This document shows, one piece after another, positions 1 through 64,000 of a DNA stretch of 64,000 nucleotides. This stretch comes from Oscillospiraceae bacterium (GTDB taxonomy: Bacteria > Bacillota > Clostridia > Oscillospirales > Acutalibacteraceae), in NCBI GenBank assembly GCA_015065665.1, contig SVPX01000001.1, positions 1 to 64,000 on the forward strand, read 5' to 3'. Under the pieces are notes generated by a model. The model saw only the letters and a list, made by a program, of their open reading frames with translations, did not search any database and was not told where the DNA came from. The first letter of the stretch is position 1, and each line of letters begins with the position of its first letter. The translations under genes and the position numbers were made by a program.

Positions 1-1
1 C

Positions 2-793
2 CTTGAGCATCTTGATAAAGTTATCAATATTGACCAGAGTCCCATCGGCAGGACTCCCCGCAGTAACCCTGCCACATATACAGGAATGTTTACCGATATC
101 CGTGACCTTTTTGCAAAGACTCAGGAGGCTAAACTGCGAGGTTTCAGCTCAGGTCGTTTCTCCTTTAATGTCAAGGGTGGTCGTTGTGAGGCTTGTGAGG
201 GCGGCGGTATCGTCAAGATTGAGATGCACTTTCTGCCCGATGTTTATGTGCCTTGTGATGTGTGCAAGGGCAGACGATATAACAGAGAAACCCTTGAGGT
301 CAAGTATAAAGGCAAGTCTATCTACGATGTGCTTGAGATGACGGTTGAAGAGGGTCTTGAATTCTTCCAGAGTATCCCCAAGATTCACCGCAGACTCCAG
401 ACTCTCTACGAAGTTGGTCTGGGATATATCAAGATAGGACAGGCGGCAACTACCCTTTCAGGCGGTGAGGCTCAGAGAGTAAAGCTTGCCACAGAACTTT
501 CTCGCCGCAGTACAGGTAAGACAGTATACATCCTTGACGAACCTACAACAGGTCTTCATTCTGCAGATGTGCATCGCCTTATCGATGTGCTTCAGCGTCT
601 TGTGGATAAGGGCAACAGCGTTATTGTTATCGAGCATAACCTTGATCTTATCAAGACTGCTGACTATGTAATTGATTTAGGTCCCGAGGGTGGAGACGGT
701 GGCGGAGAGATTGTTGCACAAGGTACTCCCGAGGAGATTGCTCAGTGTGAAAAATCCTACACAGGTCACTTCCTGAGAAAAATTCTCAAATAA
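2..793 (+). CDS. uvrA: Excinuclease ABC subunit UvrA, C-terminal part (5' end outside window)
   Basis: UvrA is the damage-recognition ATPase of nucleotide excision repair. The frame is open from base 2, so only the last ~264 residues are present. Visible family marks are the segment [20 protein letters not shown], a CxxC...CxxC zinc module (CEAC and CDVC), the ABC signature [12 protein letters not shown] and the Walker B/D-loop DEPTTGLH, ending ~45 residues after Walker B as usual. A strong terminator follows the stop. The gene appears intact where visible. Confidence 0.97.
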
Positions 794-806
794 ATATTTT
801 ATTTTT

Positions 807-848
807 AAGAGAAATTGCATTCTTTTATGCAATTTCTCTTTATTTTTG
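807..848 (+). terminator. Rho-independent terminator after uvrA
   Basis: A perfect 14-bp stem (AAGAGAAATTGCAT paired with its complement, loop TCTTTT) is followed by a T-rich tail. It separates uvrA from the phage-like cassette. Confidence 0.9.
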
Positions 849-873
849 CCCACCAGTCGGAGGTGTAATTATT

Positions 874-2307
874 ATGATTACTATTCTGAATGGAAAACTT
901 ACCATTCCCGAGTCTGAGCGATTTATCGGTTTTGCAGGGGATAACCTCAGACGAACTGTAAACTTTTTAATCAGTGGTGCCTCTGAGGCAGACCACATCT
1001 ACCGTCTCTACCTTACCTTTGATGACGGTACAGTCAATTATTTTACTCTGCCTTCAACTGTTACAGACGAGGGTGTTGTGCTTACCTGGAATGTACTTAT
1101 AGAGCATATCTTTATGAGTGGTTCGGTTAAGGTACAAATCAAGGCTTTTTCTCACAAAGGCGTGGTATATCATACCACTACCGACAGATTCTTTGTGGGG
1201 GATAGTGCTGAATTTTCCGATTATTTCAGAAAACAGAATTCAGAGTTTCTTGAATATGAGAAGAAACTTAATAATCTCAGAGAGTCTGTGTCTGATATCT
1301 GTGTGCTGATGCCTTTTGTTGGTGACAACGGTAACTGGTATATATATGATGCGGATTCGGGAGAATACAAGGACAGCGGTAAGCCCTCTGTAGGTCTTGT
1401 TGATAACCTGTATGTTAAAACAGATATGATTGAAGATAGTGCCGTAACAGGTGACAAGATTGCATCTGATTCAGTTGATTATAATCATCTGAAAGATATG
1501 TCAGTAACACCTGAAAAGTTAGACAGGGAGTATGTCAGATTGCATCAATCAGGTGTCGGAAGTGCAATTCGTTCTGAATCACAATTTCATAATTATCTTG
1601 TTACCGGTACAGCAAATGAAATTGATGAGTTAGAGAAATTCAGAAAAATCTGTATGTTTTCTGTGGGAGCAACAGATGGTGTTCTTTCTGTTATTGGTAC
1701 GGGCAGGTTTTATGGTTTCTATATTTCAAAATCAGCTTTTACTTTTACAAGATTAGGTGTTAATCCTCAAACATTCCTTGCGCTGTGGAACGCTGAAAAA
1801 ATTACTTCAATTGAACTTGTTGGAGACAACGCTGTTGCAGACCAGAGTTATATCCCCACAAGCGAGAACGCGCAGAGCGGTATTGCAGTTAATGAGGCTT
1901 TTGAGATTTTCAAGGAACAGTATCAGCAAATCAAAAATGTAACTCTTCAGGAAATTTCATATATGGCTCTTTTGGAACAATTAAAAACTTTCGGTGCTAT
2001 AAGATTTAACACAGGGGGCCAGGACTTTACAGGTTCGTCAACAGATTTAAACCTGCCGAGGGGCGAATATTTGGCTTTCTATAATGGGGCAAGTTCTTAC
2101 TGTTTAGAACTTACTTCGGCTATTGCGTATAGATTCAGTGGACATGACTTGTTCGATACAGGAGAATACACTTTTAGTGTGAGCAGTCCTCTTTGGGAAA
2201 CACAGACGAACCTTTCTAAGCTTTTTCGTTCTCTTGGTGATATTGACACCGCCCTTGATAACATCATAGCAACTCAAGAAAGTTATATCGGAGGTGTTTC
2301 TGAATGA
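874..2307 (+). CDS. Phage baseplate/tail-fibre-like structural protein
   Basis: A 477-residue protein with an SD of GGAGGTG 9 nt upstream of ATG. The first ~100 residues resemble the N-terminal domain of BppU-type baseplate upper proteins (β-rich, FDDGTVNYFTLP segment). A predicted coiled segment around residues 120-145 follows (SEFLEYEKKLNNLRE), then a NGNWYIYDADSGEYKDSGKP motif that is common in Firmicutes prophage tail fibres. The C-terminal half is unrecognised. The role is inferred: receptor binding or baseplate structure in a phage particle. It overlaps the next gene by 4 nt (ATGA), so the two are probably translationally coupled. No portal, capsid or integrase is nearby. Confidence 0.6.
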   Translation: MITILNGKLTIPESERFIGFAGDNLRRTVNFLISGASEADHIYRLYLTFDDGTVNYFTLPSTVTDEGVVLTWNVLIEHIFMSGSVKVQIKAFSHKGVVYHTTTDRFFVGDSAEFSDYFRKQNSEFLEYEKKLNNLRESVSDICVLMPFVGDNGNWYIYDADSGEYKDSGKPSVGLVDNLYVKTDMIEDSAVTGDKIASDSVDYNHLKDMSVTPEKLDREYVRLHQSGVGSAIRSESQFHNYLVTGTANEIDELEKFRKICMFSVGATDGVLSVIGTGRFYGFYISKSAFTFTRLGVNPQTFLALWNAEKITSIELVGDNAVADQSYIPTSENAQSGIAVNEAFEIFKEQYQQIKNVTLQEISYMALLEQLKTFGAIRFNTGGQDFTGSSTDLNLPRGEYLAFYNGASSYCLELTSAIAYRFSGHDLFDTGEYTFSVSSPLWETQTNLSKLFRSLGDIDTALDNIIATQESYIGGVSE

Positions 2308-2993
2308 GTACAGCCGATAAACTTGTAACTGTTGCAGAGAATGTAGATAAAGTCTATAACGCAGGCTATGAAGCTGGCAAGGCTGAGGGCGATGGTTTGC
2401 CTGCTGAATTTGAGTGGGCGAAACATACCATTAACAAACCCTTGTTCAACGATGATAGTTGGGCAACAGAAAACACTGTGATATATATGCCTAATGTCAG
2501 CAATATATCTGAGATTTTCTATAACAAGAACCTCACAAAGATTAAAACATTAACCGTCAAAACAGATGTTCCTGTTACTAATGCGAATTACTTTTTAAAA
2601 GCGCAAAACAATGTGAGCTACGCTTTCCTTGAAAAGCTCATTCTCGAATGTGATTTCTCACAATGTGATAATTTTAGTCAGTTCTTACAGTTTCAGAGAA
2701 AACTTGTATCAATCGAGGGACAGCCACTTAATCTATCAAGTGCTGTTTCTTTCAACTTTAGTTATTTGGAGGCTTTAGAAAGTTTTCGTGTGGAGAGAGA
2801 AACGATAAAAGTTGATTTTTATGTTGCTGCGTCATCTAATCTTGATAGTGAAACTATACAAAGCATTGTTGACGGTTTGGCAGATTTGACAGGCGGAGAT
2901 GCGAAAACTTTAATACTTCACTCAACTGTTAAAGGAAAACTTACAGAAACACAACTTGCCACAATCACAGGCAAGAATTGGACTGTAGCGTAA
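2304..2993 (+). CDS. Phage tail-associated protein with STADKL N-terminus
   Basis: A 229-residue protein that starts in the ATGA overlap with the preceding gene. The N-terminus (STADKLVTVAENVDKVYNAG, then YEAGKAEG) is a pattern I associate with tail proteins of Firmicutes prophages, often followed by leucine-rich β-helix repeats. Here the middle part (LTKIKTLTVKTD, FLEKLILECDF) looks like degenerate leucine-rich or BspA-like repeats, and the end carries SETIQSIVDGLADLTGG and LTETQLATITGKNW. Likely a tail tip or fibre component. The family name is uncertain; the assignment rests on the pattern and the neighbours. Confidence 0.55.
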   Translation: MSTADKLVTVAENVDKVYNAGYEAGKAEGDGLPAEFEWAKHTINKPLFNDDSWATENTVIYMPNVSNISEIFYNKNLTKIKTLTVKTDVPVTNANYFLKAQNNVSYAFLEKLILECDFSQCDNFSQFLQFQRKLVSIEGQPLNLSSAVSFNFSYLEALESFRVERETIKVDFYVAASSNLDSETIQSIVDGLADLTGGDAKTLILHSTVKGKLTETQLATITGKNWTVA

Positions 2994-3004
2994 GGGGGCT
3001 TTTT

Positions 3005-3265
3005 ATGAAGATCGAAATCATAAACGGAATAAGAGTTATCACCCCTGATGCAGGAATGTTCCTGTATAAAACGGCTGACCGAATAATCAGCGATAAAGTC
3101 TTTCTTGGTGTAGGTGACACGGAATCAGGTTGGGCTGAAATCACAGAGGAAAGAAAAGCGGAGCTTGAAACTTTGTGGGAATCAGAAAATAACCCTGAAA
3201 ATGTGGCAACTGATGCTGATTATATTAACGCTCTTGAAAGTCTGGGGGTGCAGTTCAATGAATAA
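3005..3265 (+). CDS. Small hypothetical phage-cassette protein (86 aa)
   Basis: An 86-residue acidic protein. The start is the ATG behind AAGGGGGC, 12 nt after the previous stop. It opens with a β-hairpin-like segment (MKIEIINGIRVITPDAGMFLYKTAD) and continues into a helical part (ITEERKAELETLWES). Small proteins in this position, after tail fibres and before lysis genes, are usual in Firmicutes prophages. I do not recognise a named family. It overlaps the next ORF by 8 nt, which supports membership of one operon. Confidence 0.55.
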   Translation: MKIEIINGIRVITPDAGMFLYKTADRIISDKVFLGVGDTESGWAEITEERKAELETLWESENNPENVATDADYINALESLGVQFNE

Positions 3266-3437
3266 ATCTGCATTGAATGAGGCTGTAAACCTCTGCAAAG
3301 AAACAACAAGAGAGGCTTTGCAAACGGTGTACGACTCTCTTAATCAAGGTCAGCAGAAAAAGCTGATTAAAGACGAAAAAGTAAAAGCATTATTTGATTT
3401 GTTTGAAGTGAATTACGATGCTCAGAAAAAAGGCTAA
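3258..3437 (+). CDS. Small hypothetical phage-cassette protein (59 aa)
   Basis: A 59-residue, lysine-rich, probably all-helical protein (MNKSALNEAVNLCKETTREA start). Its ATG lies inside the last codons of the upstream gene, and an AGTTCAATG context without a strong SD suggests translational coupling. Its position between tail genes and endolysin resembles the XkdX-like small-ORF slot of Bacillus-type prophages, but no XkdX signature is seen. The function is unknown. Confidence 0.45.
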   Translation: MNKSALNEAVNLCKETTREALQTVYDSLNQGQQKKLIKDEKVKALFDLFEVNYDAQKKG

Positions 3438-3457
3438 ACGATAGGAGAAATTATAAT

Positions 3458-4396
3458 ATGGCAAATATAAAATGTGTTGATGTTTCTGAGTGGCAGGGAA
3501 ATATAGACTGGAAAAAGGTGTACAAGGCAGGGTATACCTGTGCTATCCTCAGAGCAGGTTTCGGACGTTATGCATCTCAGAAGGATAAGTGTTTTGACGC
3601 AAACTATAAGAACGCAAAGGCGGCAGGTGTCAGACTGGGTGCATACTGGTACTCCTATGCAGTTGATAAAGCGGATGCTATTAAAGAGGCGAAAGCCTGT
3701 ATCTCAATCCTTAAGGGTAAGTCTTTTGAGTTGCCTGTATTCTTTGATATGGAAGAGAATTCTATGAAGAAACTTGGTAAGAAGACACTTACTGAAATGG
3801 CAAAAGCGTTCTGTGATACTCTTAAAAGTGCAGGATATAGGGCAGGTGTATACAGTAATCTGGATTGGTTTACAAACTATCTTGATTATAATTCCTTAAA
3901 GAAACTTTATCCCATCTGGTATGCACAGTATTACAAGGAAGCACAGATGGATTGTGATATCTGGCAGTATTCAAGCACAGGTAAAGTCAGTGGTATAAGC
4001 GGCAATGTTGATATGAATATTATTTATAATTCCTCTGTGATAAAGTCTGAAGAAGCAAAAACTACTCAGACAGAGAAGAAAGAGGAAACACCTCTCCTCG
4101 AAACTGCTGCTTTACAGGTTTTGCTCAGAATTGCGTTGGATTTAAAGGTAGTCAAGACTAATGTTACCCCTGTTAACAACATAAAAGGCAGACTTACAAA
4201 TGCCGCTATAATCGAAGCAAGAGAGTTTATGGGATACAAGAATCCTACATCCGATGTTGATATGGATTTTATCTGCAGTCTTGATAAGGCTCTCAGAGAA
4301 AAACTGGCTCTTCTTGCATCGGGTGATGTAAACGGTGATGGTAAGGTTGATATCAAGGATGCCACACAGATTCAGAGAAAGGTGGCAGGATTTTAA
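3458..4396 (+). CDS. GH25 endolysin (lysozyme) with C-terminal half-dockerin
   Basis: A 312-residue protein predicted to cleave the MurNAc-GlcNAc bond. Residues 1-195 form a GH25 fold: DVSEWQGNIDW at the N-terminus, the DxE catalytic pair in FFDMEEN, and DIWQYSSTGKVSGI before GNVDMN. A linker and an uncharacterised ~65-residue helical region follow. The last ~25 residues form a single dockerin-type Ca-binding repeat (GDVNGDGKVDIKDATQIQRK) like those on the secreted host proteins in this window. There is no signal peptide, as expected for a holin-released phage endolysin; the holin gene begins 1 nt after the stop. A normal dockerin has two such repeats, so this one is half. Confidence 0.9.
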   Translation: MANIKCVDVSEWQGNIDWKKVYKAGYTCAILRAGFGRYASQKDKCFDANYKNAKAAGVRLGAYWYSYAVDKADAIKEAKACISILKGKSFELPVFFDMEENSMKKLGKKTLTEMAKAFCDTLKSAGYRAGVYSNLDWFTNYLDYNSLKKLYPIWYAQYYKEAQMDCDIWQYSSTGKVSGISGNVDMNIIYNSSVIKSEEAKTTQTEKKEETPLLETAALQVLLRIALDLKVVKTNVTPVNNIKGRLTNAAIIEAREFMGYKNPTSDVDMDFICSLDKALREKLALLASGDVNGDGKVDIKDATQIQRKVAGF

Positions 4397-4397
4397 G

Positions 4398-4865
4398 ATG
4401 TTATCAAAGTTGTTTGTTTCGTTTCTCAGCGGTCTTTCTCTTCAGAAAATTACCTTTGCCTCAGTAATTGCAGGTGTAGGCGGTTTTGCAGCTTGGTTTC
4501 TTGGGGGCTGGGATACTCTGATTATCTGTTACATAACTCTCATGGTGATTGACTATCTCACAGGGGTTGCAAAGGCAATCTATCAGAAAAAACTTTCAAG
4601 CAAAACAGGTTTCAGAGGAATACTCAAGAAACTCCTTGCAATCTGTGTGATAGGTCTTTCGGTTTCTTTGCAGAATATTTTGCCTGAGGCTGTGCCTCTC
4701 AGAGAAGTCACCGTGCTTTTCTTTATTGCAAACGAAGGCTTTTCTATTCTTGAAAACGCAGACGGACTTATTCCTTTGCCCGAGAAACTCCGCAGTGTAC
4801 TGTATCAGATTCAGGATAAAGCACAGAACGAGGAAAATAAAAAGGATAATTCAGACGCAGACTAA
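4398..4865 (+). CDS. Phage holin (toxin secretion/phage lysis holin-type)
   Basis: A 155-residue membrane protein starting 1 nt after the endolysin stop. Hydrophobic segments lie at about residues 17-37, 40-58 (IICYITLMVIDYLTGVAKA) and 75-95, with a charged C-terminal tail (EENKKDNSDAD). The IDYLTG motif and layout match the phage_holin_4/Cph1-type holins of Firmicutes phages, which form pores that let endolysin reach the wall. Its tight coupling to the GH25 gene supports a lysis module. A terminator follows. Confidence 0.85.
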   Translation: MLSKLFVSFLSGLSLQKITFASVIAGVGGFAAWFLGGWDTLIICYITLMVIDYLTGVAKAIYQKKLSSKTGFRGILKKLLAICVIGLSVSLQNILPEAVPLREVTVLFFIANEGFSILENADGLIPLPEKLRSVLYQIQDKAQNEENKKDNSDAD

Positions 4866-4886
4866 AATCAGATTTATATAAGACAA

Positions 4887-4937
4887 AAACAAAGGCGGAA
4901 GTATGATGAAACATACCTCTGCCTTTTGTTGATTTTT
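4887..4937 (+). terminator. Terminator closing the phage-like cassette
   Basis: An imperfect hairpin of ACAAAGGCGGAAGTATG with CATACCTCTGCCTTTTGT, followed by GATTTTTG. It isolates the cassette from thyX. Confidence 0.75.
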
Positions 4938-4957
4938 GTATTTCATTGTGTTATAAT
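4929..4957 (+). promoter_or_regulatory. Sigma-A-type promoter for thyX operon
   Basis: TTGATT, a 17-nt spacer and TATAAT. The -35 overlaps the T-rich tail of the preceding terminator. The predicted start lies ~65 nt before thyX. Confidence 0.7.
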
Positions 4958-5030
4958 ATATCAGTATAATGCTATAATTGTGACTAATTGCAGATTTACT
5001 GCAAATCTATCAATAAAGGAGAGGGATACA

Positions 5031-5837
5031 ATGGCTATTAAAGTGACACTTCTTGCACATACTCCAAGTCCCGAGGAGATTGTTGCCGCAGCGGCAAAAC
5101 TCTGTTATTCACCTTCCTCAATAGAGAATATCCGTGAAGGTCTTACCGAGGAGAAAACAGCATCTTTTGTTAAGATGCTCAGCGATATGGGCCACGCAAG
5201 TCCCACCGAACACGCATCATTTACCTTTGGTATAGAGGGTATATCCCGCGCTTGTTCACATCAGCTTGTTCGTCATCGTATTGCCTCTTACAGTCAGCAG
5301 TCCCAGCGATATGTTGATGGCAACAGCTTTGAGTTTGTAACTCCTCCTGAGATTATGGATGACGAGCATTGCCTTGATGTTTACAATCAGGTTATAGATA
5401 TGCAGATGAAGGCATATTCTGATATCCGCGATGCCCTTGCTGTTAAGTATATCCGTGAGTTTTCAGATAAGGAATACACAGGCACAGATGCAGACATCAT
5501 AGAGGCTTTCAAGGCTCAAAACAAAGCACAATGCTCTGTGTTTATCAAGAAAGCTAACGAGGATGCCCGTTACATCCTGCCCAATGCCTGTACAACAAAG
5601 ATTGTTTGCACATTCAATGCAAGAAGCCTTGAGAACTTCTTTGCTCACCGTTGTTGCAACCGCGCACAGTGGGAGATAAGAGAAGTTGCCCAGCAGATGC
5701 TTCTTATCTGCAAAGAGGTTGCTCCCAATATCTTTGCTAAGAGCGGTCCCTCTTGTATGAGAGGTGCTTGTCCCGAGGGTGGTATGACCTGCGGTAAAAT
5801 TAAGGAAGTAAGAGAAAAATACGGATATGGAAAATAA
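5031..5837 (+). CDS. thyX: FAD-dependent thymidylate synthase ThyX
   Basis: A 268-residue enzyme that makes dTMP from dUMP with methylene-tetrahydrofolate, reduced flavin and NAD(P)H. The ThyX signature RHRxxSxxxxSxRY is seen as RHRIASYSQQSQRY, preceded by HASPTEHASFTF; RCCNRAQWEIR lies near the C-terminus. The start is the ATG after AAGGAGAGGG; upstream in-frame codons lie in the promoter. It overlaps tmk by 11 nt, which couples dTMP synthesis with its phosphorylation. A folate cyclo-ligase lies two genes downstream, consistent with a folate/thymidylate operon. Confidence 0.96.
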   Translation: MAIKVTLLAHTPSPEEIVAAAAKLCYSPSSIENIREGLTEEKTASFVKMLSDMGHASPTEHASFTFGIEGISRACSHQLVRHRIASYSQQSQRYVDGNSFEFVTPPEIMDDEHCLDVYNQVIDMQMKAYSDIRDALAVKYIREFSDKEYTGTDADIIEAFKAQNKAQCSVFIKKANEDARYILPNACTTKIVCTFNARSLENFFAHRCCNRAQWEIREVAQQMLLICKEVAPNIFAKSGPSCMRGACPEGGMTCGKIKEVREKYGYGK

Positions 5838-6513
5838 TCAGAGCAAAAAAGGACGCATAATAGTTATAGAGGGGCTTGATGGCTCAGGCAAGGGAACTCA
5901 GTCTAAAATTCTTATGGAGAAATTATCTCAGCAATATAAGGTGAGAAAAATCTCTTTTCCCGATTATGACAGCCCTGCATCTCAGCCTGTGCAGATGTAT
6001 CTGAATGGTGAATTCGGCAGCAATGCTTCCTGTGTAAACTCCTTTGCGGCGGCATCATTCTATGCTGTAGACAGAGTTGCAAGTTACCTTAAGGATTGGA
6101 AGCAGGATTACGAGTCAGGTACAGTTTTTGTGCTGGACAGATATGTAACCTCAAATATGATTTATATGCCTGCAAAACTCCCAAAGAATGAGTGGGATTC
6201 TTTTCTTTCATGGCTTTCGGATTTTGAGTATGATAAACTTGGTCTTCCCAGACCGGATGGTGTTATCTATCTTGATATGCCCACCGAGATTTCTCAGAAA
6301 CTTATGTCAGGCAGATATAATAATGACGAGTCTAAAAAAGACCTTCACGAAAAGGATGTAGCCTTCCTCAACGCCTGTCGCGAAAGCGCACTATACGCGG
6401 CAGATAATCAGGGATGGATGGTTATTGCATGTAATGAGGGGGATGCTCCCCGCACTATTGAGGATATTGCCTCAGAGGTTTATAAAACCGCCTGTGCTTT
6501 CCTCGAAGACTAA
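5827..6513 (+). CDS. tmk: Thymidylate (dTMP) kinase
   Basis: A 228-residue P-loop kinase converting dTMP to dTDP. The P-loop reads EGLDGSGKGTQ, with G where many family members have T/S after GK. The DR motif is VLDRYVTSNMIY, and a substrate segment is GVIYLDMPTEIS. Overlap with thyX makes co-translation likely, and the pairing fits successive steps of one pathway. The family also contains other deoxynucleoside monophosphate kinases, but context favours dTMP. Confidence 0.9.
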   Translation: MENNQSKKGRIIVIEGLDGSGKGTQSKILMEKLSQQYKVRKISFPDYDSPASQPVQMYLNGEFGSNASCVNSFAAASFYAVDRVASYLKDWKQDYESGTVFVLDRYVTSNMIYMPAKLPKNEWDSFLSWLSDFEYDKLGLPRPDGVIYLDMPTEISQKLMSGRYNNDESKKDLHEKDVAFLNACRESALYAADNQGWMVIACNEGDAPRTIEDIASEVYKTACAFLED

Positions 6514-6537
6514 ACTGTATAATATTGGAGGACAGAT

Positions 6538-7089
6538 ATGTTCTATTGTTTTTTAGCAGATGGATTTGAAGAGATAGAGGCTATCACAACTGTTGATATG
6601 CTCCGCAGAGCAGGTGTTGATATGAAGACGGTTGCTGTAAACGATGACAACAATCATACAGTCAGAGGTGCTCACAATATCCCTGTTGTTGCAGATATGC
6701 ATATATGCGATACAGATACAACAAATATTCAGGGTGTATTTCTGCCCGGTGGTATGCCCGGCACAACAAACCTTGACGAGAGTGCTGATGTGAGAAAACT
6801 CATAAGCTATTGTGCAGATAATGATAAGTACATCTTTGCTATCTGTGCCGCTCCTTCTGTGCTTGGACATATGGGACTCCTTAATGGTAAAAAAGCAACC
6901 TGTTATCCCGGATTTGAGGGTGAACTGACAGGTGCTGTATATTGCGATGAACCTGCTGTGCAGGACAAAAAAATCATCACAGGCAAAGGTCCTGGTGCAA
7001 CTATTGACTTTGCAAAACTCATTGTAACAGAACTTATATCAGAGGAAGCTGCAATCTCTCTTTGTGCAGCAATGCAGTGCAGTGAGTAA
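6538..7089 (+). CDS. DJ-1/PfpI family protein (YajL-like)
   Basis: A 183-residue protein of the class I glutamine-amidotransferase-like fold. Seen are FADGFEEIEAITTVDMLRRAG at the N-terminus (rendered here as FLADGFEEIEAI), the acidic residue of that segment, and the nucleophile-elbow cysteine in FAICAAPSVLGHMGLL. Family members act in protein or nucleotide deglycation and oxidative stress protection; the exact substrate cannot be read from sequence. It lies 24 nt after tmk and overlaps the next gene, so it is in the same operon. Named YajL/ThiJ in other genomes. Confidence 0.88.
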   Translation: MFYCFLADGFEEIEAITTVDMLRRAGVDMKTVAVNDDNNHTVRGAHNIPVVADMHICDTDTTNIQGVFLPGGMPGTTNLDESADVRKLISYCADNDKYIFAICAAPSVLGHMGLLNGKKATCYPGFEGELTGAVYCDEPAVQDKKIITGKGPGATIDFAKLIVTELISEEAAISLCAAMQCSE

Positions 7090-7666
7090 GGCAAGGGATG
7101 AAAAGGTAAAGCTTCGTCAGCATTACCGCTCAATGAGAGATAAAATGACGCCCGAGTACAAGCATACACTTGATGTTGAGATAGCAAGTCGTCTGCTGTG
7201 TACCCGCGAATATATGAACTCAAAAACCATACTTACCTATGTTTCAAAGAAGGGTGAGGTTGACACTATAGGTATCATTCACGCTGCTTTCGTAAACAAA
7301 AAGCAGGTGGCAGTGCCTTACTTCAAAGGTGAGGGAGAGATGAGTTTTTATCTTATTACCTCTATGGATGACCTTGTAAAAGGTAAGTTTGGATTAATGG
7401 AGCCTGACACAAAAAAATGCAGACTTCTTGAGGACTTTACAGACTCTATGTGTATTGTGCCTGCTTTCACCTTTGACCCTCAGGGGCACAGGTTGGGATA
7501 TGGGGGAGGTTACTATGACCGCTTCCTCAGTACATATACGGGTGTCAGCGCAGGACTCTGCTACGGCACTTTCCTTAAGTGGGATTTACCCTGCGAGCCT
7601 CATGATATTCCTGTGGAACTTTTAGTTACAGAAAGATATGCACGGCATACAGCCGATAAGATATAA
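7082..7666 (+). CDS. 5-formyltetrahydrofolate cyclo-ligase
   Basis: A ~194-residue enzyme that converts 5-formyl-THF to methenyl-THF, returning it to the folate pool used by ThyX. It shows KVKLRQHYRSMRDKM near the N-terminus, the nucleotide-binding motif GYGGGYYDRFL and the family end HDIPVELLVTE. The start is uncertain: GTG at 7082 lies inside the end of the DJ-1 gene, and another in-frame GTG is at 7064. Neither has a clear SD, so translational coupling is likely. Genes of this family are called fthC, ygfA or yqgN. Confidence 0.93.
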   Translation: MSKARDEKVKLRQHYRSMRDKMTPEYKHTLDVEIASRLLCTREYMNSKTILTYVSKKGEVDTIGIIHAAFVNKKQVAVPYFKGEGEMSFYLITSMDDLVKGKFGLMEPDTKKCRLLEDFTDSMCIVPAFTFDPQGHRLGYGGGYYDRFLSTYTGVSAGLCYGTFLKWDLPCEPHDIPVELLVTERYARHTADKI

Positions 7667-7690
7667 ACAAAAACCTTTGGAGGTGTTTGT

Positions 7691-9061
7691 ATGAGCGAAA
7701 ACAAAGATAACCGCGATAATCAGAATCAGGAGGAAATACGCATTTATCGTCAGCGCAGAGTTGACCAGTTCAGAATGCGTATTGAAGAAGATGAACCTGC
7801 TGTTTCCGAATCGGTTTCCGGCTCTGATTATTCTGACGAGATTTCTTCTTTCAGCGATGAGACCACCCGCGCACAGATTGAGCGTGACTCAAAGCGTGAA
7901 CTCAGACGACAGAGAAGAGAAGAAAAGAAAATCCGAAAAGTCAAAGCGGGACAGAATAAGAAGGTATATCGCATAAGCTGGATTGCTATTGTTATTATAC
8001 TTTCCATTGTTGTTTCTCAGTTTCTGATAATTGGCAGTAACGATTTCCTTGCTATCAACAGACAGGATGAAGCCCCTGCTACAATTATCATTGAAGCTGA
8101 CGATTCTGTACCTGATATTGCAAAGAAACTGGAGCAGAAAGGTGTTATCAATTCCAAAGGCTTCTTTACTCTTTTTGCTAACCTGACAGGTAAAGCAGAT
8201 GCAGTAGAGCCCGGTGTGTATCAGATTCCTATGAACAAGGACTATCTTGCAATTCTCAATCATCTTGAGTATACAGGCAATCGTCAGACAACAATTACCC
8301 TGCAGATTACCGAGGGTACAAATGTCCGCGACCTTGCACACCTTTTGTATGAATCTGGTGTGACTTATGATATGGACGAATTCCTCCGCCTTTGTAACAG
8401 CAATGAATTTGACGAGGATTATGCTTTCATCGGAGATATCGAGGATAACCCCAATCGTATATATAAGCTGGAAGGTTATCTTTTCCCCGATACCTACGAA
8501 TTCTATGTGGATGAGGACCCCAAACTTACAATCAGCCGCTTCCTTGATAACTTTGAGGCAAGAGTTTATGAGAATAAATTTGAGGTAAAGGGTTACAGCG
8601 AACCTGTATCTATTATCGAACTTATCAATGCAAAACACGATTATACACTTGATCAGATTGTAAATATAGCCGCTATTGTTCAGGGTGAATCTGCAAACTC
8701 AGAGGAAATGTTCAAGGTTTCATCTGTAATCCATAACCGTCTTGACTATGGTTCTCAGTATGATATTCATACTCTGGGTATGGATTCCACCGCATACTAT
8801 CCCTATAAGAATGCAGATTCTGTTCCCAAGGAGGAACTTGAAAATTTTGTAAGCACCTATGGTACTTACGAGAAAGCAGGTCTGCCTCCCGGAGCAATCA
8901 ATTCTCCTTGCGCAGATGCTCTTATTGCGGCAATCGCACCCTCTGAGACAGACTACCTCTACTTCTGTCATGGTGTTGAGTCTGATGGCACAGTAACATC
9001 TTACTTTGCATCTGATTACAGCACACATATGTCAAATCTATCCAAAGCAGGTCTTAACTGA
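7691..9061 (+). CDS. mltG: Endolytic transglycosylase MltG (YceG-like)
   Basis: A 456-residue, single-pass membrane protein proposed to release nascent glycan strands from peptidoglycan synthases. It has a charged cytoplasmic N-terminus of ~95 residues (longer than in E. coli), one transmembrane helix (about residues 96-118), a LysM-like region and a YceG catalytic domain. The catalytic glutamate lies in IAAIVQGESAN, and the conserved end includes GLPPGAINSPCADALIAA. SD GGAGGTG is in place. The U32 gene starts 2 nt after the stop. The same neighbourhood (mltG then U32 genes) exists in Bacillus subtilis as yrrL-yrrN-yrrO. Confidence 0.93.
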   Translation: MSENKDNRDNQNQEEIRIYRQRRVDQFRMRIEEDEPAVSESVSGSDYSDEISSFSDETTRAQIERDSKRELRRQRREEKKIRKVKAGQNKKVYRISWIAIVIILSIVVSQFLIIGSNDFLAINRQDEAPATIIIEADDSVPDIAKKLEQKGVINSKGFFTLFANLTGKADAVEPGVYQIPMNKDYLAILNHLEYTGNRQTTITLQITEGTNVRDLAHLLYESGVTYDMDEFLRLCNSNEFDEDYAFIGDIEDNPNRIYKLEGYLFPDTYEFYVDEDPKLTISRFLDNFEARVYENKFEVKGYSEPVSIIELINAKHDYTLDQIVNIAAIVQGESANSEEMFKVSSVIHNRLDYGSQYDIHTLGMDSTAYYPYKNADSVPKEELENFVSTYGTYEKAGLPPGAINSPCADALIAAIAPSETDYLYFCHGVESDGTVTSYFASDYSTHMSNLSKAGLN

Positions 9062-9063
9062 TA

Positions 9064-10296
9064 ATGAACGATTTAATTATAAAACCCGAGATACTTGCTC
9101 CTGCAGGAGACGAAGAAGCCTTACAGGCGGCTCTGCGCTTTGGTGCTGATGCAGTTTATGTAGGCGCACAGCAGTTTGGTATGAGAACCTCGCCCAAGAA
9201 CTTTGACGAGGAATCATTACCCAGAGCAGTAAAACTTGCTCACAGCATGGGTAAGAAACTTTACCTTGTCTGCAATGTTCTTCCTCGAGAGCCTCAGATT
9301 CATCTGCTCCCCGATTTTCTCTCCTTTGCAGAAGAAAGTGGGGTGGATGCCCTGATTATTGCCGATTTAGGTGTTTTTGAACTTGCAAAGAAATATGCTC
9401 CCAAAACCCCCAGACACGTCAGCACACAGGCAGGCATCGTCAATAGTGAAACCGCAAAAGCCTTCTACAATATGGGGGCAGACAGAGTTGTTCTTGCAAG
9501 AGAACTCAGCTTTGAAGAGATTGCTCAGATTCGTAGCAATATCCCTGCTGACCTTGAGATTGAGTGCTTTGTACATGGTGCTATGTGCGTAAGTTTTTCT
9601 GGCAGATGCCTTATCTCAGAATATCTTACTGGCAGAGATCCCAATAGGGGAGATTGTTCTCAGCCCTGCAGATGGAAGTACCATCTCTACGAAGAAAACC
9701 GAGAGGGACAGTTCTTTCCTCTGGAAGAAATCGACCATGGCACATTCCTCTATAACTCCAAGGATATGTGTATGATTGATTATATCCCTCAGCTTGTAAA
9801 AGCAGGTATCAGCAGTTTCAAGATTGAGGGCAGAGCCAAGACCGCCTACTATAGTGCAGTTGCAACCAATGCCTACCGACAGGCTGTGGATGCTTACTTT
9901 GACTCTGGCTTTGATGCTTCTTTCAAAACTCCCCAGAATATCAGAGAAGAGCTTGAGAAGATAAGCCATCGCGAGTACAGCACAGGCTTCTATCTCGGCA
10001 CAACTCCCGGTCAGAATACATCCTCTGGCGGATATATCCGTCACTATGACCTGGTTGCCTTGTGTGAAGAAGAAACCGACTTCGGCGGAATCATCACCCA
10101 GCGTAACAAGTTCTATCTTGGTGATGAGGTGGACGTGCTTCCCCCAAGCGGTATTCCTTTCACAGTTGTTGCAAATAAACTTGTGAATGAATATGGGGAA
10201 GAGGTGGATTCCACACCCCATCCTATGCAGAGGCTTGAGCTTCATTGTGACAAAAAAATCCCTGCAGGCTCCTTCCTCCGAGTAAAGCGTAAATAA
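9064..10296 (+). CDS. Peptidase U32 family protein, TrhP-like tRNA hydroxylation protein
   Basis: A 410-residue protein of the U32 family. Seen are EILAPAGDEEALQAAL...GADAVYVG at the N-terminus, a cysteine cluster (CFVHGAMCVSFSGRC, then DCSQPCRW) thought to hold an Fe-S cluster, and SFKIEGRAKTAYY. Bacterial U32 proteins beside mltG correspond to TrhP (YrrN/YrrO, YegQ), which hydroxylates uridine 34 of some tRNAs using prephenate-derived chemistry; older annotations call them collagenase-like proteases. I infer the RNA-modification role from context and motifs. Another U32 member such as RlhA cannot be excluded. Confidence 0.85.
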   Translation: MNDLIIKPEILAPAGDEEALQAALRFGADAVYVGAQQFGMRTSPKNFDEESLPRAVKLAHSMGKKLYLVCNVLPREPQIHLLPDFLSFAEESGVDALIIADLGVFELAKKYAPKTPRHVSTQAGIVNSETAKAFYNMGADRVVLARELSFEEIAQIRSNIPADLEIECFVHGAMCVSFSGRCLISEYLTGRDPNRGDCSQPCRWKYHLYEENREGQFFPLEEIDHGTFLYNSKDMCMIDYIPQLVKAGISSFKIEGRAKTAYYSAVATNAYRQAVDAYFDSGFDASFKTPQNIREELEKISHREYSTGFYLGTTPGQNTSSGGYIRHYDLVALCEEETDFGGIITQRNKFYLGDEVDVLPPSGIPFTVVANKLVNEYGEEVDSTPHPMQRLELHCDKKIPAGSFLRVKRK

Positions 10297-10310
10297 AATA
10301 AACGATAAAA

Positions 10311-10338
10311 CAGGCACCCATCTTCTGATGAGTGCCTG
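10311..10338. terminator. Bidirectional terminator between U32 gene and dockerin gene
   Basis: A hairpin of CAGGCACcCATC and GATGaGTGCCTG with a TTCT loop sits between converging genes. The T-tract is moderate on both strands. Confidence 0.7.
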
Positions 10339-10356
10339 TGATTGTTTGATTACAAA

Positions 10357-10977
10357 TTATTTAAGATTTGCAAGTTTCTTTTGAATAAAGGTTGCATCCT
10401 TTATATTGATTTCTTCATCCATATTTGAATCCATAATTATTTTTCTGTATTCTTCGCAAACCAGCTCAGTGTCCATATCTGCAAGGTGTTTCTGAATTGC
10501 AGTTGCATCTTTGATATTAAGCTGATGATTGCCGTCTGCATCTCCGATGGGATATACGGAGCGTCCCTGGAACCCGTCAAATTCCACAGTGGGAGAGAGG
10601 TCTGTGATTATCCCTTTGTTATAAGCTGTTTCCAAATCGTAAATCACACCGTCTTTTTGCACCAGAAGTGCAAGTCCGTTCGGCTTTTCAATTGAGTTGT
10701 TGTGATAAAACCAATCACCAATTATTATATGTATTCCTGCAGTAAGTGTTAAGTGCCAGGAATGTGCAGCAAAAAACACAACTCCGTCAGATTCTACAAC
10801 TTTATCTATTCCGGGAGCACCAACCCAAGGAGCAGGTTCATATTTGCTGTTGTATGTGGTTTCCATATATTCTATATAGTCCTGAAGCAGTTTTTCTTCA
10901 TCAACTTGTGCTGATGCTGTGATGAGTGAAGAAGATAATAAAATAAGCGCAAGGATAAGTGCAATTATTCTTTTCAT
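10357..10977 (-). CDS. Secreted protein with C-terminal dockerin-like module
   Basis: A 206-residue protein. The signal peptide is about residues 1-24 (KRIIALILALILLSSSLITASA). The central ~120 residues are unrecognised (VVFFAAHSWHLTLTAGIHIIIGDWFYH). The end carries two dockerin-like repeats, GDADGNHQLNIKDATAIQKHLA and, spaced ~35 residues on, DSNMDEEINIKDATFIQKKLA. I chose the ATG at 10977, 8 nt after AAGGAG; an in-frame GTG 9 nt upstream overlaps that SD. Dockerins bind cohesins, so the protein probably attaches to a surface scaffold. No cohesin is visible in this window. Confidence 0.8.
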   Translation of the reverse strand: MKRIIALILALILLSSSLITASAQVDEEKLLQDYIEYMETTYNSKYEPAPWVGAPGIDKVVESDGVVFFAAHSWHLTLTAGIHIIIGDWFYHNNSIEKPNGLALLVQKDGVIYDLETAYNKGIITDLSPTVEFDGFQGRSVYPIGDADGNHQLNIKDATAIQKHLADMDTELVCEEYRKIIMDSNMDEEINIKDATFIQKKLANLK

Positions 10978-11153
10978 ATTTGTCACTCCTTAATAAATAT
11001 AATGAGGTTTTCCTCTGTTATTATATTAAAATATAAAGTATCTTATTGTCAATAAAAAATTTTATGTTCGATATACTTTCGTTTTTTATGCAAGTGATAG
11101 TGTGGTGGCTTGTATAATTTAACAATCAATGTATGTTGCTTGTTTCTTGACTC

Positions 11154-11182
11154 TTGACAATCCCTTTAGTAAAAGATATAAT
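11154..11182 (+). promoter_or_regulatory. Consensus promoter for alaS leader
   Basis: TTGACA, a 17-nt spacer and TATAAT: a perfect sigma-A consensus. It drives a ~300-nt leader before alaS. Confidence 0.9.
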
Positions 11183-11189
11183 ATCAATA

Positions 11190-11430
11190 GATATTGCAAA
11201 AAGTGTTGACGGGACGAGATACCCTGTGTAAACTTTTCTTCAGAGACAGCACCCAAGGCTGCAAGGTGCTGAGAGTTTTCGGTATCAGCCACCCCTGAGC
11301 TGCGTACGATGAGTACGACGTAAATCTGCGTTAAAGATGTTGAGTGGGCGTGTATTCTTTTATACGTCAATCAGGGTGGTACCGCAGGATTTTATAACTC
11401 TTGTCCCTACTTTGGGGCAGGAGTTTTTTT
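11190..11430 (+). ncRNA. T-box leader (alanine) upstream of alaS
   Basis: A tRNA-sensing transcription-attenuation leader. The T-box core AGGGTGGTACCGC lies at 11373-11385; its TGGT would pair with an ACCA tRNA end, as for tRNA-Ala. A candidate specifier GCC (an Ala codon) lies at 11288-11290 in the context ATCAGCCACCCCTGAG. The competing terminator at 11397-11430 pairs ACTCTTGTCCC with GGGGCAGGAGT, followed by T7. Uncharged tRNA-Ala is expected to favour the antiterminator and alaS expression. The specifier choice is inference. Confidence 0.9.
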
Positions 11431-11495
11431 ATTTTATCTGCTGTCTTTGTGACAGTATTCATTTGTTCAGTTAATTATTGGAAAGGATGATTTAT

Positions 11496-14126
11496 ATGAA
11501 GTGGACAGGTCTTAACGAACTCAGAGAGAAGTTCCTTTCATTTATGGAGAGCAAAGGTTGCCTCCGACTTGAGAGTTTTCCTCTGATTCCCAAGGACGAT
11601 AACAGCCTTCTGCTTATCAACAGCGGTATGGCTCCTATGAAAAAGTATTTTACAGGTGAAGTTACACCTCCCAGAACAAGAGTAACAACCTGTCAGAAGT
11701 GTATCCGTACTCCCGATATCGAGCGAGTTGGTATCACAGCTCGTCACGGCACATACTTTGAGATGCTGGGTAACTTCTCTTTCGGCGACTACTTTAAGAT
11801 TGAGGCTACAGCCTGGGCTTGGGAGTTCTTTACAGAAGTTCTTGAGATGCCCAAGGAGCTTCTCTATGTTTCTGTTTACGAGGAGGATGACGAGGCATTC
11901 GATATCTGGACTCAGCGCGTAGGTGTTGATCCCTCTCATATGTGCAGAATGGGCAAAGAGGACAACTTCTGGGAGCATGGTTCAGGTCCCTGCGGTCCTT
12001 GTTCCGAGATTTATTTTGACAGAGGTGTAGAGAAGGGTTGCGGCTCTCCCGACTGTAAAGTTGGTTGCGAGTGCGACCGCTTTGTTGAGGTATGGAACCT
12101 GGTATTTACTCAGTTTGAGAGCGATGGCAAGGGTAACTATACACCCCTTGAGCATCCCAATATTGATACAGGTATGGGACTTGAGCGTCTTGCTTGTGTA
12201 ATGCAGGGTGTTGACAACCTGTTCCTTGTTGATACAGTTCAGAATATTATGAAGCACATCTCTTCTGTTGTAGGTGTTGAGTACGGCAGAGACGATAAGA
12301 GCGATATTTCTCTGCGAGTTATCACAGACCATATCCGTTCCACAACCTTTATGATTGGTGACGGTGTAATGCCCTCCAACGAAGGCAGAGGTTATGTTCT
12401 GCGCAGACTTCTCCGCCGCGCTGCCCGTCACGGCAGACTCTTAGGTTACAACAAACCCTTCCTCTATGAAATCTGCTCTACAGTTATCAAGGAGAACGAG
12501 TCTGCATATCCCGAACTTAAGGAGAAAGAAGAGTTCATCACAAAGCTCATCCGCGTTGAGGAGGAAAACTTTGCAAAGACTATCGAGCAGGGTTTTGCTA
12601 TGCTTGATGCTATCATCAACAAGGGTGATATTAAGGTGCTCTCTGGTGAGGACACATTCAAACTCAATGATACCTTCGGTTTCCCTGTTGACCTTACCCG
12701 CGAGATTCTTGCAGAAAAAGGCATTGATGTTGATACAGACCGCTTCTATGAACTTCTTGCAGAGCAGAAAAAGCGTTCCAGAGATGCTCGTAAGAACGCA
12801 GGTGCAGATGCCTGGATTTCTGACAGCGTAGACCTCTCTGATGTATCTGCAACAGAGTTTGTCGGCTACACAGATTATTCCTGCGATGCAAAGATTAAGG
12901 CTATCATCGTTAACGGTGAGCGTGAGGTTGCTGCATCCGAGGGCGATAAGGTAGTAGTTGTACTTGACAAAACTCCTTTCTATGCAGAGAGCGGCGGTCA
13001 GGTAGGTGACACAGGTGTTATCACAATCGGCAACACAGAGGTTGAGATTACAAACACTACAAAAGACCACGCTGGTATCTTTATGCACGCAGGTGTTGTT
13101 AAGAAGGGCAGTTTCGCAGTTGATGACTGTGCAGTTGCTTCTATTGATGCAGACCGCCGTCAGGCTATTATGCGTAACCATACTGCAGCTCACCTCCTGC
13201 AGGCAGCACTGAGAAGCGTTCTCGGCAATCATGTTGAGCAGGCTGGTCAGCTTGTAAACGATGTTGCTGTTCGTTTTGACTTCACACATTTCTCTGCTCT
13301 TACAGCAGCAGAACTTGCCGATGTTGAGGCACTTGTAAATAAATATATCTTTGACGCTATCCCTGTAATCACCCGTGAAATGCCTATTGCAGAGGCTAAG
13401 GAAATGGGTGCAATGGCTCTCTTCGGTGAGAAATACGGTGATGTAGTCCGCGTTGTTAATGCAGAGGGTTGTTCTGTTGAACTTTGCGGCGGTACTCACG
13501 TTGATAATACAGCCAAACTTGGTCTTTTCAAGATTCGTTCTGAGGGTTCAGTTGCCGCAGGTGTTCGCCGTATTGAGGCTCGTACAGGTGACGGCGTACT
13601 CGAAATGATCAACAATATGCTTTCTGTTATTGCTACCTGCTCTGCAACTCTTAAGGTAAGCAATATTAAGGATCTGCCCGCAGGTTGCGAGAAGATTATG
13701 GAAGAGATGAAAGCAAAGGATAAGAGAATCGCAGAGCTGGAGAATCAGATTGCTGCAGGCAAGATTGCAAGTCTTGTTGACACTGCAGTTGAAATTGACG
13801 GCATCAGAGTTCTTACTGAGAAACTTCAGGATGCTGATGCTGATATGCTCCGTAATATGTGCTCAATGGTAACAGATAAGTTTGCAAACGCTGTTATACT
13901 CATTGCAGGTATCAATGGTGAGAAACTTACACTCTGTTGCGGTTGTGGCAAAGAGGCAATTGCAAAGGGCATCAAAGCAGGTAATGTAGTTAAGGCTGCT
14001 GCAGTTGTTACAGGCGGTAACGGTGGCGGTAAGCCTGATATGGCTATGGCTGGCGGCAAGGATATCTCTAAGGTAGACGAGGCACTTGCATCTGTAATTG
14101 ATACAGTTAAGTCAACTCTCGGCTGA
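11496..14126 (+). CDS. alaS: Alanyl-tRNA synthetase
   Basis: An 876-residue class II synthetase charging tRNA-Ala. The start is the ATG giving MKWTGLNELREKFLSFMESK, behind GGAAAGG; an in-frame TTG 18 nt upstream is less likely. Catalytic motifs include TTCQKCIRTPDIERVG and ARHGTYFEMLGNFSFGDYF. The editing domain has NHTAAHLLQAAL and the zinc-site CGGTHVDNT. The C-Ala domain ends in the glycine-rich GGNGGGKPDMAMAGG. The length is normal. Expression is controlled by the alanine T-box directly upstream, and a terminator follows at 14154. Confidence 0.98.
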   Translation: MKWTGLNELREKFLSFMESKGCLRLESFPLIPKDDNSLLLINSGMAPMKKYFTGEVTPPRTRVTTCQKCIRTPDIERVGITARHGTYFEMLGNFSFGDYFKIEATAWAWEFFTEVLEMPKELLYVSVYEEDDEAFDIWTQRVGVDPSHMCRMGKEDNFWEHGSGPCGPCSEIYFDRGVEKGCGSPDCKVGCECDRFVEVWNLVFTQFESDGKGNYTPLEHPNIDTGMGLERLACVMQGVDNLFLVDTVQNIMKHISSVVGVEYGRDDKSDISLRVITDHIRSTTFMIGDGVMPSNEGRGYVLRRLLRRAARHGRLLGYNKPFLYEICSTVIKENESAYPELKEKEEFITKLIRVEEENFAKTIEQGFAMLDAIINKGDIKVLSGEDTFKLNDTFGFPVDLTREILAEKGIDVDTDRFYELLAEQKKRSRDARKNAGADAWISDSVDLSDVSATEFVGYTDYSCDAKIKAIIVNGEREVAASEGDKVVVVLDKTPFYAESGGQVGDTGVITIGNTEVEITNTTKDHAGIFMHAGVVKKGSFAVDDCAVASIDADRRQAIMRNHTAAHLLQAALRSVLGNHVEQAGQLVNDVAVRFDFTHFSALTAAELADVEALVNKYIFDAIPVITREMPIAEAKEMGAMALFGEKYGDVVRVVNAEGCSVELCGGTHVDNTAKLGLFKIRSEGSVAAGVRRIEARTGDGVLEMINNMLSVIATCSATLKVSNIKDLPAGCEKIMEEMKAKDKRIAELENQIAAGKIASLVDTAVEIDGIRVLTEKLQDADADMLRNMCSMVTDKFANAVILIAGINGEKLTLCCGCGKEAIAKGIKAGNVVKAAAVVTGGNGGGKPDMAMAGGKDISKVDEALASVIDTVKSTLG

Positions 14127-14153
14127 TAAACAGTCCTCTATATTTATAGATGT

Positions 14154-14193
14154 AAAAGGTTCCGATCTTCAAATAAGACTCGGAACCTTTTTT
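14154..14193 (+). terminator. Terminator after alaS
   Basis: AAAAGGTTCCGA and TCGGAACCTTTTTT arms surround a short loop, followed by a T-run. Confidence 0.9.
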
Positions 14194-14255
14194 GTATCTG
14201 CATTATCTTGTTATTTTCAACAATAACCATAAACTCTTTTTGTTGTGATTGTTAA

Positions 14256-14283
14256 TTGAATTTATAGTTGAATATGATAAAAT
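14256..14283 (+). promoter_or_regulatory. Promoter for starch-binding dockerin gene
   Basis: TTGAAT, a 16-nt spacer and TAAAAT. It lies ~35 nt upstream of an AAGGAGG Shine-Dalgarno site. Confidence 0.6.
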
Positions 14284-14320
14284 AAAATTGTAAGAAATAA
14301 CCTAAAAAGGAGGCTTGTTT

Positions 14321-15628
14321 ATGACCAAAAAACTTATAAGCACAATGTTAGTGGCATTAATGGTGCTGTCGTTATGCACTATGTCTTTTGGTACTGTTTC
14401 CGCTGATATCGGTGAACTTCCCCAGGTGACAGAGGGTTGCAACCGATATTTCTTTTATTTGCCAAAGATTTGGGAAAACGAGCTATCTCAGACAGCAGGT
14501 ATATACTGGTGGGAGAACACAGGCGCTATGGATGAGTGGCCCGGTGTGGAGGCTCATAAAGCTGATGCAGAGGGGCTTTTCTACTACGATGTGCCAAAGG
14601 ATGTATGGACTGTAATCTGGAATAATATGGTTACTTATGATGTCAGACAGGATGGTTGGCAGGATTCTCTTGAATATCAATTAGCAAGACAGACTATTAA
14701 TATCAATGTAGAATACTATGAACCCGGCGAGAGCCCATTATATCCCGATGGACTTGAGAGTTTCAATAATATGGTCTGGGTTGTTGACTATGAAAATTGC
14801 AACTGTATGGAGTGGGATGTCAAGGGAATGAACGGTGATTGGTATTACTACTATGGAAATGGGGAATACGGTACAACTCCTGAACCCTCGGATGTGGTAT
14901 ATACAGACCGTTCAATTGGTGAATACTGTTCTCATCAAAAGCCTGAAACCGATGATTTCGGACTTCCTCAGGTGGCAGAAGGTTGCAATCGACACTACTT
15001 CCTTGCACCCGATGACTGGTTCAATGAGTATTCAGATTCTGTTGGAATCTATTGGTGGGAGGGTACAGGTGCTGCATCTTCCTGGCCGGGATACAAGGCT
15101 TACAAAGCAGATGCAGAGAATGTATATTATTACGATGTACCCAAGGATGTAAAGTACCTTATCTGGAACAATTACGTTAGTTTGTTCTTGGATGAATTCA
15201 ATGAAGGTCAGTGGGCAAACAAGCAGACAGGTTACAAAGAGTGGGAGGAGAACAAGGTGCCTCTCAACGATTGTAATGGTAAGATCTATGTAATCAACCC
15301 CGCAAAAACCGAGACTAATCCTTTTTCAGGCAAGATGACATATTTTGGCGATTGGTTTTATTACTATGGTAATGGTGAATATGGCATAACTCCAGAAAAA
15401 GAAACACCTGCTGAAAATATCTTAGGCGATGCAGATTTCAACAGCCTTCTCACAATATCTGACGCAACTGCAATCCAGAAATACACAGCAGGAATCGTAT
15501 CTGAGACTTTCAGTGTTACATTAGCTGATGTAAACGGCGATAAGGATATTAACATCAAGGATGCTACCGAGGTTCAGAAGCATCTTGCTCAGCTTCATTG
15601 TGACTATCCTATAGGCGACAAAGTATAA
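14321..15628 (+). CDS. Secreted protein: two starch-binding-like modules plus dockerin
   Basis: A 435-residue protein with a signal peptide (TKKLISTMLVALMVLSLCTM...VSA). Two tandem ~180-residue repeats follow, each opening LPQV(T/A)EGCNR and carrying IYWWE(N/G)TGA..WPG and GDWYYYYGNGEYG or GDWFYYYGNGEYG. The aromatic/WPG pattern resembles family-26 carbohydrate-binding (starch) modules. The C-terminus has a two-repeat dockerin (GDADFNSLLTISDATAIQKY and ADVNGDKDINIKDATEVQKH). No catalytic domain is seen. It is probably a surface-complex component that helps hold starch. The ATG at 14321 follows AAGGAGG. Confidence 0.78.
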   Translation: MTKKLISTMLVALMVLSLCTMSFGTVSADIGELPQVTEGCNRYFFYLPKIWENELSQTAGIYWWENTGAMDEWPGVEAHKADAEGLFYYDVPKDVWTVIWNNMVTYDVRQDGWQDSLEYQLARQTININVEYYEPGESPLYPDGLESFNNMVWVVDYENCNCMEWDVKGMNGDWYYYYGNGEYGTTPEPSDVVYTDRSIGEYCSHQKPETDDFGLPQVAEGCNRHYFLAPDDWFNEYSDSVGIYWWEGTGAASSWPGYKAYKADAENVYYYDVPKDVKYLIWNNYVSLFLDEFNEGQWANKQTGYKEWEENKVPLNDCNGKIYVINPAKTETNPFSGKMTYFGDWFYYYGNGEYGITPEKETPAENILGDADFNSLLTISDATAIQKYTAGIVSETFSVTLADVNGDKDINIKDATEVQKHLAQLHCDYPIGDKV

Positions 15629-15649
15629 TATAAACTTAATCATAACAAT

Positions 15650-15686
15650 AAAACCGCTTTCTGTGAATAGAAAGCGGTTTTGTTTT
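15650..15686. terminator. Bidirectional terminator between dockerin gene and folT
   Basis: AAAACCGCTTTC and GAAAGCGGTTTT arms with an 8-nt loop sit between converging genes; A- and T-tracts lie on both sides. Confidence 0.9.
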
Positions 15687-15691
15687 GCCTG

Positions 15692-16240
15692 TCAGATTTT
15701 AACTCTTTTCAGTACATTTTTAAAGAAGAACACAAGCACAGTTTCTATAGGAAGTGCAATCAGGCATTTAATAGCCCTTGTACCTGCCATAACCCAGAAC
15801 GCCTTGTCAAATTGTATATACAGCCACAATGAGCCTAAGGGCACCTCTACACCGAAGTTAATGATTATTTCGCAGATAATAAGTCTTAAGAGTATTTTGC
15901 TGTCTGCTTTGTAAAGGAATAATCCGTACAGCAGTCCTACCAGTATGCCATTGAGTGTCCATCCAAAGAAGTATCCACCCATAGGAACTAAAAGAAAACT
16001 CAGCACATCCCCAAGTCCGCCTACAATCATAGCACCCACAGGGCCAAAGAGCATACCTGTGATTGCAATGGGCAGAAATGCAAATCCAACCTTGGCATTT
16101 GGTGTGATTGCAAGGCTGAAATTGGCAAAGTATCCTACTACTACCCGCAGAGCCAACAGCATTGCACATAGGGATATACCTTTTACATTTGAAAGTTCCT
16201 GAGCAGAACTTCTGAATTTAGCGACCAAAGAGTTGTTCAT
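15692..16240 (-). CDS. folT: Folate-specific ECF transporter S component FolT
   Basis: A 182-residue polytopic membrane protein (about six hydrophobic segments) that captures folate for an energy-coupling-factor transporter. Family features are LRVVVGYFANFSLAITPNAKVGFAFLPIAI and the GxxGDVLSFLLVPMGGYF region. A THF riboswitch and terminator lie directly upstream, which identifies the substrate. Its ATPase/T module would be the EcfA1-EcfA2-EcfT set at 31.8-34.3 kb. Its promoter overlaps the end of ribU. Confidence 0.93.
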   Translation of the reverse strand: MNNSLVAKFRSSAQELSNVKGISLCAMLLALRVVVGYFANFSLAITPNAKVGFAFLPIAITGMLFGPVGAMIVGGLGDVLSFLLVPMGGYFFGWTLNGILVGLLYGLFLYKADSKILLRLIICEIIINFGVEVPLGSLWLYIQFDKAFWVMAGTRAIKCLIALPIETVLVFFFKNVLKRVKI

Positions 16241-16280
16241 TATAAAAAGACCTCACTTTTTAGGCGCCGTTTAGATAAAG

Positions 16281-16313
16281 AAAAAAAGGACAGCACAAAA
16301 GTAGCACTGTCCC
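16281..16313 (-). terminator. Riboswitch-controlled terminator before folT
   Basis: On the minus strand, GGACAGTGC and GTGCTGTCC arms (with G-U pairs) are followed by T7. It is the expression platform of the THF riboswitch. Confidence 0.85.
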
Positions 16314-16328
16314 GTAAATTCTTTACAA

Positions 16329-16430
16329 ACAGCGGGATGCGAAAGCTGTACCGCAGATTTTTATAAAATCCTTCGTCTTGTGGGCAACTCCCCGTCCCAC
16401 AGGCACTTTACGCACAGCTTCTACTCTGTA
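16329..16430 (-). ncRNA. Tetrahydrofolate (THF) riboswitch
   Basis: The minus strand reads AGAGTAGA...GTAAAGTGCC...GACGAAGG...GCGGTAC...GCATCCCGC, matching the conserved blocks of the class I THF (folT) riboswitch. A terminator hairpin lies between it and folT, so folate sufficiency should stop transcription. Confidence 0.93.
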
Positions 16431-16438
16431 ATGTATTT

Positions 16439-16466
16439 ATTATATCATTTTGTGTGAATTTGTCAA
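16439..16466 (-). promoter_or_regulatory. Promoter for THF riboswitch/folT
   Basis: On the minus strand, TTGACA, a 16-nt spacer and TATAAT. The -35 overlaps the ribU stop codon, and no terminator lies between ribU and this promoter. Confidence 0.8.
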
Positions 16467-17089
16467 TTAAGTCCCTTGATGAGTACGCTTAAGGGTTTGT
16501 AGATGAAAATGGTAATAACTGATACCACAATAGCCTTGATAATATTAAAGGGAAGAACGCACACAAGGCAGAACTTAAACATATTGTCAACAAAGGGGAA
16601 AATAGCAGAACCCATCTTAATAATTGAATCAACAGGCAGATTGAACGCTGTACTGTACAGAGGAATCATTACAAATGCGTTGAGTACAGCTGCAAGTACA
16701 GACATAAGCAGACCGCCGACAACAAGGGAAATAACAGCTCTGCCTTTTGTTTTGTTGCTTCTGTAGATAAGAGCCGCAGGTACAACATAGATGCAACCCA
16801 GCACAAAGTTTGAGAGTTCGCCGATACCCATAGTGGGGTTTGCAGGGTTTACGATGAGCATTGCAAGGCTCTTGATGAATTCAATAACAACACCTGCTAC
16901 AGGGCCCATTGCAAAACCACCGATAAGTGCAGGCAGGTCAGATATGTTGAATCTGTAAAAACTCGGTGCAATGAATGTAGGAAACTCAAGGTATGTGAGT
17001 ATGATTGCACAGGCAGACAGCATAGCACAACTGACTATGTTTCTGGTTGAAAAGATTTTTTTGCTTTTGTTGTTTGTTGTTTCACTCAT
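16463..17089 (-). CDS. ribU: Riboflavin ECF transporter S component RibU
   Basis: A 208-residue membrane protein with about six hydrophobic segments. RibU-type features are LEFPTFIAPSFYRFNISDLPALIGGFAMGP near the N-terminal third and KSLAMLIVNPANP (quoted in part). It is the substrate-binding subunit of a group II ECF riboflavin transporter and shares the EcfA1-A2-T module encoded elsewhere in the window. The upstream FMN riboswitch and terminator confirm the vitamin. The SD is GGGAGG before ATG. Confidence 0.95.
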   Translation of the reverse strand: MSETTNNKSKKIFSTRNIVSCAMLSACAIILTYLEFPTFIAPSFYRFNISDLPALIGGFAMGPVAGVVIEFIKSLAMLIVNPANPTMGIGELSNFVLGCIYVVPAALIYRSNKTKGRAVISLVVGGLLMSVLAAVLNAFVMIPLYSTAFNLPVDSIIKMGSAIFPFVDNMFKFCLVCVLPFNIIKAIVVSVITIFIYKPLSVLIKGLN

Positions 17090-17109
17090 AACACAAGTGC
17101 CTCCCTAAT

Positions 17110-17137
17110 AAAAAATCCCTGCGAAATCCGCAGGGAC
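17110..17137 (-). terminator. Riboswitch-controlled terminator before ribU
   Basis: On the minus strand, TCCCTGCG and CGCAGGGA arms around GATTT, then T6. It is the expression platform of the FMN riboswitch. Confidence 0.9.
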
Positions 17138-17195
17138 TGAGTTTAAAAGATAAGGTGCAAGATTTTGTATGATTCAGTATAAAAATCTTGCCTTT

Positions 17196-17311
17196 CATCT
17201 TTTACTATCCGGACTATACCGTCGGCACAGGAATCAAACCTGTTCGGCACCGAGAATTTCGGTGTTTGTGGGCTGTACCACCGGTGGGGATTTTCGCCCC
17301 GCCTCAAAGAC
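17196..17311 (-). ncRNA. FMN riboswitch (RFN element)
   Basis: The minus strand carries AGGCGGGGCGAAAATCCCC, ACCGGTGGTA, GCCGACGGTATAGTCCGGAT and GAAAGGCAAG, the hallmark blocks of the FMN aptamer. It sits upstream of ribU with an intervening terminator; high FMN should repress riboflavin uptake. Confidence 0.97.
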
Positions 17312-17320
17312 TTCTAATAT

Positions 17321-17349
17321 ATATTATTACTTAAAAGAAATTTTGTCAA
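17321..17349 (-). promoter_or_regulatory. Promoter for FMN riboswitch/ribU
   Basis: On the minus strand, TTGACA, a 17-nt spacer and TAATAT, ending ~10 nt before the aptamer. Confidence 0.8.
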
Positions 17350-17410
17350 TAGTTTTTTATAAATACAGGCTCCCTTGCCTAAAGGGGGCCTTCTTAGGAA
17401 TTTGCACAGT

Positions 17411-17440
17411 AAAAAAAGCCCTGCATCATCTGCAAGGCTT
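17411..17440 (-). terminator. Terminator of licD, overlapping its stop codon
   Basis: On the minus strand, AAGCCTTGCA and TGCAGGGCTT arms then T7. The hairpin covers the last codons of licD. Confidence 0.85.
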
Positions 17441-18274
17441 GTGAAGTTCAAGTTCTATTATATCGTGGTGGGGGATTCTGTCTTCTTCAGGAGGCAGTTC
17501 CATATAATCACCGAATGGAATTTTCAGATACTCGTCATAGTTTTTCATAGCAAGGAAGTTCCTGCCCTCAAACTGGAGTTCTGTGGTGCCTTCTTCGTAT
17601 ATATAACGAGGATAAACCTTCTTCATAAAGTAGAATCCTGCACAAAGCTCCGCCACATTATTGCTCTCATAAAAATTATAGCGCGTCATACGCTTTTCTG
17701 CATATCGCCAGATTTTATATCTTGTCTTGTGCTTTCTGAATAAACCTAAGAGAATCCTGCTTCCTGCGGCAAGTAAGCCCCCTTGATTCTTCGGCACTAT
17801 CTGAGAGCGGAAGAGAGAGTAAACCATTGTCCAGAAGTATTGGGTGTATCTTGCAAGTTTGCCATCAGCCAGACCATCAATAGGGAAGATGTCAAGAGGC
17901 AGACCATGTGGCATATTAAGGTCCTTCTGATATTCTTTTATGAGTGTGTGGTCAGTGTCGCTGATAACTGCAAAGATGTTGCCTGAGTAACTGTTTATAT
18001 CAGTATCATCCACAAGTACAAATCTGTCGTTTGTATTTTCTCTTCGGTAAAGTTCAAGGAACTTTTCATAGTCGGGACGGGGCATAAGCACATCTGCATC
18101 ATCATCCCAAGGTATGAAGCCCTTGTGTCTCAATGCACCGATAAGACAGCCGCCACAAAGATAATATGTAAGCCCGTGTTTGCGGCAGAATTCATCAAAG
18201 TGAATCAGTCCGTCAAGTTCGCAAAGCTGAAGCTCACGAAGCTTCTCAGGTGTAAGTTGTAACATACCTGCCAT
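17426..18274 (-). CDS. LicD family phosphotransferase
   Basis: A 282-residue protein. The LicD nucleotidyl/phosphotransferase core is clear: YYLCGGCLIGALRHKGFIPW followed by DDDADVLMPR, then PLDIFPIDGL. LicD enzymes transfer phosphocholine or related groups onto surface polysaccharides and teichoic acids. The donor and acceptor here are unknown. The start is taken as ATG 18274 behind GGGTG; an in-frame GTG overlaps the end of the upstream glycosyltransferase gene, so the two are coupled. The pair points to decoration of a cell-surface glycan. Confidence 0.9.
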   Translation of the reverse strand: MAGMLQLTPEKLRELQLCELDGLIHFDEFCRKHGLTYYLCGGCLIGALRHKGFIPWDDDADVLMPRPDYEKFLELYRRENTNDRFVLVDDTDINSYSGNIFAVISDTDHTLIKEYQKDLNMPHGLPLDIFPIDGLADGKLARYTQYFWTMVYSLFRSQIVPKNQGGLLAAGSRILLGLFRKHKTRYKIWRYAEKRMTRYNFYESNNVAELCAGFYFMKKVYPRYIYEEGTTELQFEGRNFLAMKNYDEYLKIPFGDYMELPPEEDRIPHHDIIELELHKPCR

Positions 18275-18279
18275 AGTTA

Positions 18280-19368
18280 TCACCCGATGTTCTTGTCAGC
18301 TTCATCAGGCTTTCTACGGTTCTTAATCATAGTCTGACGAACTTCTTCAATTCGGTCATAAGGAGCAGTACCCAGTTTCATTTTCCAGAAAGGCATCTTG
18401 ATAAGACCAACAACTGTACCGATACCATATGAAATATGTAGTACGGGAAAGAGTAAAGGAAGCAGGAAGAACTGAGGTTTTACCTTCTTTGTCAGGAAGC
18501 ATCCTACTGTGTTTGTAAAGTCAAACATGCCGTAAGCAAGGCAAAGAAACATAAGGGGATACAGGTATCCGAAAGCAGCAATAGCAGAGAAAAGAATCAG
18601 TACCATAAGGAAAGCAAAGGGTACAAAGTGGAAGTAGGAAAGACAACCTCTGCAAACACCGAATGTAAGACCAATCCAATATCCATTGCCATATTTCTGC
18701 TTAATCATATTGCGAAGAGTATTTCTTGTGTGCTGGAATGAGATAATGTCGGGGCAACTGCACATCTTGTAACCAGCTTCGCGGATTCTGTAGTGAAGTT
18801 CGTTGTCCTCGGTTCTACCCAGACTTTCGTTAAAACCGCCTACTTTCTCAAAGACTTCTCGTCTGTATGCAGCGTGGAAAAGAGAGTCGTGATACTCCTT
18901 CTTTTCTGTGGGGCGTCTGTACTCTGCAATAGAACTGCCGAACAAAGACTCCTCTGCGGCTAAGAGTGTAAGCTTCCATGGGGTTTCGTTATCAACAATA
19001 TTAGGTCTGCCACCGCCGACAATATCCTCGCCCTCTTCAAGATTATCAACACATCTTCTGATGAAATCTCTGGGAATCTGAGCGTGGGCGTCAATGCGGA
19101 TAATAACATCACCTGTTGCTTCACACAGAGCGCAGTTCCATGCACTTGCCTGTCTGAGCTTGTCGTTCTGAACAATGGCAACACGGCTGAATTTGTAGTC
19201 AGTGTTCTTGAAATCCTCCATCATTGAGCGGGTGCTGTCAGTAGAGTTGCTGTCAACAAGCACAACCTCAATGTCCTGGTGGGGATAGGTCTGGTCGGCA
19301 ATATTGCGGAATAAACCGTTAAGAACTTTTTCTTCATTGTATGCAATTACACAAAGTGAAACTAACAT
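18280..19368 (-). CDS. Glycosyltransferase family 2 (ExoA-like), membrane-bound
   Basis: A 362-residue inverting glycosyltransferase. The GT-A core is at residues 1-230: VSLCVIAYNEE, the nucleotide-binding VVLVDSNSTDSTRS, the metal-binding IRIDAHAQIP (DxH in place of DxD) and GRTEDNELHYRIREAGY as acceptor-side motif. The C-terminal part carries about three transmembrane helices (residues 240-330). Arrangement and motifs are like succinoglycan ExoA-type enzymes that extend lipid-linked oligosaccharides. It is followed by licD and preceded 3 nt away by a membrane protein gene, forming a likely surface-polysaccharide operon. Confidence 0.88.
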   Translation of the reverse strand: MLVSLCVIAYNEEKVLNGLFRNIADQTYPHQDIEVVLVDSNSTDSTRSMMEDFKNTDYKFSRVAIVQNDKLRQASAWNCALCEATGDVIIRIDAHAQIPRDFIRRCVDNLEEGEDIVGGGRPNIVDNETPWKLTLLAAEESLFGSSIAEYRRPTEKKEYHDSLFHAAYRREVFEKVGGFNESLGRTEDNELHYRIREAGYKMCSCPDIISFQHTRNTLRNMIKQKYGNGYWIGLTFGVCRGCLSYFHFVPFAFLMVLILFSAIAAFGYLYPLMFLCLAYGMFDFTNTVGCFLTKKVKPQFFLLPLLFPVLHISYGIGTVVGLIKMPFWKMKLGTAPYDRIEEVRQTMIKNRRKPDEADKNIG

Positions 19369-19371
19369 AAA

Positions 19372-20178
19372 TTACTCATCCTCATTCTTTTTCTGATGAT
19401 TAAGGGCAATTATCCATTTTGCTGATGTGGAAAGTGTAGTGAATACATAGGGAATTACAAATAAACAGGGGAAAATCAGTATACAACTGATAATCCAGGG
19501 GAAAAGAAATGTTATGAGTTTCATAACATTTTTTTCGAATCTGTCCATATATCTGCATGATATATCACAAAGGTCACGAGGGCTTATTGTCTCATCCTCA
19601 AAGTAAAGGAAGAAACTCAGAAAGTATCTGACTGTGAGCCTTAAGAAGATATACAGGTGTACAAATATAAGGGCGTAAACTACAAGATACCACAAATGAT
19701 CAGAAAAAGCAAGTTTCTCTTTCTCTGCAGTAAAATATGTGAGCAGAGTAAGTTCAAGGTAAGAGGGCAGGAAACAAATTGCAATCTGCCACAGACATCT
19801 GAGTGCAATTCGGAAGAATACACCCAGCGCTGTGCCGTATCTCTTGCTGATGTAGTAGAAAACTTCAGAAAAAGCAACATTTTTTTCTTTTGCTATTTTG
19901 TAGAAGAATCTCATCACACCCATCACAAGGGGAACAAGAAGAATAAGGCAAGGAATAATAAGCAGAGCAGACAGAGTGCCTTGTACAAATAACTCACTGC
20001 CTAAGTATTCGTTAAGGGGTTCAAGCACAGCGGCAAGTAATGAGTCAATGCCTGTAACAAGATAGAACACAGCAATAAAGACGGCAAAAATAATAAACAC
20101 CGCAGATACAGCCGTAACCTGGTTTCCCTCATTAAGAGCATTCTTTGCCTGTAGTTTTATTTTCTTTTCAGGATTCAT
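19372..20178 (-). CDS. Polytopic membrane protein of unknown function
   Basis: A 268-residue protein with about five or six hydrophobic segments (VTAVSAVFIIFAVFIAVFYLV, ALLIIPCLILLVPLVMGVM, and three more). The start is the ATG behind AAAGGAG at 20178; the longer in-frame extension would cover the upstream gene's end and lacks an SD. The broad layout (amphipathic segments between TM helices, FFRIALRCLW) is reminiscent of DUF975-type proteins, but I cannot assign it firmly. It is encoded 3 nt before the GT2 gene and 25 nt after the dipeptidase gene. Confidence 0.65.
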   Translation of the reverse strand: MNPEKKIKLQAKNALNEGNQVTAVSAVFIIFAVFIAVFYLVTGIDSLLAAVLEPLNEYLGSELFVQGTLSALLIIPCLILLVPLVMGVMRFFYKIAKEKNVAFSEVFYYISKRYGTALGVFFRIALRCLWQIAICFLPSYLELTLLTYFTAEKEKLAFSDHLWYLVVYALIFVHLYIFLRLTVRYFLSFFLYFEDETISPRDLCDISCRYMDRFEKNVMKLITFLFPWIISCILIFPCLFVIPYVFTTLSTSAKWIIALNHQKKNEDE

Positions 20179-20203
20179 ATTGGGACACTCCTTTGTGTCG
20201 GGA

Positions 20204-21565
20204 TTATTCTGCTGTGTACATTCTGTACATAGCTTCAAGGCAAATCTGAGCGTGTTTCCAGAAACTCTCCTCGTTGATGCCTTCGTTTGAGTTGTGAAGT
20301 CTTGCATCCTCACCGGGGAATACAGGACCAAAAGCGACACCGTTGCCGCCTAACTTTCTTGCGTAGGTACCGCCGCCTGTGGAATACATCAGAGGTTCCT
20401 CACCCATAACTTCTTTGTAAGCATCCTTAAGAATGCCGATAACAGGCTTTGTGTCATCAAGACAAAGGGGCAGGGTGTGAGAGAGAATCTTAACATCTAC
20501 ATTCTCATATTCAGCGGCTTTCTTAACTCGTCTGATAAGTTCTTTACCACCAAAGGTAACAGGATATCTGATGTCGATTGTAGCCTTTGCCTCAGTTTCA
20601 TTGATGTTGATTGTAGACAGACAGGCAGTAAGTTCACCTGACTGTGAGTCACGCATCTTCATGCCAAGGGATGTGCCGTCATGCTCAAGTTTGATATGAG
20701 TTGAGATAAAGGAGCAGATATCACCAAGAGTCTCAAGAGAGAAATTTGAAGCAAGTAAGTCCACAAGTTCAAGAATAGCGTTAAGTCCAAGGTGAGGCTC
20801 ACAGGCGTGAGCAGCCTTACCGCGGCTGATAATCATCAGACCGTCAATAGTATAGCGGAATTCAAAGTCGCCATCTTTTGCATCTGCAAGACGCATAAGC
20901 TGATGGTCATCGTTTTCGTTGCAATAGAGCATACAGTAGGCGTTGTCAGGTACAGCGTTTGTTGCTGTGCCACCCTTCATTTCTGTGAGCAGAGATGCGT
21001 TGTGATTCTTTGCGCTGATTTCAAGCTGGAGAATACCCTTTTCGGCTGCACATATACCGTAACCCGAATCGGGAGTAAAAGACATATCGGGCATAGGCTC
21101 TTTTGCAAAGTATGCAATAACATCTGTCATACCTACTTCTTCATCTGTGCCGAAGATCGCGCGGAGTGTGTTGTTGCCAACAACACCTTCATCTTTGAGA
21201 ATCTTCAGACAGTACAGAGTCAGCAGAGCGGCACCTTTGTCATCAGCCACACCTCGACCAAGGAGTTTGCCGTCTTTGATTGTAAGGGCAAAAGGCTCAC
21301 ACTCCCAGTGTTCACCTGCAGGTACAACATCAAGGTGGGTGAGTGTAGCACAGAGTTTACCACCCTCACCAAGCTGCGCATGGCCTGCTTTGTTGTCTAT
21401 GTTCTTTGTTACAAGACCGAAACTTTCGGCTTTTGCGAGCATCCATTCAAGTGCCTCCTTGCACTTTGCAGGACTTTCGGAATATACAGAGCGGATGCTG
21501 AGGAGTTCAGCAAGATCTCTGAGAATATCATCTTTGTATTCAAGTATTTTTGCACCGAAATTCAT
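20204..21565 (-). CDS. M20 family dipeptidase (PepV-like)
   Basis: A 453-residue cytoplasmic zinc peptidase cleaving dipeptides. Metal-site motifs are [11 protein letters not shown] (H, D), [13 protein letters not shown] (D), [11 protein letters not shown] (catalytic EE) and the final [21 protein letters not shown] with a metal-binding HNSNEGI. The insertion between the catalytic and lid domains is as in PepV. The start is the ATG behind GGAGG at 21565; upstream in-frame residues are unlikely. It is divergent from the HD-domain gene. Confidence 0.93.
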
Positions 21566-21690
21566 ATTACGCCTCCGAAAAAAATAAGTGTAAATCTCTT
21601 TACCTGGTAGCTTATATAGTATATAATAATATAGTATAACACATATGATTGCAAATTGCACCATTTATTTTATTATTAAGAGGTAAAAAT

Positions 21691-22269
21691 ATGAGTAATT
21701 TTTTTGCGATGCTCTCCAGAATGAGATATATCAACCGCTGGGGACTGATGAATAATACAAGAGAAGAGAATATTAGTGAGCATAGCCTTGAGGTTGCAAT
21801 GCTATCTCATGCCCTTGTTACCATAGCAAATGAGCGATTCGGTGCAAACCTGAGTGCCGACAGAGCGGCTGTGATGGGTATCTTCCATGATGCAGGAGAG
21901 ATAATTACAGGAGATATGCCCACACCCATCAAGTACTACAACGATGATATCCGCAAGGCTTATCAGCAGATAGAAGTTGTGTCCGAGCAGAGCCTTCTTT
22001 CAATGCTTCCTGAGTATTTAAGAGACACATACGAGCCTCTTGTAGATTCCTCAAAAGCAGATATGGACCTTGTGCCTTATGTAAAGGCGGCAGACAAGCT
22101 CTCTGCACTTATCAAGTGTATCTGCGAAATCCGTATGGGCAATGCTGAATTTCAGAAGGCAGAGCGGACAATCCGTGAATCTCTTATGAATACAGAACTT
22201 TCTGCACTATCTGTTTTTATGGAAGAGTTTCTACCCGCGTATGAACTTACTCTTGACGAACTCGATTAA
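21691..22269 (+). CDS. HD-domain 5'-nucleotidase, YfbR-like
   Basis: A 192-residue HD-superfamily protein. Motifs are RWGLMNNTREENISEHSLEV (trimmed), FHDAGEIITGDMPTPIKYY and AADKLSALIKC, characteristic of YfbR, which dephosphorylates deoxynucleoside monophosphates. The start is the ATG behind AAGAGG at 21691. It stands alone between the divergent dipeptidase gene and the LCP pair. Its likely role is dNMP pool control, which fits the thyX/tmk genes elsewhere, but no operon link is seen. Confidence 0.88.
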   Translation: MSNFFAMLSRMRYINRWGLMNNTREENISEHSLEVAMLSHALVTIANERFGANLSADRAAVMGIFHDAGEIITGDMPTPIKYYNDDIRKAYQQIEVVSEQSLLSMLPEYLRDTYEPLVDSSKADMDLVPYVKAADKLSALIKCICEIRMGNAEFQKAERTIRESLMNTELSALSVFMEEFLPAYELTLDELD

Positions 22270-22497
22270 TTACCTGTGAAGGCTTACTGTGGATTTTCCG
22301 TTTCTACGCCGAAAACTCTGTGATTTATCTGCTTATTCCTTATATTTCATGGATTTAGTTCTGTAGAGGAACAATAAATATTCTCATAAGTTGTATAATA
22401 ATATGAAGTTTTGTTACTTCAATAGTTTGTGCAGGGATTTTATGTTTTTCCCTGCTTCCATCAATATGCTTTGTTTTGTTTATCTGGAGGTTTTGGA
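22270..22497 (+). other. Gene-free stretch before the first LCP gene
   Basis: A TATAAT box lies at 22394-22399 without a good -35 partner. No hairpin or ORF of note is seen. Confidence 0.4.
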
Positions 22498-23754
22498 TTG
22501 GCAGACGATTACAGACGTAACAATTACGATGACTACGGAGATAATTACGGCTCATCTTCCCGCAGAAGGAGAGAGTATGGCTCAGACGAGGAATACCCCG
22601 TAACTTCTCGTTATGCGCCATACTTCAATAATTACGGTGATTCTTCAGAGAGTGAAGATGCAATGGAATACGAAGAAATTTATTCTGACAGCCATCATCC
22701 CCGAAACAGAACCCATAGTGACTCTCACAGAAATCGTGAGGAGTCACACAGCAGAAAACGCAGAAAGAAGAAAGGTTGCTTCGGTCGATTCCTTACAGCT
22801 TTGCTTCTGGTTTTCGTTCTTGTGACAGGTGTTGTCTTTGCAGCTCTTTATATTGTTCTAGAGCCTGTAAACTATGCTCCCATTGATAATTCCGATGACT
22901 TCCTTTTTTGGGGAAGTGAGGAGTGTGTGGATGAGCTTTATAGCAGCAACAGAGTCATCAACATAATGCTCTTTGGAGTTGATGAGGATACCTCAGAGTA
23001 TGGCAGAAGCGACACAATGCTACTGCTTTCTATTGATAAAAAGCATAAAAAACTGAAGATGACTTCCTTTCAGAGAGACACATTTGTTTATGTGCCGGAC
23101 CCGGAGGGGGATTATCATACAAAACTTACAAACGCCTTCAGTTATGGAGGTGTGCCACTTGCAATCAATACCATCGAGGCAAACTATGGTGTAAAGATTG
23201 ACCACTATGCCACCGTTAACTTTGAGACTTTCAAGAGAATCGTTGATGTCTTGGGCGGTGTTCAGCTTGAACTTACTGACAGAGAGATTCTGTATATCAA
23301 CTGTCAGATTGCTCAGAATAATCAGACCGAGTACCTTGATGCAGAGGAGGGGCTTGTTACTCTGAATGGTCAACAGGCTCTCTGGTATGCAAGAAACCGC
23401 GGTGGCGATATCATCAACGGCGTTGAGTTCTACGAGGGTACAGACTGGGACAGAACCGAGCGTCAACGCAAGTTTCTTACAGCAGTTATCGATGATGTAA
23501 AGAATGCAAACGCAGGGGAACTTTATGCTATTGTCAATGAGGTTGCACCCTATATTTCTACGGATTTCACCAAATCCGAACTTATGTTACTTATAGTAAA
23601 TTCTCTCAGATATCTTAGCTTTGACATTGAGCAATGCTCAATGCCATCTGATGGTAACTGGGGTTACGAGGAGAATTTTGCAGGTAGTGTTATCTATGTC
23701 TATGACTGGGAAACAACCCGCAGTGACCTTAATAGTTTTATCTATGAAAAATGA
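22498..23754 (+). CDS. LytR-CpsA-Psr (LCP) family ligase 1
   Basis: A 418-residue membrane protein that attaches undecaprenyl-linked glycans to peptidoglycan. The start is a TTG at 22498, placed 7 nt after TGGAGG; it gives a long Ser/Arg/Tyr-rich charged cytoplasmic tail (~90 residues), one TM helix (LTALLLVFVLVTGVVFAALYIV in part) and an LCP domain. LCP marks are INIMLFGVD, GRSDTMLLLSID, MTSFQRDTFVYVP, a DVLGGVQLELTDRE segment and the WYARNRGG...DWDRTERQRKFL block with phosphate-binding Arg/Asp. It is followed 45 nt later by a paralogue. Confidence 0.93.
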   Translation: MADDYRRNNYDDYGDNYGSSSRRRREYGSDEEYPVTSRYAPYFNNYGDSSESEDAMEYEEIYSDSHHPRNRTHSDSHRNREESHSRKRRKKKGCFGRFLTALLLVFVLVTGVVFAALYIVLEPVNYAPIDNSDDFLFWGSEECVDELYSSNRVINIMLFGVDEDTSEYGRSDTMLLLSIDKKHKKLKMTSFQRDTFVYVPDPEGDYHTKLTNAFSYGGVPLAINTIEANYGVKIDHYATVNFETFKRIVDVLGGVQLELTDREILYINCQIAQNNQTEYLDAEEGLVTLNGQQALWYARNRGGDIINGVEFYEGTDWDRTERQRKFLTAVIDDVKNANAGELYAIVNEVAPYISTDFTKSELMLLIVNSLRYLSFDIEQCSMPSDGNWGYEENFAGSVIYVYDWETTRSDLNSFIYEK

Positions 23755-23799
23755 TGTAATATCAGACCTTGAAGCCTTTAATGAGAAGGAGTGTTGTAT

Positions 23800-24948
23800 A
23801 TGAATAATAACGATAACAAAGATTTTGTAGACATCAACAGCCGCGGTGCTTCCGGTGCAGGTCGTGACAAAAGCCCTGTAACAAGCCGTACTGAATTAAG
23901 AAATCAGAAGAAGCAGAAACAGAAAGTTCTGACAATCAGAATTATCTCCTCTGTACTTGCTCTTCTTTTCGTTCTGGCTGGTAGTTTGTGTCTTTACGGC
24001 TACAATACCCTTAACTCTTTTAATTACGAGGAGTTGCCTGATAATACAGGTGTAACGGGTAACAATGTTGTTGATGGTACAGGTTCAACTCAGGATTTAC
24101 AGTTTGATAATGAAACATCCGGTACTCTTCTCAATGACCCTTATGTACTGAATATTATGCTTTTCGGTGCAGACAGATACGGCGATGCAGGTCTTAGTGA
24201 TACTATGATTCTTCTGTCTATCGACAATCGTCATCAGAAGATTAAAATGACTTCTTTTTTGAGAGATACTTACATCTCAATCCCCGGTGTATGCTCACAC
24301 AAACTCAACTACGCTTACGCAGTAGGCAGTGCAGCACTTTCTATCCAGACTATCGAGTCTAACTTTGGTGTTCAGATTGACAGATACGCAACAGTTAACT
24401 TCTCAACTTTCAAAGAGATTGTAGATATTATGGGTGGCGTTGAACTCTACGTTACAGGTGAAGAAATCGATTACATCAACGCTCAGATTGCTCACAATGG
24501 TCAGTCCGAGTATCTGTATGCTTCCGAGGGTATGGTAACACTCAATGGTCAGCAGGCTCTCTGGTATGCCAGAAACCGTGGCGGTTACTACAGCGGTATG
24601 TCTTTCTCAGGTGATGACTGGGACAGAACCGATCGTCAGCGTAAATTTATCGAGGCTGTAATCACAAACCTCAAGGAAGAAGCAAGTCTTTCTGAGATTG
24701 TTCAGATTGTTAATAAAGTTGGTCCTATGGTAACAACTAACCTTAAAAAGACCGAGATTCAGTCCCTTGTTGCTAACGCCATGACATACCTTACCTACGA
24801 TATTGAGCAGTGTTCAATGCCTACAGACGGCAACTGGAGTTACGGCTACAACGAGGCTGGCTCAGTTATTCTTGTTGATAACTGGTATCAGGTCCGTCAC
24901 GACCTTGCAACATTTATCTACGAAGAACTTGTTACTACAAGCAGATAA
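23800..24948 (+). CDS. LytR-CpsA-Psr (LCP) family ligase 2
   Basis: A 382-residue paralogue of the preceding gene, with the same domain order: charged tail, one TM helix (about residues 45-67), LCP domain. It shows LNIMLFGADRYGDAGLSDTM, MTSFLRDTYISIPG, IMGGVELYVTGEEI and WYARNRGG..DDWDRTDRQRKFI. The start ATG at 23800 is behind AAGGAG. Tandem LCP genes suggest division of labour between wall polymers. A strong bidirectional terminator follows. Confidence 0.93.
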   Translation: MNNNDNKDFVDINSRGASGAGRDKSPVTSRTELRNQKKQKQKVLTIRIISSVLALLFVLAGSLCLYGYNTLNSFNYEELPDNTGVTGNNVVDGTGSTQDLQFDNETSGTLLNDPYVLNIMLFGADRYGDAGLSDTMILLSIDNRHQKIKMTSFLRDTYISIPGVCSHKLNYAYAVGSAALSIQTIESNFGVQIDRYATVNFSTFKEIVDIMGGVELYVTGEEIDYINAQIAHNGQSEYLYASEGMVTLNGQQALWYARNRGGYYSGMSFSGDDWDRTDRQRKFIEAVITNLKEEASLSEIVQIVNKVGPMVTTNLKKTEIQSLVANAMTYLTYDIEQCSMPTDGNWSYGYNEAGSVILVDNWYQVRHDLATFIYEELVTTSR

Positions 24949-24967
24949 GACTTCATAACATAATAAG

Positions 24968-25008
24968 AAGCCGACAGCAATTAAGTTTAATGCTGTCGGC
25001 TTTTTTTG
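24968..25008. terminator. Bidirectional terminator after LCP pair
   Basis: AAGCCGACAGCA and TGCTGTCGGCTT arms around TTAAGTTTAA, then T7. It sits between converging genes. Confidence 0.9.
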
Positions 25009-25019
25009 TTTTATAACTT

Positions 25020-25439
25020 TTATTCCACAAGGGCGTAAACTGCGCAGGTGTCGTCCCTCAGTTTGAATCGGGGATGCTCATTGCAAAGGGGATCTTTATC
25101 CTGCTGTGCAAAGAGAATATCACAGATTTCTTTGAGTGATTTATTGCTCATTTCGTTGTGGAGGATTTCAGAATTCTCATATATTCCAAACACCTCATAA
25201 ACCTGTGCGAATCCGTCAGAAAAAACTGATACTGATTCTACTTTTTCAAGGGGTACTCTGAACTTGACTGCGTGGTCTATGCCAACGTGATTGTCAAGCA
25301 TACTGAGACGTTGCAGATGCTTGAAGAAAACATGGTTTCTGAATTTCTGGCGGTACCCGTTGATTAGGTCTGTTTCCTTTGTGCGGTCAAAACTTCTTCT
25401 TGCCACATTGCTGAGAAATACAGAAAGCCGCAAAAGCAA
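25020..25439 (-). pseudogene. PP2C-like phosphatase C-terminal fragment
   Basis: An open stretch of ~139 codons directly after the DUF2804 gene, in the same frame and separated from it by one TAG plus a few codons. It reads VSVFSDGFAQVYEVF and, near the end, KDPLCNEHPRFKLRDDTCAV, resembling the SDG and DD(x)T metal-binding motifs in the C-terminal half of PP2C-type phosphatases. The N-terminal half with the RxxDG-type motif is missing, and the only start candidate is a TTG at 25439 with weak SD (AGGAAGAAG). It is either a decayed gene or a small protein of unknown role. Confidence 0.45.
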
Positions 25440-25454
25440 CCTTTTCTTCTTCCT

Positions 25455-26459
25455 CTAAATGAGAGTGAATTCCAGGTGTGCAGGTACAGCATCAATTGTG
25501 ATTTTTTCTGTATCAATCTGCTTGATTGTGCCGTAGATTTTTCCGAATATAATGAACTTGTTGCCGCATTTCTGACTCATAAGTTTTCCGCCTTTTATCT
25601 CAGGTCGGAAGATAATTTCCATAGCGTTACTGCCTGCTGTAAACTTCCAGGGTTTATCGGGCCTTTCTTCGTTTCCTTCTGCTTTTACAGAGGCGAACTT
25701 ATGAATGATTCCATCAAGGAAATAGCAGTTTTCCGTTACCTGACTGTGGTCTCCGATGCCACCTGCAAGACAAAGCGCAAACTGTCTTGAGTCAATCTCT
25801 GCATCAGCATACAGAGCGTGATAATATGCCTTGTCCTTGGTGGAAAGTCTCTGCCAGTCTAGGAATGCGTGTGTGTTTTCGGGAGAAAGATTATACTCGG
25901 CACCGCCGCAACGGACAACTCCCGAGGCTCTCATAGAAGGCATAAATCTTTTCAGCAGGAAGCTTCGTCTGTTGTGTTTTGCAGGGATAAGTGTATTAAG
26001 ACTCTCGTCAATTCCTTCTTCAAGCATAATGTTGATGTACAGATTTTTGTCTTTGCAGAAGTTTACAAACTCGCAACGAATGTATCTTTTAAGTGCTGTA
26101 TTTGAGAAGTTCATACCCACTCTTGCGTTGTTGAAGGTAACATCGCCGTTTTTGCTGGAAGAGGGCATATCAACCAGTCCGAAAGACATATATTTCTTTA
26201 GTGTACGGGCATCAATTGTGCCTCTTTCGTGGTCTGCAATAACAGCGGTGACTTCGGATGTAAGACCTTTCTGAGTAACAGAAAGATAGATTGAAACCTG
26301 CTCATTTGCAATCAGATAACTGTCTCTTTCATAGAGGGAAAACCTGTTTCTGCACAGGGATTTATCAAAAGTAAAAAGAGGAAGTCTGCTCCAACCGGGA
26401 TTCTTTGTGTAACCCTCCTGAGTCAGAACGTCAGATTCAGTTTTAATCTCATTCTGCAC
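25455..26459 (-). CDS. DUF2804 family protein
   Basis: A 334-residue protein matching the DUF2804 layout as I recall it: an N-terminal YTKNPGWSRLPLFTFDKS, a β-rich body, HAFLDWQRLSTKDKAYYHAL and ENCYFLDGIIHKFASV, then PWKFTAGSNAMEIIFRPE. The function of the family is unknown. The start is taken as GTG 26459, 8 nt after AAGGAG; an in-frame GTG 9 nt further up sits against that SD. The stop is TAG. The fold looks like a lipocalin/carotenoid-hydratase-like β-barrel, but that is inference. Confidence 0.75.
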   Translation of the reverse strand: MQNEIKTESDVLTQEGYTKNPGWSRLPLFTFDKSLCRNRFSLYERDSYLIANEQVSIYLSVTQKGLTSEVTAVIADHERGTIDARTLKKYMSFGLVDMPSSSKNGDVTFNNARVGMNFSNTALKRYIRCEFVNFCKDKNLYINIMLEEGIDESLNTLIPAKHNRRSFLLKRFMPSMRASGVVRCGGAEYNLSPENTHAFLDWQRLSTKDKAYYHALYADAEIDSRQFALCLAGGIGDHSQVTENCYFLDGIIHKFASVKAEGNEERPDKPWKFTAGSNAMEIIFRPEIKGGKLMSQKCGNKFIIFGKIYGTIKQIDTEKITIDAVPAHLEFTLI

Positions 26460-26585
26460 ATGCCTCACTCCTTACTGTGTCGTTGTTGTTTTACAGGCTA
26501 TTCTATAAAAACTTATAATAACCCATTCTTATTCTTAATTATACATTATTTGTCCGTTAATTCAATACTTTTTATGAGGTGTTTT

Positions 26586-26960
26586 ATGAAAAAATCTATA
26601 TTTATCCTATTTACAATTGTTTTGTGTCTTGTGTTTTGTGGTTGCAGACGGGTGATAGAGAACAGTGCTGATGAACTTACAACAAGAAACTGGCACACAG
26701 AAACCTTGTCGGGTATGACAGGTGAGTTGATATTTTCAGGCAATGAAGCAACACTTGTGATTACTTCCTCTGAGGATGAAGTATCCCTGTCGGGTGTGTA
26801 CAGCATCGATTCCAAAAACGTTTATATCACCGATGTGAATCTTTCCCATACCTATGTTTTCTCCTATAACGTTTATCATAATCGTGCAGATATTGCATAT
26901 GGGGGAGATGCCATTACTTTTTATCCGGAGCTGCCTTCTGTCACCTCTATGACGGAATAA
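26586..26960 (+). CDS. Small putative lipoprotein
   Basis: A 124-residue secreted protein. The N-terminus KKSIFILFTIVLCLVFCGCRR has a short hydrophobic core and a Gly-Cys at the predicted lipidation site, though the -3/-2 residues (F, C) are atypical for a lipobox. The remainder is a β-rich domain (GMTGELIFSGNEATLVITSS, VSLSGVYSIDSKNVYITD) like small lipocalin-like lipoproteins of Firmicutes. The start ATG at 26586 follows GAGGTG. The function is unknown; it is isolated between divergent DUF2804 and ruvC. Confidence 0.65.
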   Translation: MKKSIFILFTIVLCLVFCGCRRVIENSADELTTRNWHTETLSGMTGELIFSGNEATLVITSSEDEVSLSGVYSIDSKNVYITDVNLSHTYVFSYNVYHNRADIAYGGDAITFYPELPSVTSMTE

Positions 26961-27061
26961 CACAAAAACCTCATAAACACTGGGTTTCTTTCTGTTTTGC
27001 TATCTTAAGAATCTTCTGTGATTTACGACTTTTTAATTCCTTAAATCTTTTGCAAAAAACA

Positions 27062-27090
27062 TTGTCAAACTTGCATTTATATGTTATAAT
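27062..27090 (+). promoter_or_regulatory. Promoter for ruvCAB
   Basis: TTGTCA, a 17-nt spacer and TATAAT, ~50 nt before the ruvC start. Confidence 0.85.
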
Positions 27091-27143
27091 GATTCATTAG
27101 TAAAAATATACTCGGATAGTATGTCAAAAAGGAGGTAAACAGT

Positions 27144-27653
27144 TTGGTAGTTCTTGGAATAGACCCGGGTTATGCCATAGTGGGTTACGGCGTAATTTCA
27201 TATCAGGGCAGCAGTTACAGAGCCCTTGGTTGCGGTGCAATAACTACCGATGCTGATACTCCTTTCGCAGACCGACTCAGGATTATTTTTGATAATATGA
27301 ATGACCTGATTGAGAAGACAAAACCCGATGCTCTCTCTATCGAGTCCCTGTATTTTCAGAACAACCAGAAAACAGGTATTATGGTTGCAGAGGCAAGGGG
27401 AGTAATACTTCTCTGTGCAAACCTTGCAGGTGTTCCTGTTTATGAGTACACACCTCTGCAGGTTAAAACCGCAGTAACAGGCTATGGCAAAGCTAAGAAG
27501 CCTCAGGTTATGGAGATGACAAAACGCCTGTTGCATCTTGCAAAGATGCCACGCTATGATGATACCTGCGATGCTCTTGCGGTGGCTATCTGTCATGTTC
27601 ACGCGGCAGGTACAGGTGTCAGACACAGTCTGCGTACACAGGGAATTAAATAA
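27144..27653 (+). CDS. ruvC: Holliday junction resolvase RuvC
   Basis: A 169-residue endonuclease that cuts Holliday junctions after RuvAB branch migration. Catalytic acidic residues are in VVLGIDPGYAIVGYG (D), SIESLYFQNN (E) and YDDTCDALAVAICH (D pair). The start is TTG at 27144 behind AAAGGAGG; no ATG fits. ruvA and ruvB follow in order, giving the complete resolvasome operon under one promoter. No lexA-type box was recognised at the promoter. Confidence 0.97.
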   Translation: MVVLGIDPGYAIVGYGVISYQGSSYRALGCGAITTDADTPFADRLRIIFDNMNDLIEKTKPDALSIESLYFQNNQKTGIMVAEARGVILLCANLAGVPVYEYTPLQVKTAVTGYGKAKKPQVMEMTKRLLHLAKMPRYDDTCDALAVAICHVHAAGTGVRHSLRTQGIK

Positions 27654-27699
27654 TCACACACTTTGATTTTGCAAAGTCTTTTAAACAACGAGGTAGTTT

Positions 27700-28293
27700 A
27701 TGATTTATTCTGTCAGAGGCACATTGATTCATATGGAGCCTGGATTTGCAGTTGTGGATTGTTCAGGAGTGGGTATGAGATGTCAGACCACAATGAACAC
27801 CCAACGGAATATAAAACTTAATTCAGAGGTAACGCTTTACACTCACCTGAATGTCCGCGAGGATGCTATGGAGCTCTTCGGCTTTTACAGTCAGACAGAA
27901 CTTGCCACATTCCGCACACTTATCGGTGTTTCAGGAGTTGGCCCCAAGATGGCGCTATCAATCCTCAGCGAACTTTCATCTGAGCAGGTGGCTATGGCAG
28001 TTGCTTCCTCTGATGTAAAGTCTCTCACCAGAGCATCCGGTGTAGGTCCCAAACTTGCACAGAGAATAATTCTTGAACTAAAGGACAAACTCAAAGGGTT
28101 TGCCACCTCTGAGATTTCTGTGGACACAAAGGGTACTGTTATTGCAGATACAGGCAATATCCCCAAGGCTGTTGCGGCACTTGCTGTGCTTGGTTATTCA
28201 TCAGCAGATGTAACCCCTGTACTCAGCACCCTTGATCCCACATTGACAGTAGAACAGCTTATTGCTCAGACTTTAAGGAGGATGGGTAGATAA
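27700..28293 (+). CDS. ruvA: Holliday junction branch migration protein RuvA
   Basis: A 197-residue tetrameric junction-binding protein. It has an N-terminal OB fold ([20 protein letters not shown]), two helix-hairpin-helix motifs ([19 protein letters not shown] and [20 protein letters not shown]) and a C-terminal domain III that contacts RuvB ([15 protein letters not shown]). The length is normal. It ends 2 nt before ruvB, so the two are co-translated. The start is the ATG after a GAGGTAG sequence. Confidence 0.97.
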
Positions 28294-28295
28294 TT

Positions 28296-29372
28296 ATGAG
28301 TGCAAATGTATTTTCAGATGATTTTGATTTTGAAAACAGAATAGTTGACACAGCAGAGATTCCTGCTGATGCCTTTGAGGGAGATAACCCACTAAGACCT
28401 AAAACTTTCGATGATTACATCGGACAGCAGAAGGTAAAGGAGAATCTCAGAGTTTACATCGAAGCCGCAAAACTGAGAGGGGAGCCTCTTGACCATGTGC
28501 TTTTGTATGGCCCTCCCGGACTTGGTAAGACTACACTCTCAAATATCATTGCCAATGAGTTAGGTGTGAATATCCGCATCACCTCAGGCCCTGCTATTGA
28601 GAAGCCTGGTGATTTAGCCGCCCTGCTTACAAATCTCAACCCCGGTGATGTGCTTTTTATCGATGAGATTCATCGTATGAGCCGTGCAGTTGAAGAGATA
28701 CTCTATCCCTCTATGGAGGACTTTGCCATTGATATCATCACAGGTAAAGGACAGATGGCTGCATCCTATCATCTGCCTCTGCCAAAGTTCACCCTTGTAG
28801 GTGCTACCACAAGAGCAGGTCAGCTTTCAGCACCTCTGCGTGACAGATTCGGTGTAGTTCTTCGACTTGAACTTTACAAGCCCGAGGAACTGGCAGAGAT
28901 TATTACCCGCTCCGCAGGAATTCTTGGTATCGGTATCGACAAAGGCGGTGCTATGGAACTTGCCTCACGCTCCCGAGGTACACCACGAATCGCAAACCGA
29001 CTTTTAAAAAGAGTCCGCGACTTTGCTCAGGTTATGTCTGACGGAACAATCACCTACGAAATTGCAAAGACCGCCCTTGACAGACTGGAGATTGATTCTC
29101 TCGGTCTTGACAGCTCCGACAGAAGAATGCTCACCGCAATGATACGCAACTACGGCGGAGGTCCTGTGGGACTTGACACCATAGCCGCCGCAATCGGCGA
29201 AGAGGCTGTCACCATTGAGGATGTGTACGAGCCTTATCTTATGCAGATTGGTTTTATCAGCCGTACACCCCGAGGCAGATGCGTTACATCTCTTGCCTAC
29301 GAGCATCTTGGAATCAGTACAGAGGGAACAAGTTGTGCTACCTGTCAACCCACACTTTTTGACGAAACTTAA
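28296..29372 (+). CDS. ruvB: Holliday junction branch migration ATPase RuvB
   Basis: A 358-residue AAA+ motor that pulls DNA through RuvA. Motifs are [15 protein letters not shown]-type N-terminus, Walker [13 protein letters not shown], Walker B FIDEIHRM, sensor 1 [20 protein letters not shown] with the arginine finger, and a C-terminal winged helix ([26 protein letters not shown]). The C-terminus ends with an unusual short tail containing [12 protein letters not shown]. It completes the ruvCAB operon; no clear terminator is seen before glmM. Confidence 0.97.
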
Positions 29373-29465
29373 GATTTACACACCAGAAAACATAAAAAGT
29401 TCCCTTGCTACTAAAGGGATTAACCTAAAAAACAACATCAAATTTACATAAATCGGAGGATTATT

Positions 29466-30815
29466 ATGGGAAGATTATTCGGAACAGACGGTGCCAGAGG
29501 CATCGCTAATACAGAACTTACATGTGAACTTGCAATGAACATCGGCAGAGCTGCTGCTATGGTTCTTACAAGTGATGCTGTTGCGCATCCTACTTTTGTT
29601 ATCGGCAAGGATACAAGACTCTCAGGTGATATGCTTGAGGGCGCACTTATAGCAGGTCTTTGTTCAGTTGGTGCAAATGTTAAGATTCTCGGTGTTGTAC
29701 CTACTCCTGCAGTTGCATACCTTGTTTCCAAGTATAAGGCTGATGCAGGTATTATGATTTCTGCATCCCATAACCCCTACGAGTTCAACGGCATTAAACT
29801 CTTCAACGATGAGGGATTCAAACTTCCTGATGAACTGGAAGAGCAGATTGAGTCCATCGTTCTTGATAACACAATTCCTTACAACCTTGTTTCCCGTGAT
29901 GAACTGGGCAGAGTTGAGTATGTAACATCTGCTGCTGATGAATACATCGACCACGTTGCAAGTACCGTTGACTATGACCTGAGCGGTATGCGAATTGCAC
30001 TCGATTGCTCCAACGGTTCTTCAAGCACAACAGCAAAGAAACTCTTCGAGAAACTTGGTGCAGAGTGCCATATGCTCTTTGACCATCCCGATGGTATCAA
30101 TATCAACGAGAACTGCGGTTCAACCCACACAGATACCCTGATGCGTTTTGTCCGTGACAACAACCTTGATGCAGGTCTTGCTTTTGATGGTGACGCTGAC
30201 AGATGTCTTGCTGTTGATGATAAGGGTGAACTTGTAGACGGTGACTTTATCATCGCAATCATTGCCGCTGACTTCAAGAGCCGAGGTATGCTCAAGCGTG
30301 ATACAGTTGTTGGTACAGTTATGACAAATATGGGATTCCAGAAATTCTGCGAAATTAACGGTATGAACTTTGTTTCCACAAAGGTTGGCGACAGATATGT
30401 TCTTGAGGCTATGCGACTTGAGGGCTACAATGTTGGTGGTGAGCAGTCAGGCCACGTTATCTGTCTTGATTATTCCACAACAGGTGACGGTCAGCTTACA
30501 GGCGCACAGCTTTTAAGCCTTATCAACCGCCGTCAGGCTCGTCTTTCTTCCATTGCCACACTTATGGAGCGTTATCCCCAGATTCTCATTAACGTAAAGG
30601 TTTCCAATGAGAACAAGAATAAGTTCTACACAGATAAGGATATCAAGGAAGAAATCAAGAGAGTTGAGGATATCCTTGAGGGCAGAGGCAGAATTCTTGT
30701 CCGTCTCTCAGGCACAGAGCCTATTATCCGAGTTATGCTGGAGGGTGAGGATTACGCAGAAATCTCCCGTCTTGCAAACGAGACAGCAGCAGTTATCAAG
30801 GAGAGACTTACCTGA
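29466..30815 (+). CDS. glmM: Phosphoglucosamine mutase GlmM
   Basis: A 449-residue enzyme interconverting glucosamine-6-P and glucosamine-1-P for UDP-GlcNAc and hence peptidoglycan synthesis. Family marks are RLFGTDGARGIANTELT, the phosphoserine loop MISASHNPYEFNGIKLF, the metal-binding loop AFDGDADRCLAVD, the sugar loop GGEQSGHVI and the phosphate-binding RLSGTEPIIRVMLEG. The start ATG follows CGGAGG. The stop overlaps the next start (TGATG), so the methyltransferase gene is coupled to it. Confidence 0.97.
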   Translation: MGRLFGTDGARGIANTELTCELAMNIGRAAAMVLTSDAVAHPTFVIGKDTRLSGDMLEGALIAGLCSVGANVKILGVVPTPAVAYLVSKYKADAGIMISASHNPYEFNGIKLFNDEGFKLPDELEEQIESIVLDNTIPYNLVSRDELGRVEYVTSAADEYIDHVASTVDYDLSGMRIALDCSNGSSSTTAKKLFEKLGAECHMLFDHPDGININENCGSTHTDTLMRFVRDNNLDAGLAFDGDADRCLAVDDKGELVDGDFIIAIIAADFKSRGMLKRDTVVGTVMTNMGFQKFCEINGMNFVSTKVGDRYVLEAMRLEGYNVGGEQSGHVICLDYSTTGDGQLTGAQLLSLINRRQARLSSIATLMERYPQILINVKVSNENKNKFYTDKDIKEEIKRVEDILEGRGRILVRLSGTEPIIRVMLEGEDYAEISRLANETAAVIKERLT

Positions 30816-31681
30816 TGAGAGTTGCAGACAGATTCAAAGACTACGAACTTCTTGATACATCAGGGGGAGAGCGACTTGAACGATGGGGAGATATAATCCT
30901 CATCAGACCGGACCCTCAGATTATCTGGAATACAGAGAAAAAAGACAAGCGTTGGTTTAACGCCCACGCAAGATATATCCGCTCACAAAAAGGCGGCGGT
31001 AACTGGGAGGTATACAAGAATCTCCCCGACAGATGGAATATCAAATACGATAACCTTTCTTTCAATGTGCGTACAATGGGTTTCAAACACACGGGTATCT
31101 TCCCTGAGCAGGCTGTTAACTGGGATTTTGCCACAGATATTATCCGCAAGTCAGACAGAGAACTGAGTGTGATAAACCTTTTCGGATACACAGGTTGTGC
31201 AACTCTGGCTTGTCTGGAGGCAGGTGCAAGGGTATGCCACGTTGACGCGTCAAAGGGAATGGTTCAGTGGGCAAGAGATAATGCAACTGAAAGCGGACTT
31301 TCCGATAAGCCTGTCCGCTGGCTTGTGGATGATTGCATCAAGTTTGTAAAAAGAGAACTCAGACGCGGCAATAAGTATGACGGCATTATCATGGACCCTC
31401 CTTCTTATGGCAGAGGCCCCGGCGGTGAGGTCTGGAAACTTGAGGAAGAGATTTATTCTTTCATAGAATTAAGCGCTCAGCTTCTCTCTGACGATGCAAA
31501 GTTCTTTATCCTCAATTCTTACACAGCAGGACTTTCACCCTCTGTAATGCACTATATCCTCTCAAGTGTTATTGTCCCCCGTATGGGTGGCAGGGTTACC
31601 TGTGATGAGATTGGTCTTCCTGTTTCATCTTCAGGGCTTGTGCTTCCCTGTGGAAGTACAGCAATATGGCAGAAAGATTAA
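30815..31681 (+). CDS. Class I SAM-dependent methyltransferase, RlmI/RlmK-like
   Basis: A 288-residue methyltransferase. The Rossmann core shows SVINLFGYTGCATLACLEAGA (motif I), VDASKGMVQWARDNA (motif II) and the catalytic-type motif IIMDPPSYGRGPGG (DPPSY, as in the RlmI/RlmK rRNA m5C/m7G family). The N-terminal 110 residues have a β-rich domain with RWFNAHARYIRSQK. It likely methylates an RNA base, but the target is unknown. It is translated from the TGATG overlap with glmM. Confidence 0.85.
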   Translation: MRVADRFKDYELLDTSGGERLERWGDIILIRPDPQIIWNTEKKDKRWFNAHARYIRSQKGGGNWEVYKNLPDRWNIKYDNLSFNVRTMGFKHTGIFPEQAVNWDFATDIIRKSDRELSVINLFGYTGCATLACLEAGARVCHVDASKGMVQWARDNATESGLSDKPVRWLVDDCIKFVKRELRRGNKYDGIIMDPPSYGRGPGGEVWKLEEEIYSFIELSAQLLSDDAKFFILNSYTAGLSPSVMHYILSSVIVPRMGGRVTCDEIGLPVSSSGLVLPCGSTAIWQKD

Positions 31682-31764
31682 GATTTCTGCGTAGTCGGTA
31701 TTTACAGCCGACAGAATAATTTGGATTTATGTATATGAAATAGATAAATTACAGGAGCGTTCAA

Positions 31765-32613
31765 ATGAATTTTATAGAAGCAGAACACCTGTCGTTTTAT
31801 TACGAGCAGGAGGATGAACAACAGAATACTCAGAAACTGGTCCTCCGTGATGTTTCCTTGTCTGTAAAGAAGGGAGAGTTTCTTGCGGTAATCGGCCATA
31901 ACGGTTCAGGCAAGTCCACTCTCTCCAAGCATATGAATGCTATTCTGCTTCCCACAGGGGGTAGAATGTATGTGGATGGTATCGATACCTCTGACGAGGA
32001 AAGAATATATGAAGTCAGACGCAAAGTAGGTCTTGTACTTCAGAATCCCGACAATCAGCTTGTTGCAAGTATTGTTGAGGAGGATGTGGCTTTCGGTCCC
32101 GAGAATCTGGGTGTAGAGCCTGAGGAAATCCGCCGCCGCGTGGACAAGTCTTTGAAGGCTGTGGATATGTACGAGTACAGACTCCACGCACCTCACAAAC
32201 TTTCAGGCGGACAGAAGCAGAGAATTGCAATTGCAGGTATCCTTGCTATGGAGCCTGATTGCATCGTTCTTGACGAGCCTACCGCTATGCTTGACCCTAA
32301 GGGCAGGGAAGAGGTTATCTCGGCTGTAACAAAACTCAACAAGGAGCAGGGAATTACTGTTGTTATTATTACCCATAATATGGAAGAAACAGTAAACTGC
32401 GACAGAGTTGTTGTTATGGATAAGGGTAAAATCCTCACCCAGGGTACCCCAAGAGAAGTTTTCTCTCAGGTACAGCTTATCAGAAGCCATCAGCTTGATG
32501 TGCCTCAGGCTACAGAACTTTGTTCAATGCTTGTTTCTGTGGGACTTTCACTTGTGCAGTTACCTCTTGATACTCAGGAGTGTATTGATGCTCTTTCGGA
32601 GGTGCTGTTATGA
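31765..32613 (+). CDS. ecfA1: ECF transporter ATPase EcfA1
   Basis: A 282-residue ABC ATPase energising vitamin uptake. Seen: Walker [15 protein letters not shown]-loop [11 protein letters not shown], signature [13 protein letters not shown], Walker [13 protein letters not shown] and switch VIITHNMEE. It overlaps ecfA2 by 4 nt. The ecfA1-ecfA2-ecfT-truA order is the conserved Firmicutes arrangement (B. subtilis ybxA-ybaE-ybaF-truA). The complex should pair with FolT and RibU of this window and other S components. SD AGGAGCG precedes the ATG. Confidence 0.95.
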
Positions 32614-33479
32614 GTAAACCTATCCTTAGAACAGAAGATTTATGCCTTGTTTACGGCAAGGGTACTCCCTTTGAAAAACAGGCTGTTAAAAATGTAAATA
32701 TAGAGATTAACCGTGGCGAAGTTATCGGTGTTATTGGTCACACAGGTTCAGGTAAGTCCACATTGATGCAGATGCTCAACGGTCTTATCAAACCCACATC
32801 AGGTAAGGTTTACCTTGATGGCACAGATATCCACGCAGATAAAAAGAAACTCAGAGATGTCCGTTTCCGCGTAGGACTTGTTTTTCAGTATCCGGAGAAT
32901 CAGCTATTTGAAGAAACTGTCAGACAGGACATTGCATTCGGTCCCCGCAATATGGGACTTCCCGATGAGTCAATTCAGAAGAGAGTTATGAGAGCGGCAG
33001 CTTTCTCAGGTCTTAAGGAAGAACTCCTTGACCGTTCTCCCTTTGATCTTTCCGGCGGTGAGAAGCGTCGTGCAGCCATTGCAGGTGTTATTGCAATGGA
33101 TCCCGAAATTCTCATTCTGGACGAGCCTACTGCAGGTCTTGACCCTATGGGCAGAGATGTGCTGCTCTCTCAGATTGAGGCATACCACAAAAGCCGTAAC
33201 AATACAGTACTTCTTGTATCCCACAGTATGGAGGATATAGCAGGTATTGCAGACAAAGTCCTTGTTATGAATCACGGCGTGTGTGAGATGTTTGATACAA
33301 CCCGCAATGTTTTCTCCCGTTCAGAGGAACTTGAGACAATGGGACTGCGTGTTCCTCAGATTACCAAGATTACAACTGAACTCCGCAAGAAGGGTGTTCC
33401 TCTCTCTGAGGGTATACTTACAGTTGAGGATGCCTTCAAAGAGATTTCTGCTATCCTTAAGAAAGGGGGCAGAATTTAA
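32610..33479 (+). CDS. ecfA2: ECF transporter ATPase EcfA2
   Basis: A 289-residue partner ATPase forming a heterodimer with EcfA1. Walker A is [13 protein letters not shown], the Q-loop region [15 protein letters not shown], signature [13 protein letters not shown], Walker [14 protein letters not shown] and switch [10 protein letters not shown]. The Q-loop EN/QLFEETV variant is typical of the EcfA2 (EcfA') subtype. Start and stop overlap the flanking ecf genes by 4 and 1 nt, consistent with stoichiometric translation. Confidence 0.95.
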
Positions 33480-34276
33480 TGCGTGATATAACACTCGGTC
33501 AGTATTATCCTTCAAACGGAATACTCCACCGACTTGACCCCAGAATAAAGGTGCTTCTCCTTATAGGTGTAATTGTTCTTATATTCTGCACCTTCAACTT
33601 TTTTGCACTTGGCGTTGCAGCACTTTTGGTTGCAACATCAGTTATACTCAGCAAGGTTCCTATAAAACTCTACCTTAAGAGTATGAAAGCCATTATCATT
33701 GTTATCCTGATAACATCCCTTCTCAACCTGTTTTATGGCACGGGAGAACCTCTGTGGAGTTTCTGGATATTCAAGATAACAAAAGACGGCATAGAGAATT
33801 CAATCTATGTTACCGTCCGTATTATTTCTCTTGTAATGGTCAGCTCATCCCTGACTTTTACAACTTCTCCTACAGACCTGACAGATGCTCTTGAGAGACT
33901 TATGAAGCCTCTCAGCTTCTTTAAAGTCAAAACTCACGAGATTGCAATGATGATGACTATTGCTCTGCGTTTTGTTCCTACTCTTCTGGAAGAAACAGAC
34001 AAGATTATGTCTGCTCAGAAGGCAAGGGGTGCTGATATGGAGAGCGGTAATCTTATTAAACGTATCAAAGCTCTCATCCCCATTCTGATACCCCTGTTTG
34101 TTTCTGCATTCCGCAGAGCATACGAACTTGCAATGGCTATGGAGTGCCGTTGTTATCAGGGCGGAGAGGGCAGAACAAGAATGAAGCAGCTGCACCTGAG
34201 TGCAAGAGATTTTGTTGCTCTGTTTGTATTTGTGGTAGCAGTAGCAGGAGTGGTACTATGCAACATCTTCCTGTAA
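33479..34276 (+). CDS. ecfT: ECF transporter transmembrane subunit EcfT
   Basis: A 265-residue membrane coupling protein. It begins DITLGQYYPSNGILHRLDPRIK, typical of EcfT, followed by four to six hydrophobic helices. The coupling-helix Ala-Arg-Gly motif that contacts the ATPases is seen as SAQKARGADMES; a second similar site (AMAMECRCYQGGEGRT) has C in place of A, a common variation. It overlaps truA by 19 nt. It forms the shared module for RibU and FolT. Confidence 0.95.
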   Translation: MRDITLGQYYPSNGILHRLDPRIKVLLLIGVIVLIFCTFNFFALGVAALLVATSVILSKVPIKLYLKSMKAIIIVILITSLLNLFYGTGEPLWSFWIFKITKDGIENSIYVTVRIISLVMVSSSLTFTTSPTDLTDALERLMKPLSFFKVKTHEIAMMMTIALRFVPTLLEETDKIMSAQKARGADMESGNLIKRIKALIPILIPLFVSAFRRAYELAMAMECRCYQGGEGRTRMKQLHLSARDFVALFVFVVAVAGVVLCNIFL

Positions 34277-35043
34277 TTCCCGATATAGCCCAGAGTGAAC
34301 GGAACCTGCTTTTTACTTTAAAGTTTGACGGCAGTGTGTTTCACGGATGGCAGATTCAGAATAATGCGCTTACTGTACAGCAGGTGTTTCAGGAGGCTGT
34401 AGCAAAGATTATCGGCAAATGCCCCGATATCAAAGGTTGCAGCCGTACAGACTCGGGCGTCCATGCTAATATGTTCTGCATCAGTATGCGAGTGCATCAT
34501 CCTATACCCTGTGAGCGTTTTCGCTCGGCGGTGAATGCACATCTGCCTGAGGAGGTTGTGGTGACAAATGTTATTGAAGTACCCCTTGATTTCCACGCTA
34601 GATACAGCGCTCTGGGTAAAAGATATATCTACAAAGTCCACAACTCTCAGGTGAGAGATCCCTTTTTAAGGGGCAGAGTCCTCCATTATCGCAGGCCTAT
34701 TAATGCGGAACTTCTCAATGAAGCCTCAAAGGCTTTTATGGGTGCTCACGATTTCACATCTTTCTGCACTCTCGATAAGCGTGAGGTAGGGGATTTTGTC
34801 CGCAATGTTACTGATTTCTCTGTATGGAGAGAGGGAGATATGGTTTACTTCTCAGTCAGTGCTGACGGATTTCTTTACAATATGGTGCGTATTATGGTGG
34901 GTACCCTTCTTTATATCAACGAGGGCGGTACAACTGCAGATGCAATACCACATATTATTGAGGCGAAGAATCGCTCTCAGGCCGGACCTACAGCACCTGC
35001 CTGCGGACTTTATCTTGACGAGGTTTTCTACGACCTGTCTTAA
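34258..35043 (+). CDS. truA: tRNA pseudouridine38-40 synthase TruA
   Basis: A 261-residue synthase modifying uridines 38-40 of tRNA anticodon stems. The catalytic aspartate lies in GCSRTDSGVHA; other marks are FDGSVFHGWQIQ and FLYNMVRIMVGTLLYI. The start is taken as ATG 34258 (SD CAGGAG) inside the end of ecfT. The position after ecfT is conserved in Firmicutes. The length is normal. Confidence 0.95.
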   Translation: MQHLPVIPDIAQSERNLLFTLKFDGSVFHGWQIQNNALTVQQVFQEAVAKIIGKCPDIKGCSRTDSGVHANMFCISMRVHHPIPCERFRSAVNAHLPEEVVVTNVIEVPLDFHARYSALGKRYIYKVHNSQVRDPFLRGRVLHYRRPINAELLNEASKAFMGAHDFTSFCTLDKREVGDFVRNVTDFSVWREGDMVYFSVSADGFLYNMVRIMVGTLLYINEGGTTADAIPHIIEAKNRSQAGPTAPACGLYLDEVFYDLS

Positions 35044-35122
35044 AAAAGTTTTTAAGTATTTACAATTTATCCATACATTTTCTTTCAGATAATGTATTAT
35101 TGTAGAAAGGGGGATTGTCCTT

Positions 35123-36352
35123 ATGGGTTTGTTCAGAAAAAAGCCTAATCACTATGCCAAGAAGAGAAAAGACGACCGCAAGGTAATGAGTTACGAAGAT
35201 TTACCTTTGGAAGAATATGAAAAACAGAACGACTCAGGCATAAAACTTGATAAGAAGAAAATTTTTATTGCTGTTCTTATTCTTTTAGTTTTAGTTTTGT
35301 GCGTTGTAGTTTATTTTACCCGTGGCTCTATATCTTCTTGTGTCAGCAATATTGGTAAGGACGATAGTTTTACAACTCTTTTGTCAGGCTCAAAAGCAGA
35401 TGCAGGGAATTTCCGAAACTTCTCTCAGGGTATAGCATACACTTCCGATACAGGCTTTATCTGCCTTGACAGTAATGGGCAGGAAGTTTTCTCTGCTCAG
35501 CACGGATTTGCAAGACCTGTTATGAAGACTACTGATGATATTGCTCTTGTATATGACCTGGGTTCAACAGGTTTTATGATTGCAAATGATGAGGAAGTCA
35601 TACATACTTCTGATGGGGAATATAATATATATCTTGCAGATATAGCATCAAACGGCAGTTACGCCTTTGTTACTGATGAAAACGGATATAACTCCCGTTT
35701 TGCAGTTTATACTGATGACCATAAAATCCGCTATTCATATTCATTCACAGAGTGCTATATTACCTCAATGGCTCTGAATTCTGATGCAACAGGCGCGGTT
35801 ATTTGCGGTATCTCTGCAGATAATGGCAGCAGTTTGAGTATAATATATGTTGTGGACTTCTCAGAGGAAAAACCTGTTGCGAAACATACAATAGAGGGAG
35901 AGACAATCTTTGATTGTAATTATCTCAGCCGTCACAGCGTGTGCGCCATAGGCACAGATGCTTCCTATGTTATTAATGGTAGCAAGTTTTCAGGTATGAA
36001 CAAGATTTCATATAGCCAGATGACACTTACAGCATACGATATCAATACTGATGTGGGTGTGGTTGCACTTTCTCTGTCCCGTAGCGGTGACGGCAGAAAT
36101 TGTAGTGTGGAGTATGTAAACGCATCAGGCAAAATTGAAAAGACCGTTGAAACCGACAAGGCGGTTATGTCTGTCAGCACATATAAGGACAGACTTGCTG
36201 TGTGTGACGGACAGGGAGTTTATCTTTACCGTAATAACGGAGAATTTATCTCAGGTCAGAGTGTAAACTCCGATTGTAAGCAGATTCGCCTTGCATCAAC
36301 AAACTATGTGTATGTATTAGGACTTTCCCATATAAACGGAATGTCTTTCTGA
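35123..36352 (+). CDS. DUF5711-like single-pass membrane protein
   Basis: A 409-residue protein with a charged cytoplasmic N-terminus (~47 residues, with KKPNHYAKKRKDDRK), one TM helix (KIFIAVLILLVLVLCVVVYF) and a long extracytoplasmic β-repeat domain that reads like a β-propeller (repeats such as GIAYTSDTGFICLDSNGQEV and DRLAVCDGQGVYLYRNNGEF). I believe it belongs to DUF5711, whose function is unknown. It is followed 12 nt later by a CvpA gene. SD AAAGGGGG precedes the start. Confidence 0.7.
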   Translation: MGLFRKKPNHYAKKRKDDRKVMSYEDLPLEEYEKQNDSGIKLDKKKIFIAVLILLVLVLCVVVYFTRGSISSCVSNIGKDDSFTTLLSGSKADAGNFRNFSQGIAYTSDTGFICLDSNGQEVFSAQHGFARPVMKTTDDIALVYDLGSTGFMIANDEEVIHTSDGEYNIYLADIASNGSYAFVTDENGYNSRFAVYTDDHKIRYSYSFTECYITSMALNSDATGAVICGISADNGSSLSIIYVVDFSEEKPVAKHTIEGETIFDCNYLSRHSVCAIGTDASYVINGSKFSGMNKISYSQMTLTAYDINTDVGVVALSLSRSGDGRNCSVEYVNASGKIEKTVETDKAVMSVSTYKDRLAVCDGQGVYLYRNNGEFISGQSVNSDCKQIRLASTNYVYVLGLSHINGMSF

Positions 36353-36364
36353 TTTGGAGGCTAT

Positions 36365-37102
36365 ATGATTTACGATATAGTTATATTGATTATCCTTCTT
36401 GTATTTCTGATTATCGGTTTGAGCAAGGGTGCAGCAAAAACTCTGCTTTCTCTTATGGCGGTAGTACTTGCAGGTGTAGTCAGTATCTTAATGGCAAAAT
36501 TTCTTTCTCAGTTTATCTTTGATGCTTTTATCCGCGCTTCTCTTGAGAGCAAGATATCAGATGTGCTTACAAATTCCCCAATGGGTTCTGTAGCGCAGAC
36601 AACAGCAGATGTTTTGTCAGTAATTCCCTCTTTCATTGTGTCTGTAATGGCTTTCTTCGGTGTATCACAGACATCGTTCGAGTCTTATTGCTCAGATACA
36701 ATTGCTGAAAAAGGAAATCTTGCTGCAGAGTCTATCACTGAAGCAATTATGCCCACAATCACAGGGCTTATCGGCATTGTACTTTGCGTTATACTTTTTG
36801 TGCTTCTCTGTTTCCTGCTCAAGAAAATAGCAAAGGTTATCTCAAAGATTTTCCGTTTGCCATTAATCCGCGTGGTGGATTCAATCCTTGGTGGTGTTCT
36901 TGGCCTTGCAGAGGGTTTTGTGGTTGTTACACTTTTGGTGGTACTCTGGAATCTTTTGATTCCTCTTTTTCCTGCAGACTGGACTTTTGTCAGTCAGGAG
37001 TACATAGATACCTCCCATCTCTTCGGATTTATAAGTAATGGTGGTATCGTAGATTTAGTTCGTAATTTTACATATTCTACAGATAAGATTATTAATTTGT
37101 AA
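36365..37102 (+). CDS. CvpA family membrane protein
   Basis: A 245-residue protein with four hydrophobic segments: residues 4-40 (VILIILLVFLIIGLSKGAAKT, trimmed), 88-105, 135-160 and 178-205. The glycine-rich motif FLIIGLSKGAAKTLLSL near the N-terminus and RVVDSILGGVLGLAEGFVVV near the end are typical of CvpA/colicin V production-like proteins, whose role in envelope function is still poorly defined. Genes on both sides are membrane-linked (DUF5711, pgsA). Confidence 0.85.
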   Translation: MIYDIVILIILLVFLIIGLSKGAAKTLLSLMAVVLAGVVSILMAKFLSQFIFDAFIRASLESKISDVLTNSPMGSVAQTTADVLSVIPSFIVSVMAFFGVSQTSFESYCSDTIAEKGNLAAESITEAIMPTITGLIGIVLCVILFVLLCFLLKKIAKVISKIFRLPLIRVVDSILGGVLGLAEGFVVVTLLVVLWNLLIPLFPADWTFVSQEYIDTSHLFGFISNGGIVDLVRNFTYSTDKIINL

Positions 37103-37120
37103 GGTATAGGAGTCTTTTTA

Positions 37121-37723
37121 ATGGAGTGGAATAAAGATAAAAAGGTGGATTTCAGGTATATTTTTACTGTACCTAATATTCTTAGTTATTTCAGAATTAT
37201 CCTTATCGTACCCTTTGTTATTCTTTTTCTGAAAGATAAATATATTCCGGCGGCTGTGTGTCTGTTGCTGTCGGGACTTACTGATTGTGTTGACGGCTTT
37301 TTAGCAAGAAAACTCAATCAGATAACAGAACTTGGCAAGATGCTTGACCCTGTTGCTGATAAACTCACATTACTTTCTGTTGGTGTTTGCGTTATGATTG
37401 CAGAGCCTATGGTAGTTCCTGTTGTTATCATTCTTATGATCAAGGATCTTCTGATGCTTATCGGCGCTTCTGTATTGCTCAGAAAAAAAGTTCAGCCTTG
37501 TGCCTCAGAGTGGTATGGCAAAGTGGGAACAATCTGTTTCTATGTTTCAGTAGTAGCAATAGTTGTTTTTGATATTGTACTGAAGATTGAAAAATTCAAT
37601 ATCGTTTCACTTATTATGCTGTCAGTTACAGCCTGCGTTATGATATATTCCCTCATCAGATACTATCAGATTTTCAGAGAAATGATGAAGAAAGTTAAAG
37701 AAGAATCAGAGGCAAAGAATTAA
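37121..37723 (+). CDS. pgsA: CDP-diacylglycerol-glycerol-3-phosphate phosphatidyltransferase PgsA
   Basis: A 200-residue integral membrane enzyme making phosphatidylglycerolphosphate. The CDP-alcohol phosphatidyltransferase motif is complete: DCVDGFLARKLNQITELGKM followed by LDPVADKLT, supplying the DxxDGxxAR...GxxxDxxxD residues. The N-terminal FTVPNILSYFRIILIVPFV is typical of PgsA. About five TM helices. The alternative headgroup acceptor cannot be excluded from sequence alone. Confidence 0.92.
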   Translation: MEWNKDKKVDFRYIFTVPNILSYFRIILIVPFVILFLKDKYIPAAVCLLLSGLTDCVDGFLARKLNQITELGKMLDPVADKLTLLSVGVCVMIAEPMVVPVVIILMIKDLLMLIGASVLLRKKVQPCASEWYGKVGTICFYVSVVAIVVFDIVLKIEKFNIVSLIMLSVTACVMIYSLIRYYQIFREMMKKVKEESEAKN

Positions 37724-37764
37724 TATAATCCTTTAACCTCTGACTTTATATAAAGGAGAATGTT

Positions 37765-40107
37765 ATGTTATGTTCAAGATGCGGTAAACGCACCGCAGTA
37801 GTTTTTGTTTCAAACAATACAAACGATTCCAACACTGTAGGCTATTGCCTTACCTGTGCAAGGGAATTAGGTATAAAGCCTGTTGATGACCTGATGAAGA
37901 AAATGGGTATTTCCGATGAGGATTTACAGGCTATGGAAGAGCAGATGGGCCCCATGATGGAAAGTCTTGCTGATGGGGGTGACCTTTCTGAGATGATGCA
38001 GGGAATGAACCCTGAGGAAATGGGTGTAGAAGAAGCAGAAAGTGCAGATGGCGAGGATTTTACTCCCGGCGGTGCACCTGCGTTCCCCAGTTTTTTCAAT
38101 AACTTTTTCGGCAACCAGAATGGCGGCAGTCAGGGTTCGGGTACTCCGAATCCCGAACAGGGCAAATCCAGAAAGCAGGAAAAGAAAGAGAAGAAAGAGA
38201 GAAAGTTCCTCTCTATGTATTGTGAGGATTTAACCCGCAAAGCCCGAGAAGGAAAGATTGACCGTGTTATTGGCAGAGATAAAGAAATCGAGCGTGTAAT
38301 CCAGATTCTCTCCAGACGTACAAAGAACAACCCCTGTCTTATTGGTGAGCCCGGTGTAGGTAAGACCGCAATTGCCGAGGGACTTGCACTGAGAATTGCT
38401 ACAGGTGATGTACCTGCAAGACTTAAGAATAAAGAAATTCACCTGCTGGATTTAACAGCACTTGTTGCAGGCACTCAGTTCAGAGGCCAGTTTGAAAGCC
38501 GTATCAAAGGACTTACTCAGGAAGTAAAGAACCTTGGTAATATCATCCTCTTTATCGATGAGGTGCATAACCTTGTAGGTACAGGTGATGCCGAGGGCAC
38601 AATGAATGCGGCAAACATCCTCAAACCTGCTTTATCCCGCGGCGAGATTCAGGTTGTAGGTGCTACAACTTTCAATGAATATAGAAAGTATATCGAGAAG
38701 GACTCTGCTTTAGAGCGCCGTTTCCAGCCTGTAAAGGTTGCAGAACCCTCTATTTCCGAGGCTATTGAAGTGCTTGAGGGTATCAAGGATTACTATGCAA
38801 TGCACCACAATGTAACTGTGGGGGAGGATATTATCCGCAAGGCGGTAATTTTCTCTGAGAGATACATTACAGACCGTTTTCTGCCCGATAAAGCTATCGA
38901 CCTTCTTGACGAGGCTTGTGCCTGTGCATCTCTTCGCAATAAAGAGCGTGAGCGCTACGATAAACTTACAGACGAGAAAAAGAAGCTTCAGCTTCAGCAG
39001 GAAAAACTCAAGACAGCAGAGCAGATTGACTACGAGCAGATTGCAACTGTAAAGAGTGAACTTGCAAGAGTTGACCAGCAACTTGCAGATATCCCCGAAG
39101 AAGCACTGCAGACTGCAGTTACTGAAGAGGATTTGGCAAAGGTAATCGAACTTTGGACAGGTATTCCTTCAACACATGTGCGAGAAAACGAACTTGCAAA
39201 ACTTGCTAACATCGAAATGCAGATGAAGGAGAAAATCATCGGTCAGGACGAGGCAGTAAAGGTACTTGCAAATGCAATCAAGCGTAGCCGAGTTCAGATT
39301 TCTCCACGCCGCAGACCTGCATCCTTTATCTTTGTAGGTCCCACCGGTGTAGGTAAAACCGAGCTTGTAAAAGTGCTCTCCGAACTTCTTTTTGATACAC
39401 CCGAGACTCTCATCCGCCTCGATATGTCTGAGTTTATGGAGAAACACTCTGTGTCCAAAATCATCGGTTCACCTCCCGGATATGTTGGTTATGACGAGGC
39501 AGGACAGGTAACAGAAAAAGTCCGCCGCCGTCCATATTCCGTTCTCCTCTTTGATGAGATTGAGAAGGCACATCCCGATGTGCTTAATATCCTTCTGCAG
39601 ATTCTTGATGAGGGTAAACTTACCGATGCTCACGGCAGAGTTGTCAACTTTGAAAATACTGTTATTGTTATGACAAGTAACGCAGGCTCCGATAAGAAAG
39701 AGAATGCAATGGGCTTTGCAAAGAGCGAGGCTGACGCAACCCGCGAAAAGGTTATGAAGGCTCTCTCTGAGTTCCTTCGTCCCGAGTTTATTGCCCGTGT
39801 TGACGAGATTCTTGTGTTCCGTCATCTTGATAAGGATGACCTTACAAAGATTGCATCCCTTATGCTCTCAGAGTATGTCGACACTCTTAAGGAAAAGGGA
39901 ATCCAGTTCACTTATAATGAGGAAGTGTGTGCTTATCTTTCTCAGAAGATTGTTGACGGCAGAAGCGGTGCCCGTGACCTTCGCAACATAATCCGCAAAG
40001 AGGTGGAAGAACTTATTGCTGAGGAGATGATTGTCCGCGGTGAGGGCGGAATCATCGGCATCAACCTGACCGTTTCTGAGGGTAGCATCAGATTGGAAGT
40101 TCTGTAA
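37765..40107 (+). CDS. Clp protease ATPase, ClpC-type, with N-terminal zinc finger
   Basis: A 780-residue AAA+ unfoldase with two ATPase domains (Walker A GEPGVGKTAI and GPTGVGKTELVK; Walker B LFIDEVHNLVG and LLFDEIEKAHPD), a coiled middle domain (~residues 395-450) and a C-terminal D2-small domain. The usual ClpN repeat domain is absent; instead residues 1-35 carry CSRCGKRTAVVFV and CLTCARELG, a four-cysteine zinc finger like that of McsA/UvrB-linked proteins, then an acidic Met-rich linker. It is predicted to feed substrates to ClpP. It is preceded by AAAGGAG. Confidence 0.92.
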   Translation: MLCSRCGKRTAVVFVSNNTNDSNTVGYCLTCARELGIKPVDDLMKKMGISDEDLQAMEEQMGPMMESLADGGDLSEMMQGMNPEEMGVEEAESADGEDFTPGGAPAFPSFFNNFFGNQNGGSQGSGTPNPEQGKSRKQEKKEKKERKFLSMYCEDLTRKAREGKIDRVIGRDKEIERVIQILSRRTKNNPCLIGEPGVGKTAIAEGLALRIATGDVPARLKNKEIHLLDLTALVAGTQFRGQFESRIKGLTQEVKNLGNIILFIDEVHNLVGTGDAEGTMNAANILKPALSRGEIQVVGATTFNEYRKYIEKDSALERRFQPVKVAEPSISEAIEVLEGIKDYYAMHHNVTVGEDIIRKAVIFSERYITDRFLPDKAIDLLDEACACASLRNKERERYDKLTDEKKKLQLQQEKLKTAEQIDYEQIATVKSELARVDQQLADIPEEALQTAVTEEDLAKVIELWTGIPSTHVRENELAKLANIEMQMKEKIIGQDEAVKVLANAIKRSRVQISPRRRPASFIFVGPTGVGKTELVKVLSELLFDTPETLIRLDMSEFMEKHSVSKIIGSPPGYVGYDEAGQVTEKVRRRPYSVLLFDEIEKAHPDVLNILLQILDEGKLTDAHGRVVNFENTVIVMTSNAGSDKKENAMGFAKSEADATREKVMKALSEFLRPEFIARVDEILVFRHLDKDDLTKIASLMLSEYVDTLKEKGIQFTYNEEVCAYLSQKIVDGRSGARDLRNIIRKEVEELIAEEMIVRGEGGIIGINLTVSEGSIRLEVL

Positions 40108-40126
40108 CATAAAATGTATATAGTAT

Positions 40127-40157
40127 AAAAGACCGCTGATTATTCAGCGGCCTTTTT
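40127..40157. terminator. Bidirectional terminator after the Clp ATPase gene
   Basis: AAAAGACCGCTGA and TCAGCGGCCTTTTT arms. The EamA gene's stop codon lies inside the hairpin. Confidence 0.85.
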
Positions 40158-41063
40158 GTTATCAGATGTGGTTTTTTGATTGACTCCCCATACTCCTGCT
40201 ATAATCAGTACACAGCAGATAAGTTGAGAAACAGATAATTTTTCTCCCAGAATAAAGATTCCTGCCAATACGGACACAACAGTAATAAGATTAGAGAAAG
40301 ATGCTGAGCGTACAGGAGTTAGTATGGTTGTGGAGTAGTTATAAAGCATAAATGCCACAATAGATGAAGCAACCGAAAGATACAGTATTGCACCAATGAA
40401 TTCAAAAGATGTAAATGCAGAGGTAATCTCAGTTATGTATCTGCCTCTGAGTCCTATGGTTGCAATTACATTGAATCCAACAGTACCCACAAGGAACATT
40501 ATGTATGTCCGCTCAAAGGGGGAGTAATGCTCAGATTCAGTACGGCTGAGAATATTGAACACAGCAGCACACAAAGCAGCACCAAGCAAAAGTATTATAC
40601 CAAGAAGTTTATTCTTTGCTCCGTTGTCAGCAAGAATACTAATAACTGAGATAGATATAAGTGACAGCAACGAGAACAATACCTGCCTGAGTGTAGGTTT
40701 TTCTCTTAAGAATACCACAGACAATACAATAACAATAACAGGTACAAGAGAAATGATTACTCCGGATATTGCACTTGATGTGTTTTCAATTCCGTATAAT
40801 TCAAGGATGAAATACAGCAAAGGCTGGGCTATAGACATCATCAGTATTCTTTTCTTGGGTTTGCCTTTGAATTTAAGTTTTACTATACCTGTAAGCCATA
40901 GCAGATTCATCACAGCAAAGGCTATAGTGAATCTGGATGCCAGTATAACAAGAGGATGTGCGTATTTCAGAGAAACCTTTGAAAAAAGAAAACTGAATCC
41001 AAAAATCAGATTTACAATCAGCGCCGCTAAAGAACCCTTTAACTGATTAGTTTTGTCGGGCAT
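40140..41063 (-). CDS. EamA/DMT family transporter
   Basis: A 307-residue membrane protein with ten hydrophobic helices arranged as two EamA repeats. The N-terminal repeat has GSLAALIVNLIFGFSFLFSK and the second GIILLLGAALCAAVFNILSR. Drug/metabolite transporters of this group export amino acids or other small molecules; the substrate is unknown. It follows the ABC-F gene on the same strand by 30 nt, perhaps as one transcript. Confidence 0.9.
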   Translation of the reverse strand: MPDKTNQLKGSLAALIVNLIFGFSFLFSKVSLKYAHPLVILASRFTIAFAVMNLLWLTGIVKLKFKGKPKKRILMMSIAQPLLYFILELYGIENTSSAISGVIISLVPVIVIVLSVVFLREKPTLRQVLFSLLSLISISVISILADNGAKNKLLGIILLLGAALCAAVFNILSRTESEHYSPFERTYIMFLVGTVGFNVIATIGLRGRYITEITSAFTSFEFIGAILYLSVASSIVAFMLYNYSTTILTPVRSASFSNLITVVSVLAGIFILGEKLSVSQLICCVLIIAGVWGVNQKTTSDNKKAAE

Positions 41064-41093
41064 ATAAACACCTTCAGTATATGTGAAATGTTA

Positions 41094-42650
41094 TCAGAAA
41101 ATTTTTGTGGTCCATTTGGTGCAGTCCCAAACCTCATCAACTACATCAAGATAGAATTCAGGTTCGTGACAGATAAGCAGAATACTGCCTCTGTATTCTC
41201 TCAGAGCCCGTTTAAGTTCTTCCTTAGCATCAACGTCAAGGTGGTTTGTAGGCTCGTCAAGAAGGAGAATGTTTGTATCCTTGTTGATGAGTTTGCAAAG
41301 TCTCACCTTTGCCTGTTCGCCACCGCTTAAAACTCTCACCTGACTCTCAATGTGCTTTGTGGTAAGTCCGCATTTTGCAAGGGCGGCTCTGACTTCATGC
41401 TGATTAAGAGAGGGGAATTCCTTCCATATTTCTTCAATACAGGTAACAGTCATATCGCCTGTGAATTCCTGCTCAAAGTAGCCAATCATCAGGTTGTCAC
41501 CCAGCTCAACCTTGCCTGAAAGGGGAGGGGTGATTCCAAGAATACTTTTAAGAAGTGTACTCTTACCGATACCATTTGCACCAACCAGGGCAATCTTCTG
41601 ACCTCTCTCCATGTGGATTGTAAGAGGCTTTGAAAGTGGCTCGTCATATCCGATAACAAGTTCCTCTGTCTCAAAGATGAACTTGCCGGGTGCTCTGCCA
41701 ACTCTGAAGTTGAACTCAGGTTTTGGCTTCTCCTGTGCCAGTTCAATAACATCCATTTTATCAAGGAGCTTCTGTCTGGACATTGCCATATTTCTGGTTG
41801 ATACTCTTGCTTTGTTTCGTGCAACAAAGTCTTTAAGTTCGCTGATTTCCTGCTGCTGACGCTTGTAGGCTGCCTCAAGCTGAGCCTTCTTCATAGCGTG
41901 TACTTCTTCAAAGTGGTGATAGTCACCAACATATCTCTCAAGTTTCTGATTCTCCATGTGATAGATAATGTTGATAACCTCGTTGAGGAAGGGGATATCG
42001 TGAGAAATAAGAATAAATGCGTTTTCGTAGTCAATAAGATATCTTTTGAGCCAGTTGATATGTTCCTCGTCAAGATAGTTTGTAGGCTCGTCAAGAAGGA
42101 GAATGTCGGGCTTTTCAAGGAGAAGTTTTGCAAGGAGGACCTTTGTCCTCTGTCCACCGCTTAAGTCTGTTACATCTCTCTCAAGTCCCAGGTCTGCAAG
42201 TCCCAAAGCTCGTGCAACTTCTTCAACCTTTGCATCAATAACATAGAAGTCGTGGAGTGTGAGTGCATCCTGAATTGTGCCTAATTCCTCAAGCATTTCA
42301 GCCATCTCATCTTCGTCTGCATCTCCCAGTTTGTCACAGATTTCGTTCATCTTTTCTTCCATTTCAAAGAGGTAGGAAAAAGCAGATTTCAGCACTTCCT
42401 CAATAGTCATACCTGCTTTCAGCACAGTGTGCTGGTCAAGGTATCCTACTCTGACATTCTTTGACCATTCAACCTTGCCTTCGTCAGGCATAAGCTTACC
42501 TGTAACAATATTCATAAATGTGGACTTACCTTCGCCGTTTGCACCGATAAGTCCGATATGCTCACCTTTCAGAAGGCGGAAAGATACATCATCAAATATA
42601 GCCCTGTCACCGAATCCGTGAGTCAGATGCTCAACATTAAGTATACTCAT
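41094..42650 (-). CDS. ABC-F family ATPase (YbiT/YdiF-like)
   Basis: A 518-residue soluble protein with two ABC domains: Walker A GANGEGKSTFMN and GANGIGKSTLLK, signatures LSGGQRTKVLLA and LSGGEQAKVRLC, Walker B LLLDEPTNYLD and LLLDEPTNHLD. The linker between them is charged and helical (MKKAQLEAAYKRQQQEISEL), the P-site tRNA-interacting segment of ribosome-acting ABC-F factors. No TM segments. Housekeeping translation factor rather than resistance is the more likely role, since the linker is short, but this is inference. Confidence 0.92.
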   Translation of the reverse strand: MSILNVEHLTHGFGDRAIFDDVSFRLLKGEHIGLIGANGEGKSTFMNIVTGKLMPDEGKVEWSKNVRVGYLDQHTVLKAGMTIEEVLKSAFSYLFEMEEKMNEICDKLGDADEDEMAEMLEELGTIQDALTLHDFYVIDAKVEEVARALGLADLGLERDVTDLSGGQRTKVLLAKLLLEKPDILLLDEPTNYLDEEHINWLKRYLIDYENAFILISHDIPFLNEVINIIYHMENQKLERYVGDYHHFEEVHAMKKAQLEAAYKRQQQEISELKDFVARNKARVSTRNMAMSRQKLLDKMDVIELAQEKPKPEFNFRVGRAPGKFIFETEELVIGYDEPLSKPLTIHMERGQKIALVGANGIGKSTLLKSILGITPPLSGKVELGDNLMIGYFEQEFTGDMTVTCIEEIWKEFPSLNQHEVRAALAKCGLTTKHIESQVRVLSGGEQAKVRLCKLINKDTNILLLDEPTNHLDVDAKEELKRALREYRGSILLICHEPEFYLDVVDEVWDCTKWTTKIF

Positions 42651-42685
42651 AATAAACTCCTTAGTTTATAATAAACATCCTGAAA

Positions 42686-42714
42686 ATTATATCATACATA
42701 GATTTTTTTGACAA
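42686..42714 (-). promoter_or_regulatory. Promoter for ABC-F gene
   Basis: On the minus strand, TTGTCA, a 17-nt spacer and TATAAT, ~35 nt before the start codon. Confidence 0.8.
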
Positions 42715-42727
42715 CTTGCGAATATAA

Positions 42728-42767
42728 CAAAAAACAGCAGATGTACTCGTTTACATCTGCTGTTTCT
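42728..42767 (-). terminator. Terminator after DUF3021 gene
   Basis: On the minus strand, AACAGCAGATGTA and TACATCTGCTGTT arms then TTTT. Confidence 0.85.
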
Positions 42768-42782
42768 GTGTAGAAATGTGTA

Positions 42783-43175
42783 TTATTTGTTCTGGAGGGT
42801 TTCGTTGATTTTCTTAGCCTCTGCTCTTGCAGTCAGAAGTGTTACTGTATAGATTGCAGCATATATGACAGCAAAAACAGGCAGTATATAAAGAACAAAC
42901 TGTAATATGTTCTCTGTGTAGTTCAGAATTGCACAGGCGCCGCAAGTGATTAAGATGCATCCCAGACAATGAATTACTGTAATAAGGGGGAGAGAAAGTT
43001 TCTGAATGTTAAAAAGATTTGTGAGCAATCCAAAGAGTGCTGAAGCAATCAGCCACACAAGAAACTCTTTTATAACAGCATTCCAACCACCGAATAAGGC
43101 CATACAAATAATTGTAACGGGCATTCCGATGCCGATACCTGTCAGACAGGTTCCAATAATATTTTTAAGTTTCAT
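42783..43175 (-). CDS. DUF3021 family membrane protein
   Basis: A 130-residue protein with four hydrophobic helices (GTCLTGIGIGMPVTIICMALF, FLVWLIASALFGLLTNLF, a cysteine-containing third and a fourth near residues 95-115). The composition and pairing with a LytTR regulator just upstream match DUF3021. In other Firmicutes such pairs act as a membrane-anchored control of the LytTR DNA-binding protein, sensing an unknown signal. The stop is followed by its own terminator. Confidence 0.82.
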   Translation of the reverse strand: MKLKNIIGTCLTGIGIGMPVTIICMALFGGWNAVIKEFLVWLIASALFGLLTNLFNIQKLSLPLITVIHCLGCILITCGACAILNYTENILQFVLYILPVFAVIYAAIYTVTLLTARAEAKKINETLQNK

Positions 43176-43187
43176 AGCAATACCTCC

Positions 43188-43625
43188 TCAGATTTTACTC
43201 TTGAATTCTTTGAAATACTTTCTTGATATAGTCAGAGTTTCTTTTCTGTCCTTAAGTCTCAGAGTATAATTTCCGCTGAATTCAGCAGAAACGGATTTCA
43301 CAAAGTCGATGTTTACAATAGTGCCTTTGTTAATCTGAGCAAATGGCAGGGATGACAGGAAATCCTTCAGTTCATAGAGTTTCTGTTTTGCTGTGTAGAT
43401 TCCGTCTTTTGATGTAACGGTGATTTTACCTTCGTCTGCTTCAAGATATACAACATCTTTTGCGTCAACAAGGAACTGCTCATCTTCTCTGAATAGTATC
43501 AGTTTGCCTTTGCTGTTTCCTGCATTTATGTAGTTTATCAGGGCGATAACTTCTTCGCTTGATATATCGCCTCTGACTATGATTTCGGTTTCACCTGTGC
43601 TGACAGGTTCAAGTGTGAGTTTCAT
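43188..43625 (-). CDS. LytTR-type DNA-binding regulator
   Basis: A 145-residue protein. The C-terminal ~95 residues fit a LytTR domain: KDVVYLEADEGKITVTSKDG, QINKGTIVNIDFVKSV and GNYTLRLKDRKETLTISRKY. The N-terminal ~45 residues (KLTLEPVSTGETEIIVRGDI) replace a receiver domain, as in stand-alone LytTR proteins. It is paired with DUF3021 12 nt downstream, the usual regulator/membrane partner arrangement; autoregulation is likely but no operator repeats were identified. Confidence 0.88.
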   Translation of the reverse strand: MKLTLEPVSTGETEIIVRGDISSEEVIALINYINAGNSKGKLILFREDEQFLVDAKDVVYLEADEGKITVTSKDGIYTAKQKLYELKDFLSSLPFAQINKGTIVNIDFVKSVSAEFSGNYTLRLKDRKETLTISRKYFKEFKSKI

Positions 43626-43692
43626 TTTTATACCCTCTTTTTTAATATATGAGAATATTATACACTATTTCTTGCTGTTTGTCATAAGTTTT

Positions 43693-43881
43693 TTATTTGT
43701 TATTTTCTGCTTCGTCTCTAATGAGACTTGCAAGACTTGCACAAGCAAGACCGATTGCAAGAAGCAGAACAGCGTTGCCAAGTGTGATTGATTCCATAAT
43801 AAGCAGGGCTGTTACCGCTACGCCCATTGCCAGACTTACTGCCTTAGTGATAAGTTTTACAAAGTTTTTGAAGTTTTTCAT
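43693..43881 (-). CDS. Small two-helix membrane protein (62 aa)
   Basis: A 62-residue hydrophobic protein (about residues 10-52; ITKAVSLAMGVAVTALLIME, then LGNAVLLLAIGLACASLASL) with a charged tail (RDEAENNK). The start ATG at 43881 follows AAAGGAGA; the in-frame upstream extension lacks an SD. It lies between a hydrolase gene and the LytTR gene on the same strand, so it may be part of that regulated unit. I do not recognise a family. Confidence 0.6.
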   Translation of the reverse strand: MKNFKNFVKLITKAVSLAMGVAVTALLIMESITLGNAVLLLAIGLACASLASLIRDEAENNK

Positions 43882-43918
43882 AATTATTTCTCCTTTGAAA
43901 TAGAATTGTGTTTTTTGA

Positions 43919-44965
43919 TTAGTTGATTTTAAAACTATGAGCATTGTCAAAGTTTCTGTCATAATAAAATTCCAGAGTCTTTGCATCAAGGTTATATACA
44001 ATGCTCCATTGTGTGATGTTCTGATAAGAGACGTTTTTCATTGTATTCATCATATCTGATGTGTTTTTTATGCCTTTCTCCATAGTGAGCAGAGCGTCAA
44101 ATCTCTGGTGTGACATATCATTGCCAATTCCGTATTTTTCTCCTTGAGAAAGATAGTGGTTGGTAACAGCCTTGGTTTCAGTAACAACCATCTTGTTATC
44201 AATATATTCAACTACTACAGACTTGCCTTGCGCATCGCTGATTGCAAAGTGATGTGATGTTCCGATTGATGAGTGCATATCATATTTTTCAAGGAGTTTT
44301 ACAGCTTCGTCTACATCAGAAGCGTTATCAAGCATAAGCCTGATTGCGCTTGTTGTTGTGAGATCGGTTTTCTCAGTCTGCTGATTTGTTGTTACCTCAT
44401 CACCTGCCAGCAGGTCAGCAACGCACAGCCCCTTTTCGTTAATACCATCAAGAGGTACATAGGTTGCGGCGGTTGCCATATATTTGTCAGCAAAACTCTC
44501 AGGTGTGAAGCCCTCTCCGAATCCCAGAAAGTTCAGCCAGGTTGTAGAGTAGGATTCGTAGCCCTTGTCAGGGATGGTGTGGATTATCATTACATTTCCT
44601 GTTTCACCCTCCCAGTCAAAGTTTCTGCCCATTATAGTTCCTTCAGTTGTATCTTTTGTCAGAGCACTGCATCCGAAGTCAAGTGATACATCCTCCGTCT
44701 CAGGCTTCCACATTCCCTTTGACATAAAGGTGATAAGGTAGTCTGCAAGTTCATCTTCACTTTCAGCACCGCCCTGTGCAAGGAATTCCTCAAATCCGTA
44801 GTCGCCTTTGTATTCCATATAATACAATCCGTCTTCCAGTTTCTTTATTGAGGACGCTCCGTTTATTAAATCAGCAAAGGTGATATATCCCATAGCACCA
44901 ACGGAAATAATCAGAACGAGCAGAATTGAAATAATTATCAGTAATGTCCTCTTTAGTTTCTTCAT
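43919..44965 (-). CDS. Cholylglycine-hydrolase-like linear amide C-N hydrolase
   Basis: A 348-residue protein with an N-terminal membrane anchor or signal (TLLIIISILLVLIISVGAMG) followed by an Ntn-hydrolase domain. The likely nucleophile Cys is in LDFGCSALTKDT, and GRNFDWEG, LDGINEKGLCVAD and a later NDMSHQRFD fit the cholylglycine hydrolase/penicillin acylase family. Unlike bile salt hydrolases, the Cys is internal, so removal of an N-terminal prosegment is needed or the family is the C45-like variant. Substrate unknown. It is upstream of the small membrane gene. Confidence 0.75.
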   Translation of the reverse strand: MKKLKRTLLIIISILLVLIISVGAMGYITFADLINGASSIKKLEDGLYYMEYKGDYGFEEFLAQGGAESEDELADYLITFMSKGMWKPETEDVSLDFGCSALTKDTTEGTIMGRNFDWEGETGNVMIIHTIPDKGYESYSTTWLNFLGFGEGFTPESFADKYMATAATYVPLDGINEKGLCVADLLAGDEVTTNQQTEKTDLTTTSAIRLMLDNASDVDEAVKLLEKYDMHSSIGTSHHFAISDAQGKSVVVEYIDNKMVVTETKAVTNHYLSQGEKYGIGNDMSHQRFDALLTMEKGIKNTSDMMNTMKNVSYQNITQWSIVYNLDAKTLEFYYDRNFDNAHSFKIN

Positions 44966-45109
44966 AACATTTAACCTCGTGTTTCAGTATTGTCTTTCGA
45001 CTGTCTGTATTATATATCAAGGCGGTCAATATGTGTTCAAAAAATCCCTGAGTGGTAAAAAATGCCCCTTAAGTTGCAAAAAAACAGGTGTGAAATACAT
45101 ACTATCACA

Positions 45110-45138
45110 TTGAATTGTATTGGCTTTTATGCTATAAT
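45110..45138 (+). promoter_or_regulatory. Promoter for TIR-domain gene
   Basis: TTGAAT, a 17-nt spacer and TATAAT, ~20 nt before the start codon. Confidence 0.75.
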
Positions 45139-45159
45139 GCGTAAAAAGAGGGTGAGATA

Positions 45160-46026
45160 ATGGCAGTTTCAGTATTTATCAGTTATCGCCGTGACGGCGG
45201 AGATATAATGGCGCAGTTGCTTTATGAGCATCTGAAAATGCATGACCTTAATGTTTTTTATGATATTCATAGTCTGGGTACCTGCGAGTTCAATGTGAAA
45301 ATCAGTAACGCTATCCGTTCAGCCGATTGTATGGTGGTGTTGCTTTCAAAGGGGTGTCTTGACAGATGTTGTGATAATCCCAACGACTGGGTGCGTCAGG
45401 AGATTGCCTTGGCTTTTTCACTTGGCAAAGATGTTATCCCTGTGTTTATGAAGGATTTCAGATTTCCTGATAACCTGCCTGAGGATATTAAGAGAATCGT
45501 TCATTGTAATGGTATAATCATAGACAATATGACTCTCTTTGATGCTCGTGTAGAACATCTTGCAAAAATGTGTCGGGAGTCTGCCATCAAGCATGTTGAT
45601 AATAACGACTATACATATAAAACAGATGATGCCGCTTTAGAACTATTGGAGGAACGCAAGTTTCTGCTGGACAAAACCCGCTCGTGGCCTGTTATTGCAA
45701 CTCTGAGTTTTTTGCATTTTTTCTCTCTTTTTCTGTTAATGTATTCAATTGGTGCCGGTGATGCAGTAACCTTGGTCATATCCATAGCAGGCTCAATAGG
45801 TCTGATTATTCCTTTGTTCTTAAAGACAAAGAAATATATGGTCAAGTCAGGATTCCTTGCTTTCCTATTATCCTCATTATTATCCGCTGTTTGTTTTGTG
45901 GTTTCTTTGTTTATAATGTTCTTCACAACTTCAAAACGACACGCTGAACAAAAAGAGTACAAAAGAATCTGTATGGAAATCAAGGCTAAAAAGAAAGAGA
46001 TAAAAACAAAAAATAAGAAGAAATAA
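45160..46026 (+). CDS. TIR domain protein with C-terminal transmembrane segments
   Basis: A 288-residue protein. The N-terminal ~150 residues are a TIR domain: VSVFISYRRDGGDIMAQLLY, VFYDIHSLGTCEFN, DCMVVLLSKGCLDR and the NDWVRQEIALAF helix, whose Glu is the expected NADase residue. Residues ~180-265 hold three to four hydrophobic helices, ending in a very basic tail rich in Lys. Bacterial TIR proteins act as NAD-degrading immune effectors or signal producers; here the membrane region suggests membrane targeting. It is a single gene with its own promoter and no visible partner (such as ThsA). A terminator-like hairpin follows. Confidence 0.8.
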   Translation: MAVSVFISYRRDGGDIMAQLLYEHLKMHDLNVFYDIHSLGTCEFNVKISNAIRSADCMVVLLSKGCLDRCCDNPNDWVRQEIALAFSLGKDVIPVFMKDFRFPDNLPEDIKRIVHCNGIIIDNMTLFDARVEHLAKMCRESAIKHVDNNDYTYKTDDAALELLEERKFLLDKTRSWPVIATLSFLHFFSLFLLMYSIGAGDAVTLVISIAGSIGLIIPLFLKTKKYMVKSGFLAFLLSSLLSAVCFVVSLFIMFFTTSKRHAEQKEYKRICMEIKAKKKEIKTKNKKK

Positions 46027-46383
46027 AAAAAGCACTCGTAAAGAGTGCTTTTTTATATGGAGCGGATGATGTGCCGAAGATGGAGAAGTTAACATCATCT
46101 CGTCATATGGGGCGTGTGATGAATCCGAAGTATCATCATCGCCACGGGCTAAAAATGCTCCACAGGAGCATTTTCTTAACGCCCTTTCATTCCCATCATT
46201 AAAATAAAAAAAGCACTCGTAAAGAGTGCTTTTTTATATGGAGCGGATGATGTGCCGAAGATGGAGAAGTTGGCATCATCTCGTCATATGGGATGTGAGG
46301 TGAATCCGAAGTATCATCATCGCCACGGGCTAAAAATGCTCCACAGGAGCATTTTCTTAACGCCCTTTCGATTCCCATCATTA
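46021..46383. repeat. Two 181-bp tandem repeats containing tRNA-Gly end sequences
   Basis: Two near-identical units (~181 bp each) run up to the tRNA-Gly gene. Each contains a bidirectional terminator (GCACTC GTAAA GAGTGC with A and T tracts), then TGGAGCGGATGATG, identical to the complement of the tRNA-Gly 3' end including CCA, then a hairpin AAAATGCTCC..GGAGCATTTT and, near its end, ATTCCCATCAT in the sense direction. The tRNA-end copies lie at 46058 and 46239, exactly one period before the real one at 46420. The first unit also serves as terminator for the TIR gene. Confidence 0.85.
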
Positions 46384-46390
46384 AAATAAA

Positions 46391-46416
46391 AAAGCACCTC
46401 CGATGAGGTGCTTCTT
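46391..46416 (-). terminator. Terminator downstream of tRNA-Gly
   Basis: AAAGCACCTC CGAT GAGGTGCTT. On the minus strand it lies just 3' of the tRNA and is followed by T6. It is the third copy of the repeat's terminator position, with a different stem sequence. Confidence 0.75.
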
Positions 46417-46419
46417 GTT

Positions 46420-46493
46420 TGGAGCGGATGATGGGAATCGAACCCACACGATCAGCTTGGAAGGCTGAAGTTCTACCACTAAACTACATCCGC
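46420..46493 (-). tRNA. tRNA-Gly (anticodon TCC)
   Basis: On the minus strand: 7-bp acceptor stem GCGGATG with CATCCGC, D-loop TAGTTTAGTGGTAGAA, anticodon loop CTTCCAA (TCC), T-loop TTCGATT and encoded CCA. A complete cloverleaf of 74 nt. Confidence 0.97.
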
Positions 46494-46562
46494 ATATTTG
46501 CAACGGTAGATATTATATCATACCTACCATTGCTTTGTCAATTGTAAAATCAAAAATAGTTC

Positions 46563-46967
46563 TTACTGAGGCTTTTTGCCTTCAATACGATAAATATCCT
46601 GATCGTCAATATTGATGTTGGGCAGGATAATAGGTTTGATACCTGCGTTTGCGGTGATAGTAGTTACCAGAGCACGGGCGTGGGGATAGAGGAGCTTGAA
46701 GCTCTCTGTATGTATCAGCTCACGCTTTGCAGCAGGGTCATAGGCAAAAATACCAACAAGCACAACTTTTACATTCAGTTTGCTGTTGTCGCCTGTGTCA
46801 CCAACTTCAACTTCAAGTTCACCTCTGCAAACAGTGGTGCTGCTGTCATTGGGATACTTTACATTGTAGGAAAACTTATTTCCGATTTTAATCTGAACAT
46901 TAGGATCAAGTCTGTTTACAAATGTAATGTCAGATACAGTATATGCTTTAAGTTCACAACATGCCAT
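46563..46967 (-). CDS. SecB-like protein
   Basis: A 134-residue protein. The C-terminal part reads KLLYPHARALVTTITANAG followed by IKPIILPNINIDD, very like the conserved end of SecB chaperones (LFPYAR...GG/AGFPPLLL.P.NFD). The N-terminal β-strands (ITFVNRLDPNVQIKIGNKFS) also fit the SecB fold. Classical SecB is a proteobacterial export chaperone; monoderm Firmicutes usually lack it, and SecB-like proteins there may act on other clients or toxin-antitoxin pairs. No toxin gene is adjacent. SD AAGGAG. A TATAAT box on the minus strand lies at 47008-47013. Confidence 0.72.
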   Translation of the reverse strand: MACCELKAYTVSDITFVNRLDPNVQIKIGNKFSYNVKYPNDSSTTVCRGELEVEVGDTGDNSKLNVKVVLVGIFAYDPAAKRELIHTESFKLLYPHARALVTTITANAGIKPIILPNINIDDQDIYRIEGKKPQ

Positions 46968-47092
46968 AATTAAAACTCCTTATACTATGTATATGTAGAT
47001 ACTATGAATTATACCACAATCTTCTGAAAAAGCAAGTTGACAATATAAAGTGGAAAAATTTTATTTTATTGCAAAAAATTATGAAATAAATC

Positions 47093-47121
47093 TTGATTTA
47101 TGTTATCTTATAGTTTATAAT
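47093..47121 (+). promoter_or_regulatory. Promoter for dockerin/CBM gene
   Basis: TTGATT, a 17-nt spacer and TATAAT, ~50 nt before the start codon. Confidence 0.8.
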
Positions 47122-47170
47122 AAAAAAATGTAGCGCAAAGCTGCTAAATTTAATATAGGAGATGATACTA

Positions 47171-48340
47171 ATGAGAACAGAACTCCGCAAAATCCTTGCA
47201 GTAGTTATGGTCCTCGCACTGGCAGTATCTATGTTTGCTATGAGCGTAAGCGCAACAACAAACGATCTTACTGCTGGCGACTTCATCGTTGCAACTCCCG
47301 ACGAGACAACACCTGATGAAGTAACAACACCCGACGAGCCCGTTGCAACACCTGATGTACTTATCTATGGTGATGTAAACCTCAACGGCGAAGTAACAAT
47401 CAGCGACGCAACAGAAATCCAGAAGGCAGTTGCAGCTCTTATTGAGCTTTCTGATCTTCAGGCTATGCTTGCAGATGTAGATGCTGACAGCGAAGTTACA
47501 ATCAAGGACGCAACAGAGATCCAGAAGTACATTGCACTTCTTCCTGTTGATGGTCTTACAGGCGTAATTGTTGGCAACGAGCCCACAGTAGACGAGAAGC
47601 CTGTTGTAACACCTGACGAGCCCGTTGTAACACCCGATGAGCCTGTAGTTACACCTGACGAGCCTGTTGTAACACCCGATGAGCCCGTTGTAACACCTGA
47701 CGAGCCTGTTGTTACACCTGACGAGCCCGTTGTTGTAGAGAAGGTTCTTATCACTTTCTACACAGCTAAGACTGGCTGGGTTAAGGATGCTGACGCATAC
47801 GTTCTTCTTATTGACACAGACACAAACGAAGTTTATGAGACAATCTTTGATGGTGAGAACTCCTGGACAGCAGAGGTTCCCGAGACAGTTGTAAACATTC
47901 GTTTTGACAGATGCGACCCCAATACTGGTGATGTTTGGAACTCCTGGACAGCTGCAGATCGTGGCGAGGCTAAAACATTCCAGACAGATGGCGACTTCGG
48001 CGTATGGAACGATGAGATCGCTGAGACATCTGAGGTTACAATCTACTTCGATAACTCTGTTACAAAGTGGGATTATGTTGCTTTCTATCAGTGGAGCGAC
48101 AGCTCTTTCGCACAGTACACAGTTATGACTCAGATTGAGGATACAGATATCTGGACACTCACAATTAACTCCAACATCACAACTGGTCTCTTCAAGGGTT
48201 CAGAGGTTGGAAAATGGGAGCCTATTCTCCAGACAGCTAACATCACAGTTGATACAGCTGCTAACGGCAACAACATTCTCTTCACAGTATTTGCTGGTGC
48301 AGAGATGTGGGAGACAACAGCTGCTCCTTACGAGGGTTAA
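47171..48340 (+). CDS. Secreted protein: dockerin, TPDEP-repeat linker, starch-binding modules
   Basis: A 389-residue protein. Signal peptide at residues 1-30 (LRKILAVVMVLALAVSMFAM..SVSA). A dockerin-like module occupies ~residues 60-135 (GDVNLNGEVTISDATEIQKA and DVDADSEVTIKDATEIQKY), placed N-terminally rather than at the usual C-terminus. Six 7-residue PVVTPDE repeats form a rigid acidic linker. The rest contains two β-domains (VLITFYTAKTGWVKDADAYV; VTIYFDNSVTKWDYVAFYQW) that resemble CBM26/starch modules. No catalytic domain. The start ATG at 47171 is behind AGGAG. Probably a surface-exposed starch-binding component. Confidence 0.8.
   Translation: MRTELRKILAVVMVLALAVSMFAMSVSATTNDLTAGDFIVATPDETTPDEVTTPDEPVATPDVLIYGDVNLNGEVTISDATEIQKAVAALIELSDLQAMLADVDADSEVTIKDATEIQKYIALLPVDGLTGVIVGNEPTVDEKPVVTPDEPVVTPDEPVVTPDEPVVTPDEPVVTPDEPVVTPDEPVVVEKVLITFYTAKTGWVKDADAYVLLIDTDTNEVYETIFDGENSWTAEVPETVVNIRFDRCDPNTGDVWNSWTAADRGEAKTFQTDGDFGVWNDEIAETSEVTIYFDNSVTKWDYVAFYQWSDSSFAQYTVMTQIEDTDIWTLTINSNITTGLFKGSEVGKWEPILQTANITVDTAANGNNILFTVFAGAEMWETTAAPYEG
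47600..47725 (+). repeat. Six in-frame 21-bp repeats encoding PVVTPDE
   Basis: Units follow CCTGTTGTAACACCTGACGAG with synonymous differences (CCC/CCT, GAC/GAT, GTA/GTT), so amino-acid sequence is conserved more than DNA. Confidence 0.9.
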
Positions 48341-48366
48341 TTTGATTTAAATTAATCTACATAATT

Positions 48367-48406
48367 ACAGCCGAAGAGTTTTATTTATTCTTCGGCTGTT
48401 TTTATA
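48367..48406 (+). terminator. Terminator after dockerin/CBM gene
   Basis: ACAGCCGAAGA and TCTTCGGCTGT arms then T5. Confidence 0.9.
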
Positions 48407-48413
48407 TTTAAGG

Positions 48414-48442
48414 TTGCATTTTTGTTTTTGTTGTGGTAAAAT
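48414..48442 (+). promoter_or_regulatory. Promoter for tRNA-Gln
   Basis: TTGCAT, a 17-nt spacer and TAAAAT, ~26 nt before the mature tRNA. Confidence 0.7.
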
Positions 48443-48467
48443 ACAAAGGCTGTACAAAACATAATAT

Positions 48468-48543
48468 TGGGCTGTAGCCAAGCGGTAAGGCAACGGACTT
48501 TGACTCCGTCATCCCGTGGGTTCGAATCCCGCCAGCCCAGCCA
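48468..48543 (+). tRNA. tRNA-Gln (anticodon TTG)
   Basis: Acceptor stem TGGGCTG with CAGCCCA, D-arm GCCAAGCGGTAAGGC, anticodon loop ACTTTGACT with TTG, T-loop TTCGAATCC, encoded CCA. A complete 76-nt cloverleaf. Confidence 0.97.
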
Positions 48544-48575
48544 AAAATCGACAGGTTTCGACCTGTCGATTTTTT
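48543..48575 (+). terminator. Terminator after tRNA-Gln
   Basis: A 14-bp stem with TTCG tetraloop (AAAAATCGACAGGT with its complement) and T6; it starts at the tRNA CCA. Confidence 0.9.
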
Positions 48576-48577
48576 AT

Positions 48578-48744
48578 CCATTGCGAAAGCAATGGTATAT
48601 CATCGCCGTAAGGCGCATATCATCACGCGTAGCGTGTATCTCATCAGCCATAGGCTGTATTGCTTTTGCAATGATGATATACAATTCCTACGGAATTGAT
48701 GATATGCAAGACTCCGTCTTGATGATATACACGGCTTCGCCGTG
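48578..48744. repeat. Array of eight short hairpins with mirror-image spacers
   Basis: Eight perfect stem-loops (4-7-bp stems, 3-4-nt loops) at 48578-48595, 48604-48615, 48624-48636, 48645-48657, 48659-48672, 48682-48698, 48707-48721 and 48730-48744. In the left half they are joined by spacers of the form ATATCATC; in the right half by GATGATAT, the reverse complement. Left-half loops read GTA/GTA/ATA and right-half TAC/TCC/TTC. Stem sequences differ while spacers are conserved. No ORF is seen. Confidence 0.85.
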
Positions 48745-48850
48745 ATTGGTTTCAAATTCATACGCAAAAGGCAATTATATCCTTATGTAGCTTATAGCCG
48801 GAAGTCGGCAAGTTTCCTGAGAAACTTGTCGATTTTGTTTGTCAAACGAA
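48745..48850. other. Gene-free stretch between hairpin array and IS200
   Basis: Contains AAGTTTCC TGA GGAAACTT-type palindromic bases near 48811-48830 and a tract ending at TTTGTTTGTCAAAC. No gene is recognised. Confidence 0.4.
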
Positions 48851-49523
48851 AACCCCCGATTGTATCGGGGGTTCAAAAAAGCTTTAGCGGTAAATAAAAA
48901 TAGCTCCTTCTGATATAATGAAAGTGCGGTCTGGCAACTGCACAACAAAAAACAGAAGGAGGTCATCAAATGAATGACAATAACAGTTTAGCACACACCA
49001 GTTGGAATTGCAAATATCACATAGTTTTTGCACCCAAGTATAGAAGGAAAGTGTTTTACGGACAGAATAGGGCGGAGATAGGAAAAATACTAAGAGAACT
49101 ATGCGACTGGAAAGGTGTACATATAGTAGAGGCAGAGGTGTGTCCTGATCATATACACATGTTAGTAGAGATACCACCTAAGATGAGTGTGTCAGGGTTT
49201 ATGGGGTTTCTCAAAGGAAAGAGTAGTATAATAATACATCAAAGGCATGGAAACTTAAAATATAGATATGGAAACAGGTCGTTTTGGTGCAGAGGATATT
49301 ATGTAGATACGGCAGGTAAAAACACAAAAAGAATAGCCGAATACATAAAGAATCAGCTTAAAGAAGACCAACTCCACGACCAAATGACAATCGGAGGTTG
49401 GGAAGACCCGTTCACGGGTAGTAAGTAACAATCGCAAGTGTCAGACCGAAAAATGCGCCTTGGGGCGCTGCTTATAACAGAGCCTTTCAGGCGCATCTGA
49501 AATACCACCGGCTTAGCCGGTGG
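48851..49523 (+). mobile_element. IS200/IS605-family insertion sequence (TnpA only)
   Basis: The element is delimited approximately by a left hairpin (AACCCCCGAT TGT ATCGGGGGTT, 48851-48873) and a right hairpin (CCACCGGC TTA GCCGGTGG, 49505-49523), the imperfect-end arrangement of IS200. It carries one tnpA and no tnpB. CTCCTTCTG at 48904-48912 is complementary to CAGAAGGAG (the tnpA Shine-Dalgarno, 48953-48961). Exact boundaries are inference. Confidence 0.8.
48970..49428 (+). CDS. tnpA: IS200/IS605 transposase TnpA
   Basis: A 152-residue HUH single-strand transposase that excises and inserts at hairpin ends through a tyrosine nucleophile. Seen: HTSWNCKYHIVFAPKYRRK, the HUH motif in CPDHIHMLVEIPPK, and FWCRGYYVDTAGKN near the catalytic Tyr. 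The length is the norm for IS200-type TnpA, and the frame is intact, so the element may be active. SD AGAAGGAGG is unusually strong, but can be sequestered (see the element entry). -10 TATAAT at 48914-48919. Confidence 0.95.
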   Translation: MNDNNSLAHTSWNCKYHIVFAPKYRRKVFYGQNRAEIGKILRELCDWKGVHIVEAEVCPDHIHMLVEIPPKMSVSGFMGFLKGKSSIIIHQRHGNLKYRYGNRSFWCRGYYVDTAGKNTKRIAEYIKNQLKEDQLHDQMTIGGWEDPFTGSK

Positions 49524-49637
49524 ATTTTTATTGTGTATAGACAGAAACTTATGTGTGTGATATTATATATTTTGAGATTTTGGTGGCAAGGAGTCAGATT
49601 GTGCAGGTTTCCTTGCTATAAAAAAGAGATGGTTTAT

Positions 49638-50228
49638 ATGAAGATACTATATTGCGATGATAATCTTATAGTGTGCGAAAAACCTGTGGGGGCAGATAGC
49701 GAAAAGCAGTTCCCGCAGATGATAAAAGATGAAACAGGCAAAGAGCCGTATACAGTACACAGACTTGATATGAATGTAGGCGGAGTTATGGTGTATGCCC
49801 TGAATAAACGGACAGCGGCGGAACTTTCAAAAGCTATAGAGCAGGGAACAATGATTAAAGAATATATTGCCTGTGTCCACGGACTGGTGCCTGAGAGCGG
49901 AGTTCTTGAGGATTACCTGTTCAAAGATTCGCGAAAGAACAAAGTTTTTGTGGTGAAAAAATTACGTAAAGGTGTTAAAGCGGCAAAACTTGAGTATACA
50001 AGGCTTAATGATGCCGATCCGTCCTTTGTTCGCATAAGACTACATACAGGAAGAAGCCATCAGATAAGAGTTCAGTTTTCCAGCCGCGGGTATCCTCTTG
50101 TGGGGGACCATAAGTACGGTTCTCGGAGTGAGCTGGAGAATCCCTTGCTTTATTCCTGCAAACTCACATTTCCGTATAAGGGAGAGGTCTGTTCTTTCGA
50201 GGCTTTTCCCCTTTGGTTGAGTCTTTAG
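49638..50228 (+). CDS. RluA-family RNA pseudouridine synthase
   Basis: A 196-residue enzyme, short for the family. The catalytic Asp lies in YTVHRLDMNVGGVMVYA; further blocks are KEYIACVHG, IRLHTGRSHQIRVQFSSRG and GDHKYG. The N-terminal S4 domain of RluC/D types is absent, as in RluA/YpuL-like short members. The RNA target is unknown. The start is taken as ATG 49638 behind AGAGATGG; an alternative ATG at 49629 is possible. A wide gap follows. Confidence 0.92.
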   Translation: MKILYCDDNLIVCEKPVGADSEKQFPQMIKDETGKEPYTVHRLDMNVGGVMVYALNKRTAAELSKAIEQGTMIKEYIACVHGLVPESGVLEDYLFKDSRKNKVFVVKKLRKGVKAAKLEYTRLNDADPSFVRIRLHTGRSHQIRVQFSSRGYPLVGDHKYGSRSELENPLLYSCKLTFPYKGEVCSFEAFPLWLSL

Positions 50229-50352
50229 TTTTTATAAAACATAATCCTTCGAAGAGTTTATCTGTTTTATATTTGTGTGGGATTTGGTTGATGCTATAGA
50301 GCCTGATTTGTCAGAAAATGGCTTGTGTATGAGGTTTCTAAGGATTGCTTCG

Positions 50353-50381
50353 TTGACAGTTTTGTGCTTGTATGATATAAT
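50353..50381 (+). promoter_or_regulatory. Consensus promoter for first PqqD gene
   Basis: TTGACA, a 17-nt spacer and TATAAT, ~60 nt before the start codon. Confidence 0.85.
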
Positions 50382-50441
50382 TCATAAATATATTTTGCTC
50401 AAGCTGTTTGAGGTTCTTCGCTATAAAGAGAGGTCAGAGTT

Positions 50442-50702
50442 ATGATTATAAAAAAACAACTTATAAAACGTCAGGTTGCAGGTGATTTTTTTCTGGTCCC
50501 TGTGGGTAAGACTGTGTATGATAACAATGGTATTTTTGTTCTTACAACTGTAGGGGCGTTTATCTGGGATTTACTGCCCGAAGCAGAAGATGAAGAGTAT
50601 ATTCTTGATAGAATCACACAGGAATACGATGTGGATAGAGAAACTGCAAAAAGAGACCTGGATAACTTTCTGCAGAAACTACGAGATATGGATATAATTT
50701 GA
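50442..50702 (+). CDS. PqqD family protein (RRE-like), orphan
   Basis: An 86-residue protein with a PqqD-type fold: three N-terminal β-strands (QLIKRQVAGDFFLVPVGKT) then helices (TTVGAFIWDLLPEAEDEEY and VDRETAKRDLDNFLQKLRDM). PqqD domains bind leader peptides of ribosomally made natural products or similar clients. No modifying enzyme or precursor lies next to this copy; it is a single-gene unit with its own consensus promoter and terminator. SD AGAGAGG. A second PqqD of the same length occurs 2.4 kb away. Confidence 0.8.
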   Translation: MIIKKQLIKRQVAGDFFLVPVGKTVYDNNGIFVLTTVGAFIWDLLPEAEDEEYILDRITQEYDVDRETAKRDLDNFLQKLRDMDII

Positions 50703-50729
50703 ATAAATAAAACTATAACTATAAATAAA

Positions 50730-50775
50730 AAAAGCTGATGTTCTGGATTTTACAGAACATCAGCTTTTGCTTTTG
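50730..50775. terminator. Bidirectional terminator between PqqD and amylase genes
   Basis: AAAAGCTGATGTTCTG and CAGAACATCAGCTTTT arms around GATTTTA, then a T-rich tail. Confidence 0.88.
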
Positions 50776-50806
50776 CGTAAAACGTGGTTTGTTGTTACAC
50801 TATGGC

Positions 50807-52297
50807 TCAGTTTACTGTGAAGATGTAGAACTCATAGGGGTTGTATGTTTTGCCTTCAAGCTCACTGAAAGACATATCCTTGTCCTCAAAGTCAAAGTTT
50901 GTGCCATCATAGTGAATAACGCATTTTGCACCATCAATTCCAAGGTCAAAGGTTACATCGGATACTGCTTCGTACATAAGGTTTGCAGCATAGATAACCT
51001 TTTCGCCACCGTTTTCTCTTGTGAATACAAGGAAGTGGGGGTCGCTTGTCTCGATGAAATTAACCTCGCGGTTAGAGGTTAAAAGAGCTTTGTTTGTTGT
51101 TTTGAGTGTGGCAAGTTCTGTGATGAGTTCTTCATATTTAAGCTCAGACTCCCACTTAACAGGGTCTTTCTCAAAGAACTCGATTTCGTGGTTGTAGCCC
51201 TGCTCGTTACCTGTGTAAACAAGGGGGAAACCGGGAGTAAGGAAAGATAGTGCAAAGAGCGGCTCATAGGATGTGCCGAAACGATCATAATAAGTACCCT
51301 CCCAGGAGTTCTTATCGTGATTGTCTGTGTAGTTCATAGGGAAACTGCCCTGTGCATATCGGGTTGAAAGCTCCATGCTCTTCTGCAGAGGAGCCACAAA
51401 TATACCGCCCAGAATCATGCGGGACTGGTTGTACAGGTCATCGTTGTAGCAGCAGTCAAAAGCATAGGTGGTAAGGGCCTCTGAAGCGGCACACTCAGCA
51501 AGCATCATAATCTCGCTGTTAATGGATTTGAGTTTGTATACAGCCGCATTCCAGAATGTTGTGGGAACACCCTGTGCGTGGTCGCATCTGAAACCATCAA
51601 TGCCGATTTCCTCAACCCAGTACTGCATAGCTTTGATCATCTCTGCGCGCATTTCGTAGTTTTCGTAGTTAAGTTCTGCTGTATCAGACCAGTCGTAAGA
51701 GAAGATGATCTCGCCATCATCGTCACACTCGTACCAGTCTTTGTGCTCTGTAACCCACTTGTGGTCCCAGCCTGTGTGGTTTGCAACCCAGTCAAGAATA
51801 ACCTTGAAGCCCATATCGTGAGCTGTATCTACAAGGTGAATGAAATCTTCTTTAGTGCCGAATTCGGGATTTACTGCAGTATAGTCGTCAACAGCGTAGT
51901 AAGAGCCCAGAGTACCCTTTTTCTCGGTTTCGCTGATAGGGTGAATAGGCATAAACCACAGTGTATTAACGCCCATAGCTTTAAGTCTGTCAAGGTGACC
52001 TTCAAAAGCCTTGAATGTACCCTCTTCTGTGTACTGTCTTACATTTACTTCGTAGAGTACGCAGGTGTCAAGCCAGGAAGCAGTGTTCTTTGTGAGTACA
52101 TCGTCAGCAGCAGAAAGATCGGTCATAACGCCGTCTACAATACTGCCTTCCGGTACGTCATCAGAAAGAACATAGTCTACCTTCTGTGCTTCTGTTGCAG
52201 GAACAGTTGTTGTCTCTGTGTTGTCACCGTTTCCGTTGCAGGCAACAAGAGAAAAAGCCATAACTGCAACAAGTAAGAATGCTAAAAACTTTTTCAT
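50807..52297 (-). CDS. GH13 family alpha-amylase, lipoprotein
   Basis: A 496-residue glycoside hydrolase for α-1,4-glucans. The N-terminus KKFLAFLLVAVMAFSLVAC has a lipobox (LVAC) for membrane attachment, then an acidic linker rich in T/E. GH13 regions: DWVANHTG (region I), GFRCDHAQG (nucleophile Asp), MMLAEC (acid/base Glu), and YTDNHDK. The last ~80 residues form a β-domain (GGEKVIYAANLMYEAVSDVT). No dockerin or CBM26. The start ATG is at 52297; the SD is GGAG. Exact specificity (amylase, neopullulanase-like or oligosaccharide) is not resolved. Confidence 0.93.
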   Translation of the reverse strand: MKKFLAFLLVAVMAFSLVACNGNGDNTETTTVPATEAQKVDYVLSDDVPEGSIVDGVMTDLSAADDVLTKNTASWLDTCVLYEVNVRQYTEEGTFKAFEGHLDRLKAMGVNTLWFMPIHPISETEKKGTLGSYYAVDDYTAVNPEFGTKEDFIHLVDTAHDMGFKVILDWVANHTGWDHKWVTEHKDWYECDDDGEIIFSYDWSDTAELNYENYEMRAEMIKAMQYWVEEIGIDGFRCDHAQGVPTTFWNAAVYKLKSINSEIMMLAECAASEALTTYAFDCCYNDDLYNQSRMILGGIFVAPLQKSMELSTRYAQGSFPMNYTDNHDKNSWEGTYYDRFGTSYEPLFALSFLTPGFPLVYTGNEQGYNHEIEFFEKDPVKWESELKYEELITELATLKTTNKALLTSNREVNFIETSDPHFLVFTRENGGEKVIYAANLMYEAVSDVTFDLGIDGAKCVIHYDGTNFDFEDKDMSFSELEGKTYNPYEFYIFTVN

Positions 52298-52339
52298 AAA
52301 AATACTCCTTCGTTTATAGGAATTATTCGTTGGTGCCGA

Positions 52340-52352
52340 ACCGAAAAACGGT
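52340..52352. promoter_or_regulatory. Possible LacI-type operator upstream of amylase
   Basis: A perfect palindrome ACCG AAAAA CGGT lies between the amylase -10 and its start codon, where a repressor could block transcription. Weak, sequence-only evidence. Confidence 0.35.
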
Positions 52353-52369
52353 ATCAGACCTGTGAGTTA

Positions 52370-52398
52370 ATTATAAAGTTTGGGGGAGTGTTTGTCAA
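52370..52398 (-). promoter_or_regulatory. Promoter for amylase gene
   Basis: On the minus strand, TTGACA, a 17-nt spacer and TATAAT: a full consensus promoter. Confidence 0.88.
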
Positions 52399-52495
52399 TT
52401 AACAGAATAAACGGATAGGGGACATAAAATGCACCGCTTTTTTTATGCAAATGATAATTTTACGAGAAAATATGCAGGATGGGATAAAAAATGTC

Positions 52496-52524
52496 TTGCA
52501 ATTATTCCAAACAGGATATATAAT
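52496..52524 (+). promoter_or_regulatory. Promoter for small-peptide operon
   Basis: TTGCAA, a 17-nt spacer and TATAAT. The expected transcript has a ~120-nt leader with a small hairpin (GGCAC GAGG GTGCC) near 52540-52554. Confidence 0.8.
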
Positions 52525-52650
52525 AAACTTGGAATATTGGCACGAGGGTGCCTCTTCAATAAACTTTATAATTACAGAATCTTTTAATATCCGCAGTTTC
52601 TCATTTGTGTGAGGTGAACTGTAATTTCAGATTAAAGGAGATATAGACTT

Positions 52651-52800
52651 ATGAAAAAAGAAGTTTACGAGCGCGCAGAAATTCTTGTTTCTGTTTTCAG
52701 AAAAGAAGATGTTGTTACAGCCAGTGTTGTAACAGATGACCCTTTTGGTCCCGATTTCAGCAAGGACGAGGATGATCTGGAGATTCTTCCTTTCGGTTAA
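52651..52800 (+). CDS. 49-aa acidic small peptide, possible RiPP precursor
   Basis: A 49-residue ORF with a good SD (AAAGGAG, 10 nt upstream). It begins MKKEVYERAEILVSVFRKED and continues VVTASVVTDDPFGPDFSKD, ending LEILPFG. The N-terminal half is a helix-prone leader-like segment; the C-terminal half is rich in D, P, G and T/S. This layout recalls short Clostridia peptides of the pattern (P/A)EI-x-V-x-x-F-x-x-EDV-x-T-x-S, which I know only from memory. It is the first gene before PqqD and a nucleotidyltransferase. No cysteines. It could also be a regulatory small protein; function is unknown. Confidence 0.6.
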   Translation: MKKEVYERAEILVSVFRKEDVVTASVVTDDPFGPDFSKDEDDLEILPFG

Positions 52801-52850
52801 TAGTCGCTTTGCGTTTTGATTGAGCGTTGAATTTTAATATGAGAACTAAC

Positions 52851-52877
52851 AGGGGATTTCCATATCGGAAGTCCCCT
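52851..52877 (+). promoter_or_regulatory. Intercistronic stem-loop after small-peptide gene
   Basis: AGGGGATTTCC and GGAAGTCCCCT (11 pairs, one G-U) around ATATC, without a T-run after it. Such structures can stabilise or partially end the upstream transcript, giving more peptide than PqqD. Confidence 0.5.
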
Positions 52878-52902
52878 TGTGCATATAAACAGGGAGGTAA
52901 GT

Positions 52903-53163
52903 ATGAAACTCAAGGACTCTTTCGTTACCCGTCAGTTTCAGGATACTTATGTTATGGCAGGGACAGAGAATACGGAATTCAGAGGTATTGTCAACGGCAA
53001 TTCCACAACCGCGTTTATTATCGAGTGCCTTAAAACACAAACCACAAGAGAAGAAATAATAGAGAAAATGCTTCTTAAGTACGATGCACCCAAGGAGATT
53101 ATTACTGAGGATGTAGATAAAGTCCTTGAGGTATTGAAGGGTATAGGAGCAATCGAAGAATAA
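52903..53163 (+). CDS. PqqD family protein (RRE-like)
   Basis: An 86-residue PqqD-type protein: β-strands (KDSFVTRQFQDTYVMAGTEN, NTEFRGIVNGNSTTAFII) and helices (TTREEIIEKMLLKYDAPKEI, ITEDVDKVLEVLKGIGAI). PqqD folds recognise leader peptides in several RiPP pathways. The SD is GGGAGG. It lies 102 nt after the small-peptide gene and 30 nt before the nucleotidyltransferase, an arrangement consistent with the three acting together. No radical SAM, protease or ABC transporter partner is nearby. Confidence 0.82.
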   Translation: MKLKDSFVTRQFQDTYVMAGTENTEFRGIVNGNSTTAFIIECLKTQTTREEIIEKMLLKYDAPKEIITEDVDKVLEVLKGIGAIEE

Positions 53164-53193
53164 TTCATATTATTTTACAAGGAGGGGATAAAG

Positions 53194-54318
53194 TTGAATA
53201 CAGAAAAACTTGTGCTGTATCTTTGCCTTTGTGCAATCAACAACACCTCTCCCTCTGAGGATATAATGAAAGATGCCGATATAAAGGAGATTTACAGGTA
53301 CGGTATAACACATAAGGTAATAGCTCTTGTGTGCTATGCTCTTGAAAAGATTATGCAGGTGCCTGTACCCTTCGTGGAGGCAAAGACAAAGGCTATCCGC
53401 AAGGATATGCTGATGGATGCAGAATTTCAGAAGATTTCTGCGTTTATGGAGGATAAGGGTATATTTTATATGCCGCTTAAGGGTGCTTTGCTCAAAGAAC
53501 TATATCCAAAAGCAGGAATGCGTCAGATGTCCGATGTGGATATATTCTATGACTCCGATTTCCGAGAAGAAGTCAAAGAGTATATGCTGAGTTTATCCTA
53601 TGAATGTACAGCCTGTACAGACAGTCAGGATGCCTATAAACGACAGCCTGTGTATAACTTTGAGTTCCATCATCTGTTGTTTTCACAGGTGGAATCAAAG
53701 GCTCTTTATGAGTACTACAAAGATATTGAGAGCAGAATTGTAAAGGATAAAGAGAATTCTTTCAGATACGATATGACCGAGGAGGATTTTTATATCTATC
53801 TGATTGCTCACGAATACAAGCATTTTTCACAGTTCGGTACAGGAATCCGCTCTCTCCTTGATGTGATAGTTTTTCTGAGACGATATGAGGAAACTCTTGA
53901 TATGGATTATATCTGCAGTGAACTTGAAAAATTAAACATCTCGGAATTTGAAGAAAAGCAGAGAGAACTATGTAAAAAATTGGATTCTGACAATTTTTAT
54001 CGTAATCTTTCAGTGAATGAGGAAGAACTGCTTTCTTGCTTTCTTTGTGGTGGAGTATACGGAGATTACCGCACCGGCATTGTAAACAGAATGGCAGGAA
54101 AGACAGGAGAAAAGAACAGGGAAGTTACAAAGGGTAAGAAGATTAAGTATATCTTTAATAGAATTTTTCCGCCTATAGAATACTATCGGGCAGCATACCC
54201 TTTCTTCTACAAACACAGACTCCTCATCCCTTTCTGTGTTGTTTACCGTGTTTTTCTTGCTTTGTTTAAACGAAATGATTTTGTTAAATCAGAACTTGAT
54301 GCCCTAAAGAAAAACTGA
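53194..54318 (+). CDS. PF14907-type nucleotidyltransferase (NTP_transf_5)
   Basis: A 374-residue protein with a polβ-type nucleotidyltransferase core: FYMPLKGALLKELYPKAGMR, then QMSDVDIFYD, giving the KGA-x-L and D-x-D metal motifs, and HEYKHFSQFGTGIRSLLDV later. PF14907 proteins occur with PqqD in lasso-peptide and other RiPP loci, where they may add nucleotidyl or related groups; the target is unknown. The start is TTG behind AAGGAGGGG. The C-terminus holds a basic patch and a hydrophobic stretch (LIPFCVVYRVFLALF) that may touch the membrane. Confidence 0.83.
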   Translation: MNTEKLVLYLCLCAINNTSPSEDIMKDADIKEIYRYGITHKVIALVCYALEKIMQVPVPFVEAKTKAIRKDMLMDAEFQKISAFMEDKGIFYMPLKGALLKELYPKAGMRQMSDVDIFYDSDFREEVKEYMLSLSYECTACTDSQDAYKRQPVYNFEFHHLLFSQVESKALYEYYKDIESRIVKDKENSFRYDMTEEDFYIYLIAHEYKHFSQFGTGIRSLLDVIVFLRRYEETLDMDYICSELEKLNISEFEEKQRELCKKLDSDNFYRNLSVNEEELLSCFLCGGVYGDYRTGIVNRMAGKTGEKNREVTKGKKIKYIFNRIFPPIEYYRAAYPFFYKHRLLIPFCVVYRVFLALFKRNDFVKSELDALKKN

Positions 54319-54379
54319 TATTTTGTATGAAATAACCCCTAGGAGTGCGGGGATCTAACCTTCGGAGGTATGAAGAATA

Positions 54380-55801
54380 ATGAGAAAGTTTGATACAAAA
54401 GTACAGCACTTAAAGTACAAGGTACTTCGTGAGGTTGCCCGTCAGGCATGGAATGACAGTCTCCTTGAGAATGTTTTTGATATTCCCAAGACAATCGTGC
54501 CGGGTAAAACTCCTACAATGCGTTGCTGTGTATATAAGGAAAGAGCCATTCTCTCTGAGCGTGTGCGTATTGCTATGGGTGGCGACAAGGCTAACCCCAA
54601 TGTTATCGAGGTAATTGACATTGCCTGTGACGAGTGTCCTGCTGCAGGATACGAGGTTACAGACTCCTGTCGTGGTTGCCTTGCTCACCGTTGTGAAGAT
54701 GTTTGTAAAAAGGGTGCAATCTCTTTTGACCACAATCACGTGGCACATATTGATAAATCCAAGTGTATCGAGTGCGGTCAGTGTGCAAAGGTTTGTCCAT
54801 ATTCCGCTATTGTAAACCGTAAGCGTCCTTGTCAGATTGCCTGTAAGGTAAAGGCTATTTCTATCAATGACGATAACGCGGCGGCTATTGATAACGGCAA
54901 GTGCATCCAGTGCGGTGCTTGTGTTTATCAGTGTCCCTTTGGTGCTATTTCCGACAAATCCTTTATCCTTGATGCAATCGACTTTATCAGGAAGAGCCAG
55001 GGTAACACAGCATACAAGGTATACGCGTTGGTTGCTCCTTCTATCTCCAGCCAGTTTAAGTACGCAAAACTTGGTCAGGTTATCTCAGGTCTTAAGGAAC
55101 TTGGTTTCTATACAGTAGTTGAGGCGGCTCTGGGTGCTGATATGGTTGCACAGGCAGAGTCCAGAGAACTTGCAGAAAAGGGCTTCCTCACAAGCTCCTG
55201 CTGTCCTGCTTTTGTTCAGTATATTGACAGCGCCTTCCCTCAGCTGAAAGGTTATGTATCCCACAATCTTTCACCTATGGCTACTCTTGCAAAGTATATC
55301 AAAGAAACCGATTCCACCTCAAAGATAGTTTTCATCGGTCCCTGTACTGCAAAGAAAGCAGAGGCACAGCTTGAGTCCGTAAAGCCTTATGTTGATGCTG
55401 TACTCACATTTGAGGAACTTCAGGCTCTCTTTGACAGCCGTGATATTGATATTACAACTCTTCCTGAGGATGTTCTTGATAACGCATCCTACTTCGGCAG
55501 AATCTTTGCCCGCAGCGGCGGTCTTTCCGATGCTGTCAAGCAGGGACTTGCGGAGCAGGGAATCGAGTTTGAGCTGAAGGCTCTGCCCTGTGATGGCATC
55601 GAGGCTTGTCGTACTGCACTTCTCAAAAAGAGCAAGAATGTACTTGATGCAAACTTCATCGAGGGTATGGCTTGTGTCGGCGGTTGTATTGGCGGTGCAG
55701 GATGCCTTACTCATGGCGAAAAGAACAAAGCTCAGGTTGATGAATATGGTAAAGAAGCAACGGAAAAGACAATTTCCGGGGCTGTTTCTGCTCTCAGGTA
55801 A
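54380..55801 (+). CDS. Monomeric [FeFe] hydrogenase (group B-like)
   Basis: A 473-residue cytoplasmic iron enzyme for H2/electron exchange. Residues ~85-200 hold several cysteine motifs (CDECPAAGYEV, CRGCLAHRCEDVC) and two [4Fe-4S] ferredoxin sites (CIECGQCAKVCPYSA; CIQCGACVYQCPFGA). H-cluster motifs are L1 TSSCCPAFVQ, L2 FIGPCTAKKAE and L3 MACVGGCIGGAGC, which lacks the usual MACPGGC proline, as in group B. The start ATG is behind CGGAGG. It is 62 nt after the nucleotidyltransferase; whether they share a transcript is unclear. Confidence 0.9.
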   Translation: MRKFDTKVQHLKYKVLREVARQAWNDSLLENVFDIPKTIVPGKTPTMRCCVYKERAILSERVRIAMGGDKANPNVIEVIDIACDECPAAGYEVTDSCRGCLAHRCEDVCKKGAISFDHNHVAHIDKSKCIECGQCAKVCPYSAIVNRKRPCQIACKVKAISINDDNAAAIDNGKCIQCGACVYQCPFGAISDKSFILDAIDFIRKSQGNTAYKVYALVAPSISSQFKYAKLGQVISGLKELGFYTVVEAALGADMVAQAESRELAEKGFLTSSCCPAFVQYIDSAFPQLKGYVSHNLSPMATLAKYIKETDSTSKIVFIGPCTAKKAEAQLESVKPYVDAVLTFEELQALFDSRDIDITTLPEDVLDNASYFGRIFARSGGLSDAVKQGLAEQGIEFELKALPCDGIEACRTALLKKSKNVLDANFIEGMACVGGCIGGAGCLTHGEKNKAQVDEYGKEATEKTISGAVSALR

Positions 55802-55846
55802 TATGATACTTGTATAAATATAATATAAAGTAATAAGAAGTAATAA

Positions 55847-55880
55847 GGGCCGCAGTGGTAAACTGCGGCCTTTTTGTTTT
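55847..55880 (+). terminator. Terminator after hydrogenase
   Basis: GGCCGCAGT and ACTGCGGCC arms around GGTAA, then T5. Confidence 0.9.
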
Positions 55881-55962
55881 GTGGAACTATACTGTCGGAG
55901 ATATCAGTTGGTTGTGTGTGAAAAATTCTGATATATTATTGTGAAAAATTGTTGTATAGGTA

Positions 55963-55991
55963 TTGAAAAACAGATTAATATTGTATAAAAT
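55963..55991 (+). promoter_or_regulatory. Promoter for triple starch-binding protein
   Basis: TTGAAA, a 17-nt spacer and TAAAAT, ~70 nt before the start codon. Confidence 0.6.
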
Positions 55992-56063
55992 ATACTAAAG
56001 TATGTGAATCGGACCATACATGAAGAATGTATGATTTTCAAAATCATTCAAGGAGGAATTCCG

Positions 56064-58175
56064 ATGAAAAGAAAGATATCGTTGTTTTTGGCAATTCTGA
56101 TGTTGGTGAGCCTTATGTGTACTGCACCTGTAACTGTAGGCGCAGAGGATACTGAAGCACAGGAAATCTCCGTGTATTTTGAGAATAACTGGCTGTGGGC
56201 TGATGTTTTCTATCATTCCTGGGGCAGTTCTCTTGATACAAATACAAACTGGGGCAGCGGCCAGGTTGAGAAGGTCGGTACCTCTGTAAACGGTTATGAG
56301 GTTTACAGGGCTGTGGTGGGTTCTGATGCTATGGGCGTGATTTTCGCAGGTATCAAAAATGATGGAACAGGACAGGAAGACCAGACTCCCAATATTGAGG
56401 AAGCTGATATTTTTGACGGTGCATGCTACTCTATGGTATGGGACGACGGTAATGCAACCGTTGTGAGTAATATCAATGATATATGTCCCGATATGGGTGA
56501 TGCTCCCGTAACCGACCCTGAGGAGGAAACAACCGTTGCAGAAACAGAAACAGTTGAAACCGACCCTACAGAGGCTCCTTTGACAGAGACTATCACAATT
56601 TATTTTGAGAATAACTGGCTGTGGGAAGTACCCATGATTTATTGGTACGGAAACGAAACCGGCGACCAGCCTCAGTGGCCCGGCATTGAAATGACTGCTG
56701 CAGGTAAAACCGATAACGGATATGACAGATATGCTGCGGAGGTTCCCGTTGATGTTCTGGGAATTGTGTTCAGCGGTAACGAAGAACAGTCAGAAGACGT
56801 TCTGGCAGGTTGGTTCGACGGAGTCTGCTATTATATGCTGTGGGATGAAGAAAGCCAGAGTAAATTTGCAGTTGCGTATGACAACGGATTTGTAGACCCT
56901 GAGGAGACAGTTCCCGAGGAGACAACAGAGCCTACGGAGGAAACAGAAATCCCCGAGGAAACCGAGGACAGCACAGAGGGAGAACTTCCCTCCGAGACAT
57001 ACACAGTATATTACGTGGACTCGGGTAACTTCTTTATGCCCTATGCTTATGCCTGGTCAGACGGCAAACGTCCCAATGGGGATTGGCCGGGAGAGCCAAT
57101 GGTGCTGACTGACATAGTGTCTCCCGATGGTTCTCCTGTATATTCCTACACAACACACACTTTGTATGAATACATTGTTTTCTCTGACGGCAGTGACCTT
57201 CAGACAGAAGACCTGCAGTTTATGCCTGACAAGTATCTCTGGTGGTCAGATGAGGTCTGGTATGATAACGTAAACGATATCCAGGTTGACGATGACGGTC
57301 CGGGTGCGGATGATATCCCCTGGGGTACAGCAGTGCTTGAGGGTTATACAATCAGTCTCGGCGGTAATATTGCAATCAATTATTTCTATACTCTTGCTGT
57401 GGATGTGGCCGAGTCGCCTGATACAAGGGTAGTGTTCACAGTTCCCGATTCGGGCTCTTATTATACTCTTGAGGTTCCTGTTTCACAGGCAAGATATGAC
57501 GGCACTTATTATATTTTCACCTGCAACGTTGACGCGAAGGAGATGACCTCCGTTGTGAAGTCTCAGCTTGTTTCCTCTGTTACAACAACACAGGTGGATG
57601 AGTATACAATCAAGGAATACGCTGTGACGATGCTCAGTGACCCCATTGCCTTTGAGGCTGAGCAGAGTGTTGTGAAGGCTATGCTCAACTATGGCGCAGC
57701 TGCTCAGATTTACTTTGATTATAATACGGATAATCTTGCAAACGATACAGAGTATATGACGGACGCAGATAAAGAGATCACAGAGCGGGATTTAACCGCT
57801 TATGAGGTGAGTGTAACAGGCAATACCGACAGCGACTATTTCTATGGTGCAACCCTTTGCCTTGAGTCGGAAACCTCGCTGAAACTTTACTTTGCACTTG
57901 CCGATGCACAGGATGAAGAAAGCGTAGAGATGCTGGTAGACGGAAGTCTTGTCAATGCAGTAAAGAATGGGAACGTCTATGAACTTGTTATAGAGAACAT
58001 TCCTGCTCATCTGCTTGGGGAGGCTTACGTTGTACAGACAGGAGACATCAGAGTGGAAATCAGCGCATTCAGTTACATCTGTCTTGCACAGCAGGATGGA
58101 AACTTAGCGCTTCGCAACGTATCAAACGCTCTGGCAGAGTACTCTGTGTGTGCAAATGCTTACGGTGCATATTGA
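56064..58175 (+). CDS. Secreted protein with three starch-binding (CBM26-like) modules
   Basis: A 703-residue protein. Signal peptide at residues 1-28 (KRKISLFLAILMLVSLMC...VGA). Module 1 begins ISVYFENNWLWADVFYHSW; module 2 ITIYFENNWLWEVPMIYWYG with QWPGIEM; module 3 YTVYYVDSGNFFMPYAYAW with WPGEPM. These share the N/S-W-x-x-P/A, Y-W and WPG pattern of CBM26-like starch modules and are joined by Glu/Thr-rich linkers. The C-terminal ~270 residues form an uncharacterised β-rich domain (GTAVLEGYTISLGGNIAINY). No dockerin or catalytic domain. The ATG at 56064 follows AAGGAGG. Confidence 0.8.
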   Translation: MKRKISLFLAILMLVSLMCTAPVTVGAEDTEAQEISVYFENNWLWADVFYHSWGSSLDTNTNWGSGQVEKVGTSVNGYEVYRAVVGSDAMGVIFAGIKNDGTGQEDQTPNIEEADIFDGACYSMVWDDGNATVVSNINDICPDMGDAPVTDPEEETTVAETETVETDPTEAPLTETITIYFENNWLWEVPMIYWYGNETGDQPQWPGIEMTAAGKTDNGYDRYAAEVPVDVLGIVFSGNEEQSEDVLAGWFDGVCYYMLWDEESQSKFAVAYDNGFVDPEETVPEETTEPTEETEIPEETEDSTEGELPSETYTVYYVDSGNFFMPYAYAWSDGKRPNGDWPGEPMVLTDIVSPDGSPVYSYTTHTLYEYIVFSDGSDLQTEDLQFMPDKYLWWSDEVWYDNVNDIQVDDDGPGADDIPWGTAVLEGYTISLGGNIAINYFYTLAVDVAESPDTRVVFTVPDSGSYYTLEVPVSQARYDGTYYIFTCNVDAKEMTSVVKSQLVSSVTTTQVDEYTIKEYAVTMLSDPIAFEAEQSVVKAMLNYGAAAQIYFDYNTDNLANDTEYMTDADKEITERDLTAYEVSVTGNTDSDYFYGATLCLESETSLKLYFALADAQDEESVEMLVDGSLVNAVKNGNVYELVIENIPAHLLGEAYVVQTGDIRVEISAFSYICLAQQDGNLALRNVSNALAEYSVCANAYGAY

Positions 58176-58212
58176 TTATGTGTGCATAGTACAGTTGAAT
58201 AAATAACAATCT

Positions 58213-58246
58213 AAAGGAACTTTCTTTCGGGAGAGTTCCTTTTTTG
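58213..58246 (+). terminator. Terminator after starch-binding protein gene
   Basis: AAAGGAACTTTC and GAGAGTTCCTTT arms with T6. Confidence 0.85.
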
Positions 58247-58338
58247 TTGTGTTTGTTAAATACAGGTGACGTAAGTTGTTGATTGTGACAAATTTATTGT
58301 TAGTTGTTACTATATGACAGGATAAAAATTTGGTAGTA

Positions 58339-58366
58339 TTGCACCTATTATTATGTAGGTTATAAT
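58339..58366 (+). promoter_or_regulatory. Promoter for giant hydrolase
   Basis: TTGCAC, a 16-nt spacer and TATAAT; a second TATAAT lies at 58369-58374. The leader is ~90 nt. Confidence 0.6.
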
Positions 58367-58463
58367 GGTATAATTTAATGTGTATAGATGTTTATGGAAG
58401 ATGTGTTACTTCTGTAGATTATTCTGAACCAATGTGAAAATTCCAACGAAAGGATCTGATGAG

Positions 58464-61400
58464 ATGAAGAAGAGATTTGTTGCTATGACGCTTTGTCTTG
58501 TAATGCTGTTCTCCTGTGTTCTCACAGCAGTACCCGCACTCAGGGCTGAAGCAGCAACTACATACGAACAAAGTCTGCTTAATGCAGGTTTCCCGCAGAG
58601 CTACGTAACCAAGCTTTCTGCTCTGCATGACAGACATCCTAACTGGAAGTTTGAGCCTCTGCTTGTTACAAAGCAGAAGCCTGCTTACACATGGAGCTAC
58701 GTTATCGGAAAGGAGACAGAGAATGACCAGAGAAATCTGATTTATCATTCCTATTCTTCCAAGGCATACGCTCTTGATTCCACTCTTGTTGAGTCAGGAT
58801 TGTGGTACAAGTGTAACAAGGCAACTGTTGAGTTCTTTATGGACCCCAGAAACTTCCTTGATGAACAGCGCATTTTCCAGTTCGAAGCACTTCAGTTTAC
58901 AGGCAATTACACCGCAAAGGATGTTGCAAACAGCATCAAGGGTACTTTTATGGACGGTGTAACCCTTGAAAACGGAAAGACCTATGCTCAGAACTTCTAC
59001 GATATTGGTAAAGCCGTAAACGTCAGCCCTTTCCACCTTGCAGCCCGTGTCAAGCAGGAGCAGGGACTGGGACAGAGTCCCCTGATTTCAGGTAACTGCG
59101 GTACAACTCTCCGTCAGTGCTACGTTAACAAGACAAACGGTGCACCTGCTACAGGCTACGATAACTGCGATTTCAACCAGTATAACGGACTTTACAACTA
59201 CTTCAACATCGGTGCCTTCGGCACAGGTTATTTCAATATCTGGCTCAATGGTATGACCGAGGCTCAGACAGGTGGTTGGAATACCAGATACAAGGCTATC
59301 CAGGGCGGTGCACAGAAGGTTCACGATATGTACGTAGGCGTACATCAGAACACTCTGTATCTCCAGAAATTCAACGTTCATCCTTCTTCTTCCAAGAACT
59401 TCTGGGGTCAGTATATGCAGAACGTTTCTGCAGCATGGAGCGAGTCCCTTACAATCCATAATGCATACAAGAACAACGGACTTCTTGATACAGCGTTTAC
59501 ATTCATCATTCCTGTTTACGACGGAATGCCCACATCCTGTCCCGATCCCGGCGGCGCTTTCAAGGCAAATACTCCCGAGCCTGCGGTTTCTATTCCTTCT
59601 TCATTGAAGAGCCAGGTGTTTGACCCTGAGTATTATCGCAATGCTCACGCAGACCTTAAGAACGCATTCGGTTCTGATGAAGGAAAGCTTTATCAGCATT
59701 TCCTTGAGTTCGGTATCAAAGAAGGCCGTCAGGCACATCCTGCCTTTGATGTCAAGTATTACCTCAGTGCAAACAAGGACCTAGCGGCTGCTTTTGGCAC
59801 AGACTACGAAAAAGGTATGAACCATTTTGTCAAGAATGGTTACAAGGAAGGCAGAACTACTGCTAAACCTGCAAACCTTGGTGACAGCTTCTACGCAAAG
59901 ATTACCTCTGTAAAAGCCGACAAGAACGTAAGTATGATTGATGGCAACGTTCTTATTTACAATGACTCTACTGCTCCGGCACAGGTGTGGAAGTTTGAGC
60001 GTCAGTCAAACGGCAGTTACAAGATTATCAATATGAAGGACGGCAAGAGCGTTCTTCACGTTAATAACCGAAGCAGTGCCTCAGGAACAAATGTGTGCAT
60101 TGCAGAGGATAAGGGATACACATCCCAGCGTTGGTATGTGTATAAGAACGGTAACTCTTATATTCTGAAGCCCGGTTGCGCAAGTCTATGTGCACTTGAT
60201 GTTCAGAATGGTGAAACAGCCAACAAGACAAATGTACAGATTTACACGGTTGATGGTACACCTGCACAGAACTTTGTGATTTCAAAGACAAATGCTCCCA
60301 GTGAACCAGAAACAACAACCGTTACATATAAGGTAACATCGCCCTATAACACACAGAGCATCGGAACATATACCTCTCTGAGTTCTGCAAAGGCAGTTGC
60401 CAACCAGAAGGTTCAGTTGGGCTATGTTGTTTACGATTCCACAGGTAAACTTGCATATACACCTGCCACATCTCTCAACGCTTCCAAGATTCTTTGGGAG
60501 GCAAAGATTGTTGCAGATTATCAGAGGGATAACGCGTTTGTATACGGAAATGCCACTAAGAATCCCTACTTTGACAAGTCTCAGAAGGTTGTTTCCTGTG
60601 ATAGATTTGTTGGTTGGGTTCTGGGTAACGCAGGTTATGTAAACGGTCAGCCCACAGCCTACGGTCTTAACCTTTACGGCTCCAACCATGATCTGGGTTA
60701 CGGAAGCCTGGAGTACTTCCTCAAGCAGCACGGATTTACAAAGATTACAGATATCAGTCAGGTTAAAGCAGGCGATATCGTCTTTGTAGGTTATTCACAC
60801 GCTCATACAGTTCTCAGTGCTGAAATGCGCGAATATCCCCAGCATGTATATATCGCAGCAAGTAACTACGGATCAAACGGTCAGTCCTACAGATATGATG
60901 CAGGCAGCCTTGCAAGAATCCGCTCTACACAGCCCTCTTATGAGCCTGTAAGCTATACATCAAACGTATTCAGATTTGCATTCAGAGCCCCCTCTACAGG
61001 TAACGTTGTATCTTCCGGTTCTTCAACAACAACTACTCCCGAGGGTACAACAGGTGCAAGCGGTGTAACACTCACAGCGTTCCAGAAGAAGCTTGTGTTC
61101 GACTCAACCTATTATACAAACAAATATCCCGACCTTAAGAATGCTTTTGGCTCAGATTCAACCAAGCTCTACGACCACTTCCTTAACTTTGGTATCAAGG
61201 AAGGTCGTCAGGCTCATCCCGTATTTAACGTTAAGTATTATCTCAGCCAGCATAAAGACTTGCAGGATGTATTCGGCGATGATTATGCAAGAGCGCTGAA
61301 TCATTATGTTAATATCGGTTATAAAGAAAACAGAAAGACAGCGGAGCTTGTTGATCTGGGTGAAAACTTCTATGCTAACATTACACCCGCAGCAGTCAGC

Positions 61401-64000
61401 AATATGGCAGTTACACTGTATTCTACAAAGTACGTTGTAATTTCCGACGCAAATGATGCTGCAGCACAGGTGTGGAATTTTATCCGTCAGTCAGATGGCA
61501 GTTACAAGATTGTCAATATGAAGACAGGCACAAAGATTCTGACAGCAAGTGATAATGCAAACCAGTACATCACAATTGCGGATAACAACGACAGCAAGGA
61601 GCAGCGTTGGTTTATCTATGAGAAAAACGGCACATATGTGTTAAAGTGTGCCGATTCTCAGTACTCTGTTCTTGACCTTAACGGCAACAAGACAGCAGAC
61701 AACACCTCTCTTGTTTACAGCGAGGTTGACGGCGCCAAGACTCAGAGATGGAGAATTACAAAGACATCCGCTCCTGTTAAGGAAGAGCCCTCTGCTCCCA
61801 AGGTAACTTACAGTGTTGTATCTCCCTACAACACAAAGAGCATTGGCACATATACAAGCCTTGAGTCTGCCAAGTCAGCGGCAAATTCCAGAGTTCACAT
61901 GGGATACGTTGTATATGACTCCACAGGCAAGTTTGTGTATACTCCTGCAACATCTCTCAATGCTTCCAAGATTCTCTGGGAGGCAAAGATTGTTGCAGAC
62001 TATCAGAGAGATAACGGATGGACGTACGGTAATGCCAGCAAGAACCCCTACTACGACAAGTCTCAGAAGATTGTTTCCTGTGACCGTTACGTAGGTTGGG
62101 TAATGGGTAATGCCGGATATATCAGCGGTCAGCCTGCTACTTCCGGACTTAATCTGTACGGTCATAAAGCAGATATGGGTGAGGGATGTCTTGAGACCTT
62201 CCTCAAACAGCACGGTTTTACAAAGATTACTGACATCAATCAGGTTCAGGCAGGCGACGTGGTGTTTGTCGGTTATTCAACTGCTCATACATCTCTCAGC
62301 CAAGAAATGCGTCAGTATCCCCAGCACGTGTTTATTGCAGCCAGCGGGTACCTTGCAGGCGGCGGACAGACATACAGATACGACGCAGGCAGCAACAACC
62401 GCATCCGTTCCAACCAGCCCTCTTATGAGCCTCTGAGTTATTCAGCTAATCCCTTCAGATTTGCATACAGAGCTCCCGCAACAGGTAACACAACACAGGC
62501 AGGTTCTTCTGTAACTACCAACTCAAATGGTACAACAGGTGAGAGTGGAGTTACACTCTCAGCATTCCAGAAGAAACTTGTATTTGATCCTACATATTAC
62601 AGCAACAAATATCCCGACCTCAAGGCTGCTTTTGGCTCTGATGCCACAAAACTGTATACTCACTTTATGAACTTCGGCATCAAGGAAGGCCGTCAGGCCC
62701 ATCCTCTGTTTGACGTAAAGTATTATCTCACCGAGAACAGTGACCTTAAGGCTGCATTTGGTAAGGATTATGCCAAGGGTATTAACCACTATGTAACTAC
62801 CGGTTACGAAGAAGGCAGAAAGACTGCTGCTCCTGTTGACCTTGGTACAAACTTCTATGCTAAGATTCAGTGTGCAAAGAAGACAGGTATGGTTCTGGGT
62901 GTCAGCGGAACAAATGTAAATATTTACGAAAGTTCCTCCGCAGGTTCTCAGGTCTGGAAGTTTGTTCGTCAATCAAACGGCAGTTACAAGATTATCAATA
63001 TGGGTGACGGCAAGTCTGTTCTGGATGCATCTGCAACTGCAATGAAGCTGGCAACAAGCAACACCTCTACAAAGCAGAACTTCTATTTCTACGAGAAGAA
63101 CGGCACTTATGTAATTATGCCTGCTTTTGCTAAATACGAGGTTCTTGACCTTGCAAGCTCAAGCCTTGCAGCAGGTTCAAACGTAATCCGTGACGTTACT
63201 GACGGTGCAGCAACCCAGAGATTCAGAATCGAAAAAACATCTGCACCCACAAACGGTACTGTAAAACCCACAGCAGTAACATACAGAGTAACATCTCCCT
63301 ACAACACAAGTTGTATCGGTACCTTCACAAGCCTTGCAGCAGCAAAGTCTGTAGCAAGCAGTAAGGTTCAGCTTGGTTACGTTGTATACGATTCCACAGG
63401 TAAACTTGTTTTTACTCCTGCAACATCCCTCAATGCTTCCAAGATTCTCTGGGAGGCAAAGCTTGTTGCAGATTATCAGAAGGCTAATAACTGGGTTTAC
63501 GGTGATGCATCTGTTAATCCCTTCTATGACAAGAGCCAGAGAGTAGTATCCTGTGACAGATTCGTCGGCTGGGTTCTGGGTAATGCGGGATTTGTAAACG
63601 GTCAGCCTGCAACAAGAGGTTTGCCGCTTCCCGGTCATAACCTGGATTTACAGTATAACTCTCTTGAGAGTTTCCTCAAGCTTCACGGCTTTACCAAGAT
63701 TACAAATATGGCAGATGTCAAAGCGGGTGACGTTGTGTTTGTAGGCTATTGCTACAATCATACCTATCTGGCACCTCAGTATCGCTCATATCCTCAGCAT
63801 GTATTTATTGCTGCAAGTAACTACAATTCCAGCGGTCAGACCTACAGATATGATGACGGCAGCCTTACAAGAATCCGTTCAACACAGCCGTTCTATGAGC
63901 CTCTGAATTATTCCTCGAATCCCTTCAGATTTGCTTACAGACCACCTTCAGGCGGTACAGCATCAGCTGCAACATCTTCAACAAAGGTAAGCATCAGCAG
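58464..64000 (+). CDS. Giant modular peptidoglycan hydrolase, 3' end beyond window
   Basis: The frame is open for at least 1845 codons and runs off the window. After a signal peptide (KKRFVAMTLCLVMLFSCVLT...) comes a glucosaminidase-like domain (residues ~35-330: PNWKFEPLL, FFMDPRNFLDEQRIFQFEAL, FHLAARVKQEQGLGQ). Three copies of a ~494-residue unit follow. Each has (i) a paired motif DLKNAFGSD...HFLEFGIKEGRQAHP and a shorter copy, (ii) a ricin-like β-trefoil with QVWKFERQSNGSYKIINM, and (iii) a papain-like domain with the Cys in VVSCDRFVGWVLGNAGY and AGDIVFVGY, PQHVYIAAS. The domain identities are my reading. SD AAAGG. Confidence 0.75.
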   Translation, partial: MKKRFVAMTLCLVMLFSCVLTAVPALRAEAATTYEQSLLNAGFPQSYVTKLSALHDRHPNWKFEPLLVTKQKPAYTWSYVIGKETENDQRNLIYHSYSSKAYALDSTLVESGLWYKCNKATVEFFMDPRNFLDEQRIFQFEALQFTGNYTAKDVANSIKGTFMDGVTLENGKTYAQNFYDIGKAVNVSPFHLAARVKQEQGLGQSPLISGNCGTTLRQCYVNKTNGAPATGYDNCDFNQYNGLYNYFNIGAFGTGYFNIWLNGMTEAQTGGWNTRYKAIQGGAQKVHDMYVGVHQNTLYLQKFNVHPSSSKNFWGQYMQNVSAAWSESLTIHNAYKNNGLLDTAFTFIIPVYDGMPTSCPDPGGAFKANTPEPAVSIPSSLKSQVFDPEYYRNAHADLKNAFGSDEGKLYQHFLEFGIKEGRQAHPAFDVKYYLSANKDLAAAFGTDYEKGMNHFVKNGYKEGRTTAKPANLGDSFYAKITSVKADKNVSMIDGNVLIYNDSTAPAQVWKFERQSNGSYKIINMKDGKSVLHVNNRSSASGTNVCIAEDKGYTSQRWYVYKNGNSYILKPGCASLCALDVQNGETANKTNVQIYTVDGTPAQNFVISKTNAPSEPETTTVTYKVTSPYNTQSIGTYTSLSSAKAVANQKVQLGYVVYDSTGKLAYTPATSLNASKILWEAKIVADYQRDNAFVYGNATKNPYFDKSQKVVSCDRFVGWVLGNAGYVNGQPTAYGLNLYGSNHDLGYGSLEYFLKQHGFTKITDISQVKAGDIVFVGYSHAHTVLSAEMREYPQHVYIAASNYGSNGQSYRYDAGSLARIRSTQPSYEPVSYTSNVFRFAFRAPSTGNVVSSGSSTTTTPEGTTGASGVTLTAFQKKLVFDSTYYTNKYPDLKNAFGSDSTKLYDHFLNFGIKEGRQAHPVFNVKYYLSQHKDLQDVFGDDYARALNHYVNIGYKENRKTAELVDLGENFYANITPAAVSNMAVTLYSTKYVVISDANDAAAQVWNFIRQSDGSYKIVNMKTGTKILTASDNANQYITIADNNDSKEQRWFIYEKNGTYVLKCADSQYSVLDLNGNKTADNTSLVYSEVDGAKTQRWRITKTSAPVKEEPSAPKVTYSVVSPYNTKSIGTYTSLESAKSAANSRVHMGYVVYDSTGKFVYTPATSLNASKILWEAKIVADYQRDNGWTYGNASKNPYYDKSQKIVSCDRYVGWVMGNAGYISGQPATSGLNLYGHKADMGEGCLETFLKQHGFTKITDINQVQAGDVVFVGYSTAHTSLSQEMRQYPQHVFIAASGYLAGGGQTYRYDAGSNNRIRSNQPSYEPLSYSANPFRFAYRAPATGNTTQAGSSVTTNSNGTTGESGVTLSAFQKKLVFDPTYYSNKYPDLKAAFGSDATKLYTHFMNFGIKEGRQAHPLFDVKYYLTENSDLKAAFGKDYAKGINHYVTTGYEEGRKTAAPVDLGTNFYAKIQCAKKTGMVLGVSGTNVNIYESSSAGSQVWKFVRQSNGSYKIINMGDGKSVLDASATAMKLATSNTSTKQNFYFYEKNGTYVIMPAFAKYEVLDLASSSLAAGSNVIRDVTDGAATQRFRIEKTSAPTNGTVKPTAVTYRVTSPYNTSCIGTFTSLAAAKSVASSKVQLGYVVYDSTGKLVFTPATSLNASKILWEAKLVADYQKANNWVYGDASVNPFYDKSQRVVSCDRFVGWVLGNAGFVNGQPATRGLPLPGHNLDLQYNSLESFLKLHGFTKITNMADVKAGDVVFVGYCYNHTYLAPQYRSYPQHVFIAASNYNSSGQTYRYDDGSLTRIRSTQPFYEPLNYSSNPFRFAYRPPSGGTASAATSSTKVSIS
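59619..64000 (+). repeat. Three ~1.48-kb direct repeats inside the giant hydrolase gene
   Basis: Equivalent codons for the Phe that opens each unit lie at 59619, 61098 and 62583, spacing 1479 and 1485 bp (493 and 495 codons). Long near-identical stretches, for example AATGCTTCCAAGATTCT in each papain-like domain, show tandem duplication. The third unit is nearly complete; more may follow. Confidence 0.9.

Follow-up and report, generated by a model that had tools for sequence, protein, structure and literature searches.

A two-unit dockerin protein encoded behind alaS, a probable starch-adherence accessory of a Ruminococcus bromii-type amylosome

The stretch of DNA analysed here, 64,000 nucleotides from an Oscillospiraceae bacterium and referred to below as the window, had been predicted to encode five proteins with CBM26-like modules or dockerin-like repeats and no catalytic starch domain of their own. 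One of them, encoded at 14.3 kb, combines two similar units with a C-terminal dockerin. The locus raises the question of what these units are and what a non-catalytic protein built from them does for the cell. In the degradation of resistant starch, R. bromii-type bacteria hold a keystone position; to our knowledge, the roles of the non-enzymatic amylosome parts are largely not known.

The 14.3 kb gene and the other proteins of the window

The open reading frame at 14321..15628 (forward strand, as are all its features) starts with the ATG at 14321, preceded by a ribosome site, AAGGAGG, at 14307-14313. A signal peptide (14321..14404, MTKKLISTMLVALMVLSLCTMSFGTVSA) was predicted by reading the translation, and the protein is presumably secreted. 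It is followed by two units of about 160 residues each: unit 1 (14411..14896, profile match 189 bits), a CBM26-like extended beta-sandwich module, and unit 2 (14960..15409, 166 bits), which belongs to the same family and has a shorter middle loop. The protein ends in a type I dockerin with two Ca-binding-type repeats (15425..15586), which scored 27.7 bits against PF00404, above the cut-off of 22.9. No X25 match was found in the protein with Pfam.

The gene lies behind alaS (11478..14126, forward strand, named from its sequence). It appears to be monocistronic, because terminator-like stems flank it on both sides: that of alaS at approximately 14154-14193, read by eye, and one at 15650-15681. 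The same two-unit dockerin gene is also found directly 3' of alaS in five other genomes, at the loci L095, L096, L097, L111 and L114. At two of these a further protein, which has three units behind an N-terminal dockerin, is encoded 5' of alaS (L095:2574-4610 and L114:6477-8504), so that the alaS region holds two unit genes there.

The modules predicted for the other proteins were largely found, with some corrections. The small secreted dockerin protein of 209 aa at 10357..10986 (reverse strand) has a dockerin of two repeats (10372-10545) that scored 19.6 bits alone and 25.7 bits with its neighbours in frame; Pfam made no CBM26 call in it, and its unassigned N-terminal domain recurs at L097, L045 and L051 among dockerin proteins. 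The secreted dockerin protein at 47162..48340 (forward strand, PF00404 35.5 bits) consists of an N-terminal dockerin (47366-47533), a TPDEPVV linker and two C-terminal modules, the second of which aligns to CBM26-bearing or dockerin proteins of relatives; the single-sequence AlphaFold model of this tail had a pLDDT of 37. Just 3' of this gene and of a tRNA-Gln gene (48468-48543) an IS200-like transposase (PF01797) is encoded at 48970-49428, and a TIR-domain protein with C-terminal hydrophobic segments (PF13676, 49.8 bits), which may be membrane-bound and serve in defence or signalling, is encoded at 45160-46026. The secreted protein at 56004..58175 (forward strand) has three CBM26 stretches (PF16738, 71.8 bits) and no dockerin; Pfam matched nothing in its C-terminal region.

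The GH25 lysozyme or endolysin (3458..4396, forward strand, PF01183 119 bits) ends in half a dockerin: exactly one EF-hand-type repeat precedes the stop codon, instead of the usual two, and it covers positions 2-22 only of PF00404 with 21.2 bits, below the cut-off. A frameshift in the gene, whose next open reading frame overlaps it, was considered and rejected. Judged by its sequence, the repeat is truly single, because the overlapping second frame holds no dockerin half.

A starch-cleaving domain is absent from all five proteins, and the GH13 amylase of the window (50807..52297, reverse strand, PF00128 118.8 bits) has neither CBM26 nor dockerin according to Pfam, both as predicted. The N-terminus of the amylase, read from the translation, is lipobox-like. 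Approximately 2 kb past the end of the window, a secreted protein of 3,701 codons is encoded at G000:C81:66119-77221 (L043:4120-15222); it has six CBM26 modules, a GH20 catalytic domain, PA14 and Flg_new repeats, and no dockerin match in Pfam. A relative of 3,580 codons is encoded on contig C3 (L042:62-10801).

The repeated unit and its kinship to CBM26

The repeat itself is clear: 71 of 150 positions (47%) are identical between the two units, and their alignment score of 325 far exceeds those of 200 shuffled controls, which reached at most 34. The CBM26 assignment of the 14.3 kb protein, in contrast, was literally rejected by the domain profile search. Pfam gave no CBM26 (PF16738) match at E<=1 for 14315-15628 (curated cut-off 28.1 bits), NCBIfam gave neither a CBM26 assignment nor any family match for the units, and a PDB sequence search with the units found no relatives, the unit profile yielding chance matches only. 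In substance the assignment survived, as both profile-profile comparison and fold place the unit near CBM26. When a unit profile built from 79 units was compared by hhalign with a profile of the CBM26 modules of this same genome, the two aligned over 54 columns (14-73 of 159) with a probability of 97.5% and an E-value of 6.5e-12, and the unit profile also weakly picked up the CBM26 modules of this genome.

AlphaFold gave a confident model of unit 1 (pLDDT 93.4, pTM 0.89), and a beta-sandwich fold was found both in the model and by Foldseek. The best PDB match was 6b15, the CBM26 of E. rectale Amy13K, followed by CBM25-2 of P. polymyxa, the CBM26 of B. halodurans and Sas6 (7uwu/7uww), presumably the same protein as Doc22; the Foldseek probability was 0.99, the best E-value 1.9e-3, which is borderline, and the TM-scores 0.3-0.4. 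Unit 1 keeps Tyr32/Trp33/Trp34, Trp43 and Gln94. Both units, and most members of the family, retain the residues that align to the aromatic platform of CBM26 (Tyr32 in 74 of the 79 units, Trp33 in 78, an aromatic residue at position 43 in 76, Gln94 in 56), and the WPG motif is present in both units. The unit shares with CBM26 (6b15, and 2c3h of B. halodurans) the core sandwich, the Y..W..WPG motif and the Gln after the last core strand. It differs in having about 60 residues more than the CBM26 core, with an inserted stretch and an extension at the C-terminus that ends in YYYYGNGEYG, and in lying below detection by the Pfam model. Across the 79 units, conservation is highest in YYYYGNGEYG, above that of the platform residues.

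Sas20 domain 1 of R. bromii resembles the unit as a CBM26-like sandwich with extra loops and of about the same size (residues 34-190). R. bromii Sas20 was located through its X25 domain at L189 and confirmed by its match to 7RAW/7RFT. Domain 1 was rejected as a member of the unit family: the unit profile scored 2.2 bits against R. bromii Sas20, and the hhalign probability was 0.2% in a comparison that used a single Sas20 sequence and would let a very remote link escape. RBR_09240, tried as the R. bromii 400-aa neighbour, gave no PDB match to Sas20d1 and was discarded.

The unit family is remotely related to CBM26 and by sequence distinct from CBM26, X25 and Sas20 domain 1, and we take it as a family separate from, but derived from, CBM26. 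It may already figure as an X module in Ze et al. 2015, which reportedly describes Sca2. A rival to the separate-family claim only, compatible with our explanation of the protein, is that the unit is a divergent CBM26 that existing models miss and that is new in neither fold nor function. This is a considerable possibility, although we lean the other way: hhalign and Foldseek both point to CBM26, and one unit-bearing relative has a sub-threshold Pfam CBM26 match of 15.3 bits, but only the 54 columns align, and the insertion and the conserved C-terminal extension are common to the family and absent from CBM26.

The two units of the 14.3 kb protein had been thought to be a tandem duplication of one unit, and this did not hold. 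In a tree built from 40 units, unit 1 groups with a unit of L095 (support 100/97) and unit 2 with one of L111 (support 100/95), both being nearer to the units of other species (62-64% identity) than to each other, and the AU test rejected a clade of the two (p 0.00014), which rules out a local or recent duplication at this site. The pair looks old and shuffled later, because both partner units sit in the alaS-linked gene of their own genome.

The unit family and the amylosome parts of the genome

A scan of genome contigs revealed unit relatives at 74 loci. Almost all of these carry the label Ruminococcus, Oscillospiraceae or Clostridia and come from animal guts, with R. bromii ATCC 27255 and R. 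bromii 5AMG among them. Within the genus, each of the 36 genomes has unit matches, some of them weak (of CBM26-like strength only), against none of the 23 genomes from other genera of the order. One genome of the genus has its unit match at the contig number and coordinates of the R. bromii ATCC 27255 record, so that R. bromii very probably belongs to the same genus as the genome studied here.

The search yielded 94 homologous proteins, of which 83 were complete. A dockerin is present in 46 of the 83, one of which has a cohesin too; 19 have a cohesin without a dockerin, 6 an anchor only, and 12 none of the three. The cohesin-bearing members have, almost without exception, a sortase-type or similar anchor at their end. 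Among 63 unit proteins scanned with Pfam, 25 had a dockerin match, 8 a CBM26 match and 5 a cohesin match, and no protein had GH13; some members carry Big_2, FN3 or LRR domains, and some relatives have strings of two or three units per protein. The unit occurs on both sides of the dockerin-cohesin system, in docked proteins and in anchored scaffoldins. It is nevertheless not tied to the amylosome only, because 12 complete relatives have neither dockerin, cohesin nor anchor.

Among known systems, the anchoring scaffoldins Sca2/Sca5 of R. bromii come close on the anchored side. In the R. bromii ATCC 27255 gene at L121:7782-9449, a unit precedes a cohesin and a sortase-type anchor. It closes a cluster of anchored genes (L121:1501-9449) with the order X25-cohesin-X25-cohesin-anchor, a 301-aa gene, unit-anchor (with an insert within the unit) and unit-cohesin-anchor. 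The first gene of this order is Sca5-like, and the name Sca2 would presumably apply to the unit-cohesin-anchor protein. The 14.3 kb protein differs from such scaffoldins in having a dockerin and no cohesin. The original prediction also proposed scaffold and regulation roles for the window proteins. The former is not supported for the proteins of the window, where dockerins and no cohesin were found, but relatives of the module occur on cohesin-bearing anchored scaffoldins of other species; the latter found no support.

The enzymes to be served were predicted to be encoded elsewhere, and the search of the genome for cohesins and dockerin-bearing GH13 enzymes bore this out. The assembly (1.74 Mb, 77% complete) contains 45 dockerin matches, 42 CBM26 matches and about 14 GH13 genes. 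Five reading frames on other contigs combine GH13, CBM26 and dockerin: on C30 (1001 aa), C50 (810), C89 (868), C96 (984, the verified one) and C104 (1100). R. bromii has five dockerin-bearing amylases, a number equal to that of this genome (PMC5814915). Pfam found one cohesin in the genome, while a profile of R. bromii-type cohesins, which matches the solved R. bromii Coh5 and Amy4, found two loci, on C96 and C3. The C96 protein has a lipobox-like N-terminus and one cohesin. The C3 frame of 580 aa (G000:C3:3339-5078, L053:340-2079) has a membrane segment at its N-terminus, and its sequence contains two regions that resemble cohesins, one of which was matched by the profile. Pfam gave no match to this frame at E<=0.01; the gene 3' of it has a dockerin repeat. 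Neither cohesin protein found in this 77%-complete genome carries the unit. Contig C40 breaks off within a paralogous gene that has at least three units. With cohesins and dockerin-bearing GH13 enzymes in one genome, this is an R. bromii-type amylosome.

Role of the 14.3 kb protein

From these results, we consider it probable that the 14.3 kb protein is a non-catalytic starch-adherence accessory of the amylosome. Once secreted, it would clip by its C-terminal dockerin into a scaffold, at the cell surface or free of the cell, whose presumed cohesin partner would bind it in a calcium-dependent manner, and its two CBM26-derived modules would hold alpha-glucan chains. The docked GH13 enzymes of the same complex would thereby be kept close to the starch granule, the role of the protein being one of avidity. 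Starch binding by the unit is suggested by its CBM26 kinship and the modelled fold. Points against this reading are the borderline Foldseek E-values, the roughly 60 residues outside the CBM26 core, the absence of the unit from both cohesin proteins found in the genome, and the 12 complete relatives that lack dockerin, cohesin and anchor.

Similar proteins are known in R. bromii, where the starch-adherence proteins Sas20 and Doc22 combine starch-binding domains with a dockerin (PMC9112005). Sas20 (7RAW/7RFT; PMC9112005) is likewise secreted and non-catalytic, with two starch-binding domains and a C-terminal dockerin. Its plan (a 7RFT-type domain 1, X25 and dockerin) was not found in the 14.3 kb protein: domain 1 of Sas20 has a helical bundle and domain 2 is X25, whereas the 14.3 kb protein has two copies of another module. 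Doc22, listed as SP CBM26 CBM26 DUF Doc (PMC9112005), is also a non-catalytic dockerin protein; it differs in having true CBM26 modules and a further domain, whereas Pfam finds no CBM26 in the 14.3 kb protein.

Two other functions of the unit were weighed against starch adherence. Like the X modules of cellulosomes, the units might be structural or protein-protein modules that have no affinity for glucan and serve as spacers or stabilisers of dockerins and cohesins. Many relatives have a unit adjoining a cohesin or dockerin, X-type modules of no known function are common in scaffoldins (PMC5814915), and the C-terminal YYYYGNGEYG is better conserved than the platform residues. We nevertheless find this quite improbable, given the kinship to CBM26 with its aromatic residues kept, the strings of two or three units, which suit avidity, and the true CBM26 on 8 of the 63 family members. 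A CBM26-like sandwich could also serve a different ligand, and the units might bind an alpha-glucan that is not dietary starch, such as glycogen or a glucan of the cell's own surface, or some other polysaccharide, in adhesion rather than in amylase help, as the 12 complete relatives without dockerin, cohesin or anchor and those with Big_2, FN3 or LRR domains would allow, but the strong starch equipment of the genome and the dominance of dockerin- or cohesin-bearing members in the family make this an improbable reading.

Within the starch-adherence explanation, a more specific idea is that the unit is a new CBM26-derived starch-binding family which evolved within the R. bromii genus and acts as a two-sided clamp, a unit on the anchored scaffoldin and those of the docked free protein both gripping the same granule. 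This is speculative and, on balance, rather unlikely. If true, the clamp would shape how amylosomes settle on resistant starch. The amylosome is a known kind of system; it is the unit module that appears to be uncatalogued in the libraries searched (Pfam and NCBIfam). As a short and well-defined target of about 160 residues with a confident model, it lends itself to an obvious starch-binding assay, and its function would also give a function to the N-terminal module of the R. bromii unit-cohesin-anchor scaffoldin.
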